From Sipunculus nudus (taxonomy: Eukaryota > Annelida > Sipuncula > Golfingiida > Sipunculidae), in the NCBI GenBank assembly GCA_026874595.1, contig CM049318.1, forward strand, positions 20,559,456 to 20,623,455: a stretch of DNA of 64,000 nt, written 5' to 3'. Each line of letters opens with the position of its first letter. Position 1 is the stretch's first letter. The translations under genes were made by a program, and so were the position numbers. A model generated the notes under the pieces. That model did not search any database, was not told where the DNA came from, and saw only the letters and a program-made list of their open reading frames with translations. Of the stretch, positions 1 through 64,000 are shown piece by piece.

Positions 1-440
1 ATATGTATAACTTGGAAGTATAGCAATTGTATATAATGTGGCTGATCTTGTCAATTTAACAGTTCTCATACAATCCGTCCATTTGTGCGTATGTGTCGAA
101 TTTTGCTGCACGTTTCTTTGATCCCTCCATCAAGTACATGATTAAATTTATAATTATGTCTGCACTTTTTTTAAGTGTGTGATATTTAAGAGTTGTTTTG
201 CTCTTATTATTATTATTATTTTTATTCTAATTTTATCATTTCATCATTATTGTAAATAAGCACAGATTATAATATTGTACAGTTAGTGTTATATATTGCC
301 ATAAAATTTGTAAATAGTTTTATAGCTAGACTGCCTGATTGTTGTTGTTACTTGCTGTGGCCAGATTGTACATTATTACATAAATATATACTCTTTATAT
401 TTAAAGGTGCCCAATTACCTACCTTTTGAAAAAAAATTTT
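1..440 (+). other. possible 3' UTR of a gene to the left (weak)
   Basis: AT-rich unique-looking DNA with a (TTA)n tract at 208-222 and two TGTAAATA Pumilio-type motifs at about 251 and 309. No coding frame enters from the left edge. Confidence 0.15.
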
Positions 441-1440
441 ATGTGATTTCTGGCTTCCTCTGTGTATATATTAATGTTCTGAGGGTAATTCTGGTTATGA
501 AAAATTTTTGTAAGGCCTCCGTGAAGGATGTATGCACTTGTTTATCAACATGTTTGTAAACACAGCAATGTTGACAATCTGGAAAAACATGTAACCTAAG
601 GGGGTAGGTTGCATATATGCGGTGGTAGAAAGATCACTTGTTGCAAAATGCCATTTGCAAAGTTCTGGCTTATCTGACTTGTCGCCAGATGCCCTTGTTG
701 AATTTGATTTTAGTTTATAACAGTCAGATAGGTGATTGGGCTCCTTTAATAATAATTGCATCGATCTGCAGCTGATATGAAGTGAAATCTCTTGCAAACC
801 CAAATCTGATTAAATCATTATTTATAGGATTATACTTATGAAATTCTGTGTGAATGTTGTGGTTGTTAGTCTCAGAAAATTGCCTGCTAATAATATATAA
901 TTCTTGGTTGTGAGGTGTCAACATTTGACACCAGTGTGTATTGACCAAATTAAGAAAATTGTTGTTCCCATATATGTTTATGTGCAGAATACATAGGTCA
1001 AACAGGGGCAGGTTGTTTCCCTTATAATGATATGCAAAAAAAGGTTGTGAGCCATGCAAAGTTGTTCTCCATGCACATGTTTGAAGTTGACCCTGTCTGC
1101 CACTGGTATATATATGGGTCATAATCATTTAATTTTTCAACAACATTTGTAAAAAGATGCACAGTTTTCATCTGTAAGATTTAGATAGACTCAAGATTTA
1201 GGTAGACTATGTTTTATCTTTAAAAATTGAACACTCTTTACTTTAATGACCCAAGATTGACCTTTGCGATCAATGAGTACATTTCCATAATTAACAGCTG
1301 ACATATTAAGTAATTATGATATTGGTGCAAATGTGGTGGTGATTGACAGCTGACATATAAGTAATAATCATTTTAGTACAGACATTGTAGAGGAGACTGA
1401 GGTTGTGACTGTTATCATGTATGGTTGTGATTTTAATCAA
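441..1440. other. non-coding stretch, nothing recognised
   Basis: The two minus-strand frames here (803-495, 1128-724) show no domain or signal. No repeat family recognised. Confidence 0.4.
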
Positions 1441-1554
1441 TTTGCTCACAGCAGTGTACCAGTTTGCCTGAGCATGCATGTTCGAAGTGGAACCATCTTT
1501 TATTTATACACATGGGTTGTGAAATAAACTATATTATTGATTATCAGTCATTTT

Positions 1555-1760
1555 TATTGTCTCCCCCCCCCCCCTTCCGCGGAACGGGGGACATTGATTT
1601 GGGTTTGTCTGTCTGTCTGTCCATACTGTTTTTGTTTCCATGCAATAACTTTCCTAAATATTATCCAATTTCATTAAAATTTTGGCCAGTGATTGCTCTC
1701 ATGCATACCTTGGATAGGATTGGATTTGGAGTGTCTGTCTGAAAAATTATCATCACCAGC
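1555..1760 (+). repeat. interspersed repeat: C-run, gaacgggggacat, TGTC microsatellite
   Basis: A C13 run is followed by ccgcggaacgggggacattg, (tgtc)n, then gcaataactttcctaaatat. The composition is that of an interspersed element; I cannot name the family. Confidence 0.5.
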
Positions 1761-1921
1761 TCCAAAATACACACAAAAATTTTCCCTTAGGTTCCTAATT
1801 CACAAAATATTTTGACATGCAGCGACATCTTCAGGGGACAATGAAAACTAAAACATATTGAGAAGGCAAAAGGGGGACAACAAGTGGCAGAAGTTGAGGA
1901 CATAAATTTCACGAATATGCT

Positions 1922-2110
1922 TGTTTAGCTCAGCTGACTTTCAGTCATGCTGGGCTATAGGGATGGGTCTTTGTCCGGCGTCCTTCCGTCTGGCCGGCCA
2001 CTAGCAGGGCACAAATCGTAACCATAAGGGCTAGGGCCATGAACCCTATGCAGTCTTAGAGGTTCTAAAAAGATCTCCTTGCAAACCTGAAATTAGGTCA
2101 CTGCAACCTA
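1922..2110 (+). repeat. module beginning agctcagctgact (family copy in opposite orientation to 63.8-64.0 kb)
   Basis: Starts tagctcagctgactttcagt, then ctttgtccgg, ggccggcc and agcagggcacaaatcgtaac. It is the head of the repeat that continues with half-site arrays to about 2.65 kb. Confidence 0.85.
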
Positions 2111-2149
2111 TATTCTCGAAGTTATGGGGTGTGTTTGCACCCCCCAGAA

Positions 2150-2620
2150 ATAATTCTTTTAGCCAAAATTTTCATCCCAAACCTTCCATCTTTCACATAC
2201 AGCTCACCTACCAACAGGGGAAGAACCATAATTATTTTGAGGTCACAAGGTCAAAGGTCAAGGTCACAGAACCAACTTCTTTGAAAAGCCTCAGGATGCA
2301 TTTTAAGCCAAACCTTCCATCCCATTCTTTGATCTTTCACATATAGCTCACCTACTAAGTGGGAGAAGAATCCTATAGATGTTGAGGTCACAAGGTCAAA
2401 GGTCAGGGTCACAGGATCCGCTTCTTTGAAGGGGTTGTTGATTTTGAGGTCAAAGGTCAAGTTCTCAGCACCCTCTTCTTGCGTGGAGTCATTTTCAGCA
2501 AACTTTTCAATCTATACTTTCCATCTTTCATATATGGCTTACCTAGCAATAGGAGAAGACGCCTATTGATTTGAGTTCAAAAGGTCAAAGGTCAAGGTCA
2601 CAATATTGTTCTAAATGCTT
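2150..2620 (+). repeat. half-site array block (AGGTCA direct repeats)
   Basis: Units with ccaaaccttccatcttt then a block such as AGGTCA at 2240, 2248, 2255 and 2261 (spacings of 2, 1 and 0). More half-sites are at about 2385-2410, 2440-2460 and 2580-2604. Same family as 62.64-63.48 kb, inverted. Confidence 0.85.
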
Positions 2621-2649
2621 GTGAACATATTTCAAGTGAAACTGTTCAA

Positions 2650-4850
2650 CCCAAACATTCAGTCTCTCACATATGCCACATCTATGCATCACTGAATTTG
2701 ATTCAGACTTCATATTTATGGGTCTTTTTGCATGAAGAAATAACTAATTGATTTTGAGGTCAGCTGGTCAGGAGGTTAAAGGTTGCAGGTCTAAGTTATT
2801 CACTCATTGGTTGCCAAGTAATTACACCCGGCCAGATGTAAGTGGTTAGTAGTTACCCATCATTTAGAAAGAATCCAGTTGATATGTGGGCAAAAGGCCA
2901 AGGTCATAGGTCAGGGATGTTCACAATAACTTATTTTGTAGACCATCTCTATTTTTCTTGTTTTCTTGTATATATAAACATATGGCACTCACAACTGGTA
3001 CATCACACTATGTGCCCATAATTGTCAGTGACACTTGTGATATATGACTCCCTTTTGTATCAGCTCATGGAGTGATAAGGATATATCATTAGTGCATAAC
3101 AAAAACACTGTTGCCAGAATGCTTTGGCCAGGCATTAAGACTATGAGAGTTAAGTGATAAGTTTAGCTACTGATTTATAAAATAATGGGAACATTTTGCA
3201 GTTTATATCATGGAATCATAGCAGTAAACTTAGTTTTCTAGATATCTGAATATTATTATACAAATCATCAGATATACCAGCAAGTGTTTGTTCTGATAAT
3301 ATGTGGGTCTGTACCTGGATTTAGGATGGCTTTATTTGATTACAAGACTCTTAGTGATGCTTTCTGTATTTCTTTTCTTTTAGGTTTTGCAGTTTACCTA
3401 CCCTGCTGACCCCATTGAATAGCAAGCTGATAATTAAAACAAATTGGACTTGCACTTTTTACATTTGCATGTTCATAAATCTGATATGAGAGCTCTCCAA
3501 CCTGATCATGCCTTTTGAATTGTTTTGGACATTCATAACTGTTACATTCTATGAAGCAATTGCTACAAGTTTAGTGTCTTATTGGAGGATGTGTGACTTG
3601 TCAGAAAACCATTATGTCTGCCAGGTAGCCATTTTAGAAATCCTTTTGCCAGGACAGTTTCTGTGATTTTTTTATGATGTTTGGTCCCTTTTAGAGGGTG
3701 TTTGTTGTACAATTTCCGACCTGTCAGAAATCCAATATGGCCACCAGGACGCCATCTTTAAATTCCTTTAGAACATATTATCTCAAGAACTATTTAAGTG
3801 AATGCAGTGGGATGTATATTAATGTAATCTTGCATTGGGTCAAAGATTTCTTAATAAATATGACCATCATTTATGAAAGCTCAGTACAGTTGGCTTGTAT
3901 TGAATAAAAATTAATATGGAAGCACCCGTTTCACAATAATTCTTGCATGGATTTCCTTGATCTTTTGCTATATTTTGATCTTATATGTGGCCTGTGGGGT
4001 ATTCCTTTTGAGACTGACAGGTATCGAGCAAGCTGTGGGATTAGTTCCTGATAGCTCAACAACCATACATTTTGCCTCAGACCATCATTCACTATGTTTT
4101 AACCAGACATATATGATAAGAATTTATGGCAATGTAGAAAGTTTAAACAAAATTGGCATATAGGTTCTGCAACAATTTTACTAGAAGTTGTGAATTGCAG
4201 CCCATGATGTCGCAGGTCATGCTTGTTATTTATTTTATGGTCAGTGTCTTTATGTCCAGTAACCTTTGGTGTACAACAATAATTTACCAAGATATAGATT
4301 TTCAGGAAACTCACTGTAAATCTATACCAGTGAATGATCAGTCCTGAGTTTTAGTCTTAGCAAAGATACATGCAAATTCAGTGAGGGCAGAGGGCATCCA
4401 ACTTCTTTATGCAGTCACAGCGAAAACTTGCTTTACCTTGAATTTTATGAAATTCACAATGCATGTTTACTAATAACACATTTCACCAGAGTTTAATTTT
4501 GGGAAAAATCTGTGCATATTTAATGAGGTCAGAGGTCACAAGAATGATGAGGGGCATATCATGCACTCTTGCAATGCTCTGCTATTACCATATAAAGCCA
4601 ACATGCCTCAACGTGGAAAACTCTATTCATGTCCACAATAAACACAGCCCACAATAATGAAGTCACTTCAGAACAACCATACATCTTGCAGTTGGTGAGA
4701 CTTAAGTTACTCTAGTTGCATTACAAATGTGAGATGTTATTACACTTTTAATATCATGGTGAAATTATTTTTATAAATTAAGAATAATTTTCTTCAGTAT
4801 ACCATGGCACAAATATACATTAAAGACGTCTCCCTCTCAGGACTGAGATT
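2650..4850. other. non-coding stretch, mostly unrecognised
   Basis: Contains mildly repetitive segments (aatatggccaccaggacgccat at 3735). At 3373-3420 a plus-strand acceptor-like tttcttttag precedes VLQFTYPADPIE and TAG, which could be a terminal exon but has no partner exon. Confidence 0.3.
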
Positions 4851-6020
4851 ATGAAAAACTAGACGTGGTCGGACAATGGTCCTCAGAGGGCCCTGCCTTT
4901 CTGCTAGTGCTGGACTAGTTTACATATGGGTGAAAATAAGTTAAATTTGAAAAATATGACAAACAGAAACAGGTTTTTATCCTTATGCATGAGAAAAAAA
5001 GTCCCACTGGATCAAAAGATATGTCTGAAATAATGGGTGCAGTAGAAAATCAACAAATGTAGTCTGTTAGCCATAATGGATTTTGAGCAAGTCTGTAATT
5101 CAATAAGTCAGGAGCCCTCATAGACACCAATGATTCCTGTGAAATCAGGGAAAGCTGCAGTAGGTTGTTGTCAAGTTATTACATGTGAAAGAAAATCAGC
5201 AATCGTGCTGTGGCAGCCATATTGGAACTCCAACAGGTCTGTAATTCAATAGGTCTGGAGCCCTTACAAGTTACATGTACCATCCATCCCTGTAAATTTG
5301 GGAAAGCTGAAGCATGTTGAGTTACCATGGGTGAAAGAATAATAGGGATTGGGCTGTGGCGGCCATATTGGAACTCCAACAGGCCTGTAATTCAATAGGT
5401 CTAGTGCCCTAGAGCTTGAAGGTACCAATCATCCCAGTGAATTTGGGAAAGCTGTAGCAGGTTGTTGTTATCACGCATAAAAGAAAATCAGCGATCGGAC
5501 TGTGGTGGCCATATTGGAATTCTGACAGATCTGTAATTCAATAGGTCTGGAGCCCTAATAGGTACCAATGATCCCTGTGAATTTGGGAAAGCTGCAGTAG
5601 GTTGTTGTTGAGTTATTGCGCATGAAAGAAAATCAGCAATCGGGCTGTGGTGGCCATATTGGAATTCTGATAAGTGTGTAATTCGATAGGTCTGGAGCTG
5701 TCATAGGTACCAATTATCCCTGACAGTTTGGGGAAGCTGCAGAATGTTGTTGAGTTATCGTGTGCGAAAGAAAATCAGTGACTGGGCTCTGGCGGCCATA
5801 TTGAAATTCTGACGTGTCGGTAATTTGATAGGTCTGGAGCCCTCATAGGTACCAATCATCCCTGTGAATTTGGGAAAGCTGCAGTAAGTTGTTGTTGAGT
5901 TACGCGTGCTGCGAAAGAAAGTGTCACTGACGGAAGTACAGAAAGACGGACTGACACGGTGATCACTATAGCCTATAGGGCACTGCTTGTCAAGCGGGGC
6001 CCTAATTAATATTCTTCTAT
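4850..6020. repeat. six-copy tandem array, about 145-bp unit
   Basis: gggaaagctg recurs at about 5148, 5300, 5445, 5585, 5731 and 5871. Each unit also has ggccatattggaa, ctgtaattcaataggtctgg and ggtaccaat. The array is bounded by actagacgtggtcgg.. on the left and gcactgcttgtcaagcgggg on the right, so it is probably the body of one element. Confidence 0.88.
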
Positions 6021-6775
6021 AATTCTGCATGACAGTTGTTGTATTTAATTGACTGCTGGGCAGCTCCTATAATATACTAACTTAAGCATGATGTGATTTC
6101 TATTTATATAGAATCCATTATACACAAACTAGAATTGGAGGTGAACCTGTGCAATAACTGAATAAATTGTGCTGAAGGGCATCAATATGAGAACAGTCCT
6201 GCCATGGCTGAGCAGTATTACCCACACTGAATACCATCATGCAGACTGAGGACTTGCTTCTTGATTATCAACAAAGGGCATGAAGGGGGTAAATTTCAAA
6301 CAGAAGATCCACAGAAAAAATCATGGGTCTTGTCAAAGGCATTACATGGATTAATAGAGGCTTACCAGTGCTGCTTAAAATTTTACAGCGAAGTTTTATT
6401 GTCTTGACGCTCACTGTCATCGTATGAGGTTGAAATTAAGGCCAAGTAACAGAATCTATGTAAAAAAGGTTGTTAAAATGGCTGAGAGGTTAACTGGGAC
6501 TTCTTTTCCATCTTTTGAATCACTTTATCCTAAGAGATTGCTTAAGATAGTGCATCTTCTTATAATACATTTTAACCACCAAGCTCTGTTAATGAAATCT
6601 GGACTCCACAATAAGTTGTTGCCAAGTTATTAAAAAATAACTTTAACCATTGCTCATGTACCAATCATCAAGGAACTAAACCAATCCAGTGGAGAAATCT
6701 ACACTGTAGAAAATAAGCTTTCATGCACAATTTTATGTACCTATTTTATTTTTGCCTCTGCCATGAGGTATATAT

Positions 6776-7189
6776 ATATTTTTTTAAATTTTATTGGAGG
6801 TAACCACCTCCATTTTCAAATGCTAACTTAACTACATTTATTTACATCTGCAAAATTCCATTCCAGTTTCAGATTAGGTGACAGGGCAGTATCACAAGCT
6901 TCCTCTCATTTTATATCCTAAGTCAACGAGGCCCTTTGACAACTCCACCAGCAGGCCCTGGGTGTGTAATCATCCCCATTGCCGGGTCATAACACCGAGG
7001 AAGCCCTAAGGGCTCACTCGTTTGTGAGTGAAACAGTGGCGTTCACACTGTTACTGTTACAGCCTTCCCATTAAGCCTGCAGAGCGCTCACCCCGGGTGG
7101 GCCCTAGTGAAAATTCTCACCGCCTCGGCTGAGATTCAAACTTATGATCTCCTGGCCTAGAGTCCTGTGCTCTACCCGAGCCACAGAAA
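6776..7189 (-). mobile_element. second copy of the tRNA-derived SINE family, minus strand
   Basis: Same order as the copy at 52.3 kb: head at 7189-7120 (A box TGGCTCGGGTAG, B box AGTTTGAATC, more decayed), a body with catccccattgccgggtcat and aacaccgagga, and the 3' palindrome ggaggtaaccacctcc at about 6796. The A tail is short and interrupted, and no clear TSD is seen, so it is older. Confidence 0.85.
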
Positions 7190-7470
7190 CCAGTCAGGAG
7201 GTAGAAGGTTTGTGTGTTCATTCCAGGTGGTGTGCGCGTTTGTTCACAACATAACTCATGTAATCATGAACAGAATGGCACAAATTTTTCTGGGCATTTC
7301 GGGAATATGCCAAGGAAGAATCAGGTTAGATTTTGGTGTGGATCTGCCACATGACCCGGAAGCGTGATCATCAGGGAATAGTCACAAATGTACAGTCACT
7401 TATGCACAAAGGAACCTGGGATATGAGCCCAATAAATGAATGCCCATATGGTGGAGGCTTGTATTCATTA
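7190..7470 (+). repeat. interspersed element, copy 1 (family shared with 32.86-33.22 kb)
   Basis: Shares an ordered series of segments with the copy in the RBMS intron: tgtgcgcg, ataactcgtgtaatcatga, ggcatttcgggaat/ggcatctgaggaat, ttagattttggtgtgg, and gaacctgggatatgagcc. This family includes a 'ggcggaggtctacac' end in copy 2. It directly follows the SINE at 6.78-7.19 kb. Confidence 0.65.
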
Positions 7471-7659
7471 GAATGCAGATTTCTAGATTTATCAATGTAT
7501 TCTTTTACAACAAGCCAGTCAAGATATACTTTAGTATGCAACATTTTATCACATATAAAGCAATAAAATGCCTTATCTCATCAAATGGTTTTCTGGTAAA
7601 TGGAGGTACATTTGGCAGTTTGTTAGAGGAGTGAGAAAGTGGTTAGCTTTATAAATATC

Positions 7660-9989
7660 TATTTATTTTTCATACAACTGAGCTCACACCAGGATTAATT
7701 TGCACATTCATGCGAAACTAATTTTGTGAGTGACGTCTAAGTCTGTTTATGTTCAACAACATTTTATTCCCTTGATATCCTTGATTGCAACAAATGTTTA
7801 CCTAACATATACACAGTGTGTTCACATGGTCCGCACGTACACCCCCCACAGTAACACCATCGAGGAATTCAGGCCACTGTCTGGCACTTACATCTACACG
7901 AAAAAAAAAATGTTACAATGTGTTCAGTGCCCTGACACAACCGCGATAATAACTCTTCTATATCATGATCTGTACAAAATAATACATACATAACACCAAC
8001 CAGAGGGACAACTGAGTACCCCCTTGAGCTAGTTCCCCTGAAAGTAAACAGGTGGCGCTGATGTCTATATGATGTCCACCGATATAAATTCGCCACCTTG
8101 GTTGAGCCTGGTACAAAGTGCGCAATCATAACAATGGTGGCCAACCAAGGCGAAATAACTGGATTGGAATTTCCTAGGTAAAAGTGAAAAAATAAATCCT
8201 TGCCCATCTCTGCTGTATATATGGAAAGCACGAAAACATTCAATGCATGTGACATTTTCTTACCATATATCACTAGTCTTCAACTGACCGTGTTCACTAA
8301 ACAAGTTCCCTAAGTATAGATATAATTAAGCCAAATGAACCCTAACTATCATCACGCACTGTACACTATCTACATTTTTGTGTGGTATTTTTCAGTTTAT
8401 ATATCATCATCATTTATCATCATCAATTTTATCGTCTCATGGTTCAATATGACAAAAATTGTACGTACGAGCAAATCCTATGTATTGCACACATCACGCA
8501 ATCACTGGTTGTATTTATGTACAGGCCTATACGGAATAAGATGATTCACGGGAACCCTTCCACGTCTGCCGCCGTGACAACATGATTTGCTAATACAGAA
8601 GCATGATCGCAGATGGGATAAGTCAAGTTCATAATCTCACAAAATGAAAAAAATTTAATGATGAATAATAGCGACTCCTAACCAACAGATTTCATTGAGG
8701 GCTCATACGTATATATATCTAGCCTCACTTTCATACCATGTATTGGGTACAAGGCTCAATTTACAGCTCAAATGACATACTGGGATGATCTTATCTAAAA
8801 CATATGCAGCTGCTTACTTATATACCTGATGAAAATATATATATACGATCGAAAGGCTATGATACAAAAAAAGCAAGAAAACCAACCTTGTATATACTCA
8901 TGCTGGTTGAACTTGCAGTCATTTGTATTCCCTTACCATAGACATAGTTATTATGAGCGACACGAAAAACAACTTAGTTATTAGTAACATAGAATAATGC
9001 AATTTGTGTCTCATTCAATTCCCTAAAGAAGAGCATTTACTTTTGAGTACAAATCTTAACGTAGTGACACAATGCCCGGTATATGCCACAATGTGCCTTC
9101 GGGTACAGTAAATGCTAAGAGATTATGGTTACAATGTATAAATGTTTATATCATTTTGCATCACAGTCATCATTTTGGCATCAGGTTCGGGTGGTCAAAC
9201 TTCAATCCCATCTTCCCCTGCCTGCTGGCGGGAAGACAATAGGCTAGGAATATACAACACACAAGGTCTGCCCCCCTTTATGTACAGTAAGTGAATGAGG
9301 GGGGATAGGATAAGTTGTCTACACTATATACAGTATCTATACCACCCATCACTTGCTGGCCTTACAGCGGCTAGGGAATGATGGGTAGTCAAGAATTGTA
9401 CACATTAACAAAGCTAACAAGGGTCGTAAAACCCGGGTTGTGCTAAAAACGTCATCATTATAATTCCGCTAAAACAACACAGAAAGCCTGGTTTAAAACA
9501 TGTCATCAAAAATAGCCAAGCTCCGAAACATCTATACACCTCCCTAAAAACCAGCCGTAATCGGCCGTTGCAACAATAGCTACATAAATGATTCAAAAGA
9601 GCAACAGTCCGCTATACACACACGCACACACACACATGCACATAAAACCTGGCATCATCCATCTCCCTAACATGTTACATTTATGTACATCAGGCTCAAC
9701 ACAGTGGCCTGTTATGTGAAATCTAAAATTTGAGTTGTAAACACTCGTGCTATAGATAACTGCAGTAGATCCTCAATTTTAATCATCTTTCTCTGTGCTG
9801 TAGTCAACAAAACAAAAATATGTCAACAATAACACAATTAAAATCATCTTAATCGACAGCAAAAAATTGATCAATTTTACAGACTGGGAAAAAAAAGAAA
9901 AAAAAGTGTTCCCTCCATGACGAATGAAAGACCACAGTCTTGCGATGCATTGCATTTGGTAGCTGCTGTTGACCGCAAGATGAATCCTG
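7660..9989 (-). other. putative long 3' UTR of the distal RBMS isoform
   Basis: Downstream of the candidate terminal exon lies about 2.3 kb that is mostly free of the repeat families found elsewhere in the window. An AATAAA hexamer on the minus strand at 7667-7662 could end it. Four TGTANATA Pumilio-type octamers occur on the minus strand (9682-9689, 9325-9332, 9279-9286, 8516-8523), and two on the plus strand. A CA-rich microsatellite is at 9615-9643. The ORFs seen here (for example 8273-7869 minus) have no recognisable domain and look accidental. Confidence 0.35.
7662..7667 (-). terminator. candidate poly(A) signal AATAAA
   Basis: A canonical hexamer on the minus strand at the distal edge of the repeat-poor block 7.66-9.99 kb. 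It would serve the distal isoform. No AATAAA or ATTAAA is seen on the minus strand inside the satellite. Confidence 0.3.
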
Positions 9990-10074
9990 CTAACCTCCGA
10001 GCAGAGGTGGCACCGCCGTGGAAGTTCGCTTGGCACTGCTGGTCTCGTCTTGCAGGTTCCTGGTGAACTTCAGC
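9990..10074 (-). CDS. candidate distal alternative C-terminal exon of RBMS, beyond the satellite
   Basis: The acceptor tttgacattgcag at 10075-10087 is followed by an open frame LKFTRNLQDETSSAKRTSTA then VPPLLGG and TAG (9992-9990). Its codons are strongly biased to CTG, AAG, TTC, ACC, GAC, GAG and AGC, as in a true exon. The frame needs two upstream bases; a donor GCCAA/GTAGAT at the end of exon 10 supplies AA+G, which gives Lys and a 390-aa protein. A second open frame (AEVHQEPARRD...) would join to phase-0 exon 9. I see coding character and an acceptor; the link to RBMS is inferred. Confidence 0.5.
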
Positions 10075-12007
10075 CTGCAATGTCAAAGGTTAAAGGTCAT
10101 GATCTCAGGAGAAAACTGGACTGGCATATTTTATTGATATGACAAAACTTGGTGCTGGTTGTCTATCTAAAAGTGAATATATTCTATATGCAAGGAATAC
10201 AGACATGGCCAGAGGGTTACCTAGTCCTTTCTCCTGCATGTGCCCTACTACTCAGGTTTTGTCAATATGTCTGTGCAATACCTAGAAGTTTTGTTAATTT
10301 GTCCCCAATGGGTTGTCTACTTTTTTTCTGTTTTCAGACCTGATAAGTTTCAACTTTCTTGGTATTCCTGCAAGGTTGTTCAAATGTCTGAATTGAGTGT
10401 TTGACTATTCACCTGTACTTATCTCAGGAGCTGTTAGCTTCTAGTAGGTACATATGAACTGACCAAAGGGGTTGTCTACTGTGTGCGGGTTCTAATCACG
10501 GGGTTGTTTACTTGTGCAGCATGCCTCTGTACTAACATCAGGGCTTGCCTATTTGACCTACAAGGTGGTCTACTATACACATGTACTAACCTAAGTAGTT
10601 GTCCACTGTGTCTGTGTACTGACCTGAGAGGTTTTCTACTTGTCTGTGTACTGATCCAAGGGGTTGTCTACTGTGTCTGTGTACTGACCTGAGGGGTCGG
10701 CTGCTTGTCTGTGTATTGACCTCATGGGTTTCTACTTGTCTGTGTACTGAGCCAAGGGGTTGTCTACTGTGTCTGTGTACTGACCTGAGGGGTCTTCTGC
10801 TTGTCTGTGTATTGACCTCATGGGTTTTCTACTTGTCTGTGTACTGAGCCAAGGGTTTCTCTACTGTGTCTGTGTACTGACCTGAGGGGTCATCTGCTTG
10901 TCTGTGTATTGACCTCATGGGTTTTCTACTTGTCTGTGTACTGAACCAAGGGGTTGTCTACTGTGTCTGTGTACTGACCTGAGGGGTCGTCTGCTTGTCT
11001 GTGTATTGACCTCATGGGTTTTCTACTTGTCTGTGTACTGAACCAAGGGGTTGTCTACTGTGTCTGTGTACTGACCTGATGGGTCGTCTGCTTGTCTGTG
11101 TATTGACCTCATGGGTTTTCTACTTGTCTGTGTACTGAGCCAAGGGGTTGTCTACTTGTCTGTGTACTGACCTGAGGGGTCGTCTGCTTGTCTGTGTATT
11201 GACCTCATGGGTTTTCTACTTGTCTGTGTACTGAACCAAGGGGTTGTCTACTGTGTCTGTGTACTGACCTGAGGGGTCGTCTGCTTGTCTGTGTATTGAC
11301 CTCATGGGTTTTCTACTTGTCTGTGTACTGAGCCAAGGGGTTGTCTACTGTGTCTGTGTACTGATCTGAGGGGTCGTCTGCTTGTCTGTGTATTGACCTC
11401 ATGGGTTTCTACTTGTCTGTGTACTGAACCAAGGGGTTGTCTACTGTGTCTGTGTACTGACCTGATGGGTCGTCTGCTTGTCTGTGTATTGACCTCATGG
11501 GTTTTCTACTTGTCTGTGTACTGAGCCAAGGGGTTGTCTACTTGTCTGTGTACTGACCTGAGGGGTCGTCTGCTTGTCTGTGTATTGACCTCATGGGTTT
11601 TCTACTTGTCTGTGTACTGAACCAAGGGGTTGTCTACTGTGTCTGTGTACTGACCTGAGAGGTCGTCTGCTTGTCTGTGTATTGACCTCATGGGTTTTCT
11701 ACTTGTCTGTGTACTGAACCAAGGGGTTGTCTACTGTGTCTGTGTACTGACCTGAGGGGTCTTCTACTTGTCTGTGTATTGACCTCATGGGTTTTCTACT
11801 TGTCTGTGTACTAAACCAAGGGGTTGTCTACTGTGTCTGTGTACTGACCTGATGGGTCGTCTGCTTGTCTGTGTATTGACCTCATGGGTTTTCTACTTGT
11901 CTGTGTACTGAACCAAGGGGTTGTCTACTGTGTCTGTGTACTAACCTGAGGGGTCGTCTGCTTGTCTGTGTATTGACCTCATGGGTTTTCTACTTGTCTG
12001 TGTACTG

Positions 12008-13560
12008 AACCAAGATGTTGTCTACTGTGTCTGTGTACTGACCTGAGGGGTCGTCTGCTTGTCTGTGTATTGACCTCATGGGTTTTTCTTCTTGTCTGTG
12101 TACTGAACCAAGGGGTTTTCTACTGTGTCTGTGTACTGATCTGAGGGGTCGTCTGCTTGTCTGTGTATTGACCTCCTGGGTTTTCTACTTGTCTGTGTAC
12201 TGAGCCAAGGGGTTGTCTACTGTGTCTGTGTACTGACCTGAGGGGTCGTCTGCTTGTCTGTGTATTGACCTCATGGGTTTTCTACTTGTCTGTGTACTGA
12301 GCCAAGAGGTTGTCTACTGTGTCTGTGTACTGACCTGAGGGGTCGTCTGCTTGTCTGTGTATTGACCTCATGGGTTTTCTACTTGTCTGTGTACTGAGCC
12401 AAGGGGTTGTCTACTGTGTCTGTGTACTGACCTGAGGGGTCGTCTGCTTGTCTGTGTATTGACCTCATGGGTTTTCTACTTGTCTGTGTACTGAACCAAG
12501 GGGTTGTCTACTGTGTCTGTGTACTGACCTGAGGGGTCTTCTACATGTCTGTGTATTGACCTCATGGGTTTTCTACTTGTCTGTGTACTAAACCAAGGGG
12601 TTGTCTACTGTGTCTGTGTACTGACCTGAGGGGTCGTCTGCTTGTCTGTGTATTGACCTCATGGGTTTTCTACTTGTCTGTGTACTGAACCAAGGGGTTG
12701 TCTACTGTGTCTGTGTACTAACCTGAGGGGTCGTCTGCTTGTCTGTGTATTGACCTCATGGGTTTTCTACTTGTCTGTGTACTGAACCAAGATGTTGTCT
12801 ACTGTGTCTGTGTACTGACCTGAGGGGTCGTCTGCTTGTCTGTGTATTGACCTCATGGGTTTTTCTTCTTGTCTGTGTACTGAACCAAGGGGTTTTCTAC
12901 TGTGTCTGTGTACTGATCTGAGGGGTCGTCTGCTTGTCTGTGTATTGACCTCCTGGGTTTTCTACTTGTCTGTGTACTGAGCCAAGGGGTTGTCTACTGT
13001 GTCTGTGTACTGACCTGAGGGGTCGTCTGCTTGTCTGTGTATTGACCTCATGGGTTTTCTACTTGTCTGTGTACTGAGCCAAGAGGTTGTCTACTGTGTC
13101 TGTGTACTGACCTGAGGGGTCGTCTGCTTGTCTGTGTATTGACCTCATGGGTTTTCTACTTGTCTGTGTACTGAGCCAAGGGGTTGTCTACTGTGTCTGT
13201 GTACTGACCTGAGGGGTCGTCTGCTTGTCTGTGTATTGACCTCATGGGTTTTCTACTTGTCTGTGTACTGAACCAAGGGGTTGTCTACTGTGTCTGTGTA
13301 CTGACCTGATGGGTCGTCTGCTTGTCTGTGTATTGACCTCATGGGTTTTCTACTTGTCTGTGTACTGAGCCAAGGGGTTGTCTACTTGTCTGTGTACTGA
13401 CCTGAGGGGTCGTCTGCTTGTCTGTGTATTGACCTCATGGGTTTTCTACTTGTCTGTGTACTGAACCAAGGGGTTGTCTACTGTGTCTGTGTACTGACCT
13501 GAGGGGTCGTCTGCTTGTCTGTGTATTGACCTCATGGGTTTTCTACTTGTCTGTGTACTG
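12008..13560. repeat. 777-bp (eight-unit) block duplicated inside the satellite
   Basis: Rare variants recur in the same order 777 bp apart: aaccaagatgttg at 12008 and 12785, and ggtttttcttcttg at about 12081 and 12858. The tgacctcctggg and ccaagaggttg variants follow in both. This shows a recent block duplication of eight 97-bp units. Confidence 0.85.
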
Positions 13561-15720
13561 AGCCAAGGAGTTGTCTACTGTGTCTATGTACTGACCTGAG
13601 GGGTCGTCTGCTTGTCTGTGTATTGACCTCATGGGTTTTCTACTTGTCTGTGTACTGAACCAAGGGGTTGTCTACTGTGTCTGTGTACTGACCTGATGGG
13701 TCTTCTGCTTGTCTGTGTATTGACCTCATGGGTTTTCTACTTGTCTGTGTACTGAGCCAAGGGGTTGTCTACTTGTCTGTGTACTGACCTGAGGGGTCGT
13801 CTGCTTGTCTGTGTATTGACCTCATGAGTTTTCTACTTGTCTGTGTACTGAACCAAGAGGTTGTCTACTGTGTCTGTGTACTGACCTGAGAGGTCTTCTG
13901 CTTGTCTGTGTATTGACCTCATGGGTTTTCTACTTGTCTGTGTACTGAACCAAGGGGTTGTCTACTGTGTCTGTGTACTGACCTGAGGGGTCGACTGCTT
14001 GTCTGTGTATTGACCTCATGGGTTTTCTACTTGTCTGTGTACTGAGCCAAGGGGTTGTCTACTGTGTCTGTGTACTGACCTGAGGGGTCGTCTGCTTGTC
14101 TGTGTATTGACCTCATGGGTTTTCTACTTGTCTGTGTACTGAACCAAAGGGTTGTCTACTGCGTCTATGTACTGACCTGAGGGGTCGTCTGCTTGTCTGT
14201 GTATTGACCTCATGGGTTTTCTACTTGTCTGTGTACTGAGCCAAGGGGTTGTCTACTGTGTCTGTGTACTGACCTGAGGGGTCGTCTGCTCGTCTGTGTA
14301 TTGACCTCATGGGTTTTCTACTTGTCTGTGTACTGAACCAAGGGGTTGTCTACTGTGTCTGTGTACTGACCTGAGGGGTCTTCTGCTTGTCTGTGTATTG
14401 ACCTCATGGGTTTTCTACTTGTCTGTGTACTGAACCAAGGGGTTGTCTACTGTGCCTGTGTACTGACCTGAGGGGTCGTCTGCTTGTCTGTGTATTGACC
14501 TCATGGGTTTTCTACTTGTCTGTGTACTGAGCCAAGGGGTTGTCTACTGTGTCTGTGTACTGACCTGAGGGGTCGTCTGCTTGTCTGTGTATTGACCTCA
14601 TGGGTTTTCTACTTGTCTGTGTACTGAACCAAGGGGTTGTCTACTGTGTCTGTGTACTGACCTGAGGGGTCGTCTGCTTGTCTGTGTATTGACCTCATGG
14701 GTTTTCTACTTGTCTGTGTACTGAACCAAGGGGTTGTCTACTGTGTCTGTGTACTGACCTGATGGGTCTTCTGCTTGTCTGTGTATTGACCTCATGGGTT
14801 TTCTACTTGTCTGTGTACTGAGCCAAGGGGTTGTCTACTTGTCTGTGTACTGACCTGAGGGGTCGTCTGCTTGTCTGTGTATTGACCTCATGGGTTTTCT
14901 ACTTGTCTGTGTACTGAACCAAGAGGTTGTCTACTGTGTCTGTGTACTGACCTGAGAGGTCTTCTGCTTGTCTGTGTATTGACCTCATGGGTTTTCTACT
15001 TGTCTGTGTACTGAACCAAGGGGTTGTCTACTGTGTCTGTGTACTGACCTGAGGGGTCGACTGCTTGTCTGTGTATTGACCTCATGGGTTTTCTACTTGT
15101 CTGTGTACTGAGCCAAGGGGTTGTCTACTGTGTCTGTGTACTGACCTGAGGGGTCGTCTGCTTGTCTGTGTATTGACCTCATGGGTTTTCTACTTGTCTG
15201 TGTACTGAACCAAAGGGTTGTCTACTGCGTCTGTGTACTGACCTGAGGGGTCGTCTGCTTGTCTGTGTATTGACCTCATGGGTTTTCTACTTGTCTGTGT
15301 ACTGAGCCAAGGGGTTGTCTACTGTGTCTGTGTACTGACCTGAGGGGTCGTCTGCTCGTCTGTGTATTGACCTCATGGGTTTTCTACTTGTCTGTGTACT
15401 GAACCAAGGGGTTGTCTACTGTGTCTGTGTACTGACCTGAGGGGTCTTCTGCTTGTCTGTGTATTGACCTCATGGGTTTTCTACTTGTCTGTGTACTGAA
15501 CCAAGGGGTTGTCTACTGTGCCTGTGTACTGACCTGAGGGGTCGTCTGCTTGTCTGTGTATTGACCTCATGGGTTTTCTACTTGTCTGTGTACTGAGCCA
15601 AGGGGTTGTCTACTGTGTCTGTGTACTGACCTGAGGGGTCGTCTGCTTGTCTGTGTATTGACCTCATGGGTTTTCTACTTGTCTGTGTACTGAACCAAGG
15701 GGTTGTCTACTGTGTCTGTG
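13560..15720. repeat. 1,066-bp (eleven-unit) block duplicated inside the satellite
   Basis: Marker variants repeat at a 1,066-bp offset: tcgactg at 13991 and 15057, and ctgctcg at 14286 and 15352. The ccaaagggttgtctactgcg variant is also present in both blocks. This is an independent, larger amplification step than the 777-bp block. Confidence 0.8.
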
Positions 15721-18586
15721 TACTGACCTGAGGGGTCGTCTGCTTGTCTGTGTATTGACCTCATGGGTTTTCTACTTGTCTGTGTACTGAACCAAGGGGT
15801 TGTCTACTGTGTCTGTGTACTGACCTGAGGGGTCGTCTGCTTGTCTGTGTATTGACCTCATGGGTTTTCTACTTGTCTGTGTACTGAACCAAGGGGTTGT
15901 CTACTGTGTCTGTGTACTGACCTGAGGGGTCGTCTGCTTGTCTGTGTATTGACCTCATGGGTTTTCTACTTGTCTGTGTACTGAACCAAGGGGTTGTCTA
16001 CTGTGTCTGTGTACTGACCTGAGGGGTCTTCTACTTGTCTGTGTATTGACCTCATGGGTTTTCTACTTGTCTGTGTACTGAACCAAGGGGTTGTCTACTG
16101 TACTTGTACTGTACTTGTACTGACCTGAGGGGTCGTCTGCTTGTCTGTGTATTGACCTCATGGGTTTTCTACTTGTCTGTGTACTGAGCCAAGGGGTTGT
16201 CTACTGTGTCTATGTACTGACCTGAGGGGTCGTCTGCTTGTCTGTGTATTGACCTCATGGGTTTTCTACTTGTCTGTGTACTGAACCAAGGGGTTGTCTA
16301 CTGTGTCTGTGTACTGACCTGATGGGTCGTCTGCTTGTCTGTGTATTGACCTCATGGGTTTTCTACTTGTCTGTGTACTGAGCCAAGGGGTTGTCTACTT
16401 GTCTGTGTACTGACCTGAGGGGTCGTCTGCTTGTCTGTGTATTGACCTCATGGGTTTTCTACTTGTCTGTGTACTGAACCAAGGGGTTGTCTACTGTGTC
16501 TGTGTACTGACCTGAGAGGTCGTCTGCTTGTCTGTGTATTGACCTCATGGGTTTTCTACTTGTCTGTGTACTGAACCAAGGGGTTGTCTATTGTGTCTGT
16601 GTACTGACCTGAGGGGTCGACTGCTTGTCTGTGTATTGACCTCATGGGTTTTCTACTTGTCTGTGTACTGAACCAAGGGGTTGTCTACTGTGTCTGTGTA
16701 CTTACCTGAGGGGTCGTCTGCTTGTCTGTGTATTGACCTCATGGGTTTTCTACTTGTCTGTGTACTGAACCAAGGGGTTGTCTACTGTGTCTGTGTACTG
16801 ACCTGAGGGGTGGTCTGCTTGTCTGTGTATTGACCTCATGGATTTTCTACTTGTTTGTGTACTGAGCCAAGGGGTTGTCTACTGTGTCTGTGTACTGACC
16901 TGAGGGGTCGTCTGCTTGTCTGTGTATTGACCTCATGGGTTTTCTACTTGTCTGTGTACTGAACCAAAGGGTTGTCTACTGTGTCTGTGTACTGATCTGA
17001 GGGGTCGTCTGCTTGTCTGTGTATTGACCTCATGGGTTTTCTACTTGTCTGTGTACTGAGCCAAGGGGTTGTCTACTGTGCCTGTGTACTGACCTGAGGG
17101 GTCGTCTGCTTGTCTGTGTATTGACCTCATGGGTTTTCTACTTGTCTGTGTACTGAACCAAGGGGTTGTCTACTGTGTCTGTGTACTGACCTGAGGGGTC
17201 TTCTGCTTGTCTGTGTATTGACCTCATGGGTTTTCTACTTGTCTGTGTACTGAACCAAGGGGTTGTCTACTGTGCCTGTGTACTGACCTGAGGGGTCGTC
17301 TGCTTGTCTGTGTATTGACCTCATGGGTTTTCTACTTGTCTGTGTACTGAGCCAAGGGGTTGTCTACTGTGTCTGTGTACTGACCTGAGGGGTCGTCTGC
17401 TTGTCTGTGTATTGACCTCATGGGTTTTCTACTTGTCTGTGTAATGAGCAAAGGGGTTGTCTACTGTGTCTGTGTACTGACCTGAGGGGTCTTCTACTTG
17501 TCTGTGTATTGACCTCATGGGTTTTCTACTTGTCTGTGTACTGAGCCAAGGGGTTGTCCACTGTGTCTATGTACTGACCTGAGGGGTCGTCCGCTTGTCT
17601 GTGTATTGACCTCATGGGTTTTCTACTTGTCTGTGTACTGAACCAAGGGGTTGTCTACTGTGTCTGTGTACTGACCTGAGAGGTCGTCTGCTTGTCTGTG
17701 TATTGACCTCATGGGTTTTCTACTTGTCTTTGTACTGAGCAAAGGGGTTGTCTACTGCATCTGTGTACTGACCTGAGGGGTCGTCTGCTTGTCTGTGTAT
17801 TGACCTCATGGGTTTTCTACTTGTCTGTGTACTGAACCAAGGGGTTGTCTACTGTGTCTGTGTACTGACCTGAGAGGTCTTCTACTTGTCTGTGTATTGA
17901 CCTCATGGGTTTTCTACTTGTCTGTGTACTGAGCCAAGGGGTTGTCTACTGTGTCTGTGTACTGACCTGAGGGGTCGTCTGCTTGTCTGTGTATTGACCT
18001 CATGGGTTTTCTACTTGTCTGTGTACTGAACCAAGGGGTTGTCTACTGTGTCTGTGTACTGACCTGAGGGGTCGTCTGCTTGTCTGTGTATTGACCTCAT
18101 GGGTTTTCTACTTGTCTGTGTACTGAGCCAAGGGGTTGTCTACTGTGTCTGTGTACTGACCTGAGGGGTCGTCTGCTTGTCTGTGTATTGACCTCATGGG
18201 TTTTCTACTTGTCTGTGTACTGAACCAAGGGGTTGTCTACTGTGTCTGTGTACTGACCTGATGGGTTGTCTGCTTGTCTGTTTTCTGACCTCACGGGTTT
18301 TCTACTTGTCTGTGTACTAAGCCAAGGAGTTGTCAACTGTGTCTATTTACTGCCCTGAGGAGTTATCTACTTGTCTGTTACTGCCTGGAGGGGTTGTCTA
18401 CTTGTCTGTGTACTGCCCAGAGGGGTCATCTACTGTGTCTGTACACTGACCTGATGGGCTGTCTTTTTGTGTGTACTGTCTGAGGGATTGTTTCCTATGT
18501 CTATGTACTGACTTGAGGGGTCATCTACTTGTCTGCATACTACCTAGGTTTTGTCTACTTGTCTGTGTACATACCTGAGGGGTCAT

Positions 18587-18697
18587 CTACTTGGCCAATG
18601 CAGGAGCCGGGGCGCTGGCCTGTGCCTGGCTGTAGGTCTGGAACGCATGCTGCTGCTGTTGATCCTCTGCCCCCGGTGTTACTGTGTTACTATGATC
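18587..18697 (-). CDS. RBMS exon 10: C-terminal coding segment with TAG stop
   Basis: A 111-nt coding end with acceptor tttgtcacag. It encodes [17 protein letters not shown] then a tail ending [10 protein letters not shown] and TAG (18589-18587). DHSNTV matches the DHSPYT block that closes vertebrate RBMS. The last bases CAAGTAG and all the sequence beyond belong to the satellite monomer. An alternative reading is a splice donor GCCAA/GTAGAT at the same spot, which would turn the stop into intron and join to the exon at 10074. Confidence 0.88.
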   Translation of the reverse strand, partial: DHSNTVTPGAEDQQQQHAFQTYSQAQASAPAPALAK

Positions 18698-21600
18698 CTG
18701 TGACAAACAAAATAACACTACATTACAATCTTACATCAACATCATCAGCTTGTCCACAGCTCTGGACATCTATGCTTACTTCAATCACACCTGAAGAATA
18801 TCTGTTTGTTCAAAGACATGAATGCATCTGTGCTTGTATATGGGTCACAATAAGAGAGAGGGAGGGATTCAGAAATTATTTGTCACGAAATGACATGCTG
18901 CTCAGGGCCTTCATGTTTTACTTCGTACATGGAGTGTTGTATATTGGGAGACTATTGTTTACAATTAGCTGTGCAGCTCACAGAAAAACCAGAAATTTCT
19001 CAGTCTTTTAAATATTACTAAAAATTAATTGAAAGGTTTTCAGAGTTATATGTTGATGAAGGCTAACCTTTTTATGTAATAACCCTTTTATAGCCATTGG
19101 TAATGGTGTTGACCCATCTCCACAGATCACTATATTGATACAACAGTCAATTGCATAGTTTATATCATAAAGGTAGGCAAACTGTGGCCCGCAACCACAT
19201 GTTATCGTGATGTCTATCTGTGAGGGTCTGCACACCTTCTTGCAGATATATTGTTGTATGAATAATTATACATTAATGTGGAAAGAAGTTTGATTATTAA
19301 TTAAATTTACGCTCTTTACACCGCGCTTTAACTATAGGCCTAGTACCTATATCGTAAGTGCTGTTTGTTATGACCTCGTATCCTGAATTGCTACACCAGA
19401 GGGGAGCACTGTATTTTTGTCCAATCAGGTGAGACCTTGTGCTGGAAGACACTGCCAAGCGAGGAATTCACGGAGCCAATCATGTTCATTTTGTTTTGAT
19501 TGACAGCTCATCACCCCGGTAACTGTCTGAACAGGCCACAGGCTCAGAGAGAATCGCCCCAGACGTGGTTTGCTTAGGGCCTTGGGCACATAGGATGCCC
19601 GGCCGGTGAGCTGTAATTTAAACGAATGTAACAACAAAGGCTGCATGCACACCTCGCTGGATTGTTCCAGTTCTGCAGACAACAGATACATGGCTACGCT
19701 AACACAGTCATAATGTCATAATCAAATTGGTCGATGATGCTAGAATGCAGAGGGAGCAATCAAAATTTGACCGTAAACTCATCAAGTGGCGCTTGAAGCC
19801 CAGCTATGTGTGGAGCCAGGATGCATGTCGAGCGTTTGTTTATTGGCATCTGGTTGGCTGCTTGTCACATCATACGCACGTTTTTTTTCAGCGGACAAAG
19901 AACCGCCATCTGGTGTCTAAATATATTATAAACGGTCAAAGCTGGCAGCGTGAAAATCAGTTGCCTTTTTAGAAGCGCAAGATTTCCGCTGCCTTGGGAG
20001 CCTAATTAAATTAAGTTCTTTTTATTAGATGCAACAGGTCAGAGACCTTACAGACAGATGGTCCATGTTGCCTACAGGGAGAAAAGTCTGCCCACCTTGG
20101 ACATCAATTAATCACACCACTCCTAATTGACCTATCCACCACAACCCAAATGCTGTGCCCTTTTCACTTATTATTATACTGAGCCCCCAAAATGCTCCTA
20201 CACAGAAGGTCTTCCATGCCCATGGTAGCGAGAGCTGCCAACAATATAATAATGACGTCACAAAAGTCAATGACGCATGACGTCATATTAGCTGACGTCA
20301 TCAACTGGTATCGCCTGACCATTATTTATTATATCACTGTCATTATGAACTGTCTTGCAATATTTTGGATTATTTGTCTCATACGAATTATGTGCCATGC
20401 AGGTAAGACATTATTATTCACGCTGTAGTCGGAGGAATGGCCCCTACAACCTTTTGCTTAGGTACAGACGACACGTTCTGTTTGGGAGAGGTCTCCCAAA
20501 TTAAGCAGATTATATTATGGTCAGGTGACTCATGGTTTACATTAATATGGGCGCCTGATTGGCTGCATGGAACAGTTATTCTCATGATTATTCAATAAAT
20601 GAATATGCTATTAAGGTCACATAAAGTTCATTGTGAGGTCAATTACCTACCTCTATGGCCATAGTCTGGATGAGAGGCGTGGCTTGCTGCTGTGGATACC
20701 CAGGGATCTGCTGATATGCACTCTGCGGCCCCGAGATATACTGAAAATCACAAACATGATAGATATAAGCGACATGTTTATTATAACACTCAGACAGCTT
20801 AATGCAACTAAAGATAAAACACATGATGTATGATAACTAAAACTGTTCATTTGAGTCCAAATAATGGCCCAAGAAATTGTATATGCCAGCATATAAAAAA
20901 ACATGCAGGTTGTGACTCTAGGCTACTCAAGGTTCCATTATATTGTAATAAAATGAGGGGCAGAATTTGTGCAGTTTTTATTTATACTGATTTACATATA
21001 CACATAAGTGACCAGTTCCAAGATTTACAAAAAAAGTCATGTTCATATTCACAGTAGAAAATATTGTGACTTTTGTCTGAAACTATTATAATATGTGACA
21101 AACTATAATTTGACCATACAAACATCTTCCTATAACATACAATTAATAGATAATATATTAGCTACATACATGCATGTAATATTTCCTGTAACTAAATACT
21201 TATAGTCAAACACTTAAGTCACCAGCCATCAATAAATAAACAATATGGCCTGCAGATATACACAGGAAATTGAAACAAAATGCAGTTACCAAGGCAGTGT
21301 CGAGCTGAGTATTTTGACAAGTAAAAGTTAGAAGTTGAGGCCACAGGATAAACCAACTGATAAGCTCATGCCATGACAATCTAAATATGGTAAGCAACTG
21401 CAGTTATCATGAACAAGATGAAACAGAATTAGTTGATGGTGATGGACACATACTGGTATGTTACCTCAGGTAAAGTAATTTTTAACTAAGGCAACTGTTA
21501 AATATATCTTTGGATGACCTTCACTAAACTAGCCATGAAAACCATCTTGTTACTATGGCAACCAGCTCCATGGATGCCAAAACTGTTACATCAAATGACA

Positions 21601-24600
21601 TCATTAAGTCGCAATAAGCTCACACTGTCAGAACCAATGCAGACTTCAAAATTTGTTTATGTACAGTTATCCTAAAGTATTTCTGAGTGATGTCTCTCCA
21701 TTATAAATTGTAACCCTTGCAGGACTCAGGTGTCACTGAGGTAACTCACTCCATACATCTCTGAGGTAACTTCCTTCACCAGCCTAACCACACAAAAATA
21801 CACCCTGGTAACCAGGAAAGATCTGACAACAGTTACTTGTTTTCACAGATGTCACCAATCAAGAAACCACAGACATACATCTAAATTGCCGAATGCTACA
21901 AAGACATCTTTGTTAATGTTGCTAGAAATAGAAACTTCCTGTGAACCATTAAAGAAATTTGAAACAAAGACGTTGAAAAATAACACATTACTGTTTCAGT
22001 GTCTGATAGGCTTTGCATGCCAGAGAGACATGAATGCCTTACTTTACACCTGCAATCCTGCAGGTGGAGCCACATGCTGTACATGACAAAAAAAAATCCC
22101 CACAGATAGGATAGGATTAGTTGGTATTTATACAGACCATAAGAGAAGCCAGGTCAGACATTGACTGTGAAGCGATGATATCTCCTTGCTCATAACATAT
22201 TACAAGCATTAACAAGTTGCCCAAAGCGGTTATAATCTATAAGGGACACAAAATGCTACAGACACAGATTGTCTGCTTTTGAGACTATTTTCAAGCAACC
22301 AGCACCAAAGCTTCCAAAGTACAGCCACCCTCATAAATATTCATCATACCTGGACCCAATCAGGGATGAGGTCACGCAGGAGCTCCTGCAATTAGCATAT
22401 CACTGAATTTAGGTTGGTTACGAACTAGATCCATATCAATGAACACAATTTGCATAATGATGAAACTTGAGCAATTCATTATTATTGGGAAATCTATGAT
22501 CAAACCGTAGCTTTGATTTCTTGGAAACTCCACAAAAAAATGTGAAGTATTTGACCTGACTTGGCAACTGTCAATAGGGGCACAAGTACAAGTCATTTAT
22601 AAAGCGCCCTCTGGTAATTCATGAACAAATCATGATTAACACCACCAAACTTATCTTCGGAACTTTTGCAGAATAATCTGCCCAACTATGGATCATTTGA
22701 TCATATCAATATTAAAATGTCCAACCAACACTGTGTATGAGGTACACTATTAAGTTTAATCAATCTCATAACAAGTGAAATAAGTTCAACCTACCTATAC
22801 AACAGAGACTTAATATTCAACATCAAAACCTTAAATTAGGGGAATTGACAGAGTATGAATACTTCGGAGTTTGTTATAATGAGGTGGACAAATTTTGAGA
22901 GTATGCTCCGTGTCTGGTGTTGGGTTATATTGTTGCTGGGTTCAGTCGACAGTGTTTTTGAATGTGTACATGGTAGACCTACACTGGACAGTCAAGTCAT
23001 TTTGAGAGCCAATTCCAAATCATCTCGTACACAGAGGAGTATGTAAAAGTGCAGGCTGAACTTTATTTGTTGATTATACCAATCTGATGGCTAAATAATG
23101 TGTAGTAGTGCAATTATAGAGACAATTACAAGACTGGAACACCATAAGTGAAAATATTCTGCCACAGAAGCATATTTATTTTTTAATAAGTGAAATGCCA
23201 TTAATCAGATGTGGAAACCTTGTCAAAACTCACCATAGTGTGTGTAATCTGTGTATATGCAGTGTGTGAAAATTTGTTTTTGTGTATGTTAGTACTACAG
23301 TTCATTCCACTACCCTTGTCCACCTGTTCTTTGCTTTCACATTTTTTCACAGACAACACATCATGAAACCTTAAGTTCTTCATGCAAAAAAAGAAAAACT
23401 TGGATGACAATCTCAATTACCATATTTAAAATTCATGTAAAGGATGAAAACCAAATACTGGAAAGCAATGAAAATTTTTGTGACTTGTACATCGTGAGCC
23501 AAAGTTACAACAGATACAGGAGAATGAATGTCATAATCGAAAGCATAATGTACATTACTGGTGTGCAGGGTCACTTTTACACCACTCAACAAAATGTACA
23601 GAATCAATAACCATCTTCTCAACAAACACCATACAGACTCAAGATGAGTGAATTTTGATAGTCAACAGATACAATCAAACAACAGCAGATCATTAAGTAA
23701 AAATTCTGTATATTCCAATTCACTATTTCAACAAAACTAACTTTTCTCCTCTCAAGTCTGTTGCTTTCTGATTTGCCAGATTAAAGTTTTCTCAAGAAAT
23801 ATTCAGGAACAAACAGGTGGACAGGGGGTGCTGGGAATGGACTATAATCATCATGAGATGGAAGGTGGTAGGGTTACCATGGCAACACTTACCGAGGTGC
23901 CTGCTGAGATCTGCATCTGCCCCATCTGAGCGGCCAGCTGAGGCATCATACTATTGGGGTCCATTGTTTGTGAAGATGGATGCATTGTGGTTGGAATCAT
24001 CTAAAACAACAAATTCAGAAAACATAAACTCATGATACACAGAAAAACCTCGAAATTATGACCATCAATGGGACCTCCATAAAGTGGTCTTATATAAAGA
24101 CTAAAAGAGGATCAGGACCGTGAAAAATTTGTCGTTATTTTGATGTGGTCGCTAAAGAGGCTTTCATTAGATGAGGATTTACTGTACTACAAAACCAGAT
24201 ATTAAGTGGTGTACGTGATATGGTGTACACATCTACTCATACTTAACAATGGGAATTTTTTGTCAATATGTTACAGAAATAAAAGCAGACAGAATATATT
24301 GATATGTCAATCAGTAAATGTCAGAGGTTAAATGAATATTCAAATTTTATTCTCAAGGTTTTTCAATGACATTTTACCATTAATCATGTAATGATGTAAT
24401 GACTACTATGATAATAGTTCACTGAATATATCACAATGAATTGGTTTGAACGATAAAACAGTGCACCTCCAGCTGAAACAATATATGAAATTATACCATT
24501 ATGGCCTCTTATTCATAAAGGCATATACCTTAAATTTATATTTTCTATTTTCACTCTAGCAAATTTAATACTGTGGCTGTCTTTATATTCATGGGGTTAA

Positions 24601-27600
24601 AATTTCATGATTTTCACTTTTTCAGTTTTTGTATAAGTTTGTTTTCACAATCTCATTATACAATAACTTGCACATTATATATCCATTGTTATATAAATTA
24701 TTTAGTATGCACACAAAATTACTAACAATTTGAGGACCCCCCCAAGGAAACACTGAATGAGCAGAACCTTTAGTTCATTGTCGATCCTCCATTGGATAAA
24801 TTTGAATTAAATTTTATATTATAAGTAATAATGAGATTTACAAGTAGTATAATAGATTGGTAGTCATTAATTTGATCAATTTTTTGCCTTTGAACACTAC
24901 AGGCAATGATAACATGCAACTTTATTTCATTTCGGTGAAAAATTCTCTTCTGCAAATATCGTAAATCTGAAACCAAAACCCTAATGAACCAAAAGCCAAC
25001 CACAGCCAGTGTATCAGAGAAATGCTACATTACACTCGGGGTTGGACCACTCACAGGGGGCTGCATGATGTACTGGGGGTGTTGGTGCATCCAGGGGGCG
25101 CCACCTGCTGCCTGCAGAGGGTAACTAGTACCATGTGTGGTTGCCATGGTGAAGCGTGGTATCATGCCTGGCGCCACCAAAGCATGGCCAACACTGCAAA
25201 GAAAATTGCTTGCAATGACAGTCACAAGATTTCAGGATAACTGTTCTGTTGGTTTCCTAGTGTCAAATTTTATAGCATTTTGAGCAAACACATTTTGAGC
25301 AAACATGCAAATAATAAATCAACTGTTCCCAGGAATTCCCAGCTAAAAGTAGCAATCTCTATATCTAGATTTTTTTATAAGCCCGACACATCACCTATTA
25401 TATAGGTATGCAAGGAAAAGGCTACAAGAAAGGTAAAGATGACAAAAAGTTAAAAAAAAATGGACAGCTCATTTTATATATATATATATATATTATGTTG
25501 TCAATCAATGACAAAATATTTTGTCATGTTGAGTATTCTAAAAAATACAACCAACAAAATAAACAGGTCTGGAGCAGCATTTAACTTTTGATAATTTCTA
25601 ATTGTGTTTAAAATGCTGAATTTTCATTCCACATTTACATGTCACAAGAATAAATACTTTCAGGTCATCTGAAATGCACTAGTTAATTTATCTAGAACTT
25701 GTTATAGTAATGAGTCAAAACCTGATATCTCTACCAGCAAGACAAATAAAATAAATGAAAATCATACTGAAGCAAATGCAGACTTAGTACTGGTGCTTTT
25801 TTAAACCAGATTTTGTATTATTTTGACCATTTCTGACTACATGCGATTTTGTATTAATTTTAGGTATATCTGTTGAACCTAATTGGTTTTCTTTCATGCA
25901 AATGCTTTTTGGAAATGTTATTCATTGGAAAACAAAGAATTGTTCTTATACAGAAAACAGAGAATTGTTCTTATACAGAAAACAAAGAATTATCTCATAC
26001 AACTCCAGCCCAGGATTTTAATATCAATAATTTATTTCTGCTGAGGCTGAAAATGTGGAATACACTTTTTATATACTTAGAAAGCCACAACATTAACTTA
26101 TCCAGGAATCATTTTTATTGAGAGTAACATGTTTGGATTCTTCATATATGCTGGATATCTTTTTCTTTCAGTATAATCAATGCAAGTAGGAATTATCATT
26201 TTACTGGTAAAAAGCAAAGTTTAGTCTGACAGAACAACAAAAAGCTTAATAATGAAAGTAATATATTTTAAATGAATATATTTTAAAATGAATTACAGTT
26301 AATTAAAAATAATAAAACACACTGACACATAATACTATGGATCCTGAAGGGAGAACAAAATGTGTTTCATGTCTGACTAAACATTTATGCATAAACCAGT
26401 ACCTACAATTCACATCGAAATTTCTGCTTGGTGTGTTTGTATGTTTGCGGTGTTTTAACGATAACAAAACATATCTTGCACTAAAGTGGAGGTGCTGAAC
26501 TGACAACAACTTTAACAACAAAGCTCGCTGTACTTGCAAACTGACCATGGGAGAGTTTACTATAGCCTATTTCAATACCCCTGTCCACCTTTTTTTTATG
26601 ATTATTTTTTATTAAGGCAAACTAGTAAAGGAATTAGCACTTAGGGTAGAAAAAATTCACTTTTCTACCTAGCTGACCATTCCTATAAATTTCTAAAGTT
26701 CATGGAGCTGAAAGTCAGTGGCCCTTTTTGTTCCCAAGTAATCAGTTTTAATGTATTTTTGACATAAACAGTGTTGTGGAAGTACAAGATGAATGCAAGC
26801 ACCTATTCAAAAAGAAGAGGCAGCTTTTGATAATTGGATCTGCAGCCTTAGCTACCCAGTACCTCTGTGCTTTTGATAATTGGCTCTGCAGCCATGGCTG
26901 CATTGGTTGCAAGTGACACCTTATTGTCAAAACAATTTTTTGTCATGTCTGTTAACATAAGTTTGACAGTAAGATGTAATTAGGCATGGACCATATTACA
27001 TAATAAATTACAGGAAATAACAGGAAAATTAAACAAGTAGACCAATATAATCACAATGACATATTATGCAATTTCAATTTCTGCCTTAGAGGCAAAAACT
27101 TTGGTCTTGTATGCCTTAGCACAAACTACTCCAGAAATAAAACAGCATTGACAGGGATAGTGGAACAGGCTATAGTCTCAGTAGTGAGCTGTTCTAGTAA
27201 TAACAAGTGGCAATACAAAAACACAAACGAGAACAGATTTCTGCATGCCAGCGGTAAACAAAAATAAGTTGTGCAGCAGAATTAAGAAACAAACAAAAAA
27301 TGTAAAACAGCAGCTGTAAATCTCCAGTTTTAAATATGATCATTCTTTCCATGGAAATAAAAATTTAAGTCATGAAATATAGTGAGAGTCCATGACATTC
27401 ATTAAAAGAAAAGAAATCCTGTTGGGGAGGAAATATGAAACTCTTTCAAGAGAATTTTCATCAGACTCCAAATGGGAATATGATTTGAAATCATAGCTTT
27501 TGGAGTAATATATGTTTGTACTCTTCACAAACTGTCATTTTTTATGATGATATTAATTCATCATACTCTGACACCTGGTGTCAATATTATACACTGAAGT

Positions 27601-30600
27601 AGTGCTTATCATGCATTTTGTGACCTTTACACCAGACTATGTTAGACCAAGTTAATAATAAGTAAGACACAGGAATACTGCTTTTATGTCTCATATCATC
27701 CAGTTCAGTTTATAGTTTCCTGTTAATCTCTATCATTTAATTCAATCTGATGTAGCAATGCTATTTTTATCTGACATCATACTGTATTTATGCTGCAATT
27801 TGGATAAATTATAAAGTGCATGGTCAAATTATTTGACATTTGTCAAAGCTACTGGGCAAAAAAAATATAATATAAATAAATTCCGCCACTTCAATACACC
27901 AGATCTAAACACAAGGCATGATTTGATCATATGCATTAATCAAAACAGCTACTATATTGTAACATCTAATCCCACTTCTGACACCAAGCCTTGAACGTGA
28001 TTAATATTTGCCAATGAACTTGCGTGTGTGACATCTGAACAAAGCTACTGTGAATCATCTGTCTCATGTAATAAGGTCCAGTTAGACACAAGAATTAAAC
28101 ACTATATCAAATATTATGACCCGTTACACAGTCTTTACTGTCTGGTCCAGCATGTTTCGGTGACAAAAAAGTTAAGTTTGTGACTATTTAACACTAACCA
28201 CTGGCATCTGAAAGGAAGACCTACAATGGCTTATGGGAGTTGGTTGGTTTAAAACTGAAACTGATTGGATCTCTTAATAATTCTGATGGCTTCATAAGTG
28301 AGGGATGAAATAAAAGTTTATAGACAGTCACCACTATTCCTTGGGTTCCCACAAAATTTAAGATTTAATTTTTTAAGGGCATTCTAGGTATTTCAAAGAG
28401 ATAAACTTGAATTATGAAGGTTTTTTGGCACAGCCCCTTTCACCATCCTTTTCAGCATCCAATCATCCCATATAAAATTTATTTTTATTGACCATTTTTA
28501 TGCATAAATCTAGTGAACAATAGTATTGAAATTTTTGTTAACATTCAATTTTGTCAACATGACCTAACAGAGTCAAAATCAAAGTGTTTTCAGGTACAAA
28601 TATTAAAATTAGCTGAATTCAAGCATTTTCAAAGCCTTGTAAATGCATAGAAAATGATTTTCAAGGATTTTTAAGCCTGTGGGAACCCTGTATATAGTGA
28701 CTAATGTATATCTGCAAGGGCTGGTGGTAATTTCATAAGAAAGCTGGACCAGAACGCATCAACACTGTGCAAGTAGGGTCTGATTTAAAGCGGTAGAAGG
28801 CAGGAGGAAAAGGTGCCGACTGATTGTGCTTGAAAACACACCAATCAACAAGCAGAGAGGGAAAGGCAGCATCAACCTCAAAGAGAGGCTAATCATCCCA
28901 AATGAGCAAAAAAAATAACGATGGTAAGAGATGCTTTTGGTCTATATTGCTTACACACCTGGGCGGGGAGGATGCAGACTTTGTACTACAACAAAACAGT
29001 ATGGAGTAAATAATCATCAAATGTTCCCCTTTAGCTTTTACCTGCAATCTACTAACGTAAAGGTAAATCCTTTTCCCACATTAACAATTTTCATCCTTTG
29101 ATCTTGCTCCTCTCACATATCACAAATGTTCCCCTTTTCTCTTCAGTCTTCTTTCACATAATCACTTTTGATTAAATACAGGTAAATTTTTTTGTTCATT
29201 AACAATTTTCAACTGCAATCTGATCCTTTATTATATAATATATAGTACTTATTTCTGCATACATGATGGCAAATATTTCCCAACAATTCCATCCTTTATT
29301 CTTAATGCATAGATATATTAAGAACTTTTCATAATTTTAAGATCCTCTCATTCGTATCGATGATCCTTACAATTTTATTGATTAATGCATAAAAGAAACT
29401 CAAAGAGCACTTAACAGGTTAATATACCCAGCTTTTCCAGCTGCACGGTCCTTATTTTAACAAGGATAAAGTCTCTAACTTAACTTCTGGGTGAAAGATT
29501 AAATGGATAATAATTCCCCATAATAGCTAAGAGAACACAATTTGTATTGTCTAAGTGTGTAAACTTTAAACCATAGACAGGAATGAAATTTAAAGGAGAG
29601 ATCTATGAGCTGTATCAACAGATGAAGAGGTGGTTATGGCGAGCGTGCCAGGATAAAATTTTGTGCATGAGGTTGGTTCAGAGGATTTTTATATTTTTTC
29701 AGCATATTATAACATGTACTACACTACAGGTAACATTATTCAGAACAAGAGAGTAAATTTTTACATGAATTTTTCACTAATCCAACTAGGCTAAAGTCCT
29801 GTGTCTCAGAAGATTGAAAAAAAATTATTAAAAGAAGGAAAAAAATCATTAGGGAGAGACAATTTCAAGATCTTAAGCTCTTTTGGTAGATAATTAAAAA
29901 TTTTGAACTTTGACTTTTTACAGAAGTATCCTTGCATCATACAAAATGGCTAATCTGGCTGAAATTATGGATGGCTTGTAAACATGTTCAGAATCCAGTT
30001 TTTTTCATTTAATTTTTACTTAATTAAACTATTTAAAATCATTATTATTTTTTACACTTTGTATCATCTTTAGATATTTTGAGGCTGAATGAAACTAGTG
30101 ATCCGTTTAACCATGTTTGGCATGTACAAAGTATGAAAGCTTAAACTGATTGCAGCTAACAGACTAGACATTTACAGCTGGAAAATTTGAGGCTGATGTA
30201 ATTACTAGATTCTTTGTTTTACTGGCATTGACATTTGAAACTTAATTGAAACTACAAATTAAATTGAAATCCAGTGTAGCATCTGTAATTTTATATACAA
30301 CAGCAATACATGTAAAAATGAAAAAGATTCCTTGCTGACAAAAAGTTCTAATACGTTCTTGCTAACTTTGAACTGAATATGAAAATGACAAAATATAAAA
30401 CCCAGTTCATATTGTAAATAACAGGTATGACAGTAAATCCAGGTAAAACTTATAATAATGTGATAAAACTTGGCTCATGTCATGATGGCCTTGAAAAACA
30501 TAAACACAGGATTGAGATGAAATGTGTGTGAGAGACTGAAATGTTTCACTTACCCATTCTGGGGCACTGCGGGTTGATCATATGACAAAGGCACATTCTG

Positions 30601-33600
30601 AAATGCAAGGAATAAAGATGGAAATCTGTCCATATGACCATGCTAAACCAAAACTTACTGAAAAACAGCGTTCTTTCCATGAACTGATTCACGAAAACTT
30701 ACTACATGTTATGGTTATACCATGTAAGGCACAATTATATTACTGTTTTTTAGGTACATGTATTGTGCACTGAAGTTACAATAATTAAATAAACAAAATC
30801 CTACTGACATACATAAACTGAACTTATAAATTCTCTTTTAGCCTAAGTAAAGTCTATCAAATAAAGAAAACATATATGTCCAAATAAAGCATATAAACTA
30901 TATGTAGAATTTGTTGAACTGTCATTCAACCATACAATACTGACACCTATGAGCTTACTTTGGAACAGATCAGACATGTTGAAAAAAGGTCATAAATTCA
31001 CTTGAGAAGATGTTCTCCTTATAATTTTATTTGTATTAAACTAGAAAACCCCTGCTCATACTGTTACATAATTAAAGCACAGGGCTTGCAAGAACCACCA
31101 GTTAAGATCAATGTGGCGCCCCCTATCACCATATGATGGAACTACTCACATCCTCCCTGTTCACCCACTGCCTACTCTGGTTCTTCTTCTTGTTTCCACC
31201 GTCGGCGAATTTTACCGTCAGCGTCTCTTTACTTCCTGCACACACCAAACATGCTCGATGTCACAAAATGCTTGATGTCACAACATGATGAAACTAACAA
31301 TCCACACCACACAATCCACTCCGGCACACAAATTTCACCTTATAGTCAATTACTGCAAATATTACAAGTGTTACCAGCATTTCTTAATCCTTTCAGGTTC
31401 AGTAATTAAACCTTTTCCATTGGAAGATAACCAAGGTTTAAAATTCATCGACATATTCTGATTTCTGAAGTTTGACTTTTAACGTTTGACATGCCCTCTT
31501 AAGGGACATTTGTTGTCTGGCTTGGCAGATATAATCAAATGAATGCTTAGATGAATGTTTCAATAATTCCCATTTTAAAACTGGTCTCAAGTCTGTCTTT
31601 CTTACTTCTGAATTTTAACCTATTAACCTGTATTTGCAATTTTACCTCTGACATGAAATTAGACCACTGACCTGGCAGACACTGTCCATTAAAGGCCTGG
31701 ATAATCGCTTCACATTTCTCTTTGGAGTCCATACGACAGAACCCCACGCCGCGGCTTATTCCGTTGTTATCTCGCAGGACACGCGTAGAAATAACCTGGC
31801 CGAAGGTGGAGAACATCTGTTCGAGGTCTGTCTCAGTCATGTAGTGGGGGAGGTTGGCGATATAAAGGTTTGTGGGGTCTTGTTCTTGCTGCTGCTTGTT
31901 AAAACCACCAAAAAAAGGGGTTAGTTATTTATGTTATCAGCAACTTGGATAATGCTACCTTAATATTAGCCTGAGGTCAGCCATATCAACACAATCTCTG
32001 CAGGGTTTAAAGTTGACATGTTTTCCAAAGGCCAATGTGTAGGCCCAATCAGAAAGGTTACTAATATACTTATTAAATGACCACACATGTTATTCACCAT
32101 TTATACAATAACTTATATATAGTTATAAAATAATAATTTTTTACTTAACATTTAGTTGACCGATATGTTGTAATAAAATGGTGTCTGACATTTACATTAA
32201 GGAACATTATGCTAACATTCTCAAAGTTGTAGCTATTTCTTTTACACAGACTTCAGAGTTATACACAAGATTCATTATCCATTGGGAAACATAATTAGTT
32301 CAGGAAGGTGTCAACAGGTAGCCAAATCTGAACCCTCGACACATCATAGTAAATGCAGTATTTCAGGTCTAGCTGATGCCATTCCATATTTCTGCCATCC
32401 GGTGATTACTTTTGTAGCTAACAAGATTAGGTACAAACAGATACATGTCACCTACAATGTAGCTAGACATACTGCTGAAGCTAAGAGACAGATACTAGGA
32501 AAGATGGCACTCCAGTTGGACCTCTGGTCCCTAGGCATTCTTCCAGCAACAGAAATGATGACAGCAAGGGGGATTCTCTTTAAGATACCAATGAAAAGGT
32601 AAAAGCTAAAACTCCTGTATTTCAAGCTCTGCACCCTCATTAATATTAGATGTTTGAATGTGAACATGATAAGGAATGTTTCTTGATCATGATGCATTCT
32701 GTGTTGAATTGTTTTATATTACACCTGAAAGAGTAGTAGTTGATAAATTCATTGGCACACTTGGGAGACAGACAGCCACATGTAGTGATTTCATATTGGA
32801 TTCTGTATTTAATGACAAGATTGCACTTTATGTCTGCTGTATTTCATCACTTCCACTGGGAGGGTATGCGTCAATTCCCATTTGTGCGCGATTGTTTACA
32901 AAATAACTCGTGTAATCATGAATGGAACACCTGAAATTTTCAGGGCATCTGAGGAATGAGCCAATGAAGAATTTATTAGATTGTGGTGTGGGTCTGGGCT
33001 AATGATCCAGGTCAAGGAAGGACTTCCAGGAATATTCAATTATGTGCAGTCACATCTGCTGATTGGACACTGGAATATGGGCCAAATTAGTGAATGCAAA
33101 CATTTGCTGGTGGAACATATATGCACCAATGAACCTGGGAACATAGGCCAATGAGTTAATTAAAATATGGGTTGCGGAGTATCCCACATTAAGGACCATC
33201 AACATGGCGGAGGTCTACACCCCTGAGAATGTATATTTGTAATTTTATATAAATTCTGATAGATTATTCATCAGCTAGACTGCTGTAATGAGCTCATACT
33301 CGGGTGTGAGATGACCTACCTTTGCCATCTGAGCCTGTACTCCCTGTGCCTGTAGCGCTTTTACCGCTCGGTCTGCTGCTTGTGGAGATTCAAAATCTAC
33401 AAAACCGTAACCTGTAAAACAACAAAGAACACGTCATCACACTGAAAAATAAGTCTAACATCTGTAATATATTAAGAACATCCACCTAGAGATCAGCAAT
33501 TGTACTACTAGAATAATAGAGAAATTAAAGTCATTCACAATATTACAGAAACTGAACATGCTGGACTCAAATCAAATCCAATTCTAAATATACTTTTAAA

Positions 33601-36600
33601 TAAAATTGTGCACCTATATCTATTATTTTTACTATTCATAATAAATGTGTAATGAGGTGGTGAAAAAAACTGATTCAAGTCAAAGTTTGCAAGAACAAAT
33701 GAAAACAAAGTGAACGCCTGGATAACACCAGTGGAATTACTGTTACAAGGACTTCATAGTACTCCAATCACATAGTTGTAAACATACAAGTCTTAGTTCT
33801 TTATTCATCCAGTACACACCTTAAACAAGGGACCTATGGGTCACGACGCTCAGCTGTTATATATGAAAAAAAAAAATATTATTTAGAAATGAGGCACATG
33901 CTGGTTTTGTGTGGTAATAAATATAAGCTGTATTATGAGTTGTTGTTGTTTAGCTTATGTATGATTTTGATAGTACCTTTGGAGACAGGGAAGAGGATTG
34001 ATTTCATTTATTTTATTAACAAATGGAGTACTACTGTCACACAGATTTTGACTTGGCCATATAACTTATAAGCAGAACGTATAATATAAGAGTTTAACTA
34101 TTTATTAAAAAAATTACAAATATTGTCCCAAATATAATTTTTATTAAAAATAATAAGAGAATCGTATGATTTTTTAAAATGAAATATAACTGATATGATT
34201 ATTAAAATAATATTAAAGAATATATTCATGAATGCATTCATGAATTCATTTTGAAAGTATTTGCACGAGTATTCATATACTTTCATTTTTACCTGAATTC
34301 CCATTCTTTATGCAAGAAATTTAATGGAGTACATATTCATATTCGTATTTAAATACAATTACAAAGTATTCGCACCATGTCTGGTATTTATTCAGTTTTC
34401 ACCAAACAATGATGTTGAGAATCCAGAATAAACAAAATTCACACATTTAAATAATGATCATAAGTACCTGGTTTTATGGCTTTTATTTATATTAAAAAAT
34501 AACTGTAAAAAATTCATTCTGGACTTATTTCACATCAATGTACACACTAGACACAGTAGGAATCTAGATTAATATTATCAACTGCATCTTTGTCTATCAT
34601 TAATTTCCTTCATATAATCCCTAATGATTAGTAATGAATAATATGATTTACTTCTTTATCATTAAAATTGAACTGAAAATGCCATAGGTGACTGCATGGT
34701 GTTATTTGGAATATGTGACATTCTACCCATCGATACAAGATTCTTATATCATCAGTAACTGCAAGTTAATTTCCTGTTATTATAAACTAACAAATTCCTT
34801 TTCTATTTTTCTTTAATTTGTTATTAAAAACCAATAAAAATTTATTAATTTATTGTTTATTGTTATGTTGTTGGTTAAAACTACTAGATGAGTTGGGTTG
34901 AACACCTGGATCAACTGTGGCTGGCCATAAGCTGCCTGGATTCTCGCCTCAAGCGTGCATAATTTGATGAAAGGTCAACAAGGTCAACATACAGGTGACT
35001 CAAGAGAAGCTGGAGAGAGCCAAAGTCTGACAGGGTCTCATAAAAAACATTAATAAAAGCTACAATATTTGGCCAATTTCTTTAAGCTTTCTAAACTAAA
35101 AAGCTGAAATCCTTATGTGTGCATGATATGAAAATTATATCAACAGTGCTCATGGGAAACAAACGTGCCATGGTCACAGTTGGGCAAAATTTAAGGTACT
35201 AATTTTATATTTATACTAATAACTTATAAAATATGAAAAATTCAGAACTAATTTTGGGTATTCAATTGAATCTTGATTAAATAATGTTACATCCCTGACA
35301 AAAAAATCTCTAGCTTCAGCAATGCCCTTGTTAAGGGAGTAAATATATTTCTTGATTTTTTACAAAGTGCAATATGTTTGGGCCCATAACTTAAAACAAT
35401 TATGCAATACTGACATCATTCTGGCATGTGCATAGCGAATGTATAGAAAAATATGTATATTATTTATGATTAAAGTCAGATCAGTGGTTTTGATATTAGG
35501 CAGTCTTAAAGTGTAACAATGGGTTTTTAATGGAAAAATGAAGTTTTTCATTGATATCTCGAAGGAATTAAGTCCTAGTGACCAAAATCTAGGTAGGGGA
35601 TTTTGGAGAAATCTAACTGTATGCCAAATTTAAGGAACTTAGAGCTGAAGCTCGGGAGCTGAGCTCTAGCAAACTGCATAACACTAGCAATATGTGACAT
35701 GGTGCTTGAAAACTTGAATAAAATCTACAGTTTTTGATCAACTGGTTTCAAATTTTTGGTGTTAACAGTTGAAATGCTAACAAAAACATGCTGTGAAAAT
35801 TAAATCCACAGCAGTTACAGCAAAAAAACGTGCCATGGTCAAAGTTGGGCAAAATTTAAGGTACCAATTTTTTATTTTTGCTAATATTTTAAAAAATTTA
35901 AATGATTTTGATCTAATTTTGGGTATACAATTTAATTTTGATTAATAAAAGTAATATTACTGGAAAAAAAGTGCTTAGCTTTATCAAGTTTTGTGTTAAG
36001 TGATAAAATTTACTTCCTGATTATTTACAAAATGCATTATGTTTGGGCCCATAACTTTTTTAAATTATATAATACAGACCTAATTTCTGGCATGTACATA
36101 GGAATTATTTAGAGGATTATTTATAGGAAATATGAGGAAAAACAGATAAGTGGTTTTGATATTAGGCAGTCCTGAAGTGTGAATATAGGTTTTTAATAAA
36201 AAATTGAGGTTTTTCCTTAATTTCTCAAAGGAATGAAGTCGCAAAGACCCAGTTTTCGGCTTGGTAGGAGATCTTGGGGACATCTAACATTATGCTAAAT
36301 TTTGGATTCCTAGGTCTTACGGTTTCAAAACGTGCCACATCTACGGACGGACGGACGGACGGACAGACGGACGGACGACGGACAATGGACCACGACTATA
36401 GCTCAGATGACTTATAGTCAGCTGAGCTAAAAATGGTCATGCTAGATTCATTATATAAATCATTCAACTCCACCACTGCTTTAAAAAGCACAGTTTGCTA
36501 TATATCACTGCCAGGGAGTTGGCAGAGGTTCATGACTGTTCTGCCTAATTAATATCTGACTGAAGATGTTTTAAGCTCATCGAGCAGCTCTAGTTTATAA

Positions 36601-37772
36601 GGTTTAAAACCACTGCTCTAGGCGCTCCTTACACTAAAATTTTGAAAGAGCCGACAGATGTGATGACACACAAGCCAAGCAGTTTGTACCTAATGATAGT
36701 GGGAACTGTGGGTCTGAAATTTTGTAACTGCATTTTGAAACCTGCAAATCCACCACTCTCATTGGCTGGATCATTCTGCGCCTTGTGGCCACTCCCTGGC
36801 AGCAATATATGCCCAAAACCCTGTCACTGGAAGCAGTGGTTGAGTGGAGGAAGTTACAGAAGTGATGTATTGAGACCAGAACATAAAATTATCCACCAAA
36901 AAAAGCTTCTAACCTACCTTTACATTTGTTAGTATTCTGGTCTATTATTGCTTTCGTAGATGTTATCGCTCCAAATCTGTAAAACAAAGAATGCATATAA
37001 AACCTGAATCATAAGGAAACCATGCACCTGGCAGACATAAAAACACTAAAATGTGACATAATTCCTAAATGCAATAATAAAGGGTAAGCTTTCCTATTAA
37101 CATTTCATCCTAAACAATAAATTTTTGTGTTCTTTCTTATTCTGCTACCAAATGACTTTAATGCAGACATGTTAAGTGGTGTTAAGTTCCTATGGTTCTG
37201 AGCTTTTTTCTTCTTTTAAAACTAGATTTGAAGAAAACAGGATTAATTCATAACTGATCCACTTCTTGTCTATTTTTTCTGCACCATTAAACTGATTAGA
37301 TAAAATACTGAATCTGAAAAATTTCTATTAATCATTTAACTAAATGATTAAAAAATTTAATTAAATTTATACTGATATGTCATTTTCCAAGACATATCTG
37401 ACTGCTGAATCCAAAAGCCAACTCCCCTCTCCACCCCCACCCCCTCTATATAGTGAGAATATACAGTTTATAAAACAAGACCTTTGACTCCCGATTTATT
37501 TGTTTATAATATACAGGTGCCTCTGATATACAGAGTAATTACTGTTGACAGAGCTGTTATAGATCCTTAGTACTTTTTTTGTGTGAGACCTCTAATATAC
37601 AGAGTACTTACTGTTGACAGAGCTGTACTAGATCCTTGTCACTTGTATTTTGTGTGAGGCCTCTAATATACAGGTTGGTCGTGCTTAATGATTCCCCAGA
37701 TGAGGACTGTGTACTAGACTGACTACTGGAGGTATTAGGGCTCTGAGCCGGCATGGTTCTGTTAGGATAAGT
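18587..37772 (-). CDS. RBMS/shep-family two-RRM RNA-binding protein (whole gene, joined exons)
   Basis: Ten exons with consensus GT/AG sites and consistent phases join in this order: 37772-37612, 36976-36918, 33411-33320, 31891-31672, 31235-31150, 30597-30554, 25193-25055, 24000-23893, 20740-20651, 18697-18587. Starting at the first in-frame ATG (37754-37752) gives 363 codons plus TAG. RRM1 (about residues 27-97) has RNP2 LYIRGL and RNP1 KGYGFVDF. RRM2 (about 106-183) has RNP2 LYIANL and RNP1 RGVGFCRM. Then come VKFADGG and KKKN, typical of RBMS1-3 and Drosophila shep, and a Met/Pro/Gln-rich tail containing a DHSNT block like the DHS near the end of vertebrate RBMS proteins. Family members bind AU-rich single-stranded nucleic acid and regulate mRNA stability, splicing or insulators, often in neurons; that is family knowledge. 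The vertebrate paralogue (1, 2 or 3) cannot be assigned. The true N-terminus may lie in an upstream exon, because the frame is open across the acceptor at 37772. Confidence 0.93.
18698..19379. other. intron 9-10, proximal part
   Basis: Intron sequence between exon 10 and the regulatory island. I see no further exon or recognisable repeat. The long + strand ORF at 18529-19011 is antisense to exon 10 and continues into the satellite edge, so it is an accidental shadow. Confidence 0.6.
19380..20620. promoter_or_regulatory. intronic regulatory-like island (CCAAT, PBX/MEIS-like, CRE, AP-1 motifs)
   Basis: Within the last intron upstream of exon 10 is a CpG-containing, repeat-free stretch. It has CCAAT boxes at 19421-19425 and 19476-19480, TGATTGACAG at 19497-19506, and three TGACGTCA palindromes at 20253-20300. 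AP-1 TGACTCA lies at 20526-20532 and an inverted CCAAT at 20557-20562. The density of classic promoter motifs suggests an enhancer or an internal promoter. The + strand ORF at 19727-19972 lacks any domain I recognise. Function is inferred from motifs only. Confidence 0.45.
20253..20300. promoter_or_regulatory. cluster of three perfect CRE palindromes (TGACGTCA)
   Basis: TGACGTCA occurs at 20253-20260, 20278-20285 and 20293-20300, with an extra half-site TGACG at 20271-20275. Such sites are bound by CREB/ATF dimers. Three full sites in 48 bp of AT-rich DNA are far above chance. Confidence 0.7.
20651..20740 (-). CDS. RBMS exon 9: Tyr/Gln/Pro-rich tail segment
   Basis: A 90-nt exon (30 codons, phase 0 at both ends) with acceptor gattttcag and donor gtaggt. 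It encodes [19 protein letters not shown] then [10 protein letters not shown]. The order Y-x-x-A-Y-x-Q-Y..P and a short V/I-E end parallels the GAYLPQYAHMQ...VEE region of vertebrate RBMS. Confidence 0.9.
20741..23892. other. intron between exons 8 and 9 (contains the candidate microexon)
   Basis: 3.15 kb of AT-rich intron with phase 0 at both ends. Apart from the 36-nt candidate exon at 22350-22385 I see no coding segment and no clear transposon. A weak tandem occurs at 21,720-21,790 (ctgaggtaact repeated). Confidence 0.7.
22350..22385 (-). CDS. candidate 36-nt cassette microexon ([12 protein letters not shown])
   Basis: Between exons 8 and 9, which meet in phase 0, lies a 36-nt open stretch with acceptor ctaattgcag and donor CAG/gtatga. 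It would insert 12 residues, [12 protein letters not shown], without changing frame. Perfect phase, consensus borders and good codons argue for it. I know of no matching insert in other RBMS proteins, and a 36-nt open stretch can occur by chance. Treat it as an optional exon. Confidence 0.4.
23893..24000 (-). CDS. RBMS exon 8: Met/Gln-rich tail segment
   Basis: A 108-nt exon (36 codons, phase 0 at both ends). The acceptor is gttgttttag, which reads straight into ATGATTCC, and the donor is gtaagt. It encodes [19 protein letters not shown] then [17 protein letters not shown], corresponding to the MISPLAQQMSHLS region of vertebrate RBMS. As a phase 0-0 exon it could be skipped without a frameshift. 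Confidence 0.9.
24040..24184. mobile_element. small Tigger/pogo-like MITE
   Basis: A 145-bp segment starts cagaaaaacctcg and ends gaggatttactg. Those are imperfect terminal inverted repeats of the kind seen in Tc1/pogo (Tigger-like) elements, and the interior has the usual paired short motifs (cctccataaagtggtc and gtggtcgctaaagagg). TA follows the right end; on the left TA lies two bases out. It sits in the intron just upstream of exon 8. Confidence 0.45.
25055..25193 (-). CDS. RBMS exon 7: Pro/Gly/His-rich tail segment
   Basis: A 139-nt exon with acceptor ttctttgcag and donor gtgagt. It completes Gly (QNG) and encodes [15 protein letters not shown], then [17 protein letters not shown], ending in phase 0. 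The WMxQHPQYI segment parallels the SWMQPQPYI region of vertebrate RBMS. It is separated from exon 6 by a 5.36-kb intron. Confidence 0.9.
25194..30553. other. 5.4-kb intron between exons 6 and 7
   Basis: AT-rich intron. A 27-bp unit is repeated at 25925-25990 (aattgttcttatacagaaaa), and a roughly 60-bp partial duplication lies at 26815-26900 (ttttgataattgg..ctgcagcc). The rest is low-complexity intron in which I see no exon or transposon. A short AT microsatellite lies at 25478-25493. Confidence 0.7.
30554..30597 (-). CDS. RBMS exon 6: short linker exon ([13 protein letters not shown])
   Basis: A 44-nt exon with acceptor tgcatttcag and a consensus donor gtaagt. It encodes [14 protein letters not shown] plus two bases of Gly. 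The pattern P-x-x-Y-D-x then Q-N-G corresponds to the conserved YDP...QNG motif of vertebrate RBMS and fly shep, which supports this very small exon. Confidence 0.9.
31150..31235 (-). CDS. RBMS exon 5: end of RRM2 and basic KKKN segment
   Basis: An 86-nt exon with acceptor gtgtgtgcag and donor gtgagt. It completes the Gly codon, encodes [19 protein letters not shown] and ends WVNRED in phase 0. KFADGG followed by a Lys cluster is a hallmark of the RBMS/shep family just after the second RRM. Confidence 0.94.
31672..31891 (-). CDS. RBMS exon 4: complete core of RRM2
   Basis: A 220-nt exon (223 or 217 nt with the alternative acceptors) and the longest one. It encodes [14 protein letters not shown] (RNP2) through [11 protein letters not shown] (RNP1) and ends CLP plus one base. 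The donor is gtcagt at 31671-31666, a weaker site with C at +3. The acceptor is a tandem AAG-CAG-CAG, so exon starts at 31894, 31891 or 31888 would give three, two or one Gln after AK. The 31891 start matches the AKQQEQDP order known in vertebrate RBMS. Confidence 0.94.
31892..33319. other. intron between exons 3 and 4, with an interspersed repeat
   Basis: 1.4-kb intron. Its upstream half (32,860-33,225) is a copy of the element also found at 7,190-7,470. The + strand ORFs at 32282-32906 have no domain I recognise and are probably accidental. Confidence 0.6.
32860..33225 (+). repeat. interspersed element, copy 2 (family shared with 7.19-7.47 kb)
   Basis: Same family as 7,190-7,470, with an extra internal partial duplication (two segments beginning 'tggaacatatatgcaccaatg' / 'ggacactggaatatgggcca'). 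It ends with 'catggcggaggtctacac'. It lies inside an RBMS intron, 95 bp upstream of the exon 3 boundary on the plus strand. Confidence 0.65.
33320..33411 (-). CDS. RBMS exon 3: RNP1 of RRM1 to inter-RRM linker
   Basis: A 92-nt exon with acceptor gttttacag and donor gtaggt. It completes the Gly codon, then encodes [12 protein letters not shown] (RNP1 of RRM1) and GVQAQMAK, the conserved linker into RRM2. It ends in phase 0. The VQAQMAK segment is essentially the same as in vertebrate RBMS proteins. Confidence 0.95.
33412..35159. other. intron 2-3, AT-rich part
   Basis: Very AT-rich intron. The + ORF 33889-34071 and the - ORF 34304-34098 have no recognisable domain. No other feature seen. Confidence 0.6.
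35160..36430. repeat. 665-bp tandem pair of a degenerate repeat with ACGG tail
   Basis: Two diverged copies (35160-35660 and 35824-36325) start cgtgccatggtca at 35164 and 35829. They share, in order, atgtttgggcccataact, ggcatgt.cata.g, gtggttttgatattaggcag and gtttttaat. After the second copy come an (ACGG)n microsatellite (36347-36378) and the terminal 'gtcagctgagcta' motif shared with the blocks at 1.92 kb and 64.0 kb. It lies in the intron between exons 2 and 3. Confidence 0.8.
36918..36976 (-). CDS. RBMS exon 2: middle of RRM1
   Basis: A 59-nt exon with acceptor tgttttacag and donor gtaggt. It starts with one base that completes Gln, encodes [19 protein letters not shown], and ends with one base of Gly. 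The STKAI and TNKCKG segments are diagnostic of the RBMS RRM1. Its phases match both neighbouring exons exactly. Confidence 0.95.
37509..37594 (-). pseudogene. degenerate tandem copy of the 3' half of RBMS exon 1 with its donor
   Basis: The segment repeats the end of exon 1 (GLTQ...KDL..LCQQ) and the flanking donor region. In this copy the frame runs GLTQKKY and then TAA, because of changes in an A-run, and the donor is the weaker gtaatt instead of gtaagt. It lies directly downstream of the real donor, in the first coding intron, with a unit of about 86 bp. Confidence 0.8.
37612..37772 (-). CDS. RBMS exon 1 (coding): Ser-rich leader and start of RRM1
   Basis: A 161-nt exon. The acceptor is a pyrimidine tract ending in ttttcag at 37773-37775, and the donor is gtaagt at 37611-37606. 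It reads in phase 0 from TYPNRT, then ATG at 37754, a Ser/Thr-rich linker and [20 protein letters not shown], ending after two bases of a Gln codon. The ATG context (aaccATGcc) is acceptable, so translation may start here if upstream exons are untranslated. The ATG-less residues upstream (TYPNRT) could instead be joined to an unseen N-terminal exon. The 3' half of this exon, with its donor, has a degenerate tandem copy immediately downstream in the intron. Confidence 0.93.
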
Positions 37773-38159
37773 CTGAAAAGACAGAAAAAAATAGAACATT
37801 ATTAAAAGTCAGTCATAGGAAATAAATCAGGGATGTCTGAATACATTCAAAGATTTAATGTCCTAAATGTAGTCATGTCAAGTTCAGTCATTGCAGTCAT
37901 GTAGGAGTCTTAAGATGATTCTCTTTCTACACCTGGTGGAAAGATGACACACCAAAAGTTTGTCCAGATGGAGCTTTAAGAATTTATTTATAACTTATTA
38001 ATATATGGTTTGAAACTAACAACTAATGAGAATTGGTTCTCTTCTTAAAAGGACTGATCTTTCACTGCAGTAGACACCATATATTAAATTTGACACCGAA
38101 TTTCCTTTAATTGAATTTTCATTTCTACTTTCTTCTTTATTAATTTCTCCTTTTTCTCT

Positions 38160-38279
38160 CCCTATCTTTTTCTCTTCCTCTTTTCCTCTCTTTCCTTTCA
38201 TATTCTAGTCTCTCTTTCTCCGTCTCTCTCTCTGTCTATCTGTCTGTCTCTCTCTCTCTCCCACACATATACATACACA
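38160..38279. repeat. CT-rich microsatellite / polypyrimidine tract
   Basis: About 120 bp dominated by ct, with runs of tctctctctctctgtc and tctgtctgtctc, ending in cacacatatacatacacag. Confidence 0.9.
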
Positions 38280-38903
38280 GACAAATAGAGCAAATAAATA
38301 GAGGAATCAATGGAAAAATGAAAGTGAAAGCCCAGATTTCCCTGAAAATGACTACATGTACCAGGATAAAGGGGGAACCACAGATACAGTCAGTCACAGC
38401 TGTGCATGCAGTCACCAAGGCAACTACCAAGGCAACCACTCGGAAAAGGAAATAATGTGAAATAATGAAACATGTTTTATACATATACATGCACATAATT
38501 ATAAAACATGACACAATAATACCATAATCCTCATTTACTGCATTAATCAATGACATAAACCGTAAAATCTGTGTGGTTTAAAATAAGCAAAATAAGAACA
38601 TAAGATTTATTCTCACATATACACAAACACATACACATTCAGGATAACAATGAGCAAATACTTCTGTCACAGACCCAGCAGGGCCAGGGTAACACCAATA
38701 CACACATGGGGATCCTTGCTGGAGCTTGATCTGTCCGTAATATCAGACACATGACATACAATCTGCCTGTACTCACATTCCACATCCCCAGTAAATATGT
38801 CACATACCACACTCACTGTTCCCATGCTGGGACTGTCAAAGCGATATTCACAGCATTCAGGGGGTATATTTATACTCTTAACCAAGGGGTGCTTGATAAT
38901 TGT

Positions 38904-38905
<2 letters not shown>

Positions 38906-38957
<52 letters not shown>
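38906..38957. repeat. (AT)n microsatellite
   Basis: About 25 uninterrupted AT dinucleotides. They produce the artefactual YIYIYI stretch in a + strand ORF. Confidence 0.98.
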
Positions 38958-38961
<4 letters not shown>

Positions 38962-40942
38962 TATGTATGTTTTATTCAAACATGTTAAAGTTCTATGTTC
39001 TTCAAAGCCAATTTTATGCCAATATATTACGAAATGGATTCGTTCTTAAAAGATTTGAGAACCAAGATATATATTTGAACATTCAAAAGTCCAAAGTCAT
39101 AAAAAATCTGGTTATATGCCAATACCTACATTACAAAATGGATATGTTCTGAAAGGTACACATGACACTTTCTTATGTACATTTTATAATGATCAAATGT
39201 GACAAGTCTTTAAACTTCATCATAATCCTCAGTGCAAGTCTTGATATTTGTTTACATGGTTAAATCCTTGTGACAACACCACCAAGTAGCCTAGTAACAC
39301 ATGACCTTATTAAATATGCGTGGATGTTGCCCATAATCAAACTCAGGTGAGATAATCTATTGGTAAATACTTATGGAGTGTTTCATAAAAATCCAGGAAA
39401 GCCCCAGTAAGTTATCAAAGCAACACTAAAAGTTAATGGAAGTACAGACAGACAGATGGACAGACAGATGGTGGGTATATCATAATATTCCATGATATGA
39501 CGGGCATATATATTATAATAAAAATACTATCCTGACATATTTAAAATTCATTTTAAAAAAGGAATCTAAGATTCCCTGAAAATAGTTCAATGACTGATCC
39601 CTTTACATGTGTCACAATCTCTGGTGATGAACAAGCATCTATTTTTCTGGAGTAGTACTGGAGAAGAGTAAAAATCCCTTACTAATTATTGTTTTGACTT
39701 TTTTTCTGCAGCAGTGTGAGCAAAAAATGTACCAAATACTGTGTACTGAACAAGGTATTGGAGAAATGGTATTCAACAGTGAAGCCCGAGGTTTCATTTA
39801 ATGGAAATGTTCTTCTTTTATGGTTAATTATGTAATTAATAATCTCATGAATTTCAACACAAGTTTTAACCCCAAAATATCCAAAATCAATAATATTTCT
39901 GACTGTCTCTATTAAATACACTTTTTTTGCATGAAACCATATATATCATATATTGACTCAAACCATCAGTATCTAGGCACTTTTGAGGGATGTCCAAACA
40001 GACAGCCCAGTTCATAGCATGTGATATAATCACCATGGTGTTGATGATCCCCATGGAAACACAAAATCTTCCTGGGTTGTGTATGTAACCTGGCCTTCCC
40101 CCATCTGTTAGTGGTTTGAAATCATGTGATGTGAGACTGACCCTTTGTTATATGTTCCCTTTGAAACCCCAGTCCTGCCAGAAATGTGGCCAGGATCTAA
40201 CAGGTGAACTGTATCTGAGGGATGTATGGATTATATTGCACAGGTTGGTATCTCTTTTAAGGACATGATGTGAGAAATAAGGTCTCAGACAAGATACAGA
40301 CACCTAGACAGATAGCTGTTCCTTACTGATCCTACCTACACCATTAGATTATTATTATTATATCAGCAAGATTTAAAAATAAATGCCAATAATTAAAACT
40401 TAGGCAGCAGTTTAAATGATAGTTGCACTAGCAAAACATGAGAGCGGAGGCAGAAGAACTTTTAATAAATTGTGATTGTTTAAATGTCTCCCAGGCATTA
40501 TGAAAATTTAAGCAAATAATTTTAACTAGTATCTGTTTAACAAAGAATCTGTAAAAAAGTAAATCTTTATAAATCAACTCTACACTGCATTACATAAAAA
40601 AAAACTGGATATAGTCATCCCACAAGCAAATTCTAATAAAAATTCATTGTATTAAACTTCCAATCTAATAATTTGCAATATGGTAATTTAATATTATTAT
40701 GCCTTTGCACAAACTCCATTGAGAGCCATTCAAAATGATACTTTAACTATTGAAATACCTATGTTGTATCAATTGTTCCAATATTAACACAACTGCTTAT
40801 GATTGCCAACCTCTTTACCTTCATTATGTAGAGTTTATGGGCAGGGATTAATGTTGTGTTCTGATACTGTGTGTATACACAGGGGTGCCATGCAATGGTC
40901 ATGTACTGGTTAAGCAAAAACACCACTCCTGTATCCCAGCTG

Positions 40943-41018
40943 ACATAGCAACACAATAGGTTGCTAAGTGATCACCAGCAGCTTCCATAGCAACACAATA
41001 GGTTGCTAAGTGATTGAC
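40943..41018. repeat. 42-bp tandem duplication
   Basis: Two near-perfect copies of a unit containing catagcaacacaataggttg and ctaagtgat, offset by 42 bp. Confidence 0.85.
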
Positions 41019-41339
41019 AAAGGGCCAAAATGCACTGGCCCCAGGGTGCAATATTAACATTATGTCCAGCCTGGACATATGGTGGAAAGTACAATTCAGG
41101 AAACCTGGGGGCACCTGATTTTTAGCTACTATTGATGCCTTTTAAGTGAATTGTGACATCTGTCTCATTTTTATAAAAACAGTTGGTTAAGTAGCATATA
41201 GGTGGCATTGTATATGAGATTATGAATTATGAAAAAACACAGAAAATAATGAATCAATCCACTAATTTTTTTGGGGGTAATTAAAACTTCCCCAAATAAA
41301 TTTTTAGTGGGTTACTCAGGTCCCCCTTTCCCTGCCCCC

Positions 41340-41610
41340 CCTCCCCCAACCGGAGTGCAAAAACATTAATTTCTTCCTTCTGCCATTTTCTGTTTGTGCA
41401 GGATCTCAAATGTATGACTGATTTTCAAAGGTACAATATTAGTCCTAGGTCACAGACTTGCACCAGCTATTTATAACAAACCTTGACTTTATTACCAAGG
41501 TTCTGCACTCTATAACTGTTTCCCTATTATCACTCAGTTGTGGGCCATGGGGGGGGGGGGGGGGGGGGAGGCTTCCACCAACTGCTTAACCATGTATTGA
41601 GTATATTTGC
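41340..41610 (+). repeat. interspersed repeat with long G run, copy 1
   Basis: Shares the order gcaaaaacatt, cttctgccat, tgattttc/tgattatcactcaat, ttgtgggcc, a G-rich block and gcttcca..gattgcttgg / ccaactgctta with 57470-57650. In this copy the G block is a pure run of 20 G at 41549-41568. Confidence 0.65.
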
Positions 41611-42109
41611 AAATGTATAGTTTAAATTACTGAAAATCTGCAATGTCCTTATTTTAAAAGGTCCAAAACATGACTGTTCGGTCAGATGAAGATAGGTTAT
41701 AACAACAGTATGAGGTCTGTTCTGTCCAACAATAAGACAACCAGGTCAGCTGACTGACCACAAGGAAAACAAGCTGATATTGTTGTTGACACTGATCTGA
41801 TGATGTAATCACAGAAATGCTTTATATATGGATAGGATGGATACTGAGTCACATAACATAACATCATGTGATATTCTGGATTAAAAGAGACAACTGAAGT
41901 CATGTGCCTGTGAACATTGTAATATTGATATAATTTATAGACACAATAGCAAAATGGCACACAGCATGCATATTCAAATGTGTTATGATGAGTAGGTAGC
42001 CTGTTGAAACAATAACAGCCAAGCCAATATATAAAGAAAATACAATAATGTTACAATACCAGGGCTGCAATGATACTTTATATCATATTATAAGTACTGA
42101 GAAACTACT

Positions 42110-42190
42110 GGGGTAGGATACTGCCAGTGGTTAAGATACTAGACTATTAAGTGGGAGCCCCCAAGTTTGAACCCTGCCTGTCTAATGGAA
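42110..42190 (+). mobile_element. tRNA-derived SINE head (Pol III A and B boxes)
   Basis: An A-box-like segment tgccagtggttaagatac and a B-box-like agtttgaaccc lie at tRNA spacing, with a variable-arm-like gtgggagcccccaag between them, as in Ser/Leu tRNAs. The body beyond is not recognised. Confidence 0.5.
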
Positions 42191-42799
42191 GATTGGTGAA
42201 GTCACCATAGAACCTCAAGAGATCAACTCTCTCATATTTAAACCACAGGTTGTGACTTGTTTTATTTTCCCTATCCCTTTGCATATAAAACCTGAAATAC
42301 AGAAGGCTTAATACTATCAAATTCTCATATAAGGTACTCTTCATCCTCACTCAAAAGACAGTTCAAGTTATGCAACCAACAGTCCAAGAACATATCTGTC
42401 AGAAACGTATGTATTGTGATATCTCACCCAAGAGACAATGCATTTCAGAAAACATGCAAGGTATATCAAAGCTCAGTTTCCAAGCCCATGTTCTTCCTTG
42501 TTCATATACAGATAAACATCCTCTCATAAATTTACTTCCAGGAGTAAACTGAAATGTTCACCATGCTGCTGCTTGCTGGCTGCTTGCTGCTCCAGGAATA
42601 ATCAATAATACATCTGTAACATCTCTGTCCTTTGGATTAATCATGCAGAAATTAGCCAGTGAGATCACTGAGATGCCATTCAACTTATCACAGGCCAATG
42701 ACATTTCACCTTGCATGGCTTATCCATGGTGCCAGGAGATCATTAGGAATGGCAGACTTCACAGTCCTTTATTTGATCAAAAACTGTCATCTGATCAAT

Positions 42800-42976
42800 A
42801 CAGGGTCATCTGAATTTGACTTTGTATCCTGATGTATCAATACACAGGTAAAACAGGGTCATCTGAAGGAGCTGTATTTGACTTTGTATCCTGATGTATC
42901 AATACACAGGTAAAACAGGGTCATCTGAAGGAGCTGTATTTGACTTTGTATCCTGATGTATCAATATACAGGTACA
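42800..42976. repeat. three-copy minisatellite, 62-bp unit
   Basis: cagggtcatctgaa starts at 42801, 42854 and 42916, each followed by tttgactttgtatcctgatg and tatcaata.acaggta. The first copy lacks a short ggagctgta insert. Confidence 0.9.
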
Positions 42977-44016
42977 TCATTATCATACCACTAACAAATC
43001 TGCATGATGTATACATTTAACATTATCTCCAAATATCATTCACACTAAATCATTCACTACAGTTGTGTAAAGGAATAGTATGAATCCTGATCATTACTCC
43101 CTGAATCTTCCTTCACTTAATATTCTTTGGAAAAATATTCTTTAGTTAATGTTCTAACAATCCATCCATCTTAAGCCTGGGTGCTGATCATTAACACATA
43201 CATTCTGAAGTCTTAACCTAGCATTTTCCTGAAGAAAATCTTCATTCTAAGAAATGCAAGCCTCTGCAAAAACTCTGCTACCCACACTGTGTTTGAATTC
43301 TCTTATTTAGCCCATATTCCAAGGATTAATGGTGCAGAAGAGACTGTACATTTGTGAATATTTCTTGGTGACAATCATGAATCTGCATCATAAGCCAGCT
43401 CTTTTCAGGTAAAATGTATTTGGACTTCAATTCTACCCACAGTGTTTTTGCTCAGATGTTGGTGAGACAGCTAGTGTCTAACTATAGCCTAAGGTAAGTG
43501 TGTTATTCCTTTGTTATAAATTATGTTCTCAACTCACCTTTTATCACCTCAGGATGGTTCTTGTAACATGAATTTTTACAATAACTGATTGAAAACAATA
43601 CTCCCTAAACAATGTGTCCAATAACATATGACTCAATGGGCATTAACATCTTGCTTGATAAGGCCTACTTCTGAGTTGTGATGCCAGTCATAAGGGAAAC
43701 TACACTGCAGTGGCCATAATATCTTTTGCATCACTATTTAAGTACACATCTGGTAATCTACACATTATACTAAGGCAGTTTCTGTGCTTGGTTCGCATCG
43801 AAACCGGATTTTCTAAACCAGTTTACTTAAGTCTCAAAGTAGTTCACTTTGCGTCAGCACTGTAGTTTGCTTTACAAAAGCATCATAATTTTGTTGTCCA
43901 CACTGGGTTTGCAATCTGATTCAGGCCTGCTGTGACGCACACCCTTGAGCAACACACGCTCGGGCAGCATCAAGGGAAGTGGTCAAGGCTCTTTACTGAA
44001 GCTGGACATATTTGGA

Positions 44017-44024
44017 CTAGAAGC
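44017..44024 (+). repeat. left target-site duplication of the hAT element
   Basis: ctagaagc, identical to 44453-44460 on the other side of the element. Confidence 0.93.
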
Positions 44025-44452
44025 TAGGGCTGAAACGGGTACAAAATTTTGGACTCGAGTACCCGAAAAACATTACCTGACTCGGACTCGAGTACTCGTT
44101 ACCATGGCAAATAATGCTGTAAAGATAAAACGGACATCTTCTTGTCGATGCAAAATATGCATTAATTTCACTTTGTGATAGCCTAACTTTATCCAAACAA
44201 AGGAATAGATATAAATACTAAAAAAAGAAAAATTGATTCAAAACTTCAAAGCAAATAACTCATAAATGCAGGCTAAGTCCCTTCCAAATATGCTGCGATA
44301 ATGAATATAAACAGGCCTACAGACTGCCTGTAAATTTGCAGTAATATTCATATATGCATGTACATACACGAGTACTCGAGTCCAAATTTTGGACTCAAGT
44401 ACTCGGTAAGTATTACTCGGACTCGAGTACTCGAGTACTCCTTTCAGCCCTA
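44025..44452. mobile_element. non-autonomous hAT element (MITE), 428 bp
   Basis: The ends are TAGGGCTGAAACGGGTAC and the reverse complement of TAGGGCTGAAAGGAGTAC, 18-bp inverted repeats with 2 mismatches. They are flanked by a perfect 8-bp target duplication ctagaagc (44017-44024 and 44453-44460). An 8-bp TSD and a TAGGG end are hallmarks of the hAT superfamily. The interior has repeated gactcgagtactcg palindromes near both ends, and no transposase is encoded. Confidence 0.93.
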
Positions 44453-44460
44453 CTAGAAGC
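44453..44460 (+). repeat. right target-site duplication of the hAT element
   Basis: ctagaagc, identical to 44017-44024. Confidence 0.93.
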
Positions 44461-47400
44461 AGATTTCTCTGTATGCACTAGGAACCGGTAAACTGTAAAC
44501 TGGACTAAAGTAAACCGGACTACAGTAGACTGCCTTTAAAGTGGACTACAGTAAACCAAACTGATGTGGAATAGTGGACTTGTGTGGACAGAGTAAACTG
44601 ATTCACGATCCGAATTATTTGCTAGTGCAGATACGGCCTTAGATTGAGAAATGAACACAAAAGAATACGTGTGAATCAATGTAAAACCCAAAGTGTAAAT
44701 TCCATCTCAATGGTAAGAAAATATTTTATCTGTAAAAAGTTCCTGTACACAAAATAAATATATACCAGATTACAGGACAAACTGGTTTTTAAGTCAGAAT
44801 GTGCCATATCATGTTGCCAGTTTAACAAGAAGTTCCAGCTTATAATAAGTGTATTGTTTGCTGATATACGAGCCCTTTCACAACTGCATCAAATAATAAA
44901 GATCATGTTTCATTAAGAATAAAGCAGTCTGCCCTTCAGCAGTAGTTAAGTTGCAGGCCATATTTCATCACCACTGTACGAGCCACATCTGGACTGAGTA
45001 TGCACATAACATGTACAGAATGTGACATACAGAGTATATATGTTTTACCATAGCCAGACAAACTGCACACAGCCTATTCAACAAGTCCTTGCCCTGTAAC
45101 TCCTAACCTGAAGAATGTCACGATGGCAGCCTTGAACTTTAACCTCTGACCCACAAAATATCACAACTAAAACCCTATTGTAGCTGTCCTTGAAATTTAA
45201 AGGTGGTTGAAAAATACAGAAACTTGGACCTTCAGTTTACCATTCTTTCAACTTTTAACCCCATAAATTACCCTGACTCTGATGTCTTATAAACCCAGGT
45301 ATCAAAACACATAATTTGAAGAACATTATTTCTGCTGTATGGAAAAGGTGTGGCAAACTGACAGGTAATCTGAAGTTACTGTGCATAAAACACTATAGGA
45401 CAGACATACAGTTACACAGAAGAAGCTGGGATCACTGTATAGACCTATATTATAATTTTGAAAACTAGCCATGGCTTGGCAGATAGGCATTGATTCTTTA
45501 ATAACCATCTCTTTTATAATAGAATGAACAACTACATAACTTTCTCTGAGTCATCATTCAAATATATATGAATTATGAAATAAAGCATTTGGGTGTGGTC
45601 TAAACAAGTGTTATTCCGCTGTAAACTTTGCAGAGATGTATCCCATTGCCAACAAACTCTCTCGGCAGATAGATCCTCGCCGCCACGCCTCTATCAAACC
45701 CTTAGAGGATTATTTCTCTCAATTTCTCTAAAGCATTAATGGGGGCTGCCATTTTGCATACACGATAAACCCTGGATGTCACAAGTGGAAACGATGGGTA
45801 TACCAGTGATATATGTAACTTCAAAACTGACAAAAAAATAAAATGCAACATGGTTATAATAATTCACCTAGTGGATTATTATAAAGTTCCTTCAAGCATG
45901 TAGTATCATTCTTTCAATGTTACTTAATTAAGGAATATGTTGCCCCACCTAAAGAGCACTGTCCTCTCACACAAAATAACTCACAGGTAAAGTAGTTTAT
46001 CATCTGAACGTATTGTGTTTTTAATGTTAACTCAATCACTGAGTAAATAATCCTGTATAACATCTAGGATCCAGAATTTAACTGTCACCAATTTTTGCAC
46101 ATTGTACTTGGAACAGAACTAAAAGACCATTGTTCAGCCCTTGAGGCTTTTGTACCACACTAACATGTATGAAAAACCACCCTTTGAAGTGTGCACTTGT
46201 ACAGCCCTTCAGTATGTTGGCATGTGACAAAAAATAAATCAGTCTGTATAACTTGCACTGCTTGTTGCTGGCAATAAATTGACAGGAACCTGTACTGAAT
46301 TACCTCTGACCTGACCTCTGAACCTTGATAAAGAATGACAAGTTGGGAGATTGGGGAAAAAGTGGAATATAATGGCATAAGTTTATTAATTATGTTACTA
46401 AGATAATTACTTATTCTAATTAATAAATTACTACATTTATTAGGGTGACTATCTCAATATAATGAACACAGTTATATATAAGTTATGTATTTTAATACAT
46501 TGGCACTAACAGAACTGGTGTTAATGGTAAACATTAAAGGGGTGGCATAGCTTCATTTCCAGACAGTGAATGTGAACCATTTAAACAATCAGTCCTAAAA
46601 TGGGAGTTGCTATTGCTTTACAGTGGTTTGACAGTAAGTCACTTGTGTCAGAAAATGCATACACATTTGGTTAAAGTATTAGGAAATGCATGTTAGTGCA
46701 AACATATATAACACTAACACTCTGAGCTCTTGTATATACAATGTCAACATGAACTATGATCATTATAACCAGACTGCCAGGCCTGCATGTGACTGAGACA
46801 CACACCCACTCTTAGCTATGGGTTAATATCATGTTAGAACACAGCATAAAGCTGGCTGGACCATGTAAAACAGCTGTCGTAACAATCTGCCGAATGAACC
46901 ATATGACAATGTCTGGTATGCCTTTAATTCTTTAGCGACTTTCCTTGCCAGGCACATTTCTATTTTGTTCATTTTCCACAATGGCATTCAGGCTTTTACT
47001 GGCTTCAAATACCATAATTATGTTCACTGACTGTTCGGCCAGGTGGGCCCGCCATCACCCCCCACATGACATCTTTGTTTTTGCCCATTATCTTGTGAAA
47101 TTCATTCGCCACCTGGGAAGATCATGTGACCTCAGTCTCATATAATCTCCAATCATAAGCTCTTTTCATAAAGGGTCTCCTCCATGTGTAAACATTTATT
47201 ATTCAGTTTAATGTGACTTCATGCATAGCAGATAAGACCCTCCCCTGCTGCAAATATTGTCAGAATAATTAATATTTGACTTTTCCCTTATAATACAGAG
47301 AAAAAAAATCATGACTTAATTGATAAAACATAATGATTTATTACATTAAACATAAACATTTCTAACCATTAACTAAGTTTTATTAGATTTAGTGCTATTG

Positions 47401-47654
47401 TGGGTTAAACATATGACAAAGGCACGGATTATTACCCTTGTGCGAAGGGAAAACAGAATCAAATCTGTGTGTGAGTCTACAAGACAGTTTAATGGATTTT
47501 AATATAATGAAACATCTAGGTTGGTAGTCTGAATGTCTTTTATGTGATAAAATTTGGGTGCAAGTCCATGTCCAAATAACCCAAGAATTGTTGTTTCATG
47601 TTGGGTTTTTTGGTAGCACTGTTAATGCCTACCATGTTTGTGTGTTCTTTGCTA

Positions 47655-47688
47655 TTTTTTTTTTTTTTGCGGGGGGGGGGGGGGGGGG
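47655..47688. repeat. T14 followed by G18 homopolymers
   Basis: A run of 14 T (47655-47668), then gc, then 18 G (47671-47688). The lengths may be unreliable in the assembly. Confidence 0.9.
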
Positions 47689-47748
47689 CAATATTGTTCA
47701 TATTGCCATGTATGAAGCTCAGTTCAGGATGTGACATCATGAGGATTT

Positions 47749-47864
47749 AACAACAAAGGATTAAATTATAATGCAGCCATGCTTTGGAACTACATATAAA
47801 AGAATAAACAACAAAGGATTAAATTATAATGCAGCCATGCTTTGGAACTACATATAAAAGAATA
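47749..47864. repeat. perfect 58-bp tandem duplication
   Basis: Two identical copies offset by 58 bp, each starting aacaacaaaggattaaatta and ending acatataaaagaat. Identity suggests a very recent event or an assembly duplication. Confidence 0.95.
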
Positions 47865-49609
47865 AATCAAACTGTCCAGGTATTCTAAATGATTGTCTAT
47901 ATTAAGAAATTTTAATTTACTGTCTAATGGAGACTTAGTTATGTTAATGTCAACATGACACACTAAAATATGACTAAAACTACCCATATCAGTTCAAATT
48001 TCACAATCTCTGTAATTACATAAAAGCAGGTTTTATTTACCAGTAGCAAGCCTGTCCTGGAAATAAAAATTCCTAACTTTCCTGAGAAAATGGTGACAAA
48101 CCAGAATTTCACCAATCACACTTCACCTCTAGGCGTATCACATCTCACTAAACAACTCTATTATCGAAGCCCAGGGGTAGTGTAAGAGTGACCTCATCAC
48201 GACCTCAAACTCCGCTCTCAAAGGAAATCTTGTGAAATGAACCAGGTTAACCAACAGAGACCTTGCCAAGATGTGGTGAAACTCCGGTCCATGGCCCTTT
48301 CACCCTTACCAAGGTGTTAACGTTAAACTGGTCAATCCATAGGCAAGTCACATGTGTAACCTTGCCTAAAGACCCCAAGTGTGAATGTTTGCATGAGCTG
48401 ATGGGAGGCCCTATTGCTCAGCAGCCAGAATAGATGTTTTGGTCATGTGACCTGGTATGAGAATTTGATTATATTTATATTTTGTAAATTTCAGCTATAT
48501 TTATGAGAGCTTTATGAGTTATATGGCCAAACAGTGAGCCATATTATGTGACCCAGCTCACAATGTAAGTATGAGCTGAAGGGGGGCCTTTATAGGTATT
48601 TCTGATTGCAATTAAATTGAGTGGTGATATGGGAGGTCATGTAAGAGCTGTATACCTGGAGCTTTTTAGAGAATGTATTTTCTTGTAAATACATCAAGAC
48701 AAAATCTGTATGTAACAGCAGACCAATTTAACTGTAATTTGATTTCATTAGCATCTAAGATTCAGAATTCACAAACAGAAATTTAATTATAATGGACCCT
48801 GATATTTGGCAAAATTACTTTTAAATGCCCAATCCATAATACTGCTTAAGCTTGAACAAAACAACCTACCTGATGTCCAGGTGTGTATGTATAGACGGCA
48901 GTAAGACATACACTGGTAACAAATATACAATGTCACAGCTACGTGACATCAGCATATCTCCATAAACATGACATTTGTTACTTTCCTGGTTTAATATACA
49001 ATGCCCTAAGTGTTTAGCACTCAACCATGGTAATTAAGCATATATAACTAAGTAATACCAGTCACACACTGAATCAAAATAACTCTCTCTTTGACCTCTA
49101 TAATGGATTATATTTTGCATAAATCCTGTTATAAGTCCACACTGCATACTCAGGAAACATGTGATTATCTAACACCTCAATCTAATTTCTGAACTGACCT
49201 TACTCCTGACCATCTGAAGTCAGCAGAGGTCAAAAGAGTAAATGAAAATCCTGATACTTCCTTGTTATGCCTAACACTAACAATACCAATGAATCTTTCC
49301 TTCCTCAACAAAGACAACATTTTTACGACTATTATACTAACAGGTTTGTGACTCGTATTCTGGTATCACCACAAATCCAGCTTTCAATTTGTATCAAGTT
49401 TTCCAATTCTACTCATTCTTACTCATTCTCGTGGTATACCCTTAATGCATAGATATAAATGCAAATACCAACATCTGGGTTTTAGTCAGTATGCAAAATG
49501 GTAACCCCCATGGGCAGTTAAAGACTTGAAAAGGGCACAAAAATAAAACAGGAAAGTGCACTCAGAGTCTCCAAAGGCAGTGGGAATCTATTTGCAGAGT
49601 TTTTGGCAA

Positions 49610-50190
49610 AGAGACCCAAATCTTCCAAATAAAATCCAGACCCAAATCTTCCAAATAAAATCCAGACCCATATCTTCCCAGCAAAAGGCGGAGGTAAATT
49701 CTGGGCATGACCACCCTCGCCTGCAAATCAGATAAGGATTTTAAACAACAAGGTTGCACCCTTGAGGGAAGACTTCCACCAAGGGTTTTATGACCTTGAC
49801 ACTTAGGTAATTATTTTGACCAGGTTAGAAGAAAAAGGCTTCAGCCAAAGGCTCTGGGCAAATGAATATGGCAAAGAGTTTAGGGGAAATCACTAGGAGA
49901 GGAGGCTGGCAAGAGGTGGTGGTGGAAAATGACAGTGGCGGTAGGTTACGGGTGAAATAAGAGGTTGACAGAAATAACCTTGACAAGAGGTTGTGCAAAA
50001 TAACCTTGACAAGAGGTTGTACAAAAGAAAATAAAGTTATGAGGAAATTACCTTTGCCAGATGCGGGGGGGAAAATGACCTTAGCCAAAGTTGGCCAATT
50101 GACTTTGGCCAAGTATTAAGGGGTAGTGAGAGAATTGTGGGATTGTTGAGAATTACCTTGGCCAGAGGTTGTGAGGAATGAATCTGGCCA
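49610..50190. repeat. degenerate minisatellite region (accttg.c.agaggttg)
   Basis: A 29-bp unit aaatcttccaaataaaatcc is doubled at 49617-49675. It is followed by a decayed array of about 30-bp units with the core ccttgacaagaggttgt / ccttggccagaggttgt, clearest at 49970-50030 and 50150-50175. Confidence 0.75.
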
Positions 50191-51408
50191 GCAATCTCAC
50201 TACAGGAGAGTGTGAAAACTAAACTTTGTGGTCCCAACCAAAGCACACCTGACTAAATATAACACAACATGCACCAGATCATGATAAATGGTGTAGATCC
50301 AGGGAAAACTGAAATCTTGAAAGAAAGTGAAAGTACTATGCAGATACACAAGACTTAAGTGTTTCAGCTAGACTGATCTCTTTCAACTTTGCAACATTAC
50401 TTATATACATACACACAAACAAGGAAAGATATACCCTACCATGCATTATTTCTGTTACAGTGAAAAACTCTGGCTTTCTTAACTGCAGTGGTCTTGTCTT
50501 AAATGATAGATCTGTATATCGATGCTGATAATTTATGTGTGCTTCTGAATCTTAAAACTTAAAACATTAAATCATAACAGGCGTAACATAAATAAGACAG
50601 CTATATTTTGAAATGGGCACTGTTAGTAAATTATGAATTCTTGCATCAAGCAAATAATGATTTTGGTGGACAACCTTGACCTTGTATACTGGTGGAGTGT
50701 TTGTAGAACGTCCATCCCAGGTTGCTGACCAGAAATTCTATAGGAATCATGTGTCAGATGTGAGGGTGTGGCCCGGGTGGCCTTGCACATCTAACAAGTA
50801 TTGACATGGAGATCTCCAGGACTAACAAACTCACCAGCGGTGAGGGTATACATATGGGGGCCCTGTATTTACAGTGCATATTTGAGCATTAAAGGGGAGG
50901 GGACTGGTGAAGTCTTATTACAACATGAGGACCAAGAAGGAAACATGTTCCAAGGGCAAAGTTCAAACACCTGAGTTAAGCCATCATTTTATTTGTTCAC
51001 ATTTCATTCATATTCAGTCTGTCACAAACCAGATTCTTAGGTATAAAATGTAACACTAATAAAATATTTATATATTTCTACATGTTTTAAGGCCCAAAAT
51101 GGAACTTTAGAGCCTTAAAAGGCCAACACTTAAATACACCCCTTTAGTTAACTACTTGCTAAGATACAGGATGATGTTCTAATTTGTTTCTGCAGCTAAA
51201 TGGCTTAAACAGGTTCACCCTTCTGATAAAAAGATAACATTGATAAAATGTTCATGCTAATGTTATAGGGTCCTAAAAAGTGACCTTTAAAGGCCAAGAT
51301 AACCATCATGATAAGGAATAGAACTGATTAAAATAACCCACTGCTATCACAATAATATGCAAGTTATACTTTACAGAAGCAGTGAGTATCATTAAATACA
51401 GTACTTAC

Positions 51409-51540
51409 CAAGTCCAATGCCAATAAATACAGTTATTCAGTGGGTAAATAAATCCAAACTTAAGCGTGGTAGCACACACGTTTACATTACAGTACTCCGC
51501 GGCAGGAGGCGTGTCCACAGGAAAGCTTGTGTATGTGACC
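51409..51540 (-). other. candidate non-coding 5' leader exon / promoter of RBMS
   Basis: A locally GC- and CpG-richer stretch on the minus strand (cctcctgccgcggagtactg) ends at a strong donor ACTTG/gtaagtac (donor at 51408). It holds only a minimal ATG-TAA and no long frame, as expected for a leader. Joined to 37772 it would leave ATG 37754 as the first usable start. The link to the gene and the 5' limit are inferred. Confidence 0.35.
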
Positions 51541-52318
51541 AGTTCACACACACTGATAGGCCAGTCCCGGACTGAGGGTCACAAAAACAAAGGGGGGCGT
51601 AGACAGTGGCACAGGCCCTGTACTGAAGCCTGGTAATTTAATCAGGTGCTGAGACTTTACACAGTAGCAACCTGCTGGGCTGCTACAGCACATGCACTGC
51701 TGTAAACAGTTATAGGCTGTTTTCCAGGCCAAGCCACTTAATTTTTTAAAACTCAAAAATATGATCAAAAGCACTACTTGAGAGTGATATGATCTGATAT
51801 CATTTACTACCACTTAGAACACTTTGCATTTTTTCCAGCTATTTTTATGGATTATGTCTTTCAGCTATTTTTTCGTAAAAAAACTAAAAGACAGCTTTTA
51901 GCCATAGGATTTGATATGGTGTACTCCAGATCTATTTCTGTCGTGTTTAATTGGTTTTAATCTTTCTGATAATTTTATTAGGCTGACATAATTTTTTATG
52001 AGGTAAATATATATCTTTTACACTCAAAATTTGTTCAAAGAACCAATGAGTACTCTACAGTATTCTCTGATGCTTCAGGTATGGATATAATTAAGTTATA
52101 TTTTAAAAAGTTTACACAGTATTTCAGACAATGCCATCCATGACTATCAAGGCTAGTGCAACCAAGTGATTAATTTCGTCATCTGACTTATTAATTAGAT
52201 CTCTAAGTCATGTGATGCTGTTGTTTGACCGGGTAAAAGTCACATGATAAAAAATCAAAATTGTGTACCTTCATCAAGATATCCCTGTAACATCTGAACA
52301 AAGACAATTAAATCAAAC

Positions 52319-52333
52319 AAAAATAAGCATTCT
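52319..52333 (+). repeat. left target-site duplication of the SINE
   Basis: aaaaataagcattct, repeated at 52787-52801. Confidence 0.9.
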
Positions 52334-52786
52334 TTTTTTTTTAATTTTTTTTTCTTTTTTTTTTGGTGGAGGTAACCGCCTCCATTTTTAATGCTGACTT
52401 ATCTAATTCTTAACCTAAGTATGTACATCTGCAGAGTTTCCATTTCAGTTTTTGGACTACTTGACAGGGCGGCAGCACTCGCTCCCTATCATTTTTATTT
52501 TGTATCCTGGTGTTACCCCAGGCCCGGTGTCTACCGCACCTGCGGGTCCTGGGTGTGTGATCATCCCCATTGCTGGGTCATAACACCGAGGAACCCCCCA
52601 AAGACGCACTCGTATGTGAGTGATACAAGGTTGTGGGGCACAGCCTTCACATTAAGCCTGCAGAGTGCTCACCCTTGGTAGGGGCAGACTGTGAAAAAAC
52701 CTCAACGCCTCGGCTGAGATTCGAACCCACAATCTCCCGGCTTTGAGTCCTGCGCTCTTCCCCTGAGCCACAGAACCCAGTCAAAA
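52334..52786 (-). mobile_element. tRNA-derived SINE, about 450 bp, minus strand, with 15-bp TSDs
   Basis: On the minus strand it starts with a tRNA-like head: A box TGGCTCAGGGG and B box GGTTCGAATC. A conserved body follows, containing tgatcatccccattgctggg in plus-strand reading, and then a 3' palindrome ggaggtaaccgcctcc (52368-52385 region) and a poly-A tail (poly-T on the plus strand). A 15-bp duplication aaaaataagcattct flanks it, as in L1-type target-primed retrotransposition. Confidence 0.93.
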
Positions 52787-52801
52787 AAAAATAAGCATTC
52801 T
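52787..52801 (+). repeat. right target-site duplication of the SINE
   Basis: aaaaataagcattct, identical to 52319-52333. Confidence 0.9.
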
Positions 52802-53950
52802 GCTTTCCTTCTAATTTTGTGTAATTTCAAGAAAATATCCTTAATTGCTTTTAGGATGTCTTCTTTTGTTATTTATTTAATCTAATACTTATAAAAGGAA
52901 TTCAGTTCACGTTTGTTCGCAATGTTCTCTAAAACCGCGCTGTGTACAATATTGTGCCATACATCATTTTAAAGGTTATTATCCCCGCAGTGACATAGGC
53001 GATATGAAAATAAATAATTTTTAATATACATATAATTTTGAGTGATTTTTCCGTTTTTTTACCGAGCACAGCTGAACTGCCTTCGGCAATCACTGGAATG
53101 CGTGCATCGTGGTCACTTAACCTCTAACACTAAGGACCATTGTTCATATGAATAACGCTTGCTTTCAATGAGGGATTTGACCCAAGTGCGTGGTCAGTAA
53201 AAGAGAAAAACACATGTTTCTCGCTTTATGAAATGGAGAGTTCAACTCAGGAGTATTAATGACAAAACCTAATTCAAGGTCCCAGTTTCAGGAACAGGGC
53301 TGGGATGGTGTCGGGGGTTTCAGGCCTCAAAATTTGTCTGATACGATGAAAAAAAGGTTGCGGTGGCTGAAAATGGGATACGGACCCACTTCACGGAGTC
53401 CCGCTGGGCCCGCTTCTGCTATTTACGATGTACCGTAAAATCTCCACTTAAAACCGCACTTCCGATTAAAACCGCACCCAGACTTCGCCGAAATTCCAGG
53501 TGAGACACCGCGAGGGGCTCAAATACTGAAAACCTCCCTTTAAAACCGCACCAACTTTCGCTACGGAATGATTTGACAAAAGACACAATCAAGCTGTCAT
53601 CTAGAAATGAACACGCGAAGGTTGCGGCTAGGCCATTCCTGTCCACTTTAAAATTCCTTGGGCATTTTATTCAAACACATCATAAGACTTTTTTTTTGCA
53701 GGGACACTCAAGCATGAAGTTTGAGAAGACGCAAGGGCCGGTGAACCTCTGCCTGTTTATACAGATTTTAATTCCGTGCCGTATTCTTGTTTGCTACTGA
53801 TTTGTCATTATATTTTGGAAAAAAAATATTCTGCTGATCCATTTCAAGTCACTGTATATTTTAATTCTAGAAGTAATATTTTGAAATCTTAATTTTTAAT
53901 GAAAATTCCATTTTCTGGAATTACTGGGAAGATTCAAATCATTTTCATAC

Positions 53951-54029
53951 CGGTTACTTCGGTATTATCATCGTCACATCGTACGTTGACATCGTCCATG
54001 TCACAATTTGCTGGTTCGTTTGAAAACAT
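53951..54029 (-). CDS. exon-like acidic ORF inside the TIR element (unknown)
   Basis: ATG at 54029 opens MFSNEPANCDMDDVNVRC then DDDNTEVTG up to a plausible donor CCG/gtatga, 26 codons plus one base. I recognise no family. It could be the first exon of a decayed transposon gene or of captured host sequence, or chance. Confidence 0.25.
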
Positions 54030-54277
54030 CGCTAGTCACCTTAACTAAATAACAAATTAACTGAAGTTACCTTGTCGAGATACGCACGTATAGGAAACAT
54101 GACGCTTGAAAACGAGTGATTTTAAGGTAAAATTAAAGTGGTCAGTCGGGGTAAGCAAGTTTTTTTCCTGAAGAAAGTTTCCGTGTGGGGAGCCATTTTG
54201 TCAAGGCAGTGTTCGCGCAAGGCACGCTGGGACGAAATAGGTGGCTGTTCTGTTTACCACCCACCGCGTACAGCCGT

Positions 54278-54358
54278 TCAAAATATTCTTAGCAGAATAC
54301 CGGGGCGTTTCAGCACATGGCGGCACTCAAACTTGATTTTAAAACGATCGTCTGCCAT
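54278..54358 (-). CDS. short ORF inside the TIR element (unknown)
   Basis: ATG at 54358 opens a 26-residue frame starting MADDRFKIKFECRHVLKR and stopping at TGA. It lies in CpG-rich DNA. No known motif; probably a remnant or chance. Confidence 0.15.
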   Translation of the reverse strand: MADDRFKIKFECRHVLKRPGILLRIF

Positions 54359-55084
54359 TGTGTGACTCTTTACGATGTCAGCTTTTTATTTATTTTACGT
54401 TTTAAAAAAATAATCATTCCTAAATAATGCCGCAAATGGGTTTATAGTAGGCTTTTATTTCAATTTTGCTTGACCATGCCCAACGAAGTGAGCCGCTGTT
54501 AGCCCTAGCACCCGTCCTCTCTTACTACGCTACGCTGTGCGAGAGCCCTAGAAGATGATTTGAGGAAACTGGAGACATTCCACATGACAATTAAATTCTT
54601 ATATTTCGTCTGAAAATGTCGAATTCGTTAAGAAATAAAGATATTCTTATCAAATACGCATATAACATTCCACTTAGACAGTGTTTGTCCACTTTAAATG
54701 TTGATTAGAAGAATATGTATTATCCTAATAAACGGTGATACACGGGGACCGATGTCTGCTCTGGGTTTTCCCTCCAGCCACGGCTGGCCGGCAGCCGCCT
54801 GTGTAACCAGTGGTAACGGGCCTTGTTGGCTCAGCGAGCAAAGGTCACGCAGTTCATTGTTTCAGATTCTGAGACAGTTTCAAGCGCAAGGATTGCAAAG
54901 TTTTAAAAGTGAGTCTTGTTCACATACTAAAACAATATTTAGCTGAATTTCGTGGTCATTCGAATAAAGTACTATATCTCCCTTAGATTACTTAAAGTTT
55001 CCTTTTCATAAACGCACTATTTGATTTTACACGATTTTTTTCCGACAAGGGTTTGAAGTTCTCCAGTTTACTCTGAAGCTTTTT

Positions 55085-55113
55085 ATGCGGCGGTATCCTT
55101 GATACCGCCGCAT
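55085..55113. repeat. perfect 13-bp hairpin with 3-nt loop
   Basis: atgcggcggtatc, loop ctt, gataccgccgcat. A GC-rich, mismatch-free stem inside the TIR element. Confidence 0.97.
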
Positions 55114-55499
55114 TTATGCAGTTAGGCCGCTGTGTGTTACAGCAGGGTTGTTGTAAACGTATTATTTGGTAACAATTACCAAGATTTTATAACAAGTTCT
55201 ATATCACACGAAAACTAGTCAGCAATATTTTAATTTATAAATAACAAATAATCGTCAATAATACATTAACACACGGCTCCCATGCATGCGAGACTGCTGC
55301 TAAGAATGGCCTTCGAAAGTTGCAATATTATGGCCCACTCGCCGGCTCAAAAACGATGATTGTCAGGAAGATATTCAGGAAACCCTTCTAGTATAAACCG
55401 CACAGTGCTTTCAGGAAATCAACCTGATTTCAAGATTTTGAATTTCTTGATTAAACCGCGGTTTTAAGTGGAGATTTTACGGTATGCACGATGTATTTC

Positions 55500-57240
55500 T
55501 GTTTCCTTCTTCAAGAACAGTTTCCTTTCAACGTACATTTAATTAATCTTTCATGTGTTCCTCACATCAACCTATTCTTTATACGACCAACAATAGAAAC
55601 CAGTCAGATATCAACGAAACACTGTATGCCTCCGCGTCTCATTCCGGTTCGCAATGTATAAACATCATCACTGATCAAGTCTTCAATGTAAACATACCGG
55701 GATATGATTTTTGCAACGAGCACAGCGCCACAAAATAACAGTAAAAATTATTTGTACATATCGTATTCCGAGAGTATCCCACTAAAAATCTATATTTTCT
55801 TTTAACTTTTATAATAAAAGTTGAGCCAACATTCAATATCTCAGTAAATATATCTCCCAAATCGCGGTAAAAAGCCCGGTGTACCGGGTTTATCAGCTAG
55901 TTATTTAATACAAGTTAATATCAATCTCTTTAGGTATAATGCCATCTATCCAATCTTCCTGGTAATGGACTCAAAATGACTTGTCAAGCATTCCAGTCAG
56001 ATATTCCAGATAAACCATACGCTGCCACATTAGCCAAAGAAGGAAATAAATATAACAGCAAGAAATCACGAAAAATAGCAACAGAGTCTAGCTTGAGACA
56101 GAAATAATCATATAAACCTACATCTGTGGAGTCTGGACGACTCTCTGATGAGATGAGAATCCTTTGACTGGGAACACGAGAGAGCACTTTGAGTGAATCA
56201 GACAGAAATCAAGAGCCCGCAGAGGACCTGCCCACATCGTGAATTAACTACTGTAGGCCATGCACATCAGAGACCATGTCAACAGAGTTTTTGAATCAAA
56301 TGCCCACTTGTTCTGTTGAAAGTCAGTTTCCCCCTGGACACTTGACTCAGCTCAGCTATATTAAATGTGTGACTGTCCCTCTTATCTCCCATATTGACAG
56401 CATTCTCAAACCAAGTGTATCTATAAATAATGGTTACTGCACATAACTATGTTTGTTTTGTTTTTAATTAACGTGAATTAAAATGTTTACATATGTAAGG
56501 CTAACTTTATACTGTAATTTTTTGCATAACCTACTGTAAGATTTAGTAAGGCAAAAAATATCAGAGTTTTGGAATGCCATAAACAAGCTGAGACTAAATC
56601 AGTATCTGCTGACACTGATAAATTTAATATTGTACAAACTTGAGTGCTAAGCACAAAGAGACAGACAAACTGAATGACAGACAGAGTGACAAACATGATA
56701 TATCACAAGTTATGTGTATAATGCTTGAAAGAAGACCAACTGTTATTTTCCCTATTTAAATCAATAACAATAAATGTAATGTAAATTCTTGGCTATAGGA
56801 GCTCATTCTCTTGGCCTGATTGCACCTAGATCTAAAGAATCAAGTAGTTTTAACCATACACTGGTGGGGAGCTGGCCCAGCCTTGGCTATGGGCTTGACT
56901 CAGTAATGCTGTAATCTGGTATAATCATAACCACTGCTGGCAGGGCAGCTCCTGACCCTGAGGTCACAGAGTGCTTAACCTGCTACAGCCTGGGGTGCTG
57001 TACTGAATGTGTTGGCAGCACCAGGATAACAGTGGTTGAATGAAAGGAATATATATATACACATGTATCTGTATTTTTCCCATGATGTCAAGACTATCCT
57101 CACCCAAGCCTAATATCATACTGAATGCAGATTTAATTGATTAATGTGAATAAGTAAATTTGTTTTATATCCATTACTTCCATTATTTTTTTTTCAAATT
57201 ACATAAATAAAGGAGTTGTGTATGTCCTGTCAGTGACATT
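55500..57240. other. non-coding stretch, nothing recognised
   Basis: No exon or clear repeat family. Minus-strand frames at 56187-55984 and 56696-56487 show no domain. The minus strand around 56,110-56,230 has a donor-like GAT/gtaggt and moderate GC, so an alternative leader exon is possible but unsupported. Confidence 0.4.
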
Positions 57241-57272
57241 ATATTTACTGAATGCTGATGAAGGTCACTGTA

Positions 57273-57355
57273 CAATGCCTCTGGAGCTGTTGGTCGGGTT
57301 TGAACCTTGGAGGTTCTGCTCTATACACCGTTGCCTTTAACCACCAATCTAAATC
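57273..57355 (-). mobile_element. tRNA-derived SINE head, minus strand
   Basis: On the minus strand an A-box-like TTGGTGGTTAAAGGC and a B-box-like AGGTTCAAACCC lie at tRNA spacing. It resembles the copy at 42.1 kb. The body is not recognised. Confidence 0.5.
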
Positions 57356-57469
57356 CCTTCCGTAACCCGTTATTAAGCCTCCCCCTTAAGAAGAGGAGGA
57401 TAATAGGGGGTGATGAGTTAATTTTTATATTCATATTTTAGTTCATCTTTTTTGTTCATCTTTGGTTTA

Positions 57470-57660
57470 TCTCTCCCAATGCAAAAAAAAAAAAACATTC
57501 AATTTTTTTCCTTTCCTCTGCCATCAATGGATATCTGATTATCACTCAATTATGGGCCTTGGGATGGGGTGGGAGGGGTTAGGGTGGGGGTTTAAGAGGT
57601 AGGCAGTAGCTTCCAGTGATTGCTTGGCAATTGCATGCTTATTTTTACTTTACTTTTGTA
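57470..57660 (+). repeat. interspersed repeat with G-quadruplex-type block, copy 2
   Basis: Same family as 41340-41610. The G block here is six G-runs at 57561-57590 (gggatggggtgggagggg, then tta, then gggtggggg). Confidence 0.65.
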
Positions 57661-60600
57661 TAGTGCTGCTTATGTCAACGTATCAACTTCACCTCCCCTG
57701 TTTAACTGTCAAAACTTATGAATAAATTGACTAACCTTAAATGCTATATGAAGAAATCAGTTTGTCAAACTATATTACTTTCTGCAGCTAAAGCAAGAAG
57801 GATCAAGGGATACACAATTTCAAAGCCGGTATTATAAGTGATTTTATGCCCTGATTTAAAACCATGGATCCTTTAATCCCTATCAAAATACCATAGTTCT
57901 TATACTGTAAAGTAATACCAGGGATCATTCACTCAATACTGACAATATGGATGAGTAGCTTTGTTATAACATTTGGTCTACCCACAAAAAAAAAACAAAA
58001 TACTATGAACCTAATTTGGTAAAATTATGCGGGAACCTGTTCAAACTAAAATTAACATGACTTTTTCACAGCTCAATGTGTAGACAGCTTTGACAGAGAA
58101 CACTAAGAGCTGTGCTACTCAATCCTCAGAATATACAAGCTTGAACTCTTAATAAAATGGTCTAATACAATATCAAATAACAAAATCTGGTCTTTTATCA
58201 AATAGCAAGGTCACATTTACCTTAGAGTGTGTCAGCTATGGTTAAGTCATTAATAATCCAGCTATGTCCAGACTTGTACTCCTGAATGCATGGTAGGTGG
58301 GCGGGTACAGGTCTGAGTGTGTGTACTTCACTGACTACACTGACTCTAGTGGTAGCTTCTGCAAGAGGAGCTAGCATGGAAATCCTGTCCACATTCTCCT
58401 GGGCCTGTCAAGCCCATTCAGCTGTTACTATGTACACCACACCAAGGCGGTGATGTGACCTCTCACCCTTGTGACCTCTGACCTCCCAGCCTCCATCCAC
58501 ACAGGACCCTTATCTGGCCACATGAGACCTCCTTATTTTCAGCGTATTTCAGCCTGCAGGACAATGCAGTGACCTAAATGCAACCCTTAACTAATTATAC
58601 GCTTGTGTGGGCAACACCCCTTTGCACTTAAACTCTGCATGTGGCACACAGTGTCTGTCAATACCGATGACCACACTACCCAACAGAATTTAACAAGACT
58701 CGCATGCGAGCTTGGAATTTTATGTAATTACAGTTCTGACCTGGCAAACACTAACAGGCCCAGCAAATGGATCACAGCACCAGATATCTAAGATCATCCA
58801 AAATTTATTTCAATTTCTTGTTTAATGTACAGCAACTGCAAAATTTTGATTAATAATGTATCTAGTAAAACAAAATTTTTTCAAAATATTTAAGAATTGT
58901 TATTTTACAGATTATTTAAATAATTTTATACTTTAAATTGTTTAATATTATAATTTTAATGTTTATAACATTATTCATTATTTTAATCCAAATCAAAAGC
59001 AGGCTCTGACTTAAAGTAATGCATGCATTTTATCCCATGCATGAACATTACCAAGCCATAAAGAATATGTAATTACTCATATGTAAAAGGGGTAGTTTAG
59101 ATTCTGACTGCCAGATAGCTTTGAAACATCCAAAGTATGATACAGAAAAGAGCCATATTTCCGAATGCCAAATTTCTGAAAAATTTTTTTATTTAAAATT
59201 AGGAACCAAAAATTTATTCGTATTTCTAAAACATTTTTTGAGGATGTAAACACCTCAAATGAATTTTGCAATTACGCGTCACAAAAGCCAAGTCACAATC
59301 ACAGTATTCATCATAATTAATTAAGGTATTCCATGAATTCACTGTTAAAAGTTACTGATAGAATAACAGTCACCCCTTATGTTTTTATAGAGTGGACACA
59401 AGGTGACCTGCCAAAAGCAGGGGATGACACAGCAGTTTCATTTATAAAACCGTGGCACCCCCTGTTGGGGGACAATAATAACTGTAATAACATATCTATG
59501 CCAATAGACTCAACTCACTTGATCTACATTGTAAAACACTTGCAAGGTCATGTGACTGCATAAGTGGTCATGTGACTGAATAAGTGAACTTGATTTCAAC
59601 ATGAGGACAAAAGATATGCAGAAATAAATTGTTCTGTGTTTGGTGCTTTATCCTGTTCAGATTGAGCCCCAGCCTGACTGCCATTTTGGTTGAGTGGGGT
59701 AATTTGAGGTGATCTGATTGCACTTGAGTTCTTCCCAAGTGGGACACTACAAAACATTAGGGTCTCTATGTAAAATTTAGATTGTGCTAAATTTGATTAT
59801 GCAAGGCTCAACCACACTCCCAGCACAATGGATGTTTTAACAGCATTTTTGTAACAGATTCCTGATGTAATGTTTATGGACTGGTTTATTTTTATAACAG
59901 GTTTGGTAGTAACAACATCAGCCCATTGCATCACTTTCTGACCTCAGTGAATCAATATGTGAATCAAATTTGAGCAATTCACAGCGACACATTTTTAGCA
60001 GCAACTGTCTGCTAGCTGACTGTTATTATTTTTAACATTCACACCCTTAAATAAAACAGAGTGGCCATCATACTGGTATTCCCTGGTATGATATTAAACC
60101 TATAGGGTTAGTATGACATCAAATTTTTAATTCACAATATTTTTCATGGAAATGTTTGAGATAATTGTAATTTATGACACTGTATTTTTAAATACTTTCT
60201 CCTTACAACCATATTTCATGTTTGTTATAGTCAATGATTTCTGGCAGTAAGTGCCTTTAGAAATGGTCTATCATAAAAAGTATAAATATATTCAGCCAAC
60301 CATTTTTTTAACTTAATACACGGAGCCAATGTACAAAGACATTTGTGTAGGCTCGTATGCCAAGTCAGTACATGATGTAAAATACATGTATTAGGGACCC
60401 ATTCCAACAGAATACAGACACTCCTGTGAAATACATAATGGGGAAACATAATTTGCCTATTTATTTCAGTTTAATGATTTACATTAATGCAAATCTTCCT
60501 GTAAACTGTTAAAAAACTTGGATTGCATGGTATTAAATGGAAACTACTCATGGATTATAAATATTTTGCTGATATTAAACATAACCATATACTAGTCTAT

Positions 60601-61130
60601 TACTTCTGAAAATTTTCACCATTCATTTGAAATTTTACTTGGCAAAACAGCCCCAGCAAAAGTATAGTTAACTGCACGGAGGCCAGATGGCAGCACTGCC
60701 TACTCTGCATTAACATTCAGCAAGCATCTTGATCATTCACACTTGTCTATTTTTACTGTTACAAATACTAAGGTGATGAAATTAAACAAATTAAACATAA
60801 TATCAGTAATGTTTTTCAAAGTAATGGCGCTGAAAAATTTAAAAAGAGCCGCATAAATGTAATCCAAATCTCAATTATGAAGTTATCAAATTTCTTTAAA
60901 ATATAGTTCTTTACCACGTAAATCAATTTTAATTCCAGCCTCTTGAAATGATATTATAACATTTTTTTTACAAATTGGAACATAAAATCTATTTTCATAT
61001 TCTGTTTCTGCCTCTATTCAATATAAACTGCTGGTCCCTGATACACACTTGATCTAACTGCTGGTTATAAATACCAGGAAGTCTATCCACCTGAGGACAG
61101 GAAATAATGGCAAGCAATCATTTTCATCTT
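57661..61130. other. non-coding stretch, nothing recognised
   Basis: AT-rich DNA with a more complex, GC-balanced interval at 58,260-58,590 that could be regulatory. No exons, RNA genes or clear elements were seen. Confidence 0.4.
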
Positions 61131-61169
61131 GATCCTTCTTGTGTTTCTGTAACATCCAGTGCATACTCA

Positions 61170-61395
61170 TGAATATTTTACAACTTCAGAACAAGCTCAT
61201 GAATATTCATTTCCAGGAAACAGGCATATGAATATTTAAGTTCCTGGAAACAAGCCCATGAATATTCAACACCTACACAGCATGTGATGTGTGTACAATA
61301 CCTCTGTACCCTGGTCCATCTAGCCAGCTCATTCAAATGACTTGAAATTAATAAAGAATTGCTACCATATTGTAATGAATATTCATATTCCAGGT
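61170..61395. repeat. short repeats around the palindrome tgaatattca
   Basis: About 34-bp units at 61190-61275 (caagc.catgaatattca...ggaaac) occur three times, with two more gaatatt sites on the sides (61165 and about 61376). Confidence 0.75.
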
Positions 61396-62639
61396 ACTGG
61401 ATGGCATGCAAAACTTCACTGTGTATCACTTAAGGCAATCCCTAAGGGCAGTTATTTTCTAGGAAAATGAGGCATTCTAATGCATGGATTAAAACATTCA
61501 TGTATTAACACCTTTAATATACATATTTAATAATATATTAAAATACACCTTTGCTGCCAACTCGTAAATGAGGACTTACTCATTGGATTTTTTTTCCACA
61601 ATTACTAACTTAAAAACTAAACTCATGAATAATCAATTAAATATTTGGATTTTCATGACTAGTGGCAACAAAGATTAAATGACAGTCAAAACTCTTTTAA
61701 TGTGAACATTTTCAATTATTAAAGAATTGATTCAATTTAAGAAAATTCAGCCAATCAGAAGCAGCTTATTATTCTCACCATAATCCTCTGTCTCTTCCAA
61801 ATGGCTGAATATACAAGTCTAATTAAGACTATTTTATATGAGGAATGCCTGGGGAAACAGGTGTTATAGATCCAATTATTTGGATTCATCCACTATTAAG
61901 ACAGGCAGATTCAGAAGTATTCAGATTTACTATTGCATGATGAACCTCAAAGAGATTTATTATTCACAAAAGAAAATAATGTTAGTTTTTGTGAGCACAA
62001 TAATTCCATGATTAGAGTGAAATAAGAACAGTAATTAACAATAATAGTGATGATAAGATGTCATTTGAAAAATAAACTGCTGAAAAATGTTAAAGATGGC
62101 TTGATGCTTAATCTGACACTTGGGACTTTGATTTTCAGAGAACTTTTGATCACCACTTATAGAGCCATCATTCTTTTCATAAGCTGGTACAGCAAATGGT
62201 GATTCTGTGATGAACACAGCTTCATCCTCAATCAAGCAAGTAAAAAAGAACTGTATTGTTTAAATGATATTTCATGTGTGCTTTTATTTCAAAATTCATC
62301 ATGAAATGTCAGAAAAATGCAGTTTCATGACTGCTTGATGACTTTTTATTGATTATATTTTTATTACTTTTAAAGAATTAAATTTTTTAATTCAGCACCT
62401 TGTGACGTTTGAGGATTTCACATGCTTAGCACACCTTTTATCTTAGGACTCGACAATTCCTAAATAATAAAAGGAATTATTGCAATCTACATCCTCTGAC
62501 AAATCTCAAGATATAACTAGGGACCCATGGGTCTCGATGCTCAGCTGCATTTGTCTATAAGAATATATGTTTATGAGATTTTCCAAAAAAGTGGTCCTGT
62601 GATCAGTTTGAAGCCAACCTGTCTACCCAAACTGGAGTT

Positions 62640-63480
62640 ATCATCCATAAACTAATTTGTGAATGGATGGGCCCTGTGACCTTAACCTCTGACCTTGTGA
62701 CCCCCAAATCAAAAGGAAACTTCCCCTACTGTCAGGTGCACCACATGTCGATAATAAAAGGATTGAAATTCATAAGTTACTTCCACTATTGGCAGGTGAG
62801 CAACATCTGGAAGATAGAAGGTTTGGGACAGAAAGTTTGGCTAAAAATACATCAACAATCTTTTTAAAGAAGTGGGTGCTGTGACCTTGACCTTTGGCCT
62901 TATGACCCCAAAATCAAAAGGGTTCTTACATTATTGGTGGGTCATATATAAGTCAAAATTGAAACCAATATGTCAATCCAAACTGGAGTTATCATCCAGA
63001 AACAAATATGTGGACAGATGGGCCCCTGTGACCATGACCTTTGACCTTGTGACCCCCAAAACAATCACGTTCTTCCCCTACTGGCAGCTCAGCTATATGT
63101 GCAGGATGGAAGGTTAGGGATGAAAAGTTTGGCTTAAAATGCATCCACAATCTTTCTAAATAAGTGGGTACTGTGTCCTTGACCTTTGACCTCATGACCC
63201 CAAAATTGAACAGAATCTTTCCCTATTGCCAGGTTAGCAATATCTTGAAGATGGAAGGTTTACGATGAAAAGTTTGGCTTCAAATGCATATGTATTCTTT
63301 TTAAGAAATGAGTCCTGTGACCTTGACCTTTGACCTCGTGACCCCAAAATCATATACGTTCTTGCTTTAGTGGTGGGCCATACCTAAGTCAAGTTTGAAA
63401 TCCATGTGTCAATACAACCTGGAGTTATCATCTGGAAACAAATTTGAGTGGATGGACGGATGGACAGACAGACAGACAGA
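62640..63480 (-). repeat. tandem repeat block with AGGTCA half-sites, ending in a GACA microsatellite
   Basis: Five units of roughly 145-200 bp carry gtgaccttgacctttgacct near 62672, 62880, 63031, 63176 and 63310, each followed by tgaccccaaaatc and a tail with ggaaggttt.gg. A (GACA)n tract is at 63455-63500. The reverse complement matches the block at 2.15-2.62 kb. Confidence 0.85.
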
Positions 63481-63779
63481 CAGAAAAACAGACATACAGA
63501 CAGGGTCATTACTATATGGCACCCACTTGTGATCAATAAACACACCAGGTTTTGGGACACTAGATGTAATTACAGGTGAGAAACTGACATGATTGTTGTC
63601 ATTTTATAGTAAAAAAAAATAGAAAAATATTCGTAAAATTAAGAAAAAATACAGGTGGCGCCATCACTTTTAGGGAACTGACAAAACTAGTCATGATCAA
63701 TATTCAAGGCAAGATTCATGACAATCCATGCATTAATTATCAAGATATTTTGGTTTTGTATTATAGTTTTGATTATTCT

Positions 63780-64000
63780 GGGGGATACTTTCAAGCCCCA
63801 TAGCTCTGAGGATATAGGTCACAGAGACCTAATTTCAGGTTTCAAAGGAGATTTTTAATTGACCTCCTTGGATGTTCACTTAGAAGTTTCTAAGACCAGC
63901 AGTTACGATTTGTGCCCTGCTAACGGACGGCCGGACAACTGGACAGATGACCGACAAAGCGCCATTCCTACACCTCAGTTGACTTACAGTCAGCTGAGCT
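63780..64000 (-). repeat. terminal module ending in cagctgagct (inverted relative to 1.92 kb)
   Basis: The reverse complement shares agctcagctgact, ctttgtc, ccggcc and agcagggcacaaatcgtaac in order with 1925-2030. The element runs off the right edge of the window. Confidence 0.85.

Follow-up and report, generated by a model that had tools for sequence, protein, structure and literature searches.

The window analysed here, a stretch of 64,000 nucleotides (C13:20559456-20623455 in a Sipunculus nudus assembly of 1.427 Gb and 153 contigs), contains an RBMS gene on the minus strand, with exons ordered from high to low coordinates. The assignment to RBMS, made in the first-pass annotation, is borne out by the match of RRM2 (31.9 kb) to human RBMS1 in the PDB (E 6e-35) and by the detection of Pfam RRM_1 in two of the three RBMS exon ORFs tested. 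Since the gene is on the minus strand, the 8-kb tandem array at this locus comes after the last coding exon. In the gene direction the exon end reads GCC AAG TAG ATGACCCCTCAG/GTATGTACACAGACAAGTAG... (a slash in a motif marks the splice position), with 18575 as the last exonic base and a putative intron from 18574 onwards (Table 1). A scan of the window against Rfam at gathering scores produced no matches.

Table 1. Features of the RBMS locus, in window coordinates.
Feature	Position	Strand	Basis or remark
Second RBMS exon tail (RRM1 exon, ends 37612) with donor ACA/GTAAGT, tandemly duplicated 69 bp x 2.2	37520..37673	(-)	TRF and sequence
Last coding exon of RBMS, ending in ...APALAK and stop	18575..18697	(-)	Acceptor TTTGTCACAG/ to post-stop donor; frame and splice-site context; ends placed from sequence
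TAG stop codon	18587..18589	(-)	Within first monomer
First (exon-tail) monomer AAGTAGATGACCCCTCAG/GTATGTACACAGAC	18560..18592	(-)	22.9 bits, E 5e-6; model had not seen it
First 5' splice site CAG/GTATGT, 12 nt past stop	18569..18577	(-)	U1 duplex -9.7 kcal/mol
Decayed monomers, exon-to-core interval	18459..18559	(-)	Profile search
Array core built of 97-bp A-C-B trimers, with CAG/GTCAGTAC in class A	10609..18458	(-)	TRF and segmentation
Decayed monomers, far side of array	10304..10608	(-)	Profile search (10481-10458, 10322-10304)
AATAAA, candidate poly(A) signal if array read through	10130..10135	(-)	First on gene's strand after 18700
Candidate downstream exon after TTGACATTGCAG/	9960..10075	(-)	By eye; acceptor AG 10076-10075; G+C 0.578

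Tandem Repeats Finder (TRF), proposed earlier as a check, returned one array at 10609-18458 with a period of 97 bp, 80.9 copies and 96% matches. Segmentation resolved it into 242 monomers of ~32 bp (160 of 32 bp, 76 of 33 bp and 6 others) belonging to three classes, A (83), C (80) and B (79), the A-C-B order being interrupted solely at the two array ends. The longest exact self-matches are one of 679 bp, displaced by 777 bp (8 units plus 1), and one of 595 bp, displaced by 1066 bp (11 units minus 1), evidencing the duplication of blocks of about 8 and about 11 trimers. The three organizational levels described in the first-pass annotation are therefore confirmed by TRF, segmentation and exact block matches, its ~79 trimer copies become about 80, and the limits it assigned to the array, 10440-18593, are right to within the decayed monomers at both ends. 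With head-to-tail units in the range of ~10-100 bp (32-33-bp monomers, 97-bp trimer) at a single locus, the array has the structure of a minisatellite or candidate VNTR.

Within the 97-bp unit the class B monomers are near-invariant, with a mean of 0.20 edits from their own consensus vs 0.93 for A and 1.11 for C, although common descent of the variants makes these counts non-independent. This uniformity of class B is not accounted for by homogenization at the trimer level alone. A second, more diverged tandem array is present at 5070-5902 (TRF; 146-bp unit, 5.7 copies, 78% matches).

A monomer profile trained on 117 core monomers was used to search the window with the core masked. The exon tail of RBMS (CAAGTAGATGACCCCTCAG; 18592-18560, 22.9 bits) ranked second to a decayed monomer on the far side of the array (10481-10458, 23.8 bits); two further decayed copies scored 20.6 bits (18530-18498) and 14.9 bits (10322-10304), and the next best place in the window 10.6 bits. 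In addition, CAAGTAGATGACCCCTCA, which includes the stop codon, is found in the exon (18593) and recurs as an exact repeat at 18531. It follows from the score of the exon tail as a monomer and from this exact recurrence that the first repeat includes both the stop codon and the 5' splice site; the array had been described as touching the stop codon of RBMS, and the relation is closer than that, the stop lying inside the first monomer. To judge from its sequence, the monomer (class A in the gene direction, TACACAGACAAGCAGACGACCCCTCAG/GTCAG) corresponds to the final bases of the last coding exon joined to the 5' splice site that follows them. The first unit of this donor-bearing minisatellite is thus the real exon end, as placed from frame and splice-site context, and the duplicated segment carries AG/GT across the exon-intron border, a feature of intron gain by tandem duplication.

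In 10400-18593 the sense strand has 78 strong U1-type sites (<= -9.4 kcal/mol) and the opposite strand has none, vs a flanking background of 36 sites at -9.4 kcal/mol or better in ~111 kb of strand-sequence. Pairing with the 5' end of U1 gives -9.7 kcal/mol for the first donor, -9.4 for the class A site CAG/GTCAGTAC, and -7.0, -10.3 and -11.2 for the donors of three RBMS exons. The unit contains a good 5' splice site in the sense direction: CAG/GTCAGT is present in one monomer of three, CAG/GTCAGTAC being intact in 71 of the 82 class A tails read; class B has the weak site GAG/GTCAATAC (-4.2) in 78 of 79 monomers, and class C has no good donor site. An equally good donor is contained in 137 of 2000 dinucleotide-shuffled units (6.9%), and therefore it is position, not motif strength, that carries the argument. 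The donor match taken alone as proof of a splice-site origin was weakened by these shuffled units and was not retained as such.

The content of the array also bears on the proposal that it has been kept for a function, as a U1-binding platform near the 3' end that would restrain nearby poly(A) cleavage or slow the polymerase. The 78 U1-type sites are located on a single strand directly upstream of the AATAAA at 10135, and a precedent exists in other animals, where U1 protects transcripts from premature polyadenylation (human, mouse and Drosophila; PMC5499120). However, the copies are accounted for by ordinary array turnover and a donor occurs by chance in 6.9% of shuffled units, and selection for such a platform is considered quite unlikely.

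Beyond the array, no AATAAA or ATTAAA is found on the gene's strand between 18700 and 10135. This lack of poly(A) signals in the array is equally compatible with read-through, and it can be proposed that the last exon is unspliced past the stop and that the array is a very long 3' UTR, transcribed through the repeats to the signal at 10135. The acceptor at 10075 (context CCTTTGACATTGCAG/GCTGAAG) fails a crude acceptor rule (>= 11/15 pyrimidines, no AG within 12 nt), which would also favor a 3' UTR; the same rule gives 12 other sites within 6000-18600, one of them inside the array. Conversely, a strong donor 12 nt past the stop, repeated 77 times, counts against a 3' UTR, as does the exon-like stretch past the array, whose G+C (0.578 vs 0.597 in the coding exon) exceeds that of the sequence beyond (0.391); altogether, an unspliced 3' UTR seems unlikely. 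Splicing within the stop codon, from CCAA/GTAGAT to the acceptor at 10075, would produce a longer C terminus (...ALAKLKFTRNLQDETSSAKRTSTAVPPLLGG and stop), with TAG used only when the intron is retained. The reading frame is indeed continuous across such a junction, with 27 open codons beyond it, a length that is not unusual, but the CAA/GTAGAT donor is weak (-3.0 vs -9.7 kcal/mol) and this arrangement is very unlikely.

In a genome search for the array unit, all 81 matches listed fall at the RBMS locus (match counts are lower bounds); the check for the repeat elsewhere, proposed earlier, thus gave no other locus among the matches listed. A genome-dispersed satellite was ruled out as a candidate, as among the matches listed 81/81 are in one array. 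The likeness to homogenized heterochromatic satellites advanced in the first-pass annotation is real with respect to higher-order units and block duplications, but many arrays or a large dispersed copy number were not found (81/81 matches listed in this one array), and the unit consists of the gene's own exon end and donor, so the satellite interpretation is not supported. That annotation carried neither the strand nor the splice-site content of the array, nor the duplication at 37520-37673, nor the like arrangement at other genes. Since all matches listed for the unit are at this locus and it is built from the exon end and donor of the gene itself, the contact between array and gene represents its origin and not an oddity.

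Inflation or misjoining of the array by the assembler was also weighed. Exact duplications of 679 and 595 bp are of the type that assemblers misplace, but the array lies in a contig of 70.9 Mb (C13), the decay of the monomers is graded at both ends and other arrays of such type exist at other genes, so that an artifact is highly improbable.

Based on the sequence evidence, it can be hypothesized, with a probability of roughly two in three, that the array is a minisatellite specific to this locus, which a 5' splice site would have seeded, and that it most likely constitutes an intron. According to this model, a tandem duplication reaching from the end of the last coding exon of RBMS (AAG TAG plus 12 nt) into the beginning of the intron would have placed a second donor in the intron, where surplus copies would be harmless as long as the first donor functions; unequal exchange or slippage would then have raised the copies to ~240 monomers, the trimer and, presumably later, multi-unit blocks being the amplified units. 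Duplication across an exon-intron border, retention of copies in the intron and subsequent expansion are compatible with the anatomy of the putative intron. The donor-seeded model is backed by a second donor-spanning duplication in RBMS, that of the RRM1 exon tail (37520-37673), whose second copy is decaying in the intron and has GTAATT in the place of the donor.

The array would most likely be the expanded start of the intron, removed from the first donor. U1 would define the exon at this donor (18574), the intron would end at an acceptor past the array, perhaps that at 10075, and the exon beyond it would be a 3'-UTR or alternative terminal exon. To the first donor the array adds what would be 77 further good donors. 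Counted as sites matching CAGGT(A/C/T)AGT or CAGGTATGT, the post-stop donors are 78, of which one is located within 50 nt of the stop (12 nt), the next at 136 nt and the last at 7963 nt. In vertebrates, an exon junction beyond about 50 nt from the stop is known to expose an mRNA to decay (the 50-nt rule). Under this rule a decay-safe mRNA would come from the first donor only, because 1/78 donors lies within that distance; with an inner donor the distance from stop to junction would grow from 12 nt to at least 136 nt and the mRNA would become a target of decay, which would keep selection on the first donor while the other donors would act as decoys. RBMS is consequently a test case in which, among 78 donors, the first alone places the exon junction <50 nt from the stop.

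Arrays of this kind were sought elsewhere with a pattern of three CAGGTRAGT separated by gaps of 10-40, loci being counted by hand with places <20 kb apart merged; the listing of loci is complete for contigs C1-C4 (405 Mb). These contigs hold 26 donor-array loci (L011-L036) vs 7 for the scrambled motif CAGTGRAGT with equal gaps, a difference with P 0.015 allowing for single-motif counts (26,382 CAGGTRAGT and 18,199 CAGTGRAGT) and 0.0007 at 1:1. A second control was the reversed motif. With gaps <= 28, for which its listing is complete, the donor motif gives 14 loci in C1-C4 and the reversed motif 3 (14 in the whole genome), with P 0.03 allowing for singles. With gaps of 10-40 the reversed-motif matches listed extend to C1:76.5 Mb, and over that interval they form 5 loci vs 2 for the donor, which speaks against the donor-seeding reading. 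Locus counts were used instead of raw triple matches (779 for the donor vs 189 for the reversed motif) because big arrays dominate the latter, and raw counts were set aside on finding that, apart from 3, the reversed-motif matches listed all belong to two big C1 arrays.

The loci counted are not all independent, since L032 and L033 have a common unit and likewise two control loci on C1. L032 and L033 (C4, ~135 kb apart) also have near-identical upstream flanks, apparently as the result of a segmental duplication, and at the 5' edge of both no coding donor-strand ORF of >= 25 aa was found. Further runs of single CAGGTRAGT sites were observed at C1:2459619-2461794, C1:4431375-4432552 and C1:5201798-5202155, with spacings of ~62, 110 and 50-200 bp, respectively; these were missed by the triple pattern, so that the number of donor arrays given above is an undercount.

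At all 26 loci, ORFs that cross an edge of the array in either direction were collected from the two strands and compared with Pfam (for L036 minus one 28-aa ORF, for L021 plus one ORF added by hand) and with the PDB (leaving out two repetitive L025 ORFs and the downstream-edge ORFs, 2472 aa). Pfam domains were matched at four loci, in all four in donor-strand ORFs entering the 5' edge of the array, which represent 2180 of the 7144 residues (P 0.009 for this concentration); L023 (LRR) and L027 (Kunitz) passed the cut-off and L013 and L018 were below it. In single PDB searches, L013 matched DOPA decarboxylase (E 5e-9), L018 ABCC2/MRP (E 9e-10), L026 XPD (E 4e-7) and L031 the axonemal dynein DNAI3 (E 7e-12), and in these four the alignment continues into the first repeat unit, as far as the final residue preceding the donor, as illustrated by the XPD array (ACAAGCCTAGCACTGTATAATTACCAACAG/GTAAGTCCCTCTCT, 8 copies). 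A recognized coding exon (XPD, ABCC/MRP, DOPA decarboxylase, DNAI3, LRR or Kunitz) is thus present at the array edge in 6/26 donor loci, with the alignment or domain ending at, or entering, the first unit. At the remaining 20/26, the Pfam and PDB searches of edge ORFs recognized no exon; short exons often have no detectable homolog. Joined-query PDB searches of the other 22 loci gave two matches too weak to be counted, a PH domain on the donor strand of L016 (E 0.2) and a utrophin-like match on the other strand of L022 (E 0.54), a locus whose unit contains AAG/GTAAAT on the utrophin-like strand. L021 and L034, by eye dehydrogenase-like and PI3K-like kinase, respectively, had no PDB match and were not counted either.

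As controls, 15 stretches were fetched for 14 reversed-motif loci, and the edges of 11 arrays could be used (in L044 and L045 the array took up the whole stretch, and L046 and L051 had no TRF array). Their edge ORFs, searched without those at the downstream edge (1546 aa), gave no PDB matches at E up to 1 in the 11 arrays and no Pfam matches in the 10/11 loci scanned (L043 left out). The comparison of recognized edge exons, 6/26 donor loci vs 0/11 reversed-motif loci (P 0.10), is no more than suggestive. In two of the 11 controls an exon-like ORF likewise ends a short distance ahead of the array, at the 3' edge of L042 (antisense) and at the 5' edge of L038; the L042 array starts nine bases after CAG/GTAAGTGTT, with the donor outside the unit.

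Given that similar repeats are found on exon ends elsewhere in the genome, the RBMS array looks like an extreme case of a little-studied multiplication of splice sites. The counts suggest, but do not prove, that arrays are seeded more frequently at donors than in comparable sequence, and part of any excess may reflect that such arrays are simply tolerated. The broader proposal that 5' splice sites are birthplaces of minisatellites, with true donors nucleating arrays several-fold more often than matched sequence through a local process plus the tolerance of intronic copies, is tentative and rather doubtful; breaks linked to nascent RNA or R-loops, or pausing at bound U1, could be the local process. 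If it were true, many introns would start with dozens of redundant donors, RBMS being the extreme, and these would be an unrecognized source of variation in splicing and 3'-end choice. In the titles and starts of abstracts of the open-licence PMC papers listed, donor-seeded minisatellites were not found described as a genome-wide class; subscription journals or full texts may differ. A testable rule can be formulated, namely that some minisatellites start at exon ends because the intron conceals a duplication that crosses the 5' splice site. Were this rule general, it would explain how long arrays can lie flush against conserved exons without harm, offer natural experiments on spliceosomal choice between dozens of near-identical donors and link minisatellite birth with splice-site evolution and intron gain.

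Among known systems, higher-order satellite arrays resemble the RBMS array in their multimeric units and block duplications; unlike them, it is confined to one locus, lies inside a gene and has an exon-derived unit. A human minisatellite, in IFI6, is said to give its transcript multiple splice donors, to judge by the title of Turri et al. 1995. That title appears in the reference lists of PMC2572611 and PMC2915984. The likeness, again by title, is that units supply several splice donors; the RBMS array differs in its ~240 monomers, trimer level, block duplications, position at the gene end and stop codon in the unit, and, as far as the IFI6 title allows a comparison, in sharing its genome with several other arrays of the kind. 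The internal tandem repeats described in PMC2812944 at exon-intron boundaries of human segmental duplications have likewise minisatellite-length units (~30 bp on average), and changes in their copy number alter splicing and form new introns. They average 4 units and ~160 bp, compared with 8 kb in RBMS, and the genes concerned here are not known to belong to segmental duplications. Finally, in intron gain by tandem duplication, the topic of PMC4974935, duplication of an exon-intron boundary also carries copies of the splice signals along; there the new intron arises between the copies, whereas in RBMS the copies appear to lengthen the start of an existing intron.
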